In this document: in pieces, positions 1 to 40,630 of the stretch
Numbering within the stretch: position 1 is the stretch's first letter
How the letters are laid out: every line of letters starts with the position of its first letter
IMG/VR virus record: IMGVR_UViG_3300048592_001373
Coordinates: 1 to 40,630 of that record
DNA length: 40,630 nucleotides
Reading direction: 5' to 3' (one strand)
From: a virus
Translations under genes and position numbers: made by a program
The notes under the pieces: model-generated
Told to the model about the DNA's origin: nothing
The model's input: the letters and a program-made list of their open reading frames with translations, nothing else
Database searches by the model: none

Positions 1-393
1 TCAAAGTGTTATTTGTAGTGGTCCTAAAATCATACGCCCTGGTTTCTTTGGAAGCACAGTAAATGGTCCCACAATTAAATCACTGGAAAGCGAGTCCTTA
101 AATACAACTCCGGCAACTCTAATTGTTTCACCTGTTGCTGTAAGATCAAAGTTATATAAAGAACTGGCTGTGCTAACTTTATAAATTGTTAAGCTGTCAC
201 GATTCAATTGTGTGTAATCACCAAAATCAACCAGCGGACATTTATTAATATCTGTTCCTTTCCACACAAGTAAATAAGCTGAATCAACCGGCTCTGTTAT
301 TGTGTATGGCTGTGTTAGATGCACCGGCTGAGCCATACAGCTGATTACACCAAACACAAACAACATCATAAAGAACACAAATATCTTTTTCAT
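1..393 (-). CDS. Small exported protein, possible lipoprotein
   Basis: No family recognised (130 residues). The N-terminus is a clear Sec signal: Lys-Lys at residues 2-3, then a hydrophobic stretch rich in Phe, Met and Val to about residue 19. It contains V-I-S-C, which fits a lipobox with the Cys as lipid site; an A-Q just after it would also fit ordinary signal peptidase I. The rest is beta-rich and has no cysteines apart from one in N-K-C-P. It is the last gene of the leftward tail operon, 2 bases after the 67-residue gene. The stop codon is the first three bases of the window. A role on the cell surface of infected or lysogenic cells is inference. Confidence 0.7.
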   Translation of the reverse strand: MKKIFVFFMMLFVFGVISCMAQPVHLTQPYTITEPVDSAYLLVWKGTDINKCPLVDFGDYTQLNRDSLTIYKVSTASSLYNFDLTATGETIRVAGVVFKDSLSSDLIVGPFTVLPKKPGRMILGPLQITL

Positions 394-395
394 AA

Positions 396-599
396 CTAAT
401 CCTTTCTTTTTATTTGTTTAATTCTAACTGCTTCTTTTAATCTGCTAACTTCTAACTGAGCATCGAGTGCTAAATGCAAAGCAGAAATAGGTTCTAACAT
501 TTCAAGCTCTGCAATTGCAGTAAGCTTTGCTTCAAGTGAGCATCTAATGTTCTCATCCTGATCAACCTTGCCTTTAGTTCGAAACTTAAGAATAACCAT
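396..599 (-). CDS. Hypothetical small helical protein
   Basis: 67 residues, not recognised. The sequence is mostly alpha-helical, rich in Glu, Leu and Ala, with a basic C-terminal tail (K-Q-I-K-R-K-D), so a small helical or coiled-coil protein is likely. It sits between the 74-residue gene and the exported protein with gaps of a few bases, so it is translated from the same tail-end transcript. In related phages this position often holds fibre-assembly or host-specificity accessory genes, but nothing in the sequence shows that here. Confidence 0.6.
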   Translation of the reverse strand: MVILKFRTKGKVDQDENIRCSLEAKLTAIAELEMLEPISALHLALDAQLEVSRLKEAVRIKQIKRKD

Positions 600-604
600 C
601 TCAG

Positions 605-829
605 TTATTTTTTTTCTGAGACTTCTTCTTCTTTGAATTCTATAAAACCACTATTTACATCAACCGTTAAAATATCTTCAGGTTTTCTGCTTACCTTTTT
701 GCAAAAATCATTTATAAAATTTTGTCTCTCATTCTGTAGTTGTGTTATCTGCAATCCCAGATTTTGTTCTCTAAGAACATTATTCTGTAATGATAATTTT
801 TCCTCGTTTGAAAAGTTTAAGCGTGACAT
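605..829 (-). CDS. Hypothetical small coiled-coil protein
   Basis: 74 residues, not recognised. The first 40 residues are Gln/Asn/Leu-rich with heptad-like spacing (coiled coil); the C-terminal third is charged (E-E-E-V-S-E-K-K). The start is supported by a strong Shine-Dalgarno, AAGGAG, a few bases upstream of the ATG. It lies 20 bases downstream of the giant fibre gene in the same orientation, so it may be a fibre-assembly partner, but that is position-based inference only. Confidence 0.65.
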   Translation of the reverse strand: MSRLNFSNEEKLSLQNNVLREQNLGLQITQLQNERQNFINDFCKKVSRKPEDILTVDVNSGFIEFKEEEVSEKK

Positions 830-849
830 TGTATCTCCTTTTTTTTAGT

Positions 850-3800
850 CTAAATAGTTTTCCACTGTGGTATGCCTTGATTATTTATTTCATAACAAAT
901 GTTTACTGAATTGTCCGATGTTTTTATATAAACATCACCAAGAGAAACGCTGGCCGTTGGAGCCGCAGCTAACCGGCCATGAAAACGAACTAATGGTTTA
1001 CCGGCAACCCTGAGATCTGCTGCTTGTATCTCTACACCAAGCGAACTAAATCTTAAGTAGTTATCTGGCGCATTGTAAACTTCTAATCCGGTTGGTGTTA
1101 TATAAGTGAAGTACTTGTTATAACCATTAATTGCAAAGTTGCTAAGCATCATTGAAAATGGTGAATACTCTCCCAGCTGAGAGCCGCCATTAAAAACAAA
1201 ATTTAATTCTATATAAGATGTTCCGGATATAACAGGAAAGGTTGCTGTAATTCCATTTGAGCCGGTTCTATCAAAAATATTATTCGCTCCATAATTAACC
1301 GGATCATCAGGCACGCTGATATTATCTTCTAATCTCTGCTGATAAATAAGACTGTTTGAACTGTTATAGTAATTTAGAAATACTGAGTAGCTGCCGCCAT
1401 GCTCAGAATAATTTTGAAAGTAATCCTGGAACTTTAATAAATATTCAAACTTTAGTGTCTTACCCATTACCAGCTTTATATTATCCAAACGATGAGAAAT
1501 CCATAAAGACCAGGTTTCAATGTTTGTTAACTCACCAATAATAATTGTATTAACCTGACTAACCTGTGTGAATATCCAATATGGATTATAAGTTGTTATC
1601 TCACCAACATAATAATTAGATGCTGCATTCTGATACCACTTGGTTGAATCTGTATATGGTGAGCTGGAATCAAAATCAGAACTGTCTAAACCCGAATAAC
1701 CAATATGATCTATTGTTGTATTGTTTGGCCCGTAACTAAATGCACTTGTGTTATAAGTAAAATCACCAACCTTTACATAATCAACAGACGATTGTGAAAT
1801 AACTAAACCCTTATCCGATGAATTTATACTGAGCCTTACATTGCCATTGTAAAATTTTTCAGTATCAAAAGTCCATCCTGCAATTTTGTTGGTAGATCCA
1901 AGTTCAAAAATATTTGAAGAGCCGCTCTTGCCGATTATACCCCACGTGCTTCCGTTAAAACCGATCGAGATTGTATCGTTACCAACCCACACTGCTGAAG
2001 CTGTTGCATTCTTTCTTACAACTATTCCATAATCACTTAATGCGATATTTGGATTTTGTATTGTTCCGCCAAACCCGCCTTTGATAGCCCACATTCCATA
2101 TCCGGTGGTTAATACTGGTGTGCTTCCATCTGTCTTTTGATAGATAGTTGAAAGTGAACCCTCTTCAATTTGTAATCCGTGAAACTGATAATTATAAGTT
2201 GCAGAGTAAGTTAACTCCAGTACTGCTCTCGGATAGTTTTCGCTGGTCGGATCGTTAGGACAATTAAAAACTAATGAAACTCTTTTCCATTCAGTTGTAA
2301 TGTTAACAACCTGTGTTCCAAGATCAGTTTGATTAGTTGGATAAAAATATTTGTAGAATGTATGATTGCCTGCCAATGCTGCATTACTAACACGAACCCA
2401 GAATGAAATAACCCACGTTTTATTTTCATATGCACCAGCAGCAACCCAGCTTCTTGTTGTATCACCGTGAATTATCGCATAAACATTTCCGGATGAGTTT
2501 GATTTTCTTATTGTGCTTACTAAACCAGTGCTGCCACCCGGAGTTTGTGTTGATGTGGTGCCAACAACAAAATTTGAATTTCCAGTCCACGCCCATAATG
2601 GATAACCAGTTGTTCCGGCATCAACTCCTTCAGAAATTTTTGCATAATTTTTTTGTATCCTGCCGGCATAAAAAACAGGATCAAAACCATAAGCATCACC
2701 TGCAGAAATAGTTCCCCATATATTTGCATTGCCGGCTAAGTAAGCATTTTGAGTGTATAATCCATATCCGTTTAATTCACCAAAAGGAGTAGAAGACATT
2801 CCTGTTAATTTTCCTAAGCGTGCTTTAATCTTTGTTGGACTAGTCCAGGCTGCCCAGTTATTAACATCATTTGTAATATCAATGTATGGTGCATTGCTGT
2901 CATCAGAAGTTAAATAAACAGCACCTTGCCTGTTAGAATAATTTGTTGAATCTGTATTTCCGATTCTTACAACAACATCACCAGGTTCAATTATTCCGGT
3001 TGCTGTTGGCCCGTCTGCAAGGTTCTGAATATAAACAGTAGTGTTGGATACGCTGGTAACTTCTTTTACAATTCGCTTTACAATTGTAGTGCTGTCTAAT
3101 CTTACTCGTTGAATAAGTAAAATATCACCTGCAGCAAAAGGTGCAATGTTATGACCGTACGGATCTTCAACAATGATGCTTCCCGGGTCACCAGTTACAT
3201 AGGCTTTTACTTTTGCAGAACTTGTTACAAATAATGATCCGTTAGTTGCTCTTATTTGATTGATAACAAGTTCAAAAACATTTAATGTGCCCCTTACCCA
3301 AATGTTATCAATCTCAAGTGTGCTTTCTGAATTATTTGTAATTCCATAATCAAGCCGCCAACCTGATCCAGTCCATCCACTGGTAAAATTATTATAAAGC
3401 GAGTAATTACCTGAGTGTTTAAAATGACCTTCAAGATTAAACTTTTCTGTTAGTGTAGAAATATTGATGCCAACATTCCCGTTAGTATCTATTCTTAATC
3501 GTTCTATATTTCCTGCACCTGTTTGAAAAATATAATTTCCGGATGGAACTCTAAAGTATAATCCTCCCGTGCCTGTTAAAAATGAGGAGGTAGCATTGGT
3601 ATGAATTGAAAAAGACTTACTATCTCCGTCAGCATTCACATATAAAGTGCTTGATTGACCCGTTGCTCCTTTTACATAAAAATTTGTAGTAGTTAACTCA
3701 TTTAATATTTGTGCATTGCCTCTTACATCAAGTTTATATCCAGGTAGTTGGGTACCGATTCCAACATTGTTTGCAACATAAAGATTATTTTTTACATCTA

Positions 3801-6525
3801 TAGTTCCGTTGTTATACAGAATAATCTTTTCTGTATTATTAGAATCTTTAACCTTGAAGTCAAACCATGTCGTTGTTGGAGTACCTTTGCTAACGAGAGG
3901 CTGCATCCTTGTTTCGCAATTTCTTGAAACCCAATAGTTTAATCCGGAAACCCAGCAATCACTGTCTGCTCGTGCAGTAATGTTGATTTCTATTTCTGAA
4001 CAGAAATAATCACTCCCTCCCATATCGATTTCAAAAACTCTACCATAACTACCATCAGGGGAAATGTTAATGCCTGTTTTTAAATCACGCCACTCGAATG
4101 TACTACCAGCATTTTTTGTTCGTAGTCTTGCAGTGCAACCCTCGGGGTAACTCGTTCCATAAGTATGTATGTATATTTTTCCACCGTAGGCATAAGTAAA
4201 TCCATTTATTGAATCAAACTCACCCTTACTAATGAGATTAATATGTATGGTAGCAGTTGTATTCGCTAATATTGTAAATGCTACAGTCTCATAATCTCCA
4301 TCTGCTAAATTGTCTAAGCCCCAATTATATTGATGCCCTGAAAGAGTTAAATCAAACCTTCTATTCATTGCATAGAAAAGATCATTTGTATTATAGGATT
4401 TAAATAATAACTGTCCGAATGGAGCATCAGTTAAGGAAAGAGGTAATGTTGTAATTAATCCTTTAAATGTTGGTATGCTCGAAGTTGCAATATCCTGAAC
4501 CGTATTTAACAGGTTAGAAGATAGCCTGAGGTTTGTGCTGTTGTATCCAAGCGATAAAGTAATATTGCTCAGTAAATTGCTTCCACCGGTTAATGGATAA
4601 TTTGTTGAGATTGTTCTGCCTGCTCTTACAGCATTGCCGGCATTTTCCGGATCACCGGATAAATTTATTTGTGCAAATGTTGGTATGTCTGTTGTCTTTA
4701 TTCCCTGTGCTGTATCAAGCTGATTTGAAGTTATCTTTAAATTATTTGTATATGCAAGAGAAACAATTCCACCTGAAACAACTAAAGGTATATTAAACGC
4801 ATAACTAACACCGCTTCCGCCACCGGTTGTGCCTGATGTTGAACCGGATACTGTTGAACTTGCAGAATCTTCAGGCGAACCAACAACAATACTTCTTAGA
4901 TCATAATCGTGTCCTGTTATTTCAACCGGCTCTAATGTTACTGTTCTCTCAGCACAATCAAATTCAAGTGATGTAAAAAAAGTATCATCAGATAAAATTT
5001 CTAAAAGATCAATAAGTTCCCAGTTAATCGTGTTATCATCCAGGTCAAGTGTCAAATCAAAAGCCGAATGTCTAAGCCCATAAAAATTTAATATCGAAAG
5101 TGCTTCACTTGCAGCGTGTGCATCAATCTCTGCCTGCGTATCCATATCATCAGAGCTTGCAAGTATATCTTTTGTAATTGAGTTTTTAGGTTTTATTTTA
5201 TCAGCTGCAGAAAATCCTGAAGGCTGCTTTGTCATCTCACTGTAGCCAATAAGATTTTTTCCGGTTTCAGGGTCAAGCACCCAGCTCTGCACCGTAACTT
5301 CAACACCATCAACAAGTTTATCCCAAAAATATCTTTTTTCCGGTCCCGATATTATTTTTGTTGTTCCTATGGTTCTAACTGTACCGCTGGTAGCTAAGTG
5401 AGCTTTACTCTGTACAATGCAGTTACCGGTTTTATCAATAAAGACATAACTCTTAAAAGTATCTGCAAGCATTTTAACCGCATCTAAAGGTGTTCGGTTA
5501 AAAGGATCTGCGCTCATTGTTTGGCGCCAGTAAGAATACGGAATATTAAAAGTTGTTACACCTCTAAAGGTTACTGTTATATCCGGCCACGCTTTTATAA
5601 TTAATCTTTTTAATATTATTTCTCCCTTAAACGATGTAAGTATATAAACCCATCTTGAAATAGTGGAGTTGTACACGTAGCTTATGTTTGATACTGTTTC
5701 TCCCAGGTATTCATCATCATAAAATTTTAACTTGATGTCTGAATCATCAGACAGGTAGCAGTCTGTATCTGTTAAATAATATGTAGCTGCTAAATTATCT
5801 GTATCATTTGCAGCAATAATTATTGTATCGTTTTCACCAGGATAACTTGCATCATCAAAATACTGCTGTACTGCAAGTGCATAAAGATTTCCGTTTACGC
5901 TGTCTTCTTTTACTAATATTTGTCCCGCTGTTAAAAAAGCATCTGCACTAATATCAATATGTACAGGTGTAAATGATGGTGATAAATGTTTGAATACATC
6001 AATGCGTATAAAATTCATTATGGGCGGAGTAGGGCCGGTATCAAACTGTATAACAATAGAATAATATTCGCCTGCAGCCCAGTTTAATGCAGGCATGCTT
6101 GTTGGCCTGTTTTCCCAAAATGTTTTTAATGTTCTTAAGCCTGTGTTTTGTAAAATATTTAATGCACTCAATTTATCAACTATGTCAAAGCTTACAGCTT
6201 TTGCATAATCAGGCCAGCGTAATGTTGAAAAATCTGCCATTCCCTCAAATAGCTGTACATAAGTTTTATCGCTCTTTGGTGCTGATATTCTGAAAACATA
6301 TCTCTGCTTAACTGATAGATCTGCTGAGAACGCAGTATGTACCGGTGAGCCCGAAGCATATTTTAATTTTACATTTGCAACATCAAAAACAATTGCACCG
6401 GCTTCACCATCATTTTCGCTTTCAACTTTTTTGCTGATAACTGGCGGCTCTAATAAATAGGTGCTCCAATCCTGCCAGCTTCCGGATGGGTAATCTTTAA
6501 ATTCTATTTTAATAGGATACAGCAT
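850..6525 (-). CDS. Giant tail tip / fibre protein
   Basis: 1891 residues, the largest gene here. Residues about 1-545 look like a tail-tip or hub domain, with a short repeated pattern of membrane-free beta structure and an acidic stretch typical of structural tail proteins. A Gly/Ser/Thr linker follows at about 555-570. The rest is fibre: repeated segments of the T-x-x-I-P-T-F type at about 610-690, a V-G-I-G-T-Q-L-P motif at about 920 and a related N-V-G-I-N motif near 1018. A beta-sandwich resembling carbohydrate-binding modules (F-W-V-R-V-S, W-K-R-V-S-L-V-F) lies at about 1340-1475, and a short tip domain ends in Q-W-K-T-I. It follows the tape measure by 8 bases, the usual place for a siphovirus tip/receptor-binding protein. 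No intramolecular chaperone/peptidase domain was seen. The host receptor is unknown; sugar binding is inference. Confidence 0.85.
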   Translation of the reverse strand: MLYPIKIEFKDYPSGSWQDWSTYLLEPPVISKKVESENDGEAGAIVFDVANVKLKYASGSPVHTAFSADLSVKQRYVFRISAPKSDKTYVQLFEGMADFSTLRWPDYAKAVSFDIVDKLSALNILQNTGLRTLKTFWENRPTSMPALNWAAGEYYSIVIQFDTGPTPPIMNFIRIDVFKHLSPSFTPVHIDISADAFLTAGQILVKEDSVNGNLYALAVQQYFDDASYPGENDTIIIAANDTDNLAATYYLTDTDCYLSDDSDIKLKFYDDEYLGETVSNISYVYNSTISRWVYILTSFKGEIILKRLIIKAWPDITVTFRGVTTFNIPYSYWRQTMSADPFNRTPLDAVKMLADTFKSYVFIDKTGNCIVQSKAHLATSGTVRTIGTTKIISGPEKRYFWDKLVDGVEVTVQSWVLDPETGKNLIGYSEMTKQPSGFSAADKIKPKNSITKDILASSDDMDTQAEIDAHAASEALSILNFYGLRHSAFDLTLDLDDNTINWELIDLLEILSDDTFFTSLEFDCAERTVTLEPVEITGHDYDLRSIVVGSPEDSASSTVSGSTSGTTGGGSGVSYAFNIPLVVSGGIVSLAYTNNLKITSNQLDTAQGIKTTDIPTFAQINLSGDPENAGNAVRAGRTISTNYPLTGGSNLLSNITLSLGYNSTNLRLSSNLLNTVQDIATSSIPTFKGLITTLPLSLTDAPFGQLLFKSYNTNDLFYAMNRRFDLTLSGHQYNWGLDNLADGDYETVAFTILANTTATIHINLISKGEFDSINGFTYAYGGKIYIHTYGTSYPEGCTARLRTKNAGSTFEWRDLKTGINISPDGSYGRVFEIDMGGSDYFCSEIEINITARADSDCWVSGLNYWVSRNCETRMQPLVSKGTPTTTWFDFKVKDSNNTEKIILYNNGTIDVKNNLYVANNVGIGTQLPGYKLDVRGNAQILNELTTTNFYVKGATGQSSTLYVNADGDSKSFSIHTNATSSFLTGTGGLYFRVPSGNYIFQTGAGNIERLRIDTNGNVGINISTLTEKFNLEGHFKHSGNYSLYNNFTSGWTGSGWRLDYGITNNSESTLEIDNIWVRGTLNVFELVINQIRATNGSLFVTSSAKVKAYVTGDPGSIIVEDPYGHNIAPFAAGDILLIQRVRLDSTTIVKRIVKEVTSVSNTTVYIQNLADGPTATGIIEPGDVVVRIGNTDSTNYSNRQGAVYLTSDDSNAPYIDITNDVNNWAAWTSPTKIKARLGKLTGMSSTPFGELNGYGLYTQNAYLAGNANIWGTISAGDAYGFDPVFYAGRIQKNYAKISEGVDAGTTGYPLWAWTGNSNFVVGTTSTQTPGGSTGLVSTIRKSNSSGNVYAIIHGDTTRSWVAAGAYENKTWVISFWVRVSNAALAGNHTFYKYFYPTNQTDLGTQVVNITTEWKRVSLVFNCPNDPTSENYPRAVLELTYSATYNYQFHGLQIEEGSLSTIYQKTDGSTPVLTTGYGMWAIKGGFGGTIQNPNIALSDYGIVVRKNATASAVWVGNDTISIGFNGSTWGIIGKSGSSNIFELGSTNKIAGWTFDTEKFYNGNVRLSINSSDKGLVISQSSVDYVKVGDFTYNTSAFSYGPNNTTIDHIGYSGLDSSDFDSSSPYTDSTKWYQNAASNYYVGEITTYNPYWIFTQVSQVNTIIIGELTNIETWSLWISHRLDNIKLVMGKTLKFEYLLKFQDYFQNYSEHGGSYSVFLNYYNSSNSLIYQQRLEDNISVPDDPVNYGANNIFDRTGSNGITATFPVISGTSYIELNFVFNGGSQLGEYSPFSMMLSNFAINGYNKYFTYITPTGLEVYNAPDNYLRFSSLGVEIQAADLRVAGKPLVRFHGRLAAAPTASVSLGDVYIKTSDNSVNICYEINNQGIPQWKTI

Positions 6526-6533
6526 TTATAAAA

Positions 6534-8969
6534 TTACAGTCTGGATTTATTGTTAAGATATTTTCCCCTTGCGTTTATCTTCTTTGCTTGCTTATCATCA
6601 AGAAAGGCTCGAGCTGATATTCCATCATCAAGATGTTTATTAAGCTTGTTTAACGCTGCTTTAATGTCTCCATAATCAGCAGTTAATCCAAGACTTCCAC
6701 TTGAGCTTCCTCTTGAGCTTCTCAGCTCATCACGCAGCGTCATCATCGTCATTGTAATAAGTTTTGATTGGCCTGAAGCGTAATCCTGGAAAGGTGCAAT
6801 AATCTCTGGTCCCTCTTCGCCAACAACAGCTCCGCCTTTTTTATAACCTGGTAATTTCTGTTGCGATATAACTGCCACGTTTGCAAGCCCACCTGCTATA
6901 ACAGCGGCCATTAAAGGCCAGCCAAAAATTGGCCCCAAACCCACCGGCGGTTCTTTTAGCGCGGAAGTTGCTGCGCTGTAAGTAGACATAGTGGTGTTTG
7001 CTATATCTCCAGCCTGTTTAAGCGTAAACCAAATGCCAAGTTTTTCAGCCGCCCTTTTATTGGCAGCATCCTCAAGTTGTGCTTGTTTTCTATCAAATTG
7101 CTCGTTTATTTTTTCGCGCTGTGCTTGTGTTCTTGCGTGCTTAAGTGCAGCTTCACGCTCAGCTTCAAGTTTTTTATCTTCTTTATCTCGCCAGCCAGCA
7201 ATTTCCCTGCTGGCATTAATACTAAATGCCTCATAAGCAGTATTAAGTGAGTTTTGCCAAGCAGAGGTTATTTGGCTATACGTACTAATTTTTTCCATTA
7301 ATATCTTTTTATCGCGCTCCCTTATCTTTCGAGCATAATATTCTTCTATTAAATCTTTTGCTTTTTCAAACTGTTCTTTCGATATTAATTCCTGAGTATA
7401 AGCTTCTTCATAAGCATTAACCTCATCAAACATTTTTTGTTCATAATTTTCTTTTGCCCCTTCACGATAGGTACTGTCTATCTTTGCGTATTTATCTGCC
7501 CAATCTTTTTTCTGATCTTCTAAATCCTTATAATATTTTTCAAAATCTTTTTTATCCGGTGGCTTTATTAAACCATTAACACCATTGATCTCTAAACCTC
7601 TGGGTTTTAGATTTTCACTTAAAAGTTTTTCTTCTTCTTCACGTATATGTTTTTTAATCTCAAGTTCTTTTTCAGCAATTGCATAATTTATTTCTGTTAC
7701 ATCTTGTCCATATTTTAAATAAAAACTTTTCTTTTCTTCAAGCAGTTGTTTTTCTTTTGATAGTATGATTAAATTGTGATTAGTTGTAAGCTTGAGCATA
7801 TTAATTTCGTGCTCTTGCTGTTTATCAAAAGTTTCAGCAAATTTTTTATCATCCTTGCCTTTACCACTAAGCCTATCAAGTGTTTTTGAATCAGACTCAA
7901 TCCATTCAGATAAAATTCTTCTTGCATCTTCAAGTGAAGTTGCTTGCTGTACAATCTCTTTATAATTATCAGCAGTTAACGATCTTCTTTTTTCTTCATT
8001 TACATTAATTTTTAATCCCAAATCAACTTCATCACCGAGTACAGATTTTCTTTTATAGAGCATTTCCAATTCTTTAGTTAATTGATTAGCCCTATTTATT
8101 TCATCTTCTGTCAGTTTATTATTTGTGGTTACTCTTGTACTGCCTTCACCAATTGTAAATGCAGGCAATTGGCCTTTGAGTTGTATTTTAGATAATTCAT
8201 CTGATCTCTCATTAATCATTTGATCAATCGATAACTTTGTCATGCTTTTTAATTGATCGTTAAATTTCTTTAAACCATCTTCTGCCGCCGTTTTACTTTT
8301 TTCATTAATCTTTTCAAAGATCGTAGGAAGAACTGTTAATGCAAACATCAATGCATTAGCACTTAAAACCATTTTCATTGATGCATCCATACTGTTTTTT
8401 AAGAATGCACCCATACTCATATTTGCAGTTTTTGCTTCCTGACTAACCTGTGCTAAACCCTGCACAATAAATGGAATGTTATTACCGATTGACATTAAGA
8501 ACATTCTAAAATCAACTGCAATCATTGATGCATCACCAAGAGCAAAACCAAACTGTCCAACTGCCATTCGTGCGCTGTTGCTGGCGCCTGTAAAAGCTCT
8601 CTGTTGTGCAATTGTTCTTTGATATGCATTTGATAAGTTTTCTATTGCCTGTCCGTGTGTTCTCCATTGTGCGCTGCCAACAGATAAAACTCTTTGTTCT
8701 TCTCTAAGTGTATTTATTACGGATTGGATTTCAGGTTCGGTCATTTCGTTGTACCGGATAAAATCCATTATGCCGGTGGTGGCTTCTTCAGCTGATGCAT
8801 TTACCAATAGCAGATCTTTGGCAAATTGTTTTAGTATCGGTCTATCCTGGATTTTATTTATGGAAGCATTAAGATCTTCAAAATCTTTTTTTGCTATCTG
8901 CACAGTAGCAGTTGCTTCTTTTCCATCAATCACTAACTTAAACGTAAGTATCTGATTCTCGTTTGCCAT
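6534..8969 (-). CDS. Tail tape measure protein
   Basis: 811 residues. The tape measure sets tail length and occupies the tail lumen. Evidence: a helical N-terminus; two hydrophobic segments at about 136-175 and 198-219; a long charged coiled-coil middle (about 370-640) full of Lys/Glu/Gln; a hydrophobic Gly/Ala-rich segment near 676-698. Near 712-722 comes the G-G-A-V-V-G-E-E-G-P-E motif that is typical of tape measure C-termini. It lies directly upstream of the tip/fibre gene. At about 2.4 kb it predicts a tail of roughly 120 nm using the usual 0.15 nm per residue rule. In most siphoviruses the tape measure follows the tail chaperones directly; here four extra genes intervene. Confidence 0.9.
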   Translation of the reverse strand: MANENQILTFKLVIDGKEATATVQIAKKDFEDLNASINKIQDRPILKQFAKDLLLVNASAEEATTGIMDFIRYNEMTEPEIQSVINTLREEQRVLSVGSAQWRTHGQAIENLSNAYQRTIAQQRAFTGASNSARMAVGQFGFALGDASMIAVDFRMFLMSIGNNIPFIVQGLAQVSQEAKTANMSMGAFLKNSMDASMKMVLSANALMFALTVLPTIFEKINEKSKTAAEDGLKKFNDQLKSMTKLSIDQMINERSDELSKIQLKGQLPAFTIGEGSTRVTTNNKLTEDEINRANQLTKELEMLYKRKSVLGDEVDLGLKINVNEEKRRSLTADNYKEIVQQATSLEDARRILSEWIESDSKTLDRLSGKGKDDKKFAETFDKQQEHEINMLKLTTNHNLIILSKEKQLLEEKKSFYLKYGQDVTEINYAIAEKELEIKKHIREEEEKLLSENLKPRGLEINGVNGLIKPPDKKDFEKYYKDLEDQKKDWADKYAKIDSTYREGAKENYEQKMFDEVNAYEEAYTQELISKEQFEKAKDLIEEYYARKIRERDKKILMEKISTYSQITSAWQNSLNTAYEAFSINASREIAGWRDKEDKKLEAEREAALKHARTQAQREKINEQFDRKQAQLEDAANKRAAEKLGIWFTLKQAGDIANTTMSTYSAATSALKEPPVGLGPIFGWPLMAAVIAGGLANVAVISQQKLPGYKKGGAVVGEEGPEIIAPFQDYASGQSKLITMTMMTLRDELRSSRGSSSGSLGLTADYGDIKAALNKLNKHLDDGISARAFLDDKQAKKINARGKYLNNKSRL

Positions 8970-9364
8970 TATAGTATCCAGAAAGTTAGTGTAAAGATTA
9001 AACCGTGATAAGTGTATGCAAGTATTGTTAAACCAATTACTGCAAGTGTTTTATTATAATTAGGTCTGTCTGCAGTTAATGGTTCAGTTTCAGGATCAAG
9101 TGGTTTGAAATGCAACTCAACAACCAACAATGCAGCAATGCATAACAATGCAACAATTCTAATGGCATCAAAACAATGCCAGCCATCGCTGACAAAAGAA
9201 AAAATACTTTCCTCTAACCAGGTGCGGTTATTCCACGCAAAGTTTCCTTCAGCAAACCACCAATCATTTTTAAATGGAAAAGTATCTTTGTGGAATTTTA
9301 TGGAGTCACAAAATCCTTTTGCGATTGCTGAGATAGTTATTAAAGCAACTAATACTTTAACCAT
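8969..9364 (-). CDS. Membrane protein of the inserted cassette
   Basis: 131 residues, not recognised. Three hydrophobic segments are visible: residues about 2-20, about 70-85, and about 108-128 at the C-terminus. Between the first two lies an aromatic Trp/Phe-rich loop (D-W-W-F-A-E-G-N-F-A-W). It overlaps the upstream secreted-protein gene by 16 bases, and its stop codon touches the tape measure start. It belongs to the four-gene group of exported or membrane proteins inserted between chaperone and tape measure. An inner-membrane role such as superinfection exclusion or lysis help would be guesswork. Confidence 0.65.
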   Translation of the reverse strand: MVKVLVALITISAIAKGFCDSIKFHKDTFPFKNDWWFAEGNFAWNNRTWLEESIFSFVSDGWHCFDAIRIVALLCIAALLVVELHFKPLDPETEPLTADRPNYNKTLAVIGLTILAYTYHGLIFTLTFWIL

Positions 9365-9702
9365 CTTGAAACTTCTATCCTTGAAGGTTTGCCTGCTGTT
9401 GGTGTGCTGCCAAATTTGTAATAGATCTTGTCTATAGTTAGAGGAACAGACATTCCTTCACCGCCGGTTCTTACAAATGTTGCGCTATCCGGAAAGGCAG
9501 GGCTTAAGCTGATAAACATTGTATCGGTTGCGGCAGCATCATTTATTATTGTGATGTTTGCGCTTGTAAATCCGAACACAACACTATCAACTCCGGCAGA
9601 GCTGATGCTGTTCTTTGTAAGTACATTGGCTGTTGTTTGTGCGCTTAAGTTAATTGCACTTACTGCAGCAAATATTAAACTGAATAAAAGTAATTTTTTC
9701 AT
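9349..9702 (-). CDS. Small secreted beta-rich protein
   Basis: 117 residues, family not recognised. It has a classic Sec signal peptide: Lys-Lys-Leu-Leu, a hydrophobic core, then L-S-A-Q with likely cleavage after Ala at about residue 21. The mature part is Ser/Thr/Ala-rich with alternating hydrophobic residues (beta sandwich), lacks Cys, and contains S-V-V-F-G-F-T-S-A-N and an aromatic C-terminus (R-W-L-K-Y). This pattern resembles small phage decoration or fibre-associated beta proteins, but a signal peptide is unusual for a virion protein. It sits between the fibre-like gene and the membrane-protein gene. Confidence 0.65.
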   Translation of the reverse strand: MKKLLLFSLIFAAVSAINLSAQTTANVLTKNSISSAGVDSVVFGFTSANITIINDAAATDTMFISLSPAFPDSATFVRTGGEGMSVPLTIDKIYYKFGSTPTAGKPSRIEVSRWLKY

Positions 9703-9724
9703 TTTTAATTTCTCCGATTAATTT

Positions 9725-10480
9725 TTACCACGTTACTTCGTTTAGGGCTACACGCTTCCAGGTGTTGGTAGCTACACAAATGTAAATGTAATCTGTTGTT
9801 ATTCTTATTTCTCCAACTGTGCCTGTACTTGTACTGGTTGCGGGTGCTGTGTTTAGTGCGGAAAGTTTATATTGTGTTGACTTAATCGTACCATTGACTT
9901 CTAATTTCTCTGTTGTAGTCGTTACTCCTATTCCAACATTACCGTTATCCATAATTGTCATCCGGATCCCTCTTGTCGTGCCTAGTGTAGTTTGAAATTG
10001 TATAGAACAACTTCTATTCGACGAGCTCCAATTAGCCGTTGAAACAACACCTACAATACCTCTATTTGTTATCCAACCTGTACCGTCCCACCCTCCTGCA
10101 CCAAAAGTAAATAAGTTATCTCCTGATAAAACAGCAGTTGGGTTGGTATAACTGCCTCTTGATTTTAGTCCTAAAAAACTTACCGCATTTGTATTGTTAG
10201 AAGAAGAAGTCATAAATAAAGCTCTATCATTACTTCTAATATCTAAGATTCCTTGAGGGTCTCCTGTACCTATTCCTACTTCTCCATTGTTACTAATAAA
10301 TAATACTGTATCAGGGTCTCCATCAGGGGCTTTCAAACCTTTTGGAAATACTCCAGCTATAGTAGTGTCCAAATCTTGCAGAGAATAATTACTGCTATAT
10401 ATTCTGTTTACTTTGAAGTATTCTTGGGAAAATACAAGAGTATTTAGTAGACAAAATATCATTATAATTATATTTTTCAT
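9725..10480 (-). CDS. Exported tail-fibre-like protein
   Basis: 251 residues. The N-terminus is a signal peptide (hydrophobic residues about 3-17, ending V-F-S-Q). The mature part is a fibre sequence: V-G-I-G-T-G-D-P followed by L-D-I-R near residues 70-83, N-G-N-V-G-I-G near 180 with a following L-E-V-N-G, then a terminal domain (I-Y-I-C-V-A-T-N-T-W-K-R-V-A-L) seen at the ends of many fibre proteins of Bacteroidota phages and host surface proteins. It has the same two motif types as the giant fibre. Signal peptide plus fibre is odd for a virion part assembled in the cytoplasm; it may be displayed on the host surface instead. It is followed closely by the small secreted gene and preceded by the GH43-like gene. 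Confidence 0.75.
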   Translation of the reverse strand: MKNIIIMIFCLLNTLVFSQEYFKVNRIYSSNYSLQDLDTTIAGVFPKGLKAPDGDPDTVLFISNNGEVGIGTGDPQGILDIRSNDRALFMTSSSNNTNAVSFLGLKSRGSYTNPTAVLSGDNLFTFGAGGWDGTGWITNRGIVGVVSTANWSSSNRSCSIQFQTTLGTTRGIRMTIMDNGNVGIGVTTTTEKLEVNGTIKSTQYKLSALNTAPATSTSTGTVGEIRITTDYIYICVATNTWKRVALNEVTW

Positions 10481-10481
10481 T

Positions 10482-11495
10482 TTAGTTCGCTCCTAAAAAA
10501 ACATTACTTTTTTTTCTATTTACTTTGATAACACTCCCGTGATCAGCGTTAATATTAAAATCAATTATTGTACTCCAATTTCCATCTAATTTAATTGATT
10601 CACTGTATCCAAATCCTTGTGCTGCTCCATAAGGTGTTCTAACATCCAAATACAGCAGATAACCATAATTTGTTTTATGAATATTTTGTCCTTCAATTTC
10701 CCCACTCCAACCGCCAGACCAAGAGCCTATTTTGATCGGTGTATATTGACCTGTGAGTGTAGTTGAAGTAGCAAGCTCTATCTGATAAGGGGACTCGTTT
10801 AACTTGTAATACATGTAATATAAATCGTGCTCTTTGATTATATCTGAATCAATAATATTTGTTTTACCTGTAACTGTTATTTTTACCGGGAGCTTAAATG
10901 AATTAAAATTTATATTATTGGCCTCTAATAAATATGTCTGCATATCTGAAGCATTAGAAGTAAGGGATGCGGATACTATTATGTAATACTTTCCATCTTC
11001 TATATACCATTCAGGAGCAAAAGTACGCTGTATTCCTAGTCCTGATAAGTGTATATCTGCGACTTCATACCAATTATTTAAGTCTATCGATTTTATTATT
11101 GAGAAAAAATTTGTTCCAGTCACCCATGCTTGCCTTGTATATGCCACAAAAAATGTATCATTGACTTGTAAAATTGATGGGTCTCTAAAATTCCAGTTAG
11201 GGTTATAGACACCTCCTAAGTCTGTCCAATTTTTACCGTCGTCAGAAATTGCAATTCTTAGATATTCAACATTTACTGTGTCATCCCAATCAAGATAACC
11301 TCCTGATATTCTTTTAGAATTAAAGTAACTTAATACATATAAATCTGGCAATACTTCTATAGGATGTTCATCCATACTCAAAGAAATATTATTATGACTT
11401 AGTGTATAGCCGGATTTTCCGAAATAACTCTGGGAATAAGTATCACCGGATATAAAGGTTAATATTAGTATTGTGATAAGTGTTAAGTTTTTCAT
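10482..11495 (-). CDS. Secreted GH43-like beta-propeller protein
   Basis: 337 residues with a signal peptide (hydrophobic residues about 4-16, cleavage near T-Y-S-Q). The mature part shows repeated propeller-blade patterns as in GH43/GH32/GH117-type five-bladed glycosidases: S-D-D-G-K-N-W-T (blade turn), N-F-R-D-P-S-I (the R-D-P motif), F-A-P-E-W-Y-I-E-D-G-K-Y-Y (the A-P-E plus G-x-Y-Y pattern), and D-S-D-I-I followed by Y-Y-M-Y-Y. Acidic residues in R-D-P, A-P-E and near G-E-I-E-G could be the catalytic set. The substrate cannot be told; arabinose-, xylose- or galactose-containing surface glycans are possible. The ATG overlaps the stop of the frameshifted chaperone extension. A secreted glycosidase-like gene inside a tail operon suggests a moron or a depolymerase. 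Confidence 0.7.
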   Translation of the reverse strand: MKNLTLITILILTFISGDTYSQSYFGKSGYTLSHNNISLSMDEHPIEVLPDLYVLSYFNSKRISGGYLDWDDTVNVEYLRIAISDDGKNWTDLGGVYNPNWNFRDPSILQVNDTFFVAYTRQAWVTGTNFFSIIKSIDLNNWYEVADIHLSGLGIQRTFAPEWYIEDGKYYIIVSASLTSNASDMQTYLLEANNINFNSFKLPVKITVTGKTNIIDSDIIKEHDLYYMYYKLNESPYQIELATSTTLTGQYTPIKIGSWSGGWSGEIEGQNIHKTNYGYLLYLDVRTPYGAAQGFGYSESIKLDGNWSTIIDFNINADHGSVIKVNRKKSNVFLGAN

Positions 11496-11803
11496 TTTTC
11501 CTCTTCCAGGTATTCTATATATGCTATGTGTTCAAGTAGTTTGTTTAAGTCGTTAACTTTGTTTTGATAGTAGTAATCATTAACCAATCGTTCACTTGCT
11601 TTTCTAATTTGCTTTGCTCTTCCAGGATCACCCTCGCTTAAATACATTACCATCAATTCATTGTTTGTAAGCTTAAGCTTACTGTTAAAAAGTTCGGTCT
11701 TGTATCCCTTTATCTTTTCATATTTTTTTATTGCTTTGTTAGTTTCTCTATTAACTCTGCTGATTCTTTTGAGATAGCGCTGCCTTTCTTCACTCTTGAT
11801 ATA
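11492..11803 (-). CDS. Tail chaperone C-terminal extension (gpT-like, reached by -1 frameshift)
   Basis: An open frame of about 103 codons without a convincing start of its own, in the -1 frame relative to the chaperone gene ending at 11728. Entry is by slippage at the T-run at 11811-11803; the next codon read is TAT at 11803-11801. The fused product would be about 94 residues of the upstream protein plus 103 here, about 197 in all. The extension is very charged and helical (Lys/Arg/Glu-rich, with N-D-Y-Y-Y-Q-N and a C-terminal Y-L-E-E-E-K), as are gpT domains that bind the tape measure. Its stop overlaps the next ATG as ATGA. The position between tube protein and tape measure agrees with the lambda G/GT scheme. 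Confidence 0.75.
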   Translation of the reverse strand, partial: YIKSEERQRYLKRISRVNRETNKAIKKYEKIKGYKTELFNSKLKLTNNELMVMYLSEGDPGRAKQIRKASERLVNDYYYQNKVNDLNKLLEHIAYIEYLEEEK

Positions 11804-12084
11804 AAAAAAAACATAAACACTTTTACTTGCACGCTCTCTTTAATTTTTCCAAAGTTGAAATCTGCAGGTACCGGTCTGCCATCAACCGGCTCAAGTACAA
11901 TTGATAAAAACCTTTTAATGTCTTTTGCACTTGCGGAGGCCACAACAGTTGAGTTACCGGGAGAGAAAAAAAGATTAAGCAGCTTTCCGGCTTCTTCAGA
12001 TTCATCAAGATCGAGATCTTCTTTTAATCTGAAATCAACTTCGCCTATCTTAAATACCTGGTCTTTTAATAAATCAATTTTCAT
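11728..12084 (-). CDS. Tail assembly chaperone (gpG-like)
   Basis: 118 residues, short and acidic at the N-terminus (D-L-D-L-D-E-S-E-E), helical at the C-terminus. Sequence similarity to a named family is not evident. Three things point to a G-type tail assembly chaperone: position downstream of the tube protein and upstream of the tape measure, the size, and a T-run frameshift site at codons 92-94 that leads into a -1 frame overlapping this gene's end. The start ATG lies about 30 bases beyond a hairpin at 12115-12135. Confidence 0.65.
   Translation of the reverse strand: MKIDLLKDQVFKIGEVDFRLKEDLDLDESEEAGKLLNLFFSPGNSTVVASASAKDIKRFLSIVLEPVDGRPVPADFNFGKIKESVQVKVFMFFFISRVKKGSAISKESAELIEKLTKQ
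11803..11809 (-). promoter_or_regulatory. -1 ribosomal frameshift slippery heptamer T-TTT-TTT
   Basis: In the chaperone gene the codons read GTG TTT ATG TTT TTT TTT ATA. A run of nine T on the minus strand (11811-11803) gives the X-XXY-YYZ heptamer T TTT TTT. Slipping back by one base moves the ribosome into a frame that stays open to 11492, whereas the zero frame stops at 11728. I did not establish a stimulatory hairpin downstream. Confidence 0.7.
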
Positions 12085-12114
12085 TTGTGTTTTAATTATT
12101 TTTTGTAGAAATGA

Positions 12115-12135
12115 AGCCCCGACATAATCGGGGCT
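12115..12135 (-). terminator. Stem-loop between small exported gene and tail chaperone
   Basis: Perfect 8-bp inverted repeat AGCCCCGA / TCGGGGCT with a 5-base loop. There is no T-run right after it on the minus strand, so it may be an attenuator or an mRNA-stabilising hairpin that sets chaperone expression rather than a full terminator. Confidence 0.55.
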
Positions 12136-12157
12136 GTTAAAGCTTTATTATCAAACA

Positions 12158-12490
12158 CTATAATGCGTCGCGTGCCTTACGGTACAAGAACATCCGATCA
12201 CCTTGCGTGATTGAACTCTCTGATCTTTTGTAAATATTATTTGGTAATTCTTGGTTTTCATCTTTTGTGATTAAGTCTGACACGACTATAAATTTCAACT
12301 CGTTTTGTTCAACCTTAATAATCAGGTGATCAGCATTTACTAACTGGTCAGTGATTATCATTGGGTTTTCTTCTGCAACGAAACAGCACGTTGCTTTCTG
12401 CAATCCAGGGGGAGAATTGCTGAAAGCAAAAACCGGCAGGATTATTGCCATCAACAAGATGATCAATCCTGCATATACGATTCCTTTCAT
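12158..12490 (-). CDS. Small exported or membrane-anchored protein
   Basis: 110 residues, not recognised. A strong hydrophobic segment at residues about 4-22 ends in F-A-F-S, a signal peptide or membrane anchor. A C-C pair (A-T-C-C-F) follows at about residues 35-36, then a mixed beta region (L-I-I-K-V-E, L-K-F-I-V-V-S) and a charged C-terminus. It lies between the tube-operon gene at 12527 and the chaperone gene, in a place where siphoviruses do not normally carry exported proteins. Whether it is a moron or an unusual tail component cannot be told. Confidence 0.6.
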   Translation of the reverse strand: MKGIVYAGLIILLMAIILPVFAFSNSPPGLQKATCCFVAEENPMIITDQLVNADHLIIKVEQNELKFIVVSDLITKDENQELPNNIYKRSESSITQGDRMFLYRKARDAL

Positions 12491-12526
12491 TGTAACTCCT
12501 GTAAATAAGTTGTTTGTAAGTGACAG

Positions 12527-12862
12527 CTATTTGCTGCCGTTAGTTCTCTTGTCTTTTGAGAGCGATTTAATTTCACCATCCAGCACTATGCGTTTTTTGC
12601 CAAGAGTAACAAGCGTATATTTTTTGCCGGCATATTTTTCAAAATCATCTGCAGGAATTGCAGCTGCGTAACCACCTTCAACCTGCTTCAATCCGCCAAT
12701 CCTGGTTGATGCATAAAATATTTCTTTCGGAAATTCTTTTTCGCCTTCTTTTACTTTGTCAAAAATTCTAAAGGCTGCATCCTGGTTGTTGTCTTCACAA
12801 CTTATTATTATTCCAACCGGTGGTTTTACTTCTTCAACTTTTTTTGTTTCTTCATTTTTCAT
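12527..12862 (-). CDS. Hypothetical protein after the tail tube gene
   Basis: 111 residues, not recognised. It starts with a charged, Lys/Glu-rich tail (about residues 1-14), then a compact alpha/beta region with V-G-I-I-I-S-C, P-K-E-I-F-Y-A-S and Y-T-L-V-T-L-G-K-K. The start has no strong Shine-Dalgarno. A REP-like palindrome lies between this gene and the upstream tube gene. Position suggests a small tail or head-tail accessory protein; function unknown. Confidence 0.6.
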   Translation of the reverse strand: MKNEETKKVEEVKPPVGIIISCEDNNQDAAFRIFDKVKEGEKEFPKEIFYASTRIGGLKQVEGGYAAAIPADDFEKYAGKKYTLVTLGKKRIVLDGEIKSLSKDKRTNGSK

Positions 12863-12892
12863 TTAACTATTTCCTAAATTAATTTTTAATAC

Positions 12893-12943
12893 TACCTCAC
12901 CTTCAATCCCTCTCCTTACTAAGGAGAGGGAAACAGGGAGAGG
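12893..12943. repeat. REP-like palindromic element, copy 1 (intergenic)
   Basis: Core: perfect 11-bp arms TCCCTCTCCTT (12907-12917) and AAGGAGAGGGA (12921-12931) around ACT, flanked by CCTCACCTTCAA on the left and AACAGGGAGAGG on the right. Copy 2 at 15201-15245 has the same core and flanks in the opposite orientation. Here it sits directly after the tube gene stop and could also form an mRNA hairpin. Confidence 0.8.
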
Positions 12944-13900
12944 TTAGAATCCTACTTTCATTGTTCCGCCTTTTGCACCTTCGTCTGTTGCATCACCACC
13001 ATAAGTTGCACCATACAAAAATGCTATATCATACTTCATTACTTTACGCTGGAATTTTAATGTGAGTGCTCTGTCATCATCATCATCATCATATTCATCA
13101 TTAAGAGTTAATACGCCGCTGTTAAAATCCCAAGCATCATAAAACGAACTTTCATTTCCTTCTTTCATATAAATAGAAGGGGATTGAGTTTTGTTTAGTA
13201 TTTCAATTTGTTTTGCTACAGAAGCATTTTTGAATTTTAAAGTCAAATCAAACATTAAATAAGTCACCGAAGTCATATTAGGTTCTTCAAGCTTTTTATT
13301 AACTGTTTTTATTGAATAGGTTCTACTTTCAAGTTCATTTCTTGTTAGAATAGAAGTGGCTTTCGGAGCTTCGAATGCAATAAAATAAGGTTTACGCAAT
13401 TTAGATTCATCTTCACCACGCGGATGAGTTATTTCAGCAAATGTAACCGGCGTTGCTGAATCTGCACTGTCAACAAGAGCTTGTCCAACAGTCCAAGGTA
13501 AGGCAATTTCATAAGTCTTTTTCATTGTTCTGCCGTCAGAATTAAATAAGACTTCAAATTCAGTTCCCATGTTGTTTCCGGCATTAAATTTATAAACATC
13601 ACCAGTTCCACCCAAAGTCTGTGGTACTGTTATAACCTGCAAATCAACATTACCATTCAGCCTTTCGATAGCAAGCTCAAGCATTTGCATTGTCGGTTGC
13701 ATCGTTTCGCCTTGGAGATTAAAATTCATCATTCCACGCCACTGACCTTCTAAATAATCTTTCAAAGCCTTGTAATGCGAACGTTTCAAGCCTGCATTTT
13801 TCCTGATACCAAAAGCAATTGGATTTGTTGGTGTGGTAGCAAGTGTATCAAAGTCACACTCAACAATTTGCTTTAGTCCAGGATTACTTATTACTGCCAT
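12944..13900 (-). CDS. Major tail tube protein (putative)
   Basis: 318 residues. Beta-rich with a helical segment near 75-85, and an acidic run of six Asp at about 275-280 (from a CAT trinucleotide repeat on the plus strand). It begins M-A-V-I-S-N-P-G-L and ends G-T-M-K-V-G-F. I identify it as the tube protein mainly from gene order: after the gp37-like connector and before the tail chaperones and tape measure, with no other candidate and no sheath gene. Sequence-level support is weak, so an alternative structural role is possible. Confidence 0.65.
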   Translation of the reverse strand: MAVISNPGLKQIVECDFDTLATTPTNPIAFGIRKNAGLKRSHYKALKDYLEGQWRGMMNFNLQGETMQPTMQMLELAIERLNGNVDLQVITVPQTLGGTGDVYKFNAGNNMGTEFEVLFNSDGRTMKKTYEIALPWTVGQALVDSADSATPVTFAEITHPRGEDESKLRKPYFIAFEAPKATSILTRNELESRTYSIKTVNKKLEEPNMTSVTYLMFDLTLKFKNASVAKQIEILNKTQSPSIYMKEGNESSFYDAWDFNSGVLTLNDEYDDDDDDRALTLKFQRKVMKYDIAFLYGATYGGDATDEGAKGGTMKVGF

Positions 13901-13918
13901 TTTATACCTCTTAAGTTT

Positions 13919-14422
13919 TTAATTTTCTCTAAGTTCTTTTTCGTAAAAATCCAGTGGCACACCGAATGAAGTTAAGTATTTCCATTCACCTGCAGTTTCA
14001 TCTATCAATTCAGTTCTAACAGGATAAATTTTGCCTTCACTCTCAGGTCTTTTATTCCACACTTCAATTCCGCTTAATGCATCAACCGCCAGTTCACAAT
14101 ATTCCATTGGCAACATCGGCCATTTTTCTATCGCCTGATTTTGTATTGTGTGAAACTTTGCAACTGTTATAATCCCAACAAACGTATCATCTTTCATTAT
14201 TAAAGATGGTCCGCTTATTCTTGGATCTTTAACATAATTTTTTCCATTAAACAAAATCCCAAATCCGCCTCGAGCGGATTTAGGTTTAAAGTCTTCAATC
14301 GTTGCTGCAAACTCAACAGATATTCTTTCTTTCTGATCGAGAGTTAAAACTTCTTCATTCAGCTTATCCTGCACAAGCTTGAACAAAGCTCTTGAGTTTG
14401 ATATTACAATTGGATCTGCCAT
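13919..14422 (-). CDS. Mu gp37-like head-tail/tail terminator protein (DUF1834-like)
   Basis: 167 residues. Size, position and pattern (N-terminal helix; G-G-F-G-I-L-F-N-G-K-N-Y; central T-V-A-K-F-H-T-I-Q-N-Q; C-terminal L-T-S-F-G-V-P-L-D-F) fit the Mu gp37/DUF1834 group, which acts in tail terminator or head-tail joining steps. The gene overlaps the end of the holin-like gene by one base and precedes the tube gene by 18 bases. In Mu, gp36 and gp37 are neighbours; here the lysis genes are inserted between them. Confidence 0.65.
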   Translation of the reverse strand: MADPIVISNSRALFKLVQDKLNEEVLTLDQKERISVEFAATIEDFKPKSARGGFGILFNGKNYVKDPRISGPSLIMKDDTFVGIITVAKFHTIQNQAIEKWPMLPMEYCELAVDALSGIEVWNKRPESEGKIYPVRTELIDETAGEWKYLTSFGVPLDFYEKELREN

Positions 14423-14829
14423 TATGGTTTTACTTTGTTAGCAGGAGTTCTTAAATGGAAAAATTCTAATAATGCTTTTATGAACTCCCAGGTTGATAAA
14501 CCATTTGCTATTAGCATTGCTGTAAAGCCATAAATGAATATGTACCACCATTCAACTGCAACAAAGATTCCGTACTGGAAAAAGTATCCAATTGCACTGG
14601 TACCGATTGCTATAATTCCACTTACAACAATTGTAATAGTTTTATTGGTATTCAGTTTTGATTTTATTGCTGCAGTTACAAGCAGTACAAATCCGGCAAG
14701 TGCAGCAATAGATCCAAAGATGTCTAACGGATTAACAACTTCAACAACTTTATCCGGAACTGTTTGTGCAAACACCGGTAATGCAAATAATACAATCATC
14801 AAAACGATAAAACTTTTTAAGCGTAACAT
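14422..14829 (-). CDS. Holin-like membrane protein
   Basis: 135 residues. A cleavable signal-like segment (residues about 6-21, ending V-F-A-Q) is followed by hydrophobic segments at about 38-54, 66-84 and 90-108, then a basic tail (R-T-P-A-N-K-V-K-P). Small size, multiple membrane spans and a place next to a spanin-like gene and an endolysin make a holin the best reading. Holins form holes in the inner membrane to release endolysin. A second holin candidate lies at 20578. Confidence 0.6.
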   Translation of the reverse strand: MLRLKSFIVLMIVLFALPVFAQTVPDKVVEVVNPLDIFGSIAALAGFVLLVTAAIKSKLNTNKTITIVVSGIIAIGTSAIGYFFQYGIFVAVEWWYIFIYGFTAMLIANGLSTWEFIKALLEFFHLRTPANKVKP

Positions 14830-14841
14830 TTCTAACTCCTT

Positions 14842-15498
14842 TTATTTTTTATTATAGAATAATTCTGATGCATTAAATTCAAAGTTCAATCCAATCCCTG
14901 CATACACATCAAACTTTTTGTTAAACAAACCATAGCCTGCAGATAGGTTTGGACTGATAATAAATCGTTCCCAAAAACCTCTGCTCTGATAAACATAAAT
15001 TGTATCGTAAGTTCTCGAATCAGTTCTTGTTTCTTTCCTGAAAGAAGTATGGTTTAACTTTAATAAATGGGCTGAGTTTGATGGCAATAAATTTGGACTT
15101 ATAAAAGTAGATTTAACATCAAACAGATCTGTTACTGATCCGGAATCATCTTTAACAACAAACTGTGAATCAATTTCACTGATATAAGAAAACAAGCTGT
15201 CCTTGTTTCCCTCTCCTTCAAAAGGAGAGGGACTAAGGGTGAGGTTGTTTGATCTTAAACTCTTAATTATCGAACCGTAAACTTTTTCTAAACTATCTGT
15301 TAAAGCCTTTTTAATTACCGCAACCTGTTCAACAGAAAAAGTATTTTTAACTGTAGTAACTTCCTCAGTGGTATTGGTGGTAGTAGTTGTAGTAGAATGA
15401 TTTACCTTTGAAGGTTTATTAAAAATAAAATATCCAACAACAACTAAAACAATTAGCGCAACTAAAATTCCAAGTATGTATTTAAGATTGTCTTTCAT
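14842..15498 (-). CDS. Spanin-like lysis protein with a REP-encoded insert
   Basis: 218 residues. An N-terminal membrane anchor (about 8-26) is followed by a Thr-rich stretch, a helical segment, and a beta-rich C-terminus (S-A-G-Y-G-L-F ... Y-A-G-I-G-L-N-F-E-F) typical of lysis-cassette proteins in Bacteroidota phages. It sits between endolysin and holin-like genes, so an inner/outer membrane-spanning role in the last lysis step is inferred. About residues 87-100 (L-T-L-S-P-S-P-F-E-G-E-G-N-K) are encoded by a palindromic repeat inserted in frame. The insert lies in the linker, so function may survive. Confidence 0.6.
   Translation of the reverse strand: MKDNLKYILGILVALIVLVVVGYFIFNKPSKVNHSTTTTTTNTTEEVTTVKNTFSVEQVAVIKKALTDSLEKVYGSIIKSLRSNNLTLSPSPFEGEGNKDSLFSYISEIDSQFVVKDDSGSVTDLFDVKSTFISPNLLPSNSAHLLKLNHTSFRKETRTDSRTYDTIYVYQSRGFWERFIISPNLSAGYGLFNKKFDVYAGIGLNFEFNASELFYNKK
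15201..15245. repeat. REP-like palindromic element, copy 2 (inside a coding sequence)
   Basis: Same core as the element at 12893: arms TCCCTCTCCTT (15208-15218) and AAGGAGAGGGA (15222-15232) around CAA. On the minus strand the flanks read CCTCACCCTTAG and AACAAGG, matching copy 1. It is read in frame inside the spanin-like gene and adds about 14 residues. Confidence 0.85.
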
Positions 15499-15531
15499 TC
15501 TACATTATACATTGTAAATTGTACATTGATC
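15499..15531. repeat. Short ATTGTACATT-type repeat, copy 1
   Basis: The gap between endolysin stop and the spanin-like ATG is made of alternating CATTATACATTG / ATTGTACATTG units. The same words recur at 16741-16815. Dispersed low-complexity palindromic units such as GTAC-centred ATTGTACAAT are common in AT-rich genomes of this host group. Confidence 0.55.
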
Positions 15532-16116
15532 TCAGTTCCACATAATTTCTACACGCTTAAACCATCCTATCCATTTTTCATCAATAGGATTTCTTTCCAT
15601 AAGGGTTAAGTAATGTTTAACCTGAAAACCATTTAATACATTTAAGACCATGTTTGCTGTGTTTTTCTTGATGCACACTTTTAATGCTTCAATAGTTTTA
15701 GCGCCCATAGATCCATCAACCTTTATATCCAGGTACATATCTTTTCTCTGGTTGCGATTAAGTATGTTGATAGTTCTTTGCAAGTACTCAACAGATCTTT
15801 TAACTCCCATATTTACCGCATTATCATATACTTCATTAGCAATTGCCTGGTTGCTTATCTTATCACCCTGGATTCCGTTCCATTCAATTTGTCTGTATGA
15901 TTCTTTAACCAATCTCTGCAGCTCTTCATTAGCATCAAGACATTCAGGAAAATCTTTTCTTGCTTTCATCGAATCGATAATTATCCAGCCGGGCCATTCA
16001 GGATTAAATTTTCTGGCTCTGCCTCTGTACGTTTCACCGCCACGATCATCTTTATCATTATCATATCTTCCCTCAGCCTGGTCGGTAACATTAAAAGCAG
16101 TTTCAAAATCAGCCAT
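15532..16116 (-). CDS. Endolysin, GH108-type muramidase
   Basis: 194 residues. Near the N-terminus is E-G-R-Y-D-N-D-K-D-D-R-G-G-E-T, the GH108 signature; Glu15 in the E-G motif is the expected catalytic acid. The C-terminal part (D-I-K-V-D-G-S-M-G-A-K-T at about 130-140) is a PG_binding_3-like domain that recognises peptidoglycan. The enzyme cuts the glycan strands of host murein. No signal peptide is seen, so release by a holin is expected; holin-like and spanin-like genes follow directly. The length is normal for the family. The ATG overlaps the end of the 58-residue gene. Confidence 0.9.
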   Translation of the reverse strand: MADFETAFNVTDQAEGRYDNDKDDRGGETYRGRARKFNPEWPGWIIIDSMKARKDFPECLDANEELQRLVKESYRQIEWNGIQGDKISNQAIANEVYDNAVNMGVKRSVEYLQRTINILNRNQRKDMYLDIKVDGSMGAKTIEALKVCIKKNTANMVLNVLNGFQVKHYLTLMERNPIDEKWIGWFKRVEIMWN

Positions 16117-16285
16117 TGCTTAACTCCACCGGTTCACCAAGTTTATATTTGAAGACAATTTTTAGAGCATACTTTATTCGTGCAAATAAGTTTTCTTCAG
16201 CTATGTTTTCAAAAAACTCTTTAAAATCGAATCGGGTTTTTTTATTTACTTCTTTGCGGATTTTTTTTGCCAGTTTATTGTTCAT
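16109..16285 (-). CDS. Small basic hypothetical protein
   Basis: 58 residues, beginning M-N-N-K-L-A-K-K and ending E-L-S-N-G. It is Lys-rich at the N-terminus and amphipathic-helical after that (F-F-E-N-I-A-E-E-N-L-F). It overlaps the endolysin start by 8 bases and its start overlaps the end of the gp36-like gene by 1 base, which is strong evidence for translational coupling and that it is a real gene. No family recognised. Confidence 0.65.
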   Translation of the reverse strand: MNNKLAKKIRKEVNKKTRFDFKEFFENIAEENLFARIKYALKIVFKYKLGEPVELSNG

Positions 16286-16740
16286 TAAAATTTATTCCAC
16301 ATATCTGTGTTAAAAACTTTATCACTTGCTGTTTTGTTTGTAGTTATTTCATTTGATAAGTTTTGCGGTTCTGCTGCAATGCCAAGATCTGCATTACCTT
16401 TAGAAATTTCTATTAACGATTTAACAGCTGCTTCTTTATCTTTTCTTACATCTTCAGGAACTTCACCGCGTCGTTTATAAATGTTGAACTTTGTAATGTC
16501 ATCACTTATATCAATTACTCTTCTTGGTGTTGAAGCAAAAGGAAGAGTGTATCTTCCGATTAAATATGGATCAACTTCTGCCTGTGCTGCATCTGCTGCA
16601 TCCTGAAATCTTACAACTACAAGATCTGCTGTATCATTAAGATCAATATCTTCTTCAGCTCTTACTTCATCATTAAGCAGCTGAATGAGGGTTCTCTCAT
16701 CAATTTTCTTTTTTATTGTTACAAGTGTTGAGTATGACAT
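16285..16740 (-). CDS. Mu gp36-like head-tail connector (DUF1320-like)
   Basis: About 151 residues from the ATG at 16740 (M-S-Y-S-T-L). An earlier in-frame ATG at 16767 would only add residues encoded by a repeat, so I reject it. The pattern I-D-E-R-T-L-I-Q-L-L-N-D at the start, then A-A-D-A-A-Q-A-E-V-D-P-Y-L and R-Y-T-L-P-F, fits DUF1320/Mu gp36, a connector or adaptor protein of Mu-like heads that is found just after the capsid gene. Here a tRNA and repeats separate it from the capsid gene. Confidence 0.8.
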   Translation of the reverse strand: MSYSTLVTIKKKIDERTLIQLLNDEVRAEEDIDLNDTADLVVVRFQDAADAAQAEVDPYLIGRYTLPFASTPRRVIDISDDITKFNIYKRRGEVPEDVRKDKEAAVKSLIEISKGNADLGIAAEPQNLSNEITTNKTASDKVFNTDMWNKF

Positions 16741-16815
16741 ATTCAATGTATAATGTATAATGAACAATGTACAATGAAGATCAATAGCTGTTTTAATTTT
16801 ACATTGTACATTTTT
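16741..16815. repeat. Short ATTGTACATT-type repeats, copy 2
   Basis: Two stretches (about 16741-16776 and 16799-16815) consist of overlapping words such as AATGTATAATG, ACAATGTACAATG and ACATTGTACATT. They resemble the repeat at 15499. They lie just upstream of the gp36-like start and produce the spurious N-terminal extension there. Confidence 0.55.
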
Positions 16816-16854
16816 AATTGTTAATTTTTAATTTCAAAAAAGGGTGCAAACCGT

Positions 16855-16956
16855 TTAGTGTACTTTAACCCGTCCTTCCTGTAGTATCTCTATTCTTTCC
16901 AGGATGTCATCAATTTCTAAACTACTTTGATGTAGCGACACGTAAGCTGCACCCAT
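16855..16956 (-). CDS. Possible 33-residue protein
   Basis: An ATG at 16956 opens a 33-residue frame (M-G-A-A-Y-V-S-L-H ... G-R-V-K-V-H) that is amphipathic and helical (L-E-I-D-D-I-L-E-R-I-E). It lies between the tRNA and the gp36-like gene, where Mu-like phages may carry a tiny connector-type gene. The longer frame that starts inside the tRNA is an artefact. There is no convincing Shine-Dalgarno, so confidence is low. Confidence 0.35.
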   Translation of the reverse strand: MGAAYVSLHQSSLEIDDILERIEILQEGRVKVH

Positions 16957-16985
16957 GAACCATCTTATATATTTTATAGGGTTTG

Positions 16986-17058
16986 TTGCGGAGACAGGAC
17001 TTGAACCTGCAACCTTCGGGTTATGAGCCCAACGAGCTTCCATTTGCTCCACTCCGCT
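16986..17058 (-). tRNA. tRNA-fMet: Initiator-type tRNA-Met (CAT)
   Basis: A full cloverleaf can be drawn on the minus strand: acceptor arm GCGGAG/CTCCGC, D stem GAGC/GCTC, anticodon loop CTCATAA with anticodon CAT, T stem GCAGG/CCTGT with loop TTCAAGT. Two marks of bacterial initiator tRNA are present: three G-C pairs (GGG/CCC) in the anticodon stem, and an unpaired first acceptor position (A1 opposite A72; E. coli has C-A). CCA is not encoded: A is followed by CAA. It lies inside the late operon between the capsid and gp36-like genes, so RNase P processing from the late transcript is likely. Confidence 0.9.
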
Positions 17059-17106
17059 ATTTTTATTTTCAATACTTAAAGAACTTTTCTCCCTTAGATT
17101 GAAACA

Positions 17107-17134
17107 GGCTGAGTGGGGGAGAGGACACTCAGCC
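17107..17134 (-). terminator. Stem-loop after the capsid gene (distal)
   Basis: Perfect 9-bp stem: GGCTGAGTG at 17107-17115 pairs with CACTCAGCC at 17126-17134, with a 10-base loop. It lies between the capsid stop and the tRNA. No T-run follows directly, so it could be a partial terminator, an mRNA 3' stabiliser for the abundant capsid message, or a processing site. Confidence 0.55.
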
Positions 17135-17144
17135 CGTAATTAAT

Positions 17145-17165
17145 AACAACCTTACTCAGGTTGTT
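17145..17165 (-). terminator. Stem-loop overlapping the capsid stop codon
   Basis: Stem AACAACCT (17145-17152) / AGGTTGTT (17158-17165) with a 5-base loop and further A/T pairing outside. On the minus strand it begins in the capsid stop codon and is followed by ATTAATTA. Together with the next stem-loop it makes a double hairpin that could lower expression of genes downstream of capsid. Confidence 0.55.
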
Positions 17166-18213
17166 AATAAACCTTTGCGTAAATGTTTGCTGCTGGCTCA
17201 AACGTTGAAGGCAACGGATGAGATTCAACTAACAAGTACAAGCCTGATGGATCTTTTTCAGTCCAATCTTTACTAAAGTATTCACCAACAACAGTTCCTG
17301 CATCAAGATCTTCCATCGCACCAAATAACAAACGATTGTCTGCACTTGTTGCAACAAGAGAAACGTAACCGTCAGGAATCAATAATTGATTTGAACCTGC
17401 TCCATCAACGTAAATTGCATCGTATGTGTAGTAATCAATTCCATCAATGCGTGCTACTTTCTTTGCGCCGGCTTCAAGCATTGCTGTGTCGGTCTGGATT
17501 GATCCTAAATCAATTTTGAGCTTATCCAAATACTTAACTACTTCATCAGCGGCCAAGAAATATTCCCAGGTGTTTGAATTCATAATTACAACCGTTGGTA
17601 TTTTGCCGGATGCTTTACTTGCCAGCACCTGCCAGGCTCTCATATTCTTAAGCGGTTTGCAAGTTGTTGGTGCATCCCACTTCTCAGTTGAGGTTAAAGT
17701 TGGTTTATTGGCATTAGGCATTGAGAAGTTTATTGAGAAAGTTCCGACATCCTGAGCAACCGAATAAGAACCGGTTAATGCTTTTGCACAAAGGTACTCG
17801 ATTGTTCTATCGATAGTATCCTTTAAATCTTTTTGCTCCATGGCCATCTTTTGCATTCTTGCATTCTGCACAGGGTCATTGCCAGCGGGTCCACCAGGAA
17901 CAAAGATTGGTGCACCTGCTCCGCGAGTAAGAAATAGATCAGATGGTGTTAAAAATTTCTTTAATCTTAATTGAGGCGGTTCAACTAAGTTGGCTTTTGT
18001 TCCCAGGTTACCCATTACCTTTGCAGGATTTCCTCTTTTAACAAAAGGCGCAATTTTCTGTCCGCCAACAATCACATCAACCAAAACTTCTTTGGTTGCA
18101 TGAGTTTCCTTTCTTTTGAACAGAAGATTTCTGATAAAAGAAGGAACAGGCTTCATTTGGTTAACAGCTTCAGACAAAGCCGCAAATCCAAAAGTGTTTA
18201 TTGTTATAGCCAT
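17164..18213 (-). CDS. Major capsid protein (lambda gpE-like)
   Basis: 349 residues, the usual size of a gpE-type HK97-fold capsid protein. The N-terminus M-A-I-T-I-N-T-F-G-F leads to a typical long N-arm; R-L-K-K-F-L-T-P-S-D-L-F-L at about 80-92; a helix with Met/Gln/Lys at about 118-132; E-Y-L-C-A-K-A-L-T-G-S-Y at about 138-149. It follows the decoration and protease/scaffold genes, the standard order in the head module of B3/D3112-type transposable siphoviruses. No proteolytic maturation site could be read from sequence alone. Confidence 0.85.
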   Translation of the reverse strand: MAITINTFGFAALSEAVNQMKPVPSFIRNLLFKRKETHATKEVLVDVIVGGQKIAPFVKRGNPAKVMGNLGTKANLVEPPQLRLKKFLTPSDLFLTRGAGAPIFVPGGPAGNDPVQNARMQKMAMEQKDLKDTIDRTIEYLCAKALTGSYSVAQDVGTFSINFSMPNANKPTLTSTEKWDAPTTCKPLKNMRAWQVLASKASGKIPTVVIMNSNTWEYFLAADEVVKYLDKLKIDLGSIQTDTAMLEAGAKKVARIDGIDYYTYDAIYVDGAGSNQLLIPDGYVSLVATSADNRLLFGAMEDLDAGTVVGEYFSKDWTEKDPSGLYLLVESHPLPSTFEPAANIYAKVY

Positions 18214-18267
18214 TACACTTTCCTTATTTATTTAACTGATAGTTTTTAATTACAATCTCTAAAGAAC

Positions 18268-18287
18268 AGTCCGCCCGGAAGCGGACT
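18268..18287 (-). terminator. Stem-loop between decoration and capsid genes
   Basis: AGTCCGC / GCGGACT arms (7 bp) around a 6-base loop, between the decoration stop and the capsid ATG. There is no T-run after it on the minus strand. It may tune the ratio of decoration to capsid protein. Confidence 0.5.
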
Positions 18288-18305
18288 TAAAAACAAACGT
18301 ACTTA

Positions 18306-18947
18306 TTAAAGAACCGAACCAATGAAAATTGCTGTGCCTTCAAAATCAACACCGGCTGCAGCATCGTATCCGGTAAGAGCAGCACTATTAAATTCGCCAG
18401 CAACAAAAGCAACTGCATTAACATCAGCACTTGTAGCATCAACATCTTCTGAAAGAACTGCAGCTGCAGTTTCACTTCCATCAACATTGTCATTATCATA
18501 TGCTGTGTAATTACCGCTGCCTGCAGCAATTGTAATATCAAAGCCTTCACCAACAATGAAGTCCTGAGTTCCATCAGCAATTGAAAATTTAATTTGATTT
18601 GAGAAGGTTGCACCAACAGCAACATCACCAAGCACGTTTCCGTTTGGATCTGTTACTCTGAAAGTTCCGCCATTAGTAGCTGCTGTAATACATCTAACTG
18701 TGTAGATGCCAGCCTTTGCACCGGCTAATTTTGGTGTGGTTGCATCAAGTGTTAATGCTCCTGTGTTTGCTGCATTGCCGCCTGATTTAGCTGCAGAGGA
18801 AACTGCACCTTTGGTTATCTTTCCGAGTACTGTTCCTTTTACAAGAGAACCGGCGCCCGAAGCGATTGTTACAGGTTTTCTTACTCTTGGAAACTCTCCG
18901 GAGAATAATTGTACCTGGCTGCCATCTTGAGTTGTTACTAACTCCAT
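18306..18947 (-). CDS. Head decoration / stabilising protein
   Basis: 213 residues, Ala/Gly/Thr/Val-rich, acidic and beta-rich. The N-terminus (M-E-L-V-T-T-Q-D-G-S) and V-T-I-A-S-G-A-G-S-L-V-K-G-T-V-L-G-K-I match the lambda gpD-like 'head decoration' family, where a G-x-x-L-x-x-G-x-V-L-G motif is common. The C-terminus has A-A-A-V-L-S-E-D-V-D-A-T, the 'release of initial value' pattern of the same family. It is encoded just upstream of the capsid gene, as expected. It probably binds the outer capsid lattice and stabilises the packaged head. Confidence 0.75.
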   Translation of the reverse strand: MELVTTQDGSQVQLFSGEFPRVRKPVTIASGAGSLVKGTVLGKITKGAVSSAAKSGGNAANTGALTLDATTPKLAGAKAGIYTVRCITAATNGGTFRVTDPNGNVLGDVAVGATFSNQIKFSIADGTQDFIVGEGFDITIAAGSGNYTAYDNDNVDGSETAAAVLSEDVDATSADVNAVAFVAGEFNSAALTGYDAAAGVDFEGTAIFIGSVL

Positions 18948-19017
18948 AATAACTCCAATTTTAATTAATGATTTTTATTTGCTTCTAACTTTTTACTTTT
19001 ATCTTTTTTCTTTGCGC

Positions 19018-19485
19018 CTACCTGTTAGCGTACTCTGCTATTTCTTTCCCGATCTTCTGAGCTTCTGATAAATTGGTTTGCTCAGCTGCTGTTCTATTAG
19101 ATGCAAATTCATTTGTGTCAATTGCATCAGGAAGATTTTCGATCAATTCTTTTGCAAACTCATAAGCATCAAAATTTTCTTTCTTACCATCAGCTGCAGA
19201 AAACTCAAGAACACCTTTTTCTTTTTGTGCAGTTAAAAATCTTACTGCTCTGTCTTTTTTAGCAGGAAGGATTTTCTTTGCAATCTTTTCTGAACTGCAG
19301 AACTGCAAAACTTCTGCTGCAATTTTTTCTTGTTCAGATTTTGTAATTGTTGTTTGTGCAGATTGAAGTTCAACAACCTTTGAATCGTAATCAGTTTTTA
19401 ATTTTTGATTCTCAGCATTTAAAGCTTCGATAGCAGCCTTAATGTTCGGATCAACTTTTGACAGATCAATTTTTGATAAGTCCAT
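19018..19485 (-). CDS. Nested scaffold protein (Mu gpZ-like), internal start in the protease gene
   Basis: An in-frame ATG at 19485 (codon 233 of the protease gene) has a strong Shine-Dalgarno, GAGG, five bases upstream, much better than expected inside a gene. It would make a separate 155-residue protein starting M-D-L-S-K-I-D-L, containing just the coiled-coil scaffold part. Mu gene Z and lambda Nu3 are made this way, nested in frame at the 3' end of the protease gene. Confidence 0.6.
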   Translation of the reverse strand: MDLSKIDLSKVDPNIKAAIEALNAENQKLKTDYDSKVVELQSAQTTITKSEQEKIAAEVLQFCSSEKIAKKILPAKKDRAVRFLTAQKEKGVLEFSAADGKKENFDAYEFAKELIENLPDAIDTNEFASNRTAAEQTNLSEAQKIGKEIAEYANR

Positions 19486-20181
19486 TACTTCCTCTTTCTT
19501 ATTTTTTGAAAATGAATTTGTTACGTAAGGTGATGTTTTCTTTTCCCAGACTGCCGGTGCATTACCAACTTCATCAATTGCCCAGTTGTCTAAAATCTTG
19601 TTTGCTTTTTCAAGTCCGAATTCTTCTATGAAAAAATCTTTAATGTTTCTGAACATGCTTTTAATTGTGCGAAACGGATATGATGAAATTTCGATTTGTG
19701 CAAACTCTATCCTTTCATTGTCAACTTCAGCAAAGTGTGATTCATCATTTGGAAGCGGAGCCTGGAGAATGAACACTTCTAAGTTTTCATCTTTAAGTGC
19801 GGATGAAAATGAATAAGCACCAAGTCCATCAATAGCCGGATCAATTTCAGGAGGAAGAAAAGAAATGTCTAATAATTGTTTGTTGGCTTTTTTAATTGTC
19901 ATCGATCGGCCGGGAAGCTCACCCTTATTAACTGCATTCTTAAAGTCTTCATTAACTTCTTTAGGTAATGCAAATAATAATTCACCAACTCTTTTTAATG
20001 AACTGATTTTTCCGAAACCAATCTTGTTGTATTTCGGATGTTCAATAACAAACTTTACATCTTCAGGATTTGTGTTGGCTACTACCTCATCAAGATATTT
20101 TTCATCTATCTTAACTTCATTACTGCTCTTGTCAGTCCACTTACCAACTTTACCTATTGCCATCCATTTGAATTTGCTCAT
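19018..20181 (-). CDS. Head maturation protease with C-terminal scaffold (Mu gpI-like)
   Basis: 387 residues. The N-terminal half (about 1-150) has the gpI pattern: K-F-V-I-E-H-P-K-Y near 43-51, the G-F-G-K-I-S-S-L-K-R-V-G-E-L-L-F-A-L block, and K-G-E-L-P-G-R-S-M near 86-94. The conserved His and Ser there are candidate catalytic residues. The C-terminal part from about residue 233 is a Lys/Glu/Gln-rich coiled coil like a scaffold. Role: prohead assembly and cleavage of the scaffold. The gene ends 71 bases before the decoration protein and starts at the stop of the HTH gene. A nested start is listed separately. Confidence 0.8.
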   Translation of the reverse strand: MSKFKWMAIGKVGKWTDKSSNEVKIDEKYLDEVVANTNPEDVKFVIEHPKYNKIGFGKISSLKRVGELLFALPKEVNEDFKNAVNKGELPGRSMTIKKANKQLLDISFLPPEIDPAIDGLGAYSFSSALKDENLEVFILQAPLPNDESHFAEVDNERIEFAQIEISSYPFRTIKSMFRNIKDFFIEEFGLEKANKILDNWAIDEVGNAPAVWEKKTSPYVTNSFSKNKKEEVMDLSKIDLSKVDPNIKAAIEALNAENQKLKTDYDSKVVELQSAQTTITKSEQEKIAAEVLQFCSSEKIAKKILPAKKDRAVRFLTAQKEKGVLEFSAADGKKENFDAYEFAKELIENLPDAIDTNEFASNRTAAEQTNLSEAQKIGKEIAEYANR

Positions 20182-20435
20182 TACATAATCCTTTTATTTG
20201 CATATTTAATAATTTGATGTAACTTCAAATCAGTGTTGCCACTTAAATTTTTATTGACGGTAGATATTGAAAGATTTAGTTCCCGGGCTATTTCATTCCG
20301 GTGGATGCCTGACTGTTTAATCTTGTATCTAATTACAGATAAAGAATCATCGGGTGTTATTTTGGCCGCCATTGGAGATACTAAAACCCGTATCATTCCT
20401 AACCCAAGTAATAAAACCACAAATCTTTTTATCAT
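20181..20435 (-). CDS. Small helix-turn-helix protein with hydrophobic N-terminus
   Basis: 84 residues from the ATG at 20435, or 62 from the ATG at 20369 (M-A-A-K-I-T). The C-terminal 50 residues form an XRE-like helix-turn-helix (N-E-I-A-R-E-L-N-L-S-I-S-T-V-N-K). The longer form has a hydrophobic stretch (V-V-L-L-L-G-L-G) that would make a membrane-anchored DNA-binding protein. Neither start has a clear Shine-Dalgarno. It is the first gene of the leftward late operon, beside the divergent promoter region, so a role in late control is plausible. Confidence 0.6.
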   Translation of the reverse strand: MIKRFVVLLLGLGMIRVLVSPMAAKITPDDSLSVIRYKIKQSGIHRNEIARELNLSISTVNKNLSGNTDLKLHQIIKYANKRIM

Positions 20436-20495
20436 AAAAATTTCTAATAGTGTTTAATCTTTGGCTGTTAAACTAAAATTTGAGTGAATAAAAGT

Positions 20496-20521
20496 CTTTT
20501 AACATTGTTAATTGTTAAAAG
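20496..20521. promoter_or_regulatory. Dyad in the divergent late promoter region (candidate activator site)
   Basis: Perfect 9-bp arms CTTTTAACA and TGTTAAAAG separated by 8 bases (TTGTTAAT). It lies in the 142-base gap between the leftward head operon and the rightward packaging operon. A Mor/C-type activator binds such dyads just upstream of the -35 region, so this could be the site of the Mor-like protein at 36337. That pairing is inference. Confidence 0.5.
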
Positions 20522-20542
20522 ATCAGTGGTTTCATACCTTCG
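20512..20542 (+). promoter_or_regulatory. Candidate rightward late promoter
   Basis: TTG at 20512-20514, then 20 bases, then TACCTTCG at 20535-20542. This resembles the Bacteroidota-type -33 TTTG / -7 TAnnTTTG promoter. The ATG of the next gene is 36 bases on, behind AAGGAG. The TTG overlaps the dyad at 20496, so a bound activator or repressor would affect it. Confidence 0.45.
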
Positions 20543-20577
20543 CACAAAGCAAATTGTCTAAATAAGGAGTTCATTCA

Positions 20578-20943
20578 ATGCAGCACTATGTAATCTCAAT
20601 TCTTGCGATCTTGATGCAGACAACACAAGCAGTAGGAGGAGATAGTTATTTAATCCAGACAGCAATTGCTAACGGAGGTGTAGGAGCACTTTTATTTACT
20701 GTGTGGTTTATTACTCTTAAGTATTTGCAGAAGCAATTTTCTTTTGCACTTAAGCAAAACCAGGAGCAGTTTGATAAAGCGCTGCTACAGATAAAAGAGC
20801 AGCACAATGATAACCTTGCCGAACAAAGAAGAATTAATGACCGCCTGTTTGAAGTAATAAGAAAAGATGCAGAGTATAAAGAAATTTTAACAGGCGTACT
20901 TACCGAAATGAAAAACCAAATTTCTAAAGTTACAGATAGATAG
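20578..20943 (+). CDS. Membrane-anchored coiled-coil protein (holin-like or Mu gp25-like)
   Basis: 121 residues. Hydrophobic segments at about 5-16 and 33-50 (G-G-V-G-A-L-L-F-T-V-W-F) are followed by a long Gln/Lys/Glu coiled coil to the end. One or two spans plus a charged helical tail fits phage holins of the BhlA type and also the small membrane proteins that sit ahead of the terminase genes in Mu-like phages. The start has an AAGGAG Shine-Dalgarno. First gene of the rightward operon. Confidence 0.6.
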   Translation: MQHYVISILAILMQTTQAVGGDSYLIQTAIANGGVGALLFTVWFITLKYLQKQFSFALKQNQEQFDKALLQIKEQHNDNLAEQRRINDRLFEVIRKDAEYKEILTGVLTEMKNQISKVTDR

Positions 20944-20949
20944 GAGTTA

Positions 20950-21210
20950 ATGATGCTTGAACGTGAACGTGCTATTGGTAAAAACGTAATACTGAAAAAA
21001 CAAATTTATGAGCTTGGTATTAAAGCTCAATCTATGGTTAAAGAAATCCAGGATGAAGCTGAAACTTTTTTAAGCGATAAAGATTTTACTTCTATGGATT
21101 TTAGCAAGATTGAAACACTTGCCAAACAATTAAAATCCATCCAGTTAGAATATCAGGAAAAGGCAGCTGAGCTAATCCGCATCAGAGAAACTTATAATAT
21201 AACGGATTAA
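20950..21210 (+). CDS. Small coiled-coil protein ahead of the terminase genes
   Basis: 86 residues, or 85 from the second ATG at 20953. Almost wholly helical, rich in Glu, Lys and Leu, with heptad spacing (L-A-K-Q-L-K-S-I-Q-L-E-Y-Q-E-K). Position just before the small terminase matches the Mu gp26 slot. It begins 6 bases after the membrane gene. No further function can be read. Confidence 0.65.
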   Translation: MMLERERAIGKNVILKKQIYELGIKAQSMVKEIQDEAETFLSDKDFTSMDFSKIETLAKQLKSIQLEYQEKAAELIRIRETYNITD

Positions 21211-21214
21211 TACT

Positions 21215-21613
21215 ATGGCACACGATCCGGTTTTAAAAGAAAAAGCAAAAGAGATGTTTGTGGTTAATGGTTTTTCTATGGATACCATTTGTACAATGCT
21301 TCCTGAAGTTTCCAGAAAGACTTTATATAACTGGCGTGATAAAGAAAACTGGGAAGCCCAGAGAAGAGAAAGAGTTGTTAAGGTTTCTAACAGAAGAGAA
21401 CGTCTTGAAGAAATAGTTGACCGGCTGCTTGACGAATTAAATGTAACGTTAGATCCCAAATTAATTTTCTCACTTGGAAAAATTATTGCAGCTCTCAGAA
21501 CATCTTCTACATTTGAATTTACTGATGAGAAAAAAGCCAAAGAAACTAATCAGGCTAAAGGCCTAACACCCGAGACTCTCGCTGAAATTGAGAAGAAAAT
21601 TCTCAATTTATGA
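21215..21613 (+). CDS. Terminase small subunit (Mu gp27/DUF1804-like)
   Basis: 132 residues. N-terminal helix-turn-helix (F-S-M-D-T-I-C-T-M-L-P-E-V-S-R-K-T-L-Y-N-W, about 20-41) for DNA recognition, followed by W-E-A-Q-R-R-E-R and a helical oligomerisation region. This arrangement and the start M-A-H-D-P are typical of DUF1804-like small terminases in Mu-like phages. It would recognise the phage end to start headful packaging with the large subunit at 21904. Confidence 0.7.
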   Translation: MAHDPVLKEKAKEMFVVNGFSMDTICTMLPEVSRKTLYNWRDKENWEAQRRERVVKVSNRRERLEEIVDRLLDELNVTLDPKLIFSLGKIIAALRTSSTFEFTDEKKAKETNQAKGLTPETLAEIEKKILNL

Positions 21614-21903
21614 GGTGCAACAATGCTTATACCCGTTAATAGCTTGTTAATAAAAGACTTAACTCACTTTAAGGGCATTTTAACAGCCAATTTTTACCCG
21701 ATTGATGCCTTATCAAAAAACCTGATTTCTTTTTTTTTGCGTCTAAAATGCTCTCTATTGAAAATTGATAGCACTAAGCCGTTGCACTCGGCTCCGCCTA
21801 TTACAATAAAAATTAACGGGGGTACAACGATTTTTAACGGGGTACTGGCTTTATCGATTAGAAATCTCTTCCATTTTTTATTCACAATTAAAAAATCTTC
21901 AAA
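21614..21903 (+). other. AT-rich gap between small and large terminase; possible 101-residue ORF
   Basis: The terminase subunits are separated by 290 bases, unusual in this tightly packed operon. A frame of 101 residues starts at an ATG at 21623 behind GAGGTG and runs to 21928, overlapping the large subunit start, but its composition (Ile/Leu/Phe/Ser-rich with no family pattern) looks like chance. On the other strand a frame at 21885-21694 is no better. The gap also holds a hairpin (AGCCG ... CGGCT near 21777-21793) and two near-repeats of TTAACGGGGGTAC / TTAACGGGGTAC at about 21813 and 21834. It could hold a small RNA or the remnant of an insertion. Confidence 0.4.
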
Positions 21904-23307
21904 ATGGCTAAGAATTATAAGTTTTTAAATTATCAGCGCGATTGGATAAATAATGAATCACAATTTGCTATTGCTGAGAAAAGCAGACGTATTGGTATTA
22001 CCTATGCTGAAGCATATCGTGTAACTCGTGATCTTGCTGCTAAACGAATAAAGAATAATAAGGTTTGGTTTTCATCTGCAGATCTTTCAGCTGCTGAAGA
22101 GTTTATTGATTACGTCGGATTCTGGGCAAAGTTCTTAAATACTGCTGCAAAATATGTTGGCGAAGTTGTAATTGATAAAGACGAAGAGATAACGGCGCAT
22201 CGTGTTAGATTTAGTAATGGCGGTGAATGTAATGCTATCTCTTCAAATCCAACACGCTTCAGATCCAAAGGCGGTGATATTATTCTTGATGAGTTTGCAC
22301 ACCATAAAGACCAGGAGAAAATGTTTACTGCTGCAAAGCCATCGATGATGTGGGGTAATAAGGTCAGAATAATTTCAACACACAATACAGATGAATCATA
22401 TTTCAATCAGTTAGTTCTTGAAGTTCTTAAAGGTGATGCAGGTACAATGAAAAGGTGGTATCATTTTAAACGAACTCTTGAAGATGCAATAAGAGATGGA
22501 TTAGTTGACGTGATTCTTGAACACGAAGCTTCAAAAGAAGAAATTGCAAATTTCTTGGAAGATACTTTTTCAGGAATGACACAAGAAGCAATTGATGAAG
22601 AATTTTTTTGTAAAGCGAGATCTGGAGCAACATCTCACTTACTTGATTATGAAATGATTAATGCAGTTGAAAGAGCTGACATATTGTATGAAGATTTAAA
22701 TATGATTCAAGGAGATATGTTTGTTGGAGTTGATATTGCGAGGACAAAAAACTTTACTGTAATATGGATCGCTGAAAAGATAGGTGGACTTTTGATTACT
22801 CGTAAAGTTATACCGTTACAAAAGATGAGGTTTAGAGATCAGAAAGAAATATTATATGGTGTGTTATCGCATCCAAATTTTCGTAAATGTTGTATAGATG
22901 CAACTGGTATTGGAAAAAATCTTGCAGAAGATGCTGCAATTGATCATGGAGTTTTGAGAGTTGAAGAAGTTGATTTTAATATCTCGAATAAAACTGAAAT
23001 GGCGGAAGATGTCTATGTTGCCCTTGATGACAAAAGAACATTAATTCCAAAAGATAAAAAGATAAGAGAAGATCTTTATTCAATTCGATCGGCTACAACT
23101 TCAAACGGAAAGAAAACATATATTGCTGAATACTCTGCTTCAACAGATAAAACTAAATCCGGAAAAAAAACAAGCAAAGAAGGAAGCCATGCAGATTTTT
23201 TCTGGGGATTTGCTTTATGTAATAGGGCAGCAAAAAATTATGCTGGTCCGTTAATTATTACAACAGGTGGTAAAAGAATTATTAACTCTATTTTAACAGG
23301 TTATTAA
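21904..23307 (+). CDS. Terminase large subunit (Mu gp28-like)
   Basis: 467 residues. ATPase part: Walker A-like A-E-K-S-R-R-I-G-I-T at 24-33 and Walker B G-D-I-I-L-D-E-F at 124-131 (Asp129, Glu130). Nuclease part with RNase H fold: G-V-D-I-A-R around Asp277, C-I-D-A-T-G-I-G around Asp333, and S-H-A-D-F-F-W-G around Asp431. The protein packages DNA into proheads and cuts it at headful. The Walker A lacks the usual G-K-T/S ending (G-I-T), a variant seen in the gp28 type where the basic residue sits earlier. An in-frame stop lies at 21889-21891, so the start cannot be earlier. Confidence 0.92.
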   Translation: MAKNYKFLNYQRDWINNESQFAIAEKSRRIGITYAEAYRVTRDLAAKRIKNNKVWFSSADLSAAEEFIDYVGFWAKFLNTAAKYVGEVVIDKDEEITAHRVRFSNGGECNAISSNPTRFRSKGGDIILDEFAHHKDQEKMFTAAKPSMMWGNKVRIISTHNTDESYFNQLVLEVLKGDAGTMKRWYHFKRTLEDAIRDGLVDVILEHEASKEEIANFLEDTFSGMTQEAIDEEFFCKARSGATSHLLDYEMINAVERADILYEDLNMIQGDMFVGVDIARTKNFTVIWIAEKIGGLLITRKVIPLQKMRFRDQKEILYGVLSHPNFRKCCIDATGIGKNLAEDAAIDHGVLRVEEVDFNISNKTEMAEDVYVALDDKRTLIPKDKKIREDLYSIRSATTSNGKKTYIAEYSASTDKTKSGKKTSKEGSHADFFWGFALCNRAAKNYAGPLIITTGGKRIINSILTGY

Positions 23308-23308
23308 A

Positions 23309-24931
23309 ATGCAAAAAGGTTTATACATAAATCCAACAACCTTCGTTCCAATCAATCAAATAAGCGAAGGATTAACTTCTGAAATTGCTACAAGACAATT
23401 TGCAACCGGCGGCTTTGCAGGTTTCTTTAATTACTTGCCCGATCCTGATCCTATACTTCGTAAGCTTGGAATGGATCAAACAGTTTATAAAGATCTTCTT
23501 GCTGATGACCAGGTTGGCCCCTTGTTTAATAGAAGAAAAAATCTTACTAAGAGTTTAGATTATTATATTGAACAGAATGATGCCGGTGATGCTGAGGTTG
23601 AATTATGTGAGCTTGCTATGCAAACTTTAGAAGCAGGCGGAAGTAAAATAAAAGATATAATTTCTCAAAGCTTAAATCCAATTGGATTTGGTTATGGTGT
23701 CTATGAATTCAATCTTGCATTAGTAAAAGGTAAATGGCTGCCAACTTCACTTTGGGAAAAACCAAGAGAATGGTTTCACTTTGATTCTGAGAACAGGCTG
23801 CGATTTAGAACGATTGGAAATTATGAAGGACAAATTATTATTGGTAAAGATGCTGATCCAAAAATAACTGTTAAATTTATTTTACTTCAGAATGATCCAA
23901 GCTACGAAAATCCTTATGGTGATAAAGCTTTAAGCAGATGCTTCTGGCCGGTTACATTTAAACGCGGCGGAATGAAATTCTTTTCTACGTTTATAGAAAA
24001 ATACGGAATGCCATTTATTTATGGTAAACTTCCACGCGGTGCAAAACCTTCTGATCACAATGATTTGCTTTCCAAGTTAATGAATATGGTGCAGGACGCA
24101 GTTGCTACCGGGCCAGATGATTCTTCTTTGCAGTTGATAGAAATTAAAGGTACCACAAGCGGCGATCTTTATGAAAAGTATTTACAGCGCTGCGATAACT
24201 CCATAACAAAAGCAATACTGGGCAATGCTCTCTCAACTGAACTCCAGAAAGTTGGATCTCGTGCATCAACTGAAACCGGTGCAATAGAAATTGAAGGAGA
24301 CATTGGACAAACCGATCGTGACTTCCCGACAACATTATTTAATGAATTATTCAGAAGAGTAATTGATATTAACATCGGCTCAGGTAAATATCCAACCTTT
24401 GCTTTTGTTGATGTTGAAGATTCTAAAAAAGATTTTGCTGAGAGAGATAAAATAATTTCAGAAGCGTTTTCATCAGCTGGACAAAAGATTAAAAGAACAA
24501 AATCATTTTTAATAAACCGTTACGGTTATGAAGATGATGAGTTTGAAGTTGTTGATCAAGAAACACCAGCTGAACCAAAACAAATCAATCCAGTACTGGC
24601 AGCTCCATCAAATGATGAACCGCCAATTTCTTTAATGAAAAGATTCGCAAATAAAATTTTGAGAAGTAAAATTGAGTTTGCTGCAGGTTCACCTTCATTA
24701 AAAACATCTGAGCAGATAGTTAATTCAATTCCGGAGAAGCTGCTTCAGTTCCAGATGGAATCTGTAATGAAACCAATTATTGAACTTGCAAAAAATTCCA
24801 ACAGTAAAGAAGATCTGCAGAAAGAATTAATAAAAGTGTTCCCGGATATGGATTCTAGGGAGCTTGAAGATTTTATTACTAAAGCTTTATTCATTGCTGA
24901 GATTGAAGGTAGAATAAATGCGTCAAAGTAA
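23309..24931 (+). CDS. Portal protein (Mu gp29-like, DUF935)
   Basis: 540 residues, near the Mu gp29 length. Patterns: V-G-P-L-F-N-R-R-K (about 69-77), P-I-G-F-G-Y-G-V-Y-E (about 127-136), W-E-K-P-R-E-W-F-H-F (about 148-157), and N-P-Y-G-D-K-A-L-S-R-C-F-W-P (about 197-210), all typical of DUF935. Forms the dodecameric ring at the capsid vertex through which the terminase pumps DNA. It starts one base after the terminase stop and overlaps the metalloprotease-like gene by 14 bases. Confidence 0.92.
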   Translation: MQKGLYINPTTFVPINQISEGLTSEIATRQFATGGFAGFFNYLPDPDPILRKLGMDQTVYKDLLADDQVGPLFNRRKNLTKSLDYYIEQNDAGDAEVELCELAMQTLEAGGSKIKDIISQSLNPIGFGYGVYEFNLALVKGKWLPTSLWEKPREWFHFDSENRLRFRTIGNYEGQIIIGKDADPKITVKFILLQNDPSYENPYGDKALSRCFWPVTFKRGGMKFFSTFIEKYGMPFIYGKLPRGAKPSDHNDLLSKLMNMVQDAVATGPDDSSLQLIEIKGTTSGDLYEKYLQRCDNSITKAILGNALSTELQKVGSRASTETGAIEIEGDIGQTDRDFPTTLFNELFRRVIDINIGSGKYPTFAFVDVEDSKKDFAERDKIISEAFSSAGQKIKRTKSFLINRYGYEDDEFEVVDQETPAEPKQINPVLAAPSNDEPPISLMKRFANKILRSKIEFAAGSPSLKTSEQIVNSIPEKLLQFQMESVMKPIIELAKNSNSKEDLQKELIKVFPDMDSRELEDFITKALFIAEIEGRINASK

Positions 24932-25250
24932 AATCCCTTCATCAATAAAAGTTGGTAATAAAAAAATTAAAGTTGTTCAAAAAGATTTGGATGGTAAGCT
25001 CGGTTGTTTAAATACAATTAGCAACACAATATTCATTGAAAAGAACCAACCGGAAGTTGGAAAAATAATTATACTCATTCACGAGTTAATCCATCTCGCT
25101 GATTTAATGAATGTGCAAGCGAAAGTTTATAAGCGAAGACTTACCGAAGCACAGGTTGAAAGTACAGCCGGTGTTCTCTCGTTAATCTTGGTATCCAATA
25201 AAATTGTATGTGGATATTCGCAAAAAGAAATTAATGAGCTTCTTAAATAA
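24918..25250 (+). CDS. Small HExxH metalloprotease-like protein
   Basis: 110 residues. The motif I-H-E-L-I-H-L-A-D has the HExxH at residues 55-59. A Glu at 81 in E-A-Q-V-E-S-T-A may be the third zinc ligand, as in gluzincins. The N-terminal part (I-K-V-G-N-K-K-I-K-V-V) is beta-rich as in small phage M78/ImmA-like or SprT-like peptidase folds. It lies between portal and F-like genes, overlapping portal by 14 bases. Possible jobs are head processing, or attack on a host repressor or defence protein; neither is shown. Confidence 0.7.
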   Translation: MRQSKIPSSIKVGNKKIKVVQKDLDGKLGCLNTISNTIFIEKNQPEVGKIIILIHELIHLADLMNVQAKVYKRRLTEAQVESTAGVLSLILVSNKIVCGYSQKEINELLK

Positions 25251-25253
25251 GTT

Positions 25254-26021
25254 ATGGATGAAAAAGAATACATAAGTTATTTATTTAATCTTCAACCTGA
25301 AGAAATTGTGCGCTGGTACGAAAGCAAAGGGAATACCTTTAGCTGGAACTGGCAGGATGTCTGGCAGTCTGCACACACTCGCTCTTTTACTGTTGCAAAA
25401 GTTATGAAGCTTGATATACTTCAATCGATTAGAGATGAAGTAAACAAAATATTTAAAGACGGAATTACTTATCAGCAGTTTGAACGAGATCTCGAACCAA
25501 TATTAAAACGACTTGGATGGTGGGGAAAAGTAAAAGCAAAAGATGTTCCTGGTTACATCCCATCACCAAATATTGATCCTGAAAAAATTGTTCAGCTCGG
25601 TTCACCGAGAAGATTAAAAACAATTTATATGGTTAATTCAATTATTGGTTACAATGCAGGACAGTATAATTCCGATATTCAAAATGTTAAAAGCAGACCT
25701 TACTGGATGTATGTTCAAATCGATCGTAAGACAAAAAGAAAAACACACGAACCATTTGCCGGTAAAGTTTTTATGTGGAATGATCCTATCTGGAAAATTA
25801 TTTATCCGCCTAGTGATTGGTTGTGTGGCTGTTATGTAAAGCCATTAACTGAGCTTGAGTTTAAGAATAGAAAACTAAAGCTTTCTGTTGGAAAAGATTT
25901 TATTAAAAAAGCTGAAAAAAATATTCCTGAAGAATGGCAGTACAATCCGGCAGAAGAATACACAACCTGGCAGCCGGACTTAAATAAATATGATGATGAT
26001 ATAAAAGCATTATTTAATTAA
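25254..26021 (+). CDS. Minor head protein (Mu gpF-like)
   Basis: 255 residues. Contains the Phage_Mu_F pattern: R-L-K-T-I-Y-M-V-N-S at about 121-130, a Y-W-M-Y-V-Q-I-D block, H-E-P-F-A-G-K-V-F (His plus Gly), W-K-I-I-Y-P-P-S-D-W-L-C-G-C-Y-V at about 182-197. In Mu and SPP1 (gp7) this protein is a minor head component bound to the portal, acting in DNA entry or head morphogenesis. Shorter than Mu gpF (about 420), as is common outside Mu itself. Confidence 0.88.
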   Translation: MDEKEYISYLFNLQPEEIVRWYESKGNTFSWNWQDVWQSAHTRSFTVAKVMKLDILQSIRDEVNKIFKDGITYQQFERDLEPILKRLGWWGKVKAKDVPGYIPSPNIDPEKIVQLGSPRRLKTIYMVNSIIGYNAGQYNSDIQNVKSRPYWMYVQIDRKTKRKTHEPFAGKVFMWNDPIWKIIYPPSDWLCGCYVKPLTELEFKNRKLKLSVGKDFIKKAEKNIPEEWQYNPAEEYTTWQPDLNKYDDDIKALFN

Positions 26022-26593
26022 TGAATGTAAAAGATAAAAATATTGCAGAGATAAATAAGTTTATTTCAACTCTTGAAAAGAAGTTGATACCGAATAAAAC
26101 CTTAATGACTGCAATCTCTGTTCACTTAAGAGAAAATGCGCGTGAAAATATTCTCGACCAGGGCGCAAACATTCCAATTAATTATGGTGCCGGATTTGCT
26201 TCCACAAATGTGTGGCCGCGTAATAAAATGTTTAAAGGTAAAGCTCTGCTTGCAACAAGAACTTTATTCAGATCTATCCAGGCTAAAGCAACTGAGAATG
26301 AAGCAATGGCTTTTACAAATCATATTGGTGCAAGGTTAATGCACTTTGGCGGAGAAGTTAAAGCAAAGAAAAAACTTGGCTCGGTTAAACGTAAAAAAGA
26401 TGTGTGGGCAATGGAACAATATTTTTGGGCTATGTGGTATAAAAGCAGCAAGAAGGAAAAGATGTTTAAGATACTTGCACTGCATATGCAAAAGCACAAT
26501 TCTATAACTGTGCCGGCAAGACCATTTATGGTGTTAACAGATCCTTACAAAGAAATGATAATTGAAGAAATAAGGCAGCACGCAGCTGCGTAA
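26021..26593 (+). CDS. Virion morphogenesis protein (Mu gpG-like)
   Basis: 190 residues. Opens with a long helix, then R-E-N-A-R-E-N-I, N-V-W-P-R at about 64-68, L-L-A-T-R-T-L-F-R-S-I at about 77-87, and I-G-A-R-L-M-H-F-G-G, the pattern of the Phage_tail_S/gpG family. The A-R-P-F-M-V-L near the C-terminus is typical. Its ATG shares one base with the gpF-like stop. Role: tail completion or head-tail joining. Confidence 0.85.
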   Translation: MNVKDKNIAEINKFISTLEKKLIPNKTLMTAISVHLRENARENILDQGANIPINYGAGFASTNVWPRNKMFKGKALLATRTLFRSIQAKATENEAMAFTNHIGARLMHFGGEVKAKKKLGSVKRKKDVWAMEQYFWAMWYKSSKKEKMFKILALHMQKHNSITVPARPFMVLTDPYKEMIIEEIRQHAAA

Positions 26594-26603
26594 ATAATTT
26601 ACA

Positions 26604-26807
26604 ATGGAAGTACTGGAAAAAATTTTAATGATTGCCGGTGCAATTGTATTGCTGCCTACAGCACTATTTATAGTTTTAGCTTTAAGTGTTTTTGTATTAC
26701 AAAAATGTTTAACACAAGCTGAGGTTTGGAAAATATTCTTTGATTATAATAAAAACAAAAATGAGTTTAAGGAGTGGAGAAAATTAAAAAAGCAGGAGCG
26801 CCACTGA
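26604..26807 (+). CDS. Single-span membrane protein
   Basis: 67 residues. One long hydrophobic segment at residues about 7-33 (M-I-A-G-A-I-V-L-L-P), then a charged C-terminal tail rich in Lys. Last gene of the packaging operon, 10 bases after the gpG-like gene and ahead of a terminator. Not recognised; may be a small accessory or lysis-related protein. Confidence 0.6.
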   Translation: MEVLEKILMIAGAIVLLPTALFIVLALSVFVLQKCLTQAEVWKIFFDYNKNKNEFKEWRKLKKQERH

Positions 26808-26861
26808 TTGGTTAGCTCTTAACAAGCAAGCCTGCAAGAGTTGCGTCTACCCAAACAAGTG

Positions 26862-26897
26862 ACGCCCCACGAGAACTAAACTGCTTTGAGGGGGCGT
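26862..26897. terminator. Bidirectional terminator between converging operons
   Basis: Stem ACGCCCC (26862-26868) / GGGGCGT (26891-26897) with a 22-base loop, followed by TATTTTAATTT on the plus strand. It lies between the packaging operon (plus) and the YbjQ-like gene (minus), overlapping that gene's stop codon. Confidence 0.75.
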
Positions 26898-27172
26898 TAT
26901 TTTAATTTAATGGCTGTCCCATAAAACAAAAGATTAGTGCCTGTTGCGGCCATTCCGGAGCCAGGATAACTATTAATCCTAAAACCTATTATTGCATCGC
27001 CTTCTTTTTCCACAACTTGTTTTGCCAAAATAGTATTAGAAACATAATCAATAGCTTCATTCATTGGCATATCTTTGCCAAGCTGTGCTTTTACACCATG
27101 CGCCGACAAATAGTATCTGACAATCCCTTTTATTTCATAATCTTGATTCAAGTTTTCTGTGGTTATAACCAT
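26897..27172 (-). CDS. YbjQ-like (UPF0145) protein
   Basis: 91 residues. Begins M-V-I-T-T-E-N-L and has a central G-D-A-I-I-G-F-R-I-N-S followed by A-T-G-T-N-L-L-F-Y-G-T-A, the pattern of the YbjQ/UPF0145 'heavy-metal-binding' fold (a small pentameric alpha/beta domain; function unknown). Shorter than typical family members (about 105). It is the promoter-distal gene of the repressor operon, a spot often used for lysogenic conversion genes. Confidence 0.6.
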   Translation of the reverse strand: MVITTENLNQDYEIKGIVRYYLSAHGVKAQLGKDMPMNEAIDYVSNTILAKQVVEKEGDAIIGFRINSYPGSGMAATGTNLLFYGTAIKLK

Positions 27173-27181
27173 TATTTTCTC

Positions 27182-27688
27182 CTAAAAATTATATGTAGCT
27201 TCTAGTTGATATGGTTTTACATTTACTTCTATATTTTCAAAACTAAAATATAAAGCCGTAACGCAAGCCACCCCAGAAATAACACCAATAACTGTTTTAC
27301 GTGTTTTATCATCCCCTTTTGGTAAATGTGAAGCTTCGCTAAACATATCCCAACTAACTAAACCAGCCAAAGCAGTAACAATAAGAAAATGTTTTTGAGA
27401 AACTTTGATTATATGAGGATCACTTTTGGTTTCGATTTCGTTGATAATCATTTTCCCTTGTTTTACTGAGCCAGCAATACTTGGATTGTACGGTGTATCT
27501 ACAATGTTTTGTATCTCAGATAAAGCGATGTTGGATTTGCCTTCGTTTATCAATATTGTAATGTAAGTTTCGTTTCTATCGATAATCTTTGCATTTAAAT
27601 ATATTGTACCATTCTTTAAATAAATATCTTCTGCAAAAAGCATAATTTGTAAAAACAAAAACAATAAAACCGTTTTCATAACACTCAC
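27182..27688 (-). CDS. Exported protein of the repressor operon
   Basis: 168 residues, not recognised. Signal peptide at about residues 5-18 (L-L-F-L-F-L-Q-I-M-L-F-A-E), then a beta-rich domain (I-Y-L-K-N-G-T-I-Y-L-N-A-K-I, typical of SH3-like small periplasmic proteins), a second hydrophobic segment near 123-145, and a beta end. Overlaps the repressor gene by 4 bases. Because it is expressed with the repressor, it is a candidate lysogenic conversion or superinfection exclusion protein. Confidence 0.65.
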   Translation of the reverse strand: MSVMKTVLLFLFLQIMLFAEDIYLKNGTIYLNAKIIDRNETYITILINEGKSNIALSEIQNIVDTPYNPSIAGSVKQGKMIINEIETKSDPHIIKVSQKHFLIVTALAGLVSWDMFSEASHLPKGDDKTRKTVIGVISGVACVTALYFSFENIEVNVKPYQLEATYNF

Positions 27689-28047
27689 CCTTTCTTTTTA
27701 TGCTTTAATCTATTATACCCCTCAACCGCCTCAGCAACCATAGACAGCTGAGAGACTTCAAGGGACAGCCTGTAATTCTCCCCCTTAAGTTTTGTATTTT
27801 CTTCTTCTAATTTAGAAATCTGTTTCTTTTCTATTGAATCACGAAACTCACCTGTAAGTAACCAGCTTAAATCACAACCAAGTTGATTTAATTTAATAAA
27901 AATGTCTGGACTAATTTCTCTCGCCTCTGCGATATATTGTGAAAGCCTTGGCTGAGATATACCAATTCTGTTTGCTAATTGTGTAATGCCACCGTGTTTA
28001 TTAGCAAATTCCCTTAATCTTTCACCTATACCTATTTTATCACTCAT
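27685..28047 (-). CDS. CI-like phage repressor (XRE family)
   Basis: 120 residues from the ATG at 28047 (M-S-D-K-I-G-I). Helix-turn-helix at about 20-41 (I-T-Q-L-A-N-R-I-G-I-S-Q-P-R-L-S-Q-Y), then a Glu/Lys coiled coil (about 75-100) for dimerisation. Longer upstream starts would run through the operator region and are less likely. It lies divergent from a Cro-like gene with a perfect palindrome between them. No LexA-type peptidase domain, so induction is not by RecA-stimulated self-cleavage. Co-transcribed with two downstream genes. Confidence 0.82.
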   Translation of the reverse strand: MSDKIGIGERLREFANKHGGITQLANRIGISQPRLSQYIAEAREISPDIFIKLNQLGCDLSWLLTGEFRDSIEKKQISKLEEENTKLKGENYRLSLEVSQLSMVAEAVEGYNRLKHKKKG

Positions 28048-28080
28048 TTTTTGCTTATCACAAAATGTTATAAATAATCC

Positions 28081-28109
28081 TTGACAATAACATAACAATC
28101 TGTTATGTT
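28081..28109 (+). promoter_or_regulatory. Early promoter candidate
   Basis: TTGACA at 28081-28086, a 17-base spacer, and TATGTT at 28104-28109. The -10 box lies inside the operator palindrome. It would drive the Cro-like gene at 28149 and the whole early operon. Confidence 0.55.
28089..28109. promoter_or_regulatory. Operator palindrome between repressor and Cro-like genes
   Basis: Perfect 9-bp arms AACATAACA (28089-28097) and TGTTATGTT (28101-28109) around ATC. Partial half-sites TGTTAT at 28066-28071 and AACATAA at 28138-28144 flank it. It overlaps the early promoter and is the natural target for the repressor and/or the Cro-like protein. In Mu, such operators also act as the transposition enhancer bound by MuA. 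Confidence 0.7.
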
Positions 28110-28148
28110 TGATGTGGCAATTAAAATTGACACTTAAAACATAAGAAA

Positions 28149-28328
28149 ATGAACATACGAAAAGAAATAAAAAAACAAGGTTTACGGCAAGACTGGATTG
28201 CTGAAAAGTTAAACATTTCTACAAGCTACCTTTCAAGGCTTATCTCCGGTGAAAGAAAAAATGAAGAAAAATTGAATTTATTGATCTCATTATTAAAATC
28301 TAAATCTTTTAATGATCAAGCTGCTTAA
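28149..28328 (+). CDS. Cro-like helix-turn-helix protein
   Basis: 59 residues. The HTH runs over about 12-34 (Q-D-W-I-A-E-K-L-N-I-S-T-S-Y-L-S-R-L), with a Lys/Glu tail. It starts 39 bases beyond the operator palindrome and is the first gene of the early operon, the Ner/Cro position. Its last 17 bases overlap the next gene's start. Confidence 0.75.
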   Translation: MNIRKEIKKQGLRQDWIAEKLNISTSYLSRLISGERKNEEKLNLLISLLKSKSFNDQAA

Positions 28329-28608
28329 TAAAATACTTAATCGTTTTGGCTATACAATTAGCTTATATAATCCACAGAAAGAATATGTAGAATTAAAGCA
28401 AGTTATTCAGCTAACCGATAAATCTACTGCCGATGACATTAACATAGTTCTTGCCATTCTTAAAATCGTTCAAGAAGATCTCGCAAAAGAGCTAAAAGTA
28501 AAGCAAGCTTCAATTTCTATGGCAATAAACAATAAGCCTGGAATGAAGAACATCCGTAAAAGATTAATACAATATCTCAATTCATTACAAAACAAGCGTG
28601 CAGCATAA
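28312..28608 (+). CDS. HTH regulator, first of two tandem paralogues
   Basis: 98 residues. A C-terminal HTH-like segment (L-A-K-E-L-K-V-K-Q-A-S-I-S-M-A-I) is followed by I-R-K-R-L-I-Q-Y-L-N-S-L-Q. The next gene has the same layout and ends with nearly the same block, and a 24-base stretch is identical in both. The two genes touch (stop then ATG). They may be Ner-like early repressors or modulators that bind as a pair. Confidence 0.65.
   Translation: MIKLLNKILNRFGYTISLYNPQKEYVELKQVIQLTDKSTADDINIVLAILKIVQEDLAKELKVKQASISMAINNKPGMKNIRKRLIQYLNSLQNKRAA
28561..28584 (+). repeat. Direct repeat, copy 1 (24 bases)
   Basis: 24 bases beginning AGATTAATAC and ending AATTCA are identical to 28846-28869, exactly 285 bases (95 codons) away. 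Both copies encode R-L-I-Q-Y-L-N-S in the same reading frame. Confidence 0.9.
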
Positions 28609-28926
28609 ATGGATATAGAGACAGCAAAATTATTAGAATTTATAAACGTTGAACTTGATAAGATTGGATACAAACTTATTAAGGTAAACGAGCCGATTGA
28701 TGATTCAATATCTCCGCTTGATCTTCGAATTGAAATTAAAAAACTTCGTCTTACGCATCGCAAACTATCAAAAGTATTAAATGTTACTGAAGGAGCAATT
28801 ACTCAGGCAATCGATAAAGATCCGCTTGTAAAAAACCTCAGGGCAAGATTAATACAATATCTCAATTCAATTCAGAGTAATAAACCTAATAGTCTAAAAA
28901 CAATCAATATCAAAGAGGTAGCATAA
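28609..28926 (+). CDS. HTH regulator, second of two tandem paralogues
   Basis: 105 residues. Same arrangement as the gene before it: a variable N-terminal part with G-Y-K-L-I-K, then an HTH-like segment (H-R-K-L-S-K-V-L-N-V-T-E-G-A-I-T-Q-A-I-D) and the shared R-L-I-Q-Y-L-N-S-I-Q-S-N-K. ATG follows directly on the previous stop. Tandem duplication followed by divergence is the likely history. Confidence 0.65.
   Translation: MDIETAKLLEFINVELDKIGYKLIKVNEPIDDSISPLDLRIEIKKLRLTHRKLSKVLNVTEGAITQAIDKDPLVKNLRARLIQYLNSIQSNKPNSLKTINIKEVA
28846..28869 (+). repeat. Direct repeat, copy 2 (24 bases)
   Basis: Identical to 28561-28584 over 24 bases. Recombination between the copies would delete 285 bases and fuse the two HTH genes in frame. 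Confidence 0.9.
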
Positions 28927-29444
28927 TGCAAAAACAAAAACTTGTTATGGTAAGCTCTAAGGTTCTTAATCAAATGTTAGCTTACCGAAAACACAACCGG
29001 TACTTTGCTTCTTACAAAGAAGCGTGCGAATCCATCTACCGAAGTATTAAAGATCTGCGGGAAGATAGAACCAGATTCCTTATTCAGAAAGGTAAAGTTC
29101 AGCACTTCCATTCTTTATCACTTCGTATCTTCAAAGATCAACTGGTTTCTATTGCTGCTAAATGTTTACTTACTGCAGCCGAGTGCAGCGGTGAGCATAA
29201 ACTTTATGATGAAGTGTTCAATACATTTTTTGATGTTGCCGGTGAGATGATGGATCAGTTAGTTGAAGAAGGCGATCAATATTATGATAATGCAGTAATA
29301 GAAAAGTTTGAAGACTTTAATGCCGGTGTAGAATCCGGACATGCCAATACAGTACTGCTTTATCACATCTCTGTTTACTGTCTCTTCCTTTACAATTATA
29401 TAGATGCCAATTCCAATCCAGTTGCTGTTGAGGTGAAGAAATGA
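28926..29444 (+). CDS. Hypothetical early protein
   Basis: 172 residues, not recognised. Basic N-terminus (M-Q-K-Q-K-L-V-M-V-S-S-K), then mainly helical, with H-S-L-S-L-R-I-F-K at about 60-68 and Cys pairs in A-K-C-L-L-T-A-A-E-C. The C-terminal part is acidic, then aromatic. It overlaps the preceding gene by one base and the next by 4. Confidence 0.65.
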   Translation: MQKQKLVMVSSKVLNQMLAYRKHNRYFASYKEACESIYRSIKDLREDRTRFLIQKGKVQHFHSLSLRIFKDQLVSIAAKCLLTAAECSGEHKLYDEVFNTFFDVAGEMMDQLVEEGDQYYDNAVIEKFEDFNAGVESGHANTVLLYHISVYCLFLYNYIDANSNPVAVEVKK

Positions 29445-29560
29445 CAGCATCAAACAAATTATCCAAACAAGACAGATATATAATATCTCTTATTTACTCA
29501 GTTGTTCTTTTTATTGAACTGAGCGCATTCATCATTTCAGAATTAATAAAGCAAGGATAA
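29441..29560 (+). CDS. Small membrane protein
   Basis: 39 residues starting at an ATG that overlaps the previous stop as ATGA. A single hydrophobic segment at about 14-34 (I-I-S-L-I-Y-S-V-V-L-F-I) and a short charged start. Translational coupling supports it being real. Function unknown; small early membrane proteins of this type often affect host physiology or exclusion. Confidence 0.5.
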   Translation: MTASNKLSKQDRYIISLIYSVVLFIELSAFIISELIKQG

Positions 29561-29564
29561 AAAA

Positions 29565-29804
29565 ATGGGAAAAAATAATTCAGCTATTCAAAAGGTATTT
29601 AATTCTATAGTTAAAAAAAGAATACCGAACGTAATTCTAATTGATAATGGAAAATCACTTTGTGGTTCTCGGGCTACTTTGGCAATCGGAAAACTTCAAG
29701 ACAATGGTTACACAATAGAAAAGCTTTCGTCGTATGATCAATCAAAAAGTAGCATTGAAAAACAGTTACGCCAACTTCAACAATTGAACAATGCAACAGT
29801 CTAA
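29565..29804 (+). CDS. Hypothetical early protein upstream of the transposase
   Basis: 79 residues, not recognised. Basic N-terminus (K-K-R-I-P-N-V-I-L-I-D-N-G-K) and a Gln-rich end (R-Q-L-Q-Q-L). It runs 14 bases into the frame of the transposase gene if the first transposase ATG is used, but is separate from the better start at 29809. Preceded by AAGGAT. Confidence 0.6.
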   Translation: MGKNNSAIQKVFNSIVKKRIPNVILIDNGKSLCGSRATLAIGKLQDNGYTIEKLSSYDQSKSSIEKQLRQLQQLNNATV

Positions 29805-29808
29805 CTCT

Positions 29809-31755
29809 ATGGAAGCGCAATTAATTTCTCTAAAGCAATTAGCACAGTTAACGGATGAAGTTAACTGGCAATCCGTTTACAACACAATCCGTAAACGAGC
29901 TCAGAGGGGTAAATATCAATCTTATCAACTAATAAAAGGTGAAGGCTACATAAATACAAACGATCAGGCTATTCCGGTTTCTGTAAGACTTAAATTACAG
30001 TCAGGGTTACTTCCTGAACTACAAAAAATACAAACCAACAATGTTGAGAGTGAACTTTCTAAAAAGCAATTAGAATTTGCACTTGCTGCTGCAAAGCTTG
30101 TTAACCTGTTTATTGATTTTGCCAACCAGGATAAATTCAAAGGCAACAAAGTAAAAGCAGAGATTAAATTTGCTGAAGTTTATAACAACAAAGCTTTTGA
30201 AGATATATACAATGTAATTGGTGAAAGATCTCTTCAGACAATACGAGGCTGGCGTACAAAGTATTTAAGAGCTAACAAAGATTATAGAGTCCTGGCTCCT
30301 CAATACAAAATAAAAAAAGCTTGCAGTATACCGCCTCAGCAATCGGAAGTGCTTATTAAACTGCTGTTAAATCCTAATCAACCGCTCATTAGCGAAGTAA
30401 TAAGACAAGCCACAAACTACTTTGAAGCAAAAAGATTTCCGCACATAAAAAGCTACAACACTTACAAAAGATTCCTTGATGCCTGGATTAAAAACAATTA
30501 TGCAGATTACGTTTTTCATACTAAAGGTGAAAAGGGTCTTGATGATTTAGTGCTGCCTTATTTAGAACGAGACTGGAATCTTGTTGAAGTTGGAGACATT
30601 ATAATAATGGATGGTCACGTTAACAATTACGAGATCATAAATTGTTTCCCGGATAAGAATGGAAATATATCCGGCTTGCCAAAACGTATGATGACAATAG
30701 CTGCTATTGACGGAAGATCTCAGTTCCTGGCCGGTTATGAAATTACACCAACAGAAAATGTAATGAGTATTGCTTCTGCAATAAGAAGAGCAATTATAAT
30801 GCTCGGCAAGTTTCCAAAGGTAGTTTATATAGATAACGGAAAAGCATTCTCTGCTAAATACTTTCATCAATCTGATCTTGAAAATTTAGTTCCATTGTTT
30901 TCACGTCTCGGAATAAGAGTAATCTTTGCAAAAGCATATCATGCTCAGTCAAAACCGATTGAAGTATTCTGGAAATGGATGGCAGAACTTGAAAGATTGA
31001 TTCCAACTTATGTAGGTACGTCAATCGAAATGCAGCCGCCTAGAATGAATCGCGGCGAGTTTATCCACAGAAAACTTTATGAGAAAGCTATCCAGAACAC
31101 AACCATAACAATCTTTCATGCACACAGAGCAATGGGCTGGTGGCTGGATCAATATCATAACAGAGTAAAAACTTCAGGACATCTTAAAGGTTTAACTCCT
31201 AGAGAAGTATTTGAAGCCGGCAGAGGAGATGGAGTAGATAAGAAAGAACTTAACTACTTAATGATGGATGCCCAGGTAACTAAGCTTTACAGAAAGGGAA
31301 TCCGGTTTGCCGGTACATGGTATTATAATGAAGCCTTGTTTGGTAAACAGATTGATGCCGGTGATGAAGTTTACTTTAAGTATGATCTGTTTGATCGTAA
31401 ATCAATCCTTGTATATGATGTTGAAGGCAATCCTATTTGTGAAGCCTTTGACGTGAGTAAAGTACATCCAGCTGCAGCTCTTCTGGGTTCGCACGAACAG
31501 ACCGAAGAAGTTAAAAAGCAATTAACTCTTAAAGAAAGCTTAAAGAAAACAGTTGTTGGCTCTTACCGGCAATATGTTGAAACTGAAGTGTTCCCGGAAG
31601 TTAAGCAGCGCCTGCAAGATGCAAACATAATTCAGCTACAGGAAGATACTTCAATGCCGGAGGGCAATGATGAAGTAAAGCCAAAGAAAAAAACAAGATC
31701 TCTTATTGATCGATGGTCAGCGCCTGTAGAAAATAAAAAACAAAAACTTGGTTAA
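29809..31755 (+). CDS. Transposase (MuA-like DDE recombinase)
   Basis: About 648 residues from the ATG at 29809 (M-E-A-Q-L-I-S; an earlier ATG at 29791 adds 6). Order: winged-helix end-binding region (about 1-75), helical DNA-binding region, DDE core. With the earlier start as residue 1, the catalytic triad is Asp274 (I-I-M-D-G-H), Asp348 (V-Y-I-D-N-G-K) and Glu391 (S-K-P-I-E-V-F-W-K-W), close to Mu D269/D336/E392. A beta-barrel and basic tail (P-K-K-K-T-R-S-L-I-D-R-W) follow, the part that binds MuB. It cuts and joins the phage ends in integration and replicative transposition. Confidence 0.95.
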   Translation: MEAQLISLKQLAQLTDEVNWQSVYNTIRKRAQRGKYQSYQLIKGEGYINTNDQAIPVSVRLKLQSGLLPELQKIQTNNVESELSKKQLEFALAAAKLVNLFIDFANQDKFKGNKVKAEIKFAEVYNNKAFEDIYNVIGERSLQTIRGWRTKYLRANKDYRVLAPQYKIKKACSIPPQQSEVLIKLLLNPNQPLISEVIRQATNYFEAKRFPHIKSYNTYKRFLDAWIKNNYADYVFHTKGEKGLDDLVLPYLERDWNLVEVGDIIIMDGHVNNYEIINCFPDKNGNISGLPKRMMTIAAIDGRSQFLAGYEITPTENVMSIASAIRRAIIMLGKFPKVVYIDNGKAFSAKYFHQSDLENLVPLFSRLGIRVIFAKAYHAQSKPIEVFWKWMAELERLIPTYVGTSIEMQPPRMNRGEFIHRKLYEKAIQNTTITIFHAHRAMGWWLDQYHNRVKTSGHLKGLTPREVFEAGRGDGVDKKELNYLMMDAQVTKLYRKGIRFAGTWYYNEALFGKQIDAGDEVYFKYDLFDRKSILVYDVEGNPICEAFDVSKVHPAAALLGSHEQTEEVKKQLTLKESLKKTVVGSYRQYVETEVFPEVKQRLQDANIIQLQEDTSMPEGNDEVKPKKKTRSLIDRWSAPVENKKQKLG

Positions 31756-31780
31756 CTAATTCAGAGAGGGAGACTACTTA

Positions 31781-32203
31781 ATGAAACGCAAAGTTCTTGA
31801 TATTGTTGAAAGGGTTAACAAGCGTAAAGCCCTTGGTATAATATTCAATGTCCCTAAAGATCAAGAAGCTCAAATTCAAAACAAACTGCTTGATGATAAA
31901 CATCTTGTTTTCAGAGGTAATGATGTTTACACAAGTGCTATGCTAAACTTCAGGCTTTCTCAAAAATTAAAGATGAAGGGTGTAAGTATAGATATGCTTC
32001 CATCATTGATTGATGGTAAGGTTATCGTAATTACAAGTGCCGATATTCTTAAGGAAAGCTATACAAAGGTATTTCAGGAAAGTTCTAAGTACAAAGTTCC
32101 GTTTTTACTGCTGATGAATCGTGATCATAAGCTTGCTGATTTCAGAAAGCTTCCGTTCTATCAGCACATTTTAACTATCGAACAAAATTATCAAACATTA
32201 TAA
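31781..32203 (+). CDS. Hypothetical protein between transposase and MuB-like ATPase
   Basis: 140 residues, not recognised. Basic N-terminus (M-K-R-K-V-L-D-I-V-E-R-V-N-K-R-K), alternating alpha and beta pattern with strands such as V-I-V-I-T-S-A and P-F-L-L-L-M-N-R-D. AGGGAG precedes the ATG. In Mu the B gene follows A directly; the presence of two genes here is unusual and suggests a role in early replication or transposition control. Confidence 0.65.
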   Translation: MKRKVLDIVERVNKRKALGIIFNVPKDQEAQIQNKLLDDKHLVFRGNDVYTSAMLNFRLSQKLKMKGVSIDMLPSLIDGKVIVITSADILKESYTKVFQESSKYKVPFLLLMNRDHKLADFRKLPFYQHILTIEQNYQTL

Positions 32204-32214
32204 GAGGAGAGAAT

Positions 32215-32472
32215 ATGGTTGGACAAATTGAATTTGTTTGGGATAAAGGCAAACCAAGTTTAAAGGTTGATGGGAAAGAAATATCAAGGATGTTTATTAC
32301 TAATATTTCTGTTTCCGCCGACAGTGATGGATTAAAATTTAACCTGGGATTATATCTCAGCAACTTTTTACTCAGAGATAATGGTGAATTATTGTTAAGT
32401 CATCTGGGTGGCAACGAGACACTTCTAAAAGAAATTTATAAAAAATTAAAAACAAAATTTGAAGGAGAGTAA
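32215..32472 (+). CDS. Hypothetical small protein before the MuB-like gene
   Basis: 85 residues, not recognised. Beta-rich with short strands (I-E-F-V-W-D-K-G, L-K-V-D-G-K-E-I-S-R-M-F), then helical and charged at the end (K-K-L-K-T-K-F-E-G-E). AGGAGAG is placed well upstream of the ATG. It ends 5 bases before the MuB-like start. Confidence 0.6.
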   Translation: MVGQIEFVWDKGKPSLKVDGKEISRMFITNISVSADSDGLKFNLGLYLSNFLLRDNGELLLSHLGGNETLLKEIYKKLKTKFEGE

Positions 32473-32476
32473 TACA

Positions 32477-33436
32477 ATGTCTAAAATACAATTAAGTGAT
32501 ACACAAATTGCGGATGTACGTGAACGATTAAACTCTGTAATGGATAATAATGGTTCCATAAGTAATGCTGTGGTTGGTAAAAACATCGGATACTCTGCAG
32601 CTTACGTTTCACAATTCCGCAACAACAAATTTCCAACACCTGAAAAGCAAAGTGAGTTTGCTGAAAAAGTGGATTCATATCTTAACAGCATTCAGGGAGA
32701 AACAAATCAAACTTCATCTACCGGCCATTTGAACTTTGCAATGACAACTGCTGCTACAACAATTTTTAAGACAGCTGAGTATGCATCAAAGAGACATAAA
32801 ATAGGAGTTGTTGTTGGTGTGCCTGGCGGCGGCAAAACAATTAGTGTTAAAGAATTTGTTAAACGCAATCCAAACAATGTACTTGTAGAAGTTGCTCCAT
32901 TTGTAACAAAGCATAGTTTTTTAAGAAGCATTTGCAACTCGTTAAAGATTCCAATTTATGTTGCACGCAATGAAAAAGATATTGCCATCAATGGTGGTGA
33001 ATTATTTGAAAGCATTGTTAAAGCTCTTAACGGAACAAACAGATCCTTAATTGCTGATGAAGGTGAAAATCTTACAACTGCTTGTTTAGAAATAATCAGA
33101 AGAATTCACGACTTCACCAGTGTTGGAGTTTTACTTTCCGGTACTGAAACTCTTCTTTTAAGATTGCAGGGACCACGAAGAGAATTAAAGCAGCTTTACT
33201 CAAGAGTTGGAATGTGCAATCGCATACCATTATTAAATGAAAAGGATGTTAAAGCAATTCTTGATGTAAACTTTCCTGAAGGATTAAAGTATTATCAAAA
33301 CTTTTTACAGCTGGCAAAAAACAACGGCCGTACACTTGAGCAGTTAATAGATCTTGTTAAAGAAGATATTAAAAACACAGGCGAAACGCTTACTGAAGAT
33401 GTTATTGATTTAGCCGCAGAAAGTCTGATCAGATAA
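32477..33436 (+). CDS. MuB-like AAA+ ATPase (target selection)
   Basis: About 319 residues from the ATG at 32477 (M-S-K-I-Q-L-S), which has AGGAGAG at a good distance; a 6-residue longer form from 32459 overlaps the previous gene. N-terminal HTH at about 30-50 (V-V-G-K-N-I-G-Y-S-A-A-Y-V-S-Q-F), as in MuB. Walker A G-V-P-G-G-G-K-T at about 114-121 and Walker B S-L-I-A-D-E-G-E at about 190-197. It binds target DNA with ATP and activates the transposase; it also gives target immunity. The C-terminal domain is helical. Confidence 0.93.
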   Translation: MSKIQLSDTQIADVRERLNSVMDNNGSISNAVVGKNIGYSAAYVSQFRNNKFPTPEKQSEFAEKVDSYLNSIQGETNQTSSTGHLNFAMTTAATTIFKTAEYASKRHKIGVVVGVPGGGKTISVKEFVKRNPNNVLVEVAPFVTKHSFLRSICNSLKIPIYVARNEKDIAINGGELFESIVKALNGTNRSLIADEGENLTTACLEIIRRIHDFTSVGVLLSGTETLLLRLQGPRRELKQLYSRVGMCNRIPLLNEKDVKAILDVNFPEGLKYYQNFLQLAKNNGRTLEQLIDLVKEDIKNTGETLTEDVIDLAAESLIR

Positions 33437-33732
33437 TGAAGCAGGAAATTGAATTAACAGAACACGTATTGCTGAGATACATTGAAAGATTCAATCCTAA
33501 TCTTAACTCGATTAGAGATCGGCAGGATAGATTGGATAGGGCAAGAGTTGCGGTTAAATCTATGATGGAACATGCTCATTATGTAAGTGATGATCCAAGA
33601 GGAGTTTTGCTTTACAGCCGCATACATAACTGCAACTTTATTGTAAGAAATAAAAAATTAATCACTCTCTATGCGCCGGTTAAAAAAGCAAAAGCAAGAG
33701 AGAAAAAACACAGGATAGGCAATGCAGACTAA
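33436..33732 (+). CDS. Hypothetical early protein
   Basis: 98 residues, not recognised. Starts at an ATG sharing one base with the previous stop. Pattern: L-T-E-H-V-L-L-R-Y-I-E-R-F-N-P at the start, a basic middle (R-D-R-Q-D-R-L-D-R-A-R), beta strands (G-V-L-L-Y-S-R, F-I-V-R-N-K-K-L-I-T-L-Y-A-P-V), Lys-rich end. Nucleic acid binding is possible from charge alone. Confidence 0.6.
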   Translation: MKQEIELTEHVLLRYIERFNPNLNSIRDRQDRLDRARVAVKSMMEHAHYVSDDPRGVLLYSRIHNCNFIVRNKKLITLYAPVKKAKAREKKHRIGNAD

Positions 33733-33988
33733 TATTAAAGATTTGACACCAACAATGGTTGGTTCACTCTGCCAGCAGCTGCATCCTGAAGCTGAGAATG
33801 AAATTGAAGCTGTTGATTTACACAGCAAGTATCTCTACAACATTATCCAGGTTAAAGTAAAATCCAATGTTGCTGCAGCTGATGACATCGCGGTCTATTT
33901 TATTCTTTGCGGAATACGAAGAGAGCTGCTTGAAGCTCATTACAAACAACCAATAAAAAATTATGACACAAACAGAAATAGAGATTAA
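33722..33988 (+). CDS. Hypothetical early protein
   Basis: 88 residues, not recognised. N-terminal helix (L-T-P-T-M-V-G-S-L-C-Q-Q-L) and a helical rest with acidic and aromatic residues. Overlaps the previous gene by 11 bases and the next by 26. Confidence 0.55.
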   Translation: MQTNIKDLTPTMVGSLCQQLHPEAENEIEAVDLHSKYLYNIIQVKVKSNVAAADDIAVYFILCGIRRELLEAHYKQPIKNYDTNRNRD

Positions 33989-34157
33989 ACAAAAGGCCAA
34001 ACAGAAAATGTTAACAATTGCAGAAAGATTAAAACAATTAAAACCGGAAACGGTTGGTGGAATTGCTTTAAGACTTTTATGTGATTGTGTTCCAACAAAA
34101 GAACAAGCTTTTAAGCTTATTGATGAAGCTGAATCCATTGAGAAAGAAAAAAAGTAA
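33963..34157 (+). CDS. Hypothetical small helical protein
   Basis: 64 residues, strongly helical and charged (K-Q-K-A-K-Q-K-M-L-T-I-A-E-R-L-K-Q-L). Overlaps its neighbours, so coupled translation is likely. Not recognised. Confidence 0.5.
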   Translation: MTQTEIEIKQKAKQKMLTIAERLKQLKPETVGGIALRLLCDCVPTKEQAFKLIDEAESIEKEKK

Positions 34158-34348
34158 TGAAATACTTTCACGTAATACTTGCAACCGAGTTAACAATAAT
34201 TCTTGTAGCTGTGCTTTGGGCTATAGTAGAAGTAAGTAAAACACATCCCTGGGTTTTGTTTGCTTTCCATTCACTGATAACCATTGTAATTCTTTTATTG
34301 ATGTTTTTCTCATTCAAACAAAATGTATTTGATAAGAAGAAAAAATAA
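34157..34348 (+). CDS. Small two-span membrane protein
   Basis: 63 residues. Hydrophobic segments at about 5-25 and 35-53 separated by a short loop with S-K-T-H-P-W; Lys-rich C-terminus. The ATG shares one base with the previous stop. Small early membrane proteins in this place are usually uncharacterised; not recognised. Confidence 0.55.
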   Translation: MKYFHVILATELTIILVAVLWAIVEVSKTHPWVLFAFHSLITIVILLLMFFSFKQNVFDKKKK

Positions 34349-34350
34349 TT

Positions 34351-34818
34351 ATGACCTGGAAACGTAACATAGCTAAAGAAGAATATCTTGAACGCTGCGG
34401 TGTTACAGCCGGCTTGCCTTTGTTTGAATCTGCAAAATCAGAAGTCCTCCCCTTAGCTAAAGGGGAGGATTTAGGAGGGGTTCGCCTTCCTGATTGGATC
34501 TGGTCTGGTTCCGGAATTAAATCCGAGATCTACCACAAAATGCAAAACAAGTTTGCAGAAGATTCTTTGCTGTACTTACGTGCTATTATTCAGCTTGGCG
34601 GCTGTGCAAGTGATCACCAGGTAAAAGAATTTTTTAACGATGTAGAAAAGTGGCCGCTGCACATTGTTAGTGCAAGACGCAATTACTTTACCGGGCATCC
34701 TTACTATGCAATAAAAAGTTATCCAAATAAAACTGTTATTGGCCCTAAAGGTAAACCAAACACTTTGTGGTTTGTTGATTTTACACAGTTATATAAACTG
34801 ATTGAAGAAGTGATTTAA
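34351..34818 (+). CDS. Hypothetical early protein with REP-encoded insert
   Basis: 155 residues. The C-terminal two thirds look like a winged-helix or similar DNA-binding fold (L-L-Y-L-R-A-I-I-Q-L-G-G ... V-K-E-F-F-N-D-V). A segment at about residues 30-47 (S-E-V-L-P-L-A-K-G-E-D-L-G-G-V) is encoded by a palindromic repeat inserted in frame at 34444-34480. Removing it would give a normal linker. Not assigned to a family. Confidence 0.6.
   Translation: MTWKRNIAKEEYLERCGVTAGLPLFESAKSEVLPLAKGEDLGGVRLPDWIWSGSGIKSEIYHKMQNKFAEDSLLYLRAIIQLGGCASDHQVKEFFNDVEKWPLHIVSARRNYFTGHPYYAIKSYPNKTVIGPKGKPNTLWFVDFTQLYKLIEEVI
34444..34480. repeat. REP-like palindromic element, second family
   Basis: Arms TCCTCCCCTT (34445-34454) and AAGGGGAGGA (34460-34469) around 5 bases, followed by TTTAGGAGGGG. 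It differs in sequence from the other two elements but has the same design and is likewise read in frame as coding sequence. Confidence 0.8.
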
Positions 34819-34849
34819 ATAAATAACAATAATAAAAAGGAGAGATGCT

Positions 34850-35146
34850 ATGAACTTAGATGAAGTGATCGGAAAGAAGAATGTGGAACTTGAAGAAATG
34901 CAGAAAGATATTGATTCTCTTGAATCACAGGCACTTCCATTAAAAGAGACTGTAAAAAAGTACAATAGTCTTAAGAAACAATCCAAAGCACTAAAACTTC
35001 AGAAAGAACAAAAAACTTCTGAGTTAAAAATTGTTTTGGGTTTCATTAATACTATTGATGATTCATACATTAAAAATAAATATCCATTACTGGAAAGCAT
35101 TTTAATTAATCAACCTGATGCACCTGCTGCGTCAGCAATAAACTAA
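34850..35146 (+). CDS. Coiled-coil early protein
   Basis: 98 residues, almost all helix in the first 70 (V-E-L-E-E-M-Q-K-D-I-D-S-L, L-K-L-Q-K-E-Q-K-T-S), then a short Ala/Pro-rich tail. AAGGAGAG lies upstream of the ATG. Could be an analogue of small Mu early genes such as Gam-like or kil-region genes, but no motif shows it. Confidence 0.6.
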   Translation: MNLDEVIGKKNVELEEMQKDIDSLESQALPLKETVKKYNSLKKQSKALKLQKEQKTSELKIVLGFINTIDDSYIKNKYPLLESILINQPDAPAASAIN

Positions 35147-35159
35147 GAAAGGAGTTATC

Positions 35160-35501
35160 GTGGCAGATCAATATCTAAAAGCGTATGCAAAAGCATACAA
35201 GAAAAAACTGGCAGCTGATGCAATCTTAAAAGATCTTCATCCGCTGGCTTTTAAGGAACTTAAAAAACACAAAGAAGGCAAAGCTGTTGTTTCTGATGTC
35301 GAGTTTCATCTTACAAATAAAGTAACAAAAAAATATCCTGATGAAGTTACTGATGAAATTAACAGGCTGAGAGAAGACGCTTTTAACTCAGGTAAAGTTA
35401 AAACTGTTTCTGCACAATCTTTTGATGCTCAAATTCCTAAATCAACAAAAGAAAAAGTTCTTGCAACTATTACTGATTACAAAAAACATTTTTCACTTTA
35501 A
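35160..35501 (+). CDS. Hypothetical early protein (GTG start)
   Basis: 113 residues, not recognised. Lys/Ala-rich with helical N-terminus (A-Y-A-K-A-Y-K-K-K-L-A-A-D). GTG start behind AAAGGAG. The C-terminus has D-Y-K-K-H-F-S-L. Position between coiled-coil and membrane genes in the early region. Confidence 0.6.
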   Translation: MADQYLKAYAKAYKKKLAADAILKDLHPLAFKELKKHKEGKAVVSDVEFHLTNKVTKKYPDEVTDEINRLREDAFNSGKVKTVSAQSFDAQIPKSTKEKVLATITDYKKHFSL

Positions 35502-35513
35502 TAAGGATTCCAC

Positions 35514-35858
35514 TTGGAAACTATCAACATAGACGGACGCTTTTTAATACTTGTATTTGTGTTGCTGCTGGCATTTATGGCCTTTATAAACCTTACTGCA
35601 AGTGTGTGGTTAGAAAACCAGGATCACAGAAAAGCACGCGCCTGGGATGATGAAAAGTGCAATCAGAATTTTATGGATTGGCTCGCCAGAAAGGTGGCAG
35701 CCAATCTTTTCTTTAAGAGAGTAATGATTATTTGTTTAGTTCCGTTTGTAGTGTTCTGGATACTATTTCGCCATCCAAACTTATTCTTTAGAAGAGCTTA
35801 TGATCATTTTGAAAAACAAGTAAACAGTGCGCTGGATTATTTAAGAATAAGAAGATGA
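35514..35858 (+). CDS. Membrane protein (TTG start)
   Basis: 114 residues. Hydrophobic segments at about 11-29 and 70-86 (M-I-I-C-L-V-P-F-V-V-F-W), with a charged loop between (D-H-R-K-A-R-A-W-D-D-E-K) and an arginine-rich end. TTG start placed after AAGGAT. Overlaps the gemA-like gene by 4 bases. Not recognised. Confidence 0.55.
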   Translation: METINIDGRFLILVFVLLLAFMAFINLTASVWLENQDHRKARAWDDEKCNQNFMDWLARKVAANLFFKRVMIICLVPFVVFWILFRHPNLFFRRAYDHFEKQVNSALDYLRIRR

Positions 35859-36337
35859 GCAACCCGATAACAAAAGTACAGATTCAGAAAATCCATATTG
35901 CAAAAAGCAATTTGAATATTAGCGATGCTGATTATCGTGCTATGCTTTCCGGATTCAAAAATGTAAAAGGCGAACCCTGCACTTCATCAAAAGAGTTTAG
36001 TGAAAGCCAGGCTAATGTTTTTCTGCAGCTGCTTAAAACAAAACTCGGCTGGCAGGAAAAGAAAAGGAATAAAGTATTAAAGTATGAAGAACTAAACAAA
36101 CGTGATTCAAAGTTTGCTTCACCGGCTCAGCTTCGTAAGATTGAAGCTTTGTGGCAGGTTCATTCAAGAGAAAAAACAGAAGCTTCACTCAACCATTTCT
36201 TATCCAGAATATTAAAAGTTGATCTTATTACTGCAGTGCTTAAAAAGGATGTTAACAGGTTGTTAAAGGCTATTGAATCGCTTAAGCAAGAGCCTTTAAC
36301 TGATAATATTAATTCTACTCAGGAGGGAGATAATTAA
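35855..36337 (+). CDS. gemA: GemA-like regulator (Mu gp16/DUF1018)
   Basis: 160 residues. Begins with K-V-Q-I-Q-K-I-H-I-A-K-S-N-L-N-I-S-D-A-D-Y-R-A (the DUF1018 opening: a short helix followed by D-x-x-Y-R-A-M-L) and ends with F-A-S-P-A-Q-L-R-K-I-E-A-L-W near 88-101, the second family block. In Mu, GemA modulates host gene expression and lies just before mor. The same order is kept here: the next gene is Mor-like. ATG overlaps the previous stop. Confidence 0.85.
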   Translation: MSNPITKVQIQKIHIAKSNLNISDADYRAMLSGFKNVKGEPCTSSKEFSESQANVFLQLLKTKLGWQEKKRNKVLKYEELNKRDSKFASPAQLRKIEALWQVHSREKTEASLNHFLSRILKVDLITAVLKKDVNRLLKAIESLKQEPLTDNINSTQEGDN

Positions 36338-36735
36338 TGAATTTAGATTGGATAAAATCCATTCCGGATTACATTAAATATTTTAATGATGATCACCAGC
36401 TGATCATTAGCTTAATTGGTTTTGATAACTACATTAAGCTTTACCAGTACTTCGGTAAAACCGGAGTATATTTTTCAATCCATCAAAATGATGACAGCCT
36501 GGAAAGTGATAAGCAGATTGTTATAAAGCTTATTGGTGAAGATAATTACAAGAGATTGTTCGAGAGCTTTAACAAAACCGGCATTTACTTTTCATCATCC
36601 CCAATCTTGGCACTAAAGAAAGCCTGGGCTAATAAAAACAGGCACGTTGATTACAAAGCTGCTGCAAGAACTCTTGATGCTTCTATTATGACCATCTACC
36701 GCTGGCGCAGCGAAAACTGTGGAGTTAATGAATGA
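36337..36735 (+). CDS. Mor-like late/middle transcription activator with a duplicated N-terminal domain
   Basis: 132 residues. C-terminal HTH (Y-K-A-A-A-R-T-L-D-A-S-I-M-T-I-Y-R-W-R, about 108-126) and, before it, the Mor-type dimerisation motif K-T-G-I-Y-F-S-S-S-P-I-L-A-L. That motif is present twice: I-G-F-D-N-Y-I-K-L-Y-Q-Y-F-G-K-T-G-V-Y-F at about 27-46 and I-G-E-D-N-Y-K-R-L-F-E-S-F-N-K-T-G-I-Y-F at about 68-87. Mu Mor (129 residues) has one. Mor activates the middle/late promoter as a dimer. Its place after gemA matches Mu. Confidence 0.75.
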   Translation: MNLDWIKSIPDYIKYFNDDHQLIISLIGFDNYIKLYQYFGKTGVYFSIHQNDDSLESDKQIVIKLIGEDNYKRLFESFNKTGIYFSSSPILALKKAWANKNRHVDYKAAARTLDASIMTIYRWRSENCGVNE

Positions 36736-37238
36736 TAGATACTTTAAGACTTATACTTTTTACTGAATGCAATATGAGCTGCTCTTATTGCTGCAATGAA
36801 ATACCGGAAGTTAGATCTCGTTTTGTAGAAAAGAAGTTTAATGAAATTGATTTTAATAAGTATGAAAACATCTGCATTACCGGCGGAGAGCCATTCCTGG
36901 ATAAAAGATTTTTATATGTAATTATTAACTCAATCTCAGAGTTTAAAAAAGTTTACATCTACACAAACGGTTTGCTGATCGATTGGGATGACATCTACCT
37001 GCTTACAAAGTTTGATAACATTAAAGGGATCAACATAGGCTTGCACACAATCCAGCAGCTTAAAAGAATAAAACCGGTAGAGCGATTTCTTCCGGTAAGA
37101 TTTATGATGAATGAAGATATGAAACAATCATTTCTTAAAGTTTATAAACACAGGCTAAATGATAAGAACATTAAGACCTGGAAAATGAATGAATGCGATC
37201 TTCCGAATGAAGATTGGATTTTATTAAAAGGAGAGTGA
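36732..37238 (+). CDS. Radical SAM protein
   Basis: 168 residues. Cluster motif C-N-M-S-C-S-Y-C (Cys13, Cys17, Cys20: CxxxCxxC) for a [4Fe-4S] cluster and S-adenosylmethionine; I-T-G-G-E-P-F at about 49-55 (the G-G-E-P SAM-binding motif); later strands V-Y-I-Y-T-N-G and I-N-I-G-L-H-T. The protein is a half-barrel, shorter than most members (usually 200 or more), with no auxiliary cluster seen. The substrate is unknown; nucleotide or DNA modification is possible but not shown. ATG overlaps the Mor-like stop by 4 bases. Confidence 0.85.
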   Translation: MIDTLRLILFTECNMSCSYCCNEIPEVRSRFVEKKFNEIDFNKYENICITGGEPFLDKRFLYVIINSISEFKKVYIYTNGLLIDWDDIYLLTKFDNIKGINIGLHTIQQLKRIKPVERFLPVRFMMNEDMKQSFLKVYKHRLNDKNIKTWKMNECDLPNEDWILLKGE

Positions 37239-37239
37239 A

Positions 37240-37689
37240 ATGAATATAAAAAATTATACTTCGTCCGTGCCGGTTATCAGATCAATCAACTACATAGAAG
37301 ACAAACTTATTGCAGCCGGCGCAACACATATTGCTAAAAGCTATAAAGAAGGGAAGGCAGACGGAATTATTTTTCAGATAATGGAAAACGATGTTCCAGT
37401 GACTTTTAAGCTGCCAGCAAAGATCGATCAGGTTAAACAACACTTCTTAAAACGCAACAATAAAAAAAGGTTAACAAAGGCTCAGGTAGAAAACTTAATG
37501 CTTCAGGCTGAAAGAACGGCCTGGAAGATTTTATCAGATCTTGTTGATATAAGAATATCATACGTGATGATTGAAAGCGCAGACTTTGTTGAGATGTTTT
37601 TATCAGATGCATTTAATGGTCAGGATACTCTTTATGAACGCATCAAAGAGTCCGGATTCAAACAACTTACAATGGGTAATCAACAATGA
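37240..37689 (+). CDS. Hypothetical early/middle protein
   Basis: 149 residues, not recognised. The N-terminal half has strands and a G-A-T-H-I-A-K-S motif (about 28-35) and G-I-I-F-Q-I-M-E-N; the middle is basic (L-K-R-N-N-K-K-R-L-T-K); the C-terminus is helical (A-W-K-I-L-S-D-L-V-D, D-F-V-E-M-F-L). Follows the radical SAM gene by one base and overlaps the next gene by 4. Confidence 0.65.
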   Translation: MNIKNYTSSVPVIRSINYIEDKLIAAGATHIAKSYKEGKADGIIFQIMENDVPVTFKLPAKIDQVKQHFLKRNNKKRLTKAQVENLMLQAERTAWKILSDLVDIRISYVMIESADFVEMFLSDAFNGQDTLYERIKESGFKQLTMGNQQ

Positions 37690-37910
37690 CACAAGAACAC
37701 GTTATTACAGAACGTAGTTTAGCAAAATTACTAAAAGCCGGTTATTCTATTTATAGAATTCCACCGGCATACAAGAAAGCAATTCACTATTTAAAGTTTG
37801 GTAAATGGGGGCCAAAGTGGGAGACTTATCAAAACTATCCAAACGCAAACGAAGCTGATGCAGCAATGATTGAATTACTAAAAGTTGATAAAAACTTACA
37901 GGTGAAGTAA
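37686..37910 (+). CDS. Hypothetical small protein
   Basis: 74 residues, not recognised. Compact with aromatic clusters (Y-S-I-Y-R-I-P-P-A-Y, K-W-G-P-K-W-E-T-Y) and an acidic helix near the end. Overlaps its neighbours at both ends (ATGA-type with the previous gene). Confidence 0.55.
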   Translation: MTQEHVITERSLAKLLKAGYSIYRIPPAYKKAIHYLKFGKWGPKWETYQNYPNANEADAAMIELLKVDKNLQVK

Positions 37911-38356
37911 TGGCAATAACTAAAAGAGATTTTACAGTTTGTAAAAAGTGTGGTTGTACAAATTTGGATTGCACCGTTTGTATTAATAAGACAGGGAAAC
38001 CTTGTTATTGGGTCGATATTGATCTTTGCTCTGTTTGTGCAAATGAAACAACACTTGGTGCGTATTTGTTAAAGCAGAGAAGATGGAGTCGCAAAACTTT
38101 TGGTACCTCGAAAAGAACTAAGGGAATAATTGAACACATAAAAAAAGAGTTATTAGAAGTTGAAGAGAATCCGGAGGATCTTGAAGAATGGATTGATGTC
38201 ATTATTCTTGCTTTAGATGGTTACTGGCGTCATGGCGGATTGCCTAACGAGATTATGCTCAAGTTAACCTTGAAACAAGTAAAAAACTTTAAAAGACAAT
38301 ATCCATTCCCAATTTCAGATGATGTTCCTTCCGAACACATAAAGAAGGGAAAGTAA
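37910..38356 (+). CDS. Zinc-finger plus MazG-like (DUF550-like) protein
   Basis: 148 residues. The N-terminal 45 residues have C-K-K-C, C-T-N-L-D-C, C-I-N and C-S-V-C (zinc-ribbon-like Cys pairs). The rest has K-K-E-L-L-E-V-E-E-N-P-E-D-L-E-E-W-I-D-V-I-I-L-A at about 83-106, matching the DUF550 / all-alpha NTP pyrophosphohydrolase core, where Glu and Asp bind Mg2+. Such proteins hydrolyse dNTPs or modified nucleotides. The fusion of a zinc ribbon to this domain is uncommon. Overlaps both neighbours. Confidence 0.7.
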   Translation: MAITKRDFTVCKKCGCTNLDCTVCINKTGKPCYWVDIDLCSVCANETTLGAYLLKQRRWSRKTFGTSKRTKGIIEHIKKELLEVEENPEDLEEWIDVIILALDGYWRHGGLPNEIMLKLTLKQVKNFKRQYPFPISDDVPSEHIKKGK

Positions 38357-38577
38357 TGAAAGTTAAAATCCTTACTTGCAAAATCTGTGGTGAAGAAATT
38401 GAATCGAGAAGTTTATGGAAAGCAGCGATTGATGTTCATATCTGGAAACACTTTCCAAAATTTGGGATTAGAAAAGCTGCAAGTAAATGGCGTAAAAAAT
38501 ACTTCACAGAAAAAACAGTAAAGGTCCCTGATAAAATAACTGAAGCTCCACATTTCGGAACAACAACGGATTCTTAA
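38356..38577 (+). CDS. Zinc-finger-like small protein
   Basis: 73 residues. C-K-I-C at about residues 8-11 and H-I-W-K-H at about 28-32 give a C2H2-like zinc site. The rest is basic (K-W-R-K-K-Y). DNA or RNA binding is likely. ATG shares one base with the previous stop. Confidence 0.6.
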   Translation: MKVKILTCKICGEEIESRSLWKAAIDVHIWKHFPKFGIRKAASKWRKKYFTEKTVKVPDKITEAPHFGTTTDS

Positions 38578-38579
38578 TT

Positions 38580-38732
38580 ATGTGCATATTCGATAGAGAG
38601 TTTAAGAAGAAAACACGTAAGAACAAAAAAGTTAGAAGCCAGAAAAAAGTATACAAGCCCAGAGCAGCTACTATTTTTGTTGGCAAAAATGATAAGCGTG
38701 AACCTATCCCAAGTTACTGGAGTTTGAGGTGA
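38580..38732 (+). CDS. Small very basic protein
   Basis: 50 residues (M-C-I-F-D-R-E-F-K-K-K-T-R-K-N-K). Strongly basic in the first 30 residues, so nucleic-acid binding is possible. The stop TGA overlaps the next ATG. No family recognised. Confidence 0.55.
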   Translation: MCIFDREFKKKTRKNKKVRSQKKVYKPRAATIFVGKNDKREPIPSYWSLR

Positions 38733-39430
38733 TGGAAAAAGAAAAAGCGATTGATAAAATAAAAAAACTTCTACGAATGAAACGTGGCGGAACAACCTCT
38801 GAGGTTGAAACAGCATTACAACTTGCACAAAAAATTGCAGCTGAGCATGATATTGATATTAACTCTATTGATCCGAATGATGAAAGTAAGCGTGAGCCAA
38901 TTACACATCTTGAGACCGTTGGATTAAGTAGAATGCAAATTGAGAGAAAATATGCCGCAATGATTATTGATCGATTCTTTAAAGTAAAAGCATTCGGTAA
39001 TAAAAAATATGGTGCAACTGCAAGTTGGAGAGTCAAAACTGAATGGACAATCACTTTTGTTGGCACTAAAACAAATATCGAAATAGCAAAGTATGTTTAT
39101 AATTTTTTAGTTAAACACTTTCAACGAGAGTGGAATACTAAAAGAGGCAGGTTAAGAAATAGGCAAGCTTTTATGTACGGAATGTACCAGGGTTTATTTA
39201 TAAAACTTGCAAAGTTGGAACCCATTCATAAGGCGGGATTAATCTTGCGTGGGGGTGAAATTGAGAAATATATGAATGATAATTTTGGTGAGACCCAATC
39301 AACAAAAATTACTCCTCAATCAAATTCTGATAAGGCTCAGGCAGCCGGATATATTGCAGGTAAGAATACCGAGATAAGAAAAGCAGTTAATGAAGGTGAA
39401 GTAAATAAAAGATTGCTTTTGGGTAATTGA
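38732..39430 (+). CDS. DUF2786-like protein
   Basis: About 232 residues from the ATG at 38732 (a GTG lies one codon earlier). The N-terminal 45 residues (A-I-D-K-I-K-K-L-L-R-M-K-R-G-G-T-T-S-E-V-E-T-A-L-Q) match the DUF2786 pattern: K-I-x-x-L-L-x-x-A-x-x-x...E-A-x-x-A-L-x-x-A-Q-x-x-x-x-x-H. The later part resembles the associated DUF7168-type domain, with a conserved helical core (F-M-Y-G-M-Y-Q-G). Found in many phages, function unknown. Confidence 0.75.
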   Translation: MEKEKAIDKIKKLLRMKRGGTTSEVETALQLAQKIAAEHDIDINSIDPNDESKREPITHLETVGLSRMQIERKYAAMIIDRFFKVKAFGNKKYGATASWRVKTEWTITFVGTKTNIEIAKYVYNFLVKHFQREWNTKRGRLRNRQAFMYGMYQGLFIKLAKLEPIHKAGLILRGGEIEKYMNDNFGETQSTKITPQSNSDKAQAAGYIAGKNTEIRKAVNEGEVNKRLLLGN

Positions 39431-39433
39431 AAG

Positions 39434-39808
39434 ATGATAGCTGGAACTCAAACTTCATTTAGTGAAAGATTAAAAAGGTTGTCTGGCGAAAGCAATGAGC
39501 CAGTCCAGGTAATAAAAATTACTAACGAGTTAAGAGATTATATACCGGCATATCCACTTACAAATAAACTAAAATTTTTTGATTGCTGGATCTGCGGTAA
39601 ACAGGAAAAGAAAATGTTCAGGCTAAATCTAAAATCATTCGAAGCATCAAAGGATATTTTGAATAGGATGGAAAACACTCTGCAGAAGCGAACACACGTT
39701 ATTTACTTATGCCTATTCCACTTTGATGCAAACTTCGGCAGGTTCAAAGAAATGATTGAAGATTTTCATAATGACAACCTTGATAAATATGAAACAATAA
39801 AAAATTAA
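39434..39808 (+). CDS. Cys-containing hypothetical protein
   Basis: 124 residues. C-W-I-C near residue 51-54 and L-C-L-F-H near 95-99 could form a zinc site. The rest is mainly helical. Follows DUF2786 by 3 bases. Not recognised. Confidence 0.55.
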   Translation: MIAGTQTSFSERLKRLSGESNEPVQVIKITNELRDYIPAYPLTNKLKFFDCWICGKQEKKMFRLNLKSFEASKDILNRMENTLQKRTHVIYLCLFHFDANFGRFKEMIEDFHNDNLDKYETIKN

Positions 39809-39821
39809 TTGAGATAAAGAA

Positions 39822-40061
39822 ATGAGTAAGCAGCCAAGTGAAGTTAAAAAAATACTTAATGAACTTTCCAAACAGTATTTGGGCAAGTTCTTTGAAGATA
39901 AAACTGAACCAGGGGTCTTCCAGGTTCTTGATGTAATAAAAGAGCCCGGTTATGTTTATGCTTCCAACGGTTCAAAAATGATAAAGAGAGCAATCTCCAA
40001 AATTAATGTTCATAGTCTTGAAGAAGTAAATAATCGTGAAGACAATGCTGCAAACAAATAA
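39822..40061 (+). CDS. Hypothetical small protein
   Basis: 79 residues, not recognised. N-terminal helix (L-N-E-L-S-K-Q-Y-L-G-K-F-F) and beta strands (G-V-F-Q-V-L-D-V, Y-V-Y-A-S-N-G-S-K-M). Overlaps the next gene by 26 bases in another frame. Confidence 0.55.
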   Translation: MSKQPSEVKKILNELSKQYLGKFFEDKTEPGVFQVLDVIKEPGYVYASNGSKMIKRAISKINVHSLEEVNNREDNAANK

Positions 40062-40254
40062 GGATATTGTCTGTCATTATTGTAAAAAGAATACTGGTGC
40101 AAACAAAGGAAATAAATTTCACTGGAACGGATTTAAAGATGGTGATATGAACATTTTTGTTTGCTGGGGTTGTAGAGACGCTCATTACAAAGCAAAACAA
40201 AAAACTAAGTATCAATACTTGTATACAGAATTTCCGGTTCCTATTTTTATCTAA
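40036..40254 (+). CDS. Zinc-ribbon small protein
   Basis: 72 residues. C-H-Y-C at about 13-16 and C-W-G-C at about 43-46 form a four-cysteine zinc ribbon; the linker contains N-K-F-H-W-N-G-F. The C-terminus is aromatic. Possible nucleic-acid binding role. First in-frame ATG overlaps the previous gene. Confidence 0.6.
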   Translation: MKTMLQTNKDIVCHYCKKNTGANKGNKFHWNGFKDGDMNIFVCWGCRDAHYKAKQKTKYQYLYTEFPVPIFI

Positions 40255-40268
40255 AACTTTGGTGCATC

Positions 40269-40370
40269 ATGTACAAACATTCTAAAAATAATTTTCAGGC
40301 CGGAGCGGTTTTAATGCTTATTGCTGTGATAATTTATTTTGTTTACTTGTTGTTCTTTAAGGGCAATTGA
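40269..40370 (+). CDS. Tiny membrane protein
   Basis: 33 residues with one hydrophobic span (A-G-A-V-L-M-L-I-A-V-I-I-Y-F-V-Y) and a Lys/Asn-rich start. A GGTG lies 4 bases before the ATG. It may be real; too short for family assignment. Confidence 0.4.
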   Translation: MYKHSKNNFQAGAVLMLIAVIIYFVYLLFFKGN

Positions 40371-40426
40371 TACTTTGCTGAAGCATATTTATTTAATAAT
40401 TTAAAATCTATTAAGAGGAGAGAAAG

Positions 40427-40630
40427 ATGGCTAATAAGAAATTAATTATTGATGATTGTCAGGACTGTCCATTCCTTTTAGAATTTAATGAATGTGCATT
40501 ATTGGAAAGGGGCATTCCCGAAACTATCGAAAAATTAGAGCATGGAGATTTATTAAAAGTTATCATTCCGGATGATTGCCCACTCTCAGATTCTAATGAA
40601 ATTGCAAGTAGAATTGCTGAAAATTTATAA
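40427..40630 (+). CDS. Cys-rich hypothetical protein at the window edge
   Basis: 67 residues. C-Q-D-C-P near residue 11-15, then C-A and C-P-L further on, giving four Cys that could bind zinc or a metal cluster; acidic throughout. Behind AGGAGAG. The stop TAA is the last three bases of the window, so any further genes of this operon lie outside it. Confidence 0.6.
   Translation: MANKKLIIDDCQDCPFLLEFNECALLERGIPETIEKLEHGDLLKVIIPDDCPLSDSNEIASRIAENL

Follow-up and report, generated by a model that had tools for sequence, protein, structure and literature searches.

A candidate set of exported fibre- and glycosidase-like proteins encoded within the tail operon of a Mu-like phage

The cassette and its insertion site

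The window analysed here is the whole 40,630-nt record IMGVR_UViG_3300048592_001373, which encodes a Mu-like transposable phage. Besides a MuA-type transposase and a MuB-type protein, the phage possesses terminase, portal, protease and capsid genes and a minus-strand tail operon (Table 1). Its relationships are distant: the closest capsids of named phages are only ~30% identical to its own, known phages display no DNA-level similarity to it, and a search of GTDB genomes with the capsid protein returned no relatives. Five viral contigs carry capsids 60–70% identical to that of this phage. The structural operon includes a tRNA-Met gene immediately behind the capsid gene (16985–17058, minus strand); relative L002 has one in the same place (11138–11210), and none was detected in L003–L006. 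The gene in the endolysin position has an apparent signal-like N-terminus in relatives L003 (7399–7944) and L005 (12236–12793), a feature not seen in the endolysin of this phage (15532–16116).

Four consecutive minus-strand genes (11495–8969) occupy the 2.5 kb between the frameshifted tail assembly chaperone and the tape measure gene. The chaperone itself spans 11728–12084, and its −1 extension reaches 11492 via a run of nine T, giving a fused product of ~197 aa. In all five capsid relatives the site is empty, the chaperone frameshift extension directly adjoining the tape measure gene; the slippery run is kept as nine T in four of them and as nine A in the fifth. The block is therefore an insertion relative to these phages, and synteny bears out the statement of the first-pass annotation that the two flanking genes are normally adjacent. 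Its four open reading frames were also correctly called: all lie on the minus strand, three of the products pass a rule for Sec signal peptides, and the fourth has three hydrophobic segments. It overlooked two more genes with signal-like N-termini, one before the chaperone and one where both the tail module and the contig end. Both encode small orphan proteins: the 110-aa product was not found among the relatives' genes, which lack it in the corresponding position, and the 130-aa product matches no family. A terminator-like hairpin (12135–12115, minus strand) is located between the gene of the 110-aa protein and the chaperone.

The inserted genes are tightly coupled to each other and to their neighbours. 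The gene of the 337-aa protein shares an ATGA overlap with the chaperone extension (11492–11495), 1 nt separates it from the gene of the 251-aa protein, a further 22 nt precede that of the 117-aa protein, the latter and the 131-aa gene overlap by 16 nt, and the 131-aa gene meets the tape measure gene in a TAATGG overlap at 8969. Given this packing with the tail genes, and with no convincing promoter or terminator found inside the cassette, the four genes are likely expressed late, together with the tail genes. The junctions also bear on whether assembly could have joined unrelated sequences, a concern raised by the facts that this is a single virus contig and that the cassette occurs in none of the relatives found. 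However, each junction is formed by a perfect overlap of genes, and in base composition the cassette matches its flanks, so that we regard an artefact as highly improbable.

Table 1. Features of the window; all coordinates refer to the record, and (-) denotes the minus strand.
Feature	Coordinates	Strand	Evidence
Extra predicted exported protein, 130 aa, end of tail module and contig	1..393	(-)	signal-like N-terminus
Virion tail/fibre protein, 1891 aa, without signal peptide	850..6525	(-)	phrog_33450
Tape measure protein, 811 aa	6534..8969	(-)	phrog_3336, E=1e-10; matches relatives' tape measure
Small membrane protein, 131 aa	8969..9364	(-)	hydropathy: three hydrophobic segments, 1-19, 64-82, 106-124
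Small beta-rich orphan, 117 aa, predicted exported, signal peptide ~1-22	9349..9702	(-)	signal rule
Fibre-like protein, 251 aa, predicted exported, signal peptide ~1-19	9725..10480	(-)	PDB 8ol4, E=4.5e-11
GH43-type glycosidase-like propeller, 337 aa, predicted exported, signal peptide ~1-22	10482..11495	(-)	Pfam GH43, E=5e-17
Tail assembly chaperone including -1 frameshift extension	11492..12084	(-)	relatives retain the slippery run and the -1 frame
Extra small protein, 110 aa, predicted exported or N-terminally anchored	12158..12490	(-)	signal-like N-terminus
MuA-type transposase	29791-31755
MuB-type protein	32459-33436

Predicted export and domains of the cassette proteins

Signal peptides were called with a crude home-made hydropathy rule, not SignalP. 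About 5% of viral open reading frames of at least 100 aa pass this rule without later membrane spans, and the chance of three consecutive passing frames is about 1.5e-4 per position. The leaders of the 337-, 251- and 117-aa proteins each begin with a lysine-containing stretch, continue into a strongly hydrophobic core and finish in an SQ/AQ end that resembles a cleavage site. The starts that include the leader are preceded by good ribosome sites, and no plausible start for a leaderless protein was found downstream. Judging from these leader sequences, the three proteins are predicted to be exported via Sec.

The 337-aa protein scores 62.5 bits against PF04616 (curated cut-off 32.2). An AlphaFold (AF2) model built from a six-sequence alignment reached pLDDT 70 and pTM 0.73, and its best Foldseek matches in the PDB were nearly all GH43 five-bladed propellers, with probability 1.00 and moderate TM-scores (0.45–0.58). 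D105, D216 and E268 are invariant between this protein and its phage and bacterial relatives; D105 aligns to the DPSI motif and E268 to the TEGP motif of xylosidase 1yrz, while D216 was placed by motif only. These residues fit the GH43 base, pKa modulator and acid and are putative catalytic residues. The GH43-like propeller of the first-pass annotation is thus upheld by Pfam and fold search alike, and the structure prediction that it had proposed for the catalytic acids, together with alignment, yielded a GH43 fold with all three acids kept. GH159 was considered as a nearer family, and its weak profile and fold match (7zei) was not better than GH43.

The phage relatives of this protein, found in Propionibacterium phages and in the viral locus L013, are tail-fibre proteins. 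Gp21 of Propionibacterium phage Anatole and the L013 protein (phrog_18920) also contain this GH43-like domain and keep its three acids, but they are leaderless, longer and encoded in the virion tail module, so that in the cassette a virion-type domain bears an export leader. A bacterial relative is a GH43-GH35-like protein encoded on a Niveispirillum megaplasmid.

The 251-aa protein consists of a MAT/VGIG shaft (residues ~96–200) and a C-terminal tip (~205–251). Its tip is common to phage PAU gp257 and to cyanophage structural proteins, and a plasmid search with the protein gave no matches. The shaft region matches Bdellovibrio Bd2439 (8OL4, E=4.5e-11), the structure of which was solved with GlcNAc-MurNAc. 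Bd2439, Bd1334 and Bd2133 are MAT fibres, surface-displayed in Bdellovibrio, which share with the cassette protein a signal peptide, a VGIG-type shaft and a phage-fibre-like character (PMC10769870). They differ in being bacterial chromosomal proteins of ~1000 aa that have other tips and act in predation. The MAT family has a beta-rich domain of ~130 aa right after the signal peptide; in the 251-aa protein ~75 residues separate the leader from the shaft match.

Since the phage already has a leaderless virion fibre of 1891 aa, the exported fibre is an additional one. The V-G-I-G motifs reported as common to both proved real but modest, with 29% similarity over 148 aa (E about 5e-6) involving residues 915–1038 of the virion fibre. 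A common tip is unsupported (hhalign probability 2.5% for the tips). As it is the shaft, and not clearly the tip, that the two fibres share, a common receptor is unproven; of the receptor mask proposed earlier the related shaft stands, and masking of the phage's own receptor is conjecture.

The two remaining proteins, of 117 and 131 aa, have no relatives among families, phages or viral contigs, and a single-sequence model of the former (pLDDT 40) was too poor for use. Viral contigs likewise yielded no close relatives of the tape measure, the GH43-like protein or the small beta protein.

Tip-bearing fibres with predicted export in other phages

Scanning viral contigs with the tip gave 142 matching stretches, of which 80 loci were kept. 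Signal peptides are present in 8 of 49 non-redundant complete tip-containing frames versus 9 of 240 background frames of at least 150 aa (p=0.003). One of the eight is gp257 of phage PAU, which is labelled a Sphingomonas phage and infects Sphingobacterium (PMC3738902). Like the 251-aa protein, gp257 carries a signal peptide, and the C-terminal tip is common to both (57% identity across a 71-column alignment), but gp257 is 669 aa long and lacks an adjacent glycosidase.

Other loci combine such fibres with further exported proteins. Downstream of the exported fibre of G003 come an exported protein of 1416 aa bearing a SASA carbohydrate-esterase domain and one of 118 aa, also exported; that of G004 precedes exported proteins of 236 aa and 683 aa, the latter with beta-helix and fn3. 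An exported 707-aa protein of G005 represents a BNR sialidase-like propeller fused to the tip, the BNR match lying just below the curated cut-off (E=8e-7). G004 also contains two small exported proteins directly after a likely capsid gene (L101, 4965–5906), and the tail module of G007 (L103), a relative of this phage, ends with two genes for exported proteins of 310 and 285 aa (3968–5754), followed by a DNA adenine methylase-like gene. By automated count, an exported gene lies beside 2 of the 8 exported fibres and 2 of 41 controls (p=0.12; p=0.035 if the cassette that prompted the comparison is included), a clustering that is marginal against the control and suggestive only. The recurrence of exported tip fibres, some of them next to glycan-acting domains or combined with one in a single protein, suggests a hitherto unrecognised phage action on the host surface.

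Possible roles of the cassette

The reading that we favour, to which we give somewhat less than an even chance, is that a late exported adhesin and a glycan-acting enzyme bind or trim host surface glycans near lysis, limiting superinfection and the loss of progeny to debris. An accessory insertion in the late tail operon would supply a Sec-exported, tail-fibre-related set of surface proteins: the GH43-type glycosidase, the fibre, whose tip presumably binds sugars or surfaces, and the small beta and membrane proteins. Produced alongside the virion late in the lytic cycle, these would arrive in the periplasm or on the outer surface, where the fibre would attach to a glycan used by phages arriving at the cell and by those just released, and the glycosidase would trim it. 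Neither the dying cell nor its debris would then capture phages any longer, providing both superinfection exclusion and progeny release. The observations behind this reading are the insertion, the operon coupling, the leaders, the GH43 fold with its acids, the fibre and tip homology and the recurrence in other phages; from them we infer export, an outer-surface location, enzyme activity, a target glycan, the timing and the purpose of the cassette. For the late-expressed surface cassette of the first-pass annotation, operon structure strongly favours co-expression with the tail genes, and an intact-looking glycosidase and a tip-bearing fibre agree with action from outside the cell, whether this would be masking, glycan remodelling or depolymerisation.

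An analogous purpose is served by different proteins and a different route in phage T5. The exported Llp and Cor-type lipoproteins block the receptor of the phage and keep phages from adsorbing unproductively to infected cells and to fragments of lysed ones (PMC9586334). However, they are small lipoproteins, and Llp, described as early-expressed, targets a TonB-dependent transporter from the periplasmic side, whereas the products of the cassette resemble fibres and glycosidases and are encoded in a late tail operon, and its three leaders have no lipobox, their SQ/AQ-like ends not being followed by cysteine.

As the main alternative, the proteins could be virion accessories, such as a side fibre and a glycan-cleaving decoration, which pass via Sec and remain periplasmic, joining particles when the cell lyses or afterwards; we consider this rather unlikely, though well worth weighing. 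Elsewhere the GH43 and tip domains belong to virion proteins. In L031 an exported fibre directly follows homologues of baseplate gpJ and gpI and has a BppL_N motif of lower-baseplate type after its leader; in G005 the exported fibre follows baseplate genes. In both cases the exported fibre occupies the position of the virion fibre gene and is the only fibre observed, which agrees better with a virion role, and the two exported genes after the capsid gene of G004 occupy the usual place of decoration proteins. This phage, however, has its own leaderless fibre, fibres normally join particles in the cytoplasm before lysis, and we know of no tailed phage with demonstrated assembly of fibres via Sec and the periplasm.

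Lysogenic conversion, in which the exported adhesin and carbohydrate enzyme would aid attachment or feeding of the lysogen, appears improbable. The phage is Mu-like and temperate, the protein on the Niveispirillum megaplasmid offers a bacterial counterpart, and GH43 is among the families reported for viral CAZymes (PMC10227523), but overlapping starts and stops lock the genes in the late tail operon, so that a lysogen should express them little. The leaders could also be passengers of gene swaps, acquired with fibre modules from bacterial families that export fibres containing phage-like domains, such as the Bdellovibrio MATs, and without an export function for the phage. Yet leaders occur on three adjacent unrelated proteins here and on fibres of other phages, and they retain clean ribosome sites and cleavage-like ends where useless ones should decay; we therefore hold this explanation to be quite improbable.

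Tail fibres and tail glycosidases are commonly regarded as virion parts assembled in the cytoplasm. Phages are already known to carry GH43 domains and to export superinfection factors, and bacteria to export fibres; what appears new, in the literature searched (mostly without subscription journals), is a set of exported fibre and glycosidase encoded within a tail operon and recurring across phages, since we found there no exported tail fibres and no direct precedent for such a set. We speculate, as a doubtful yet serious possibility, that some tailed phages of Gram-negative hosts Sec-export true virion fibres and glycan-cleaving decorations and at lysis load them onto particles outside the cytoplasm, or retain them as a secreted kit for receptor removal. 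We have found no description so far of either strategy in phages. That fibres bearing Sec leaders recur, in some cases adjacent to or joined with glycan-acting domains, implies that phages may also deploy such proteins in secreted form, which would bear on superinfection exclusion, on progeny release and on the annotation of fibre genes as host-range determinants.
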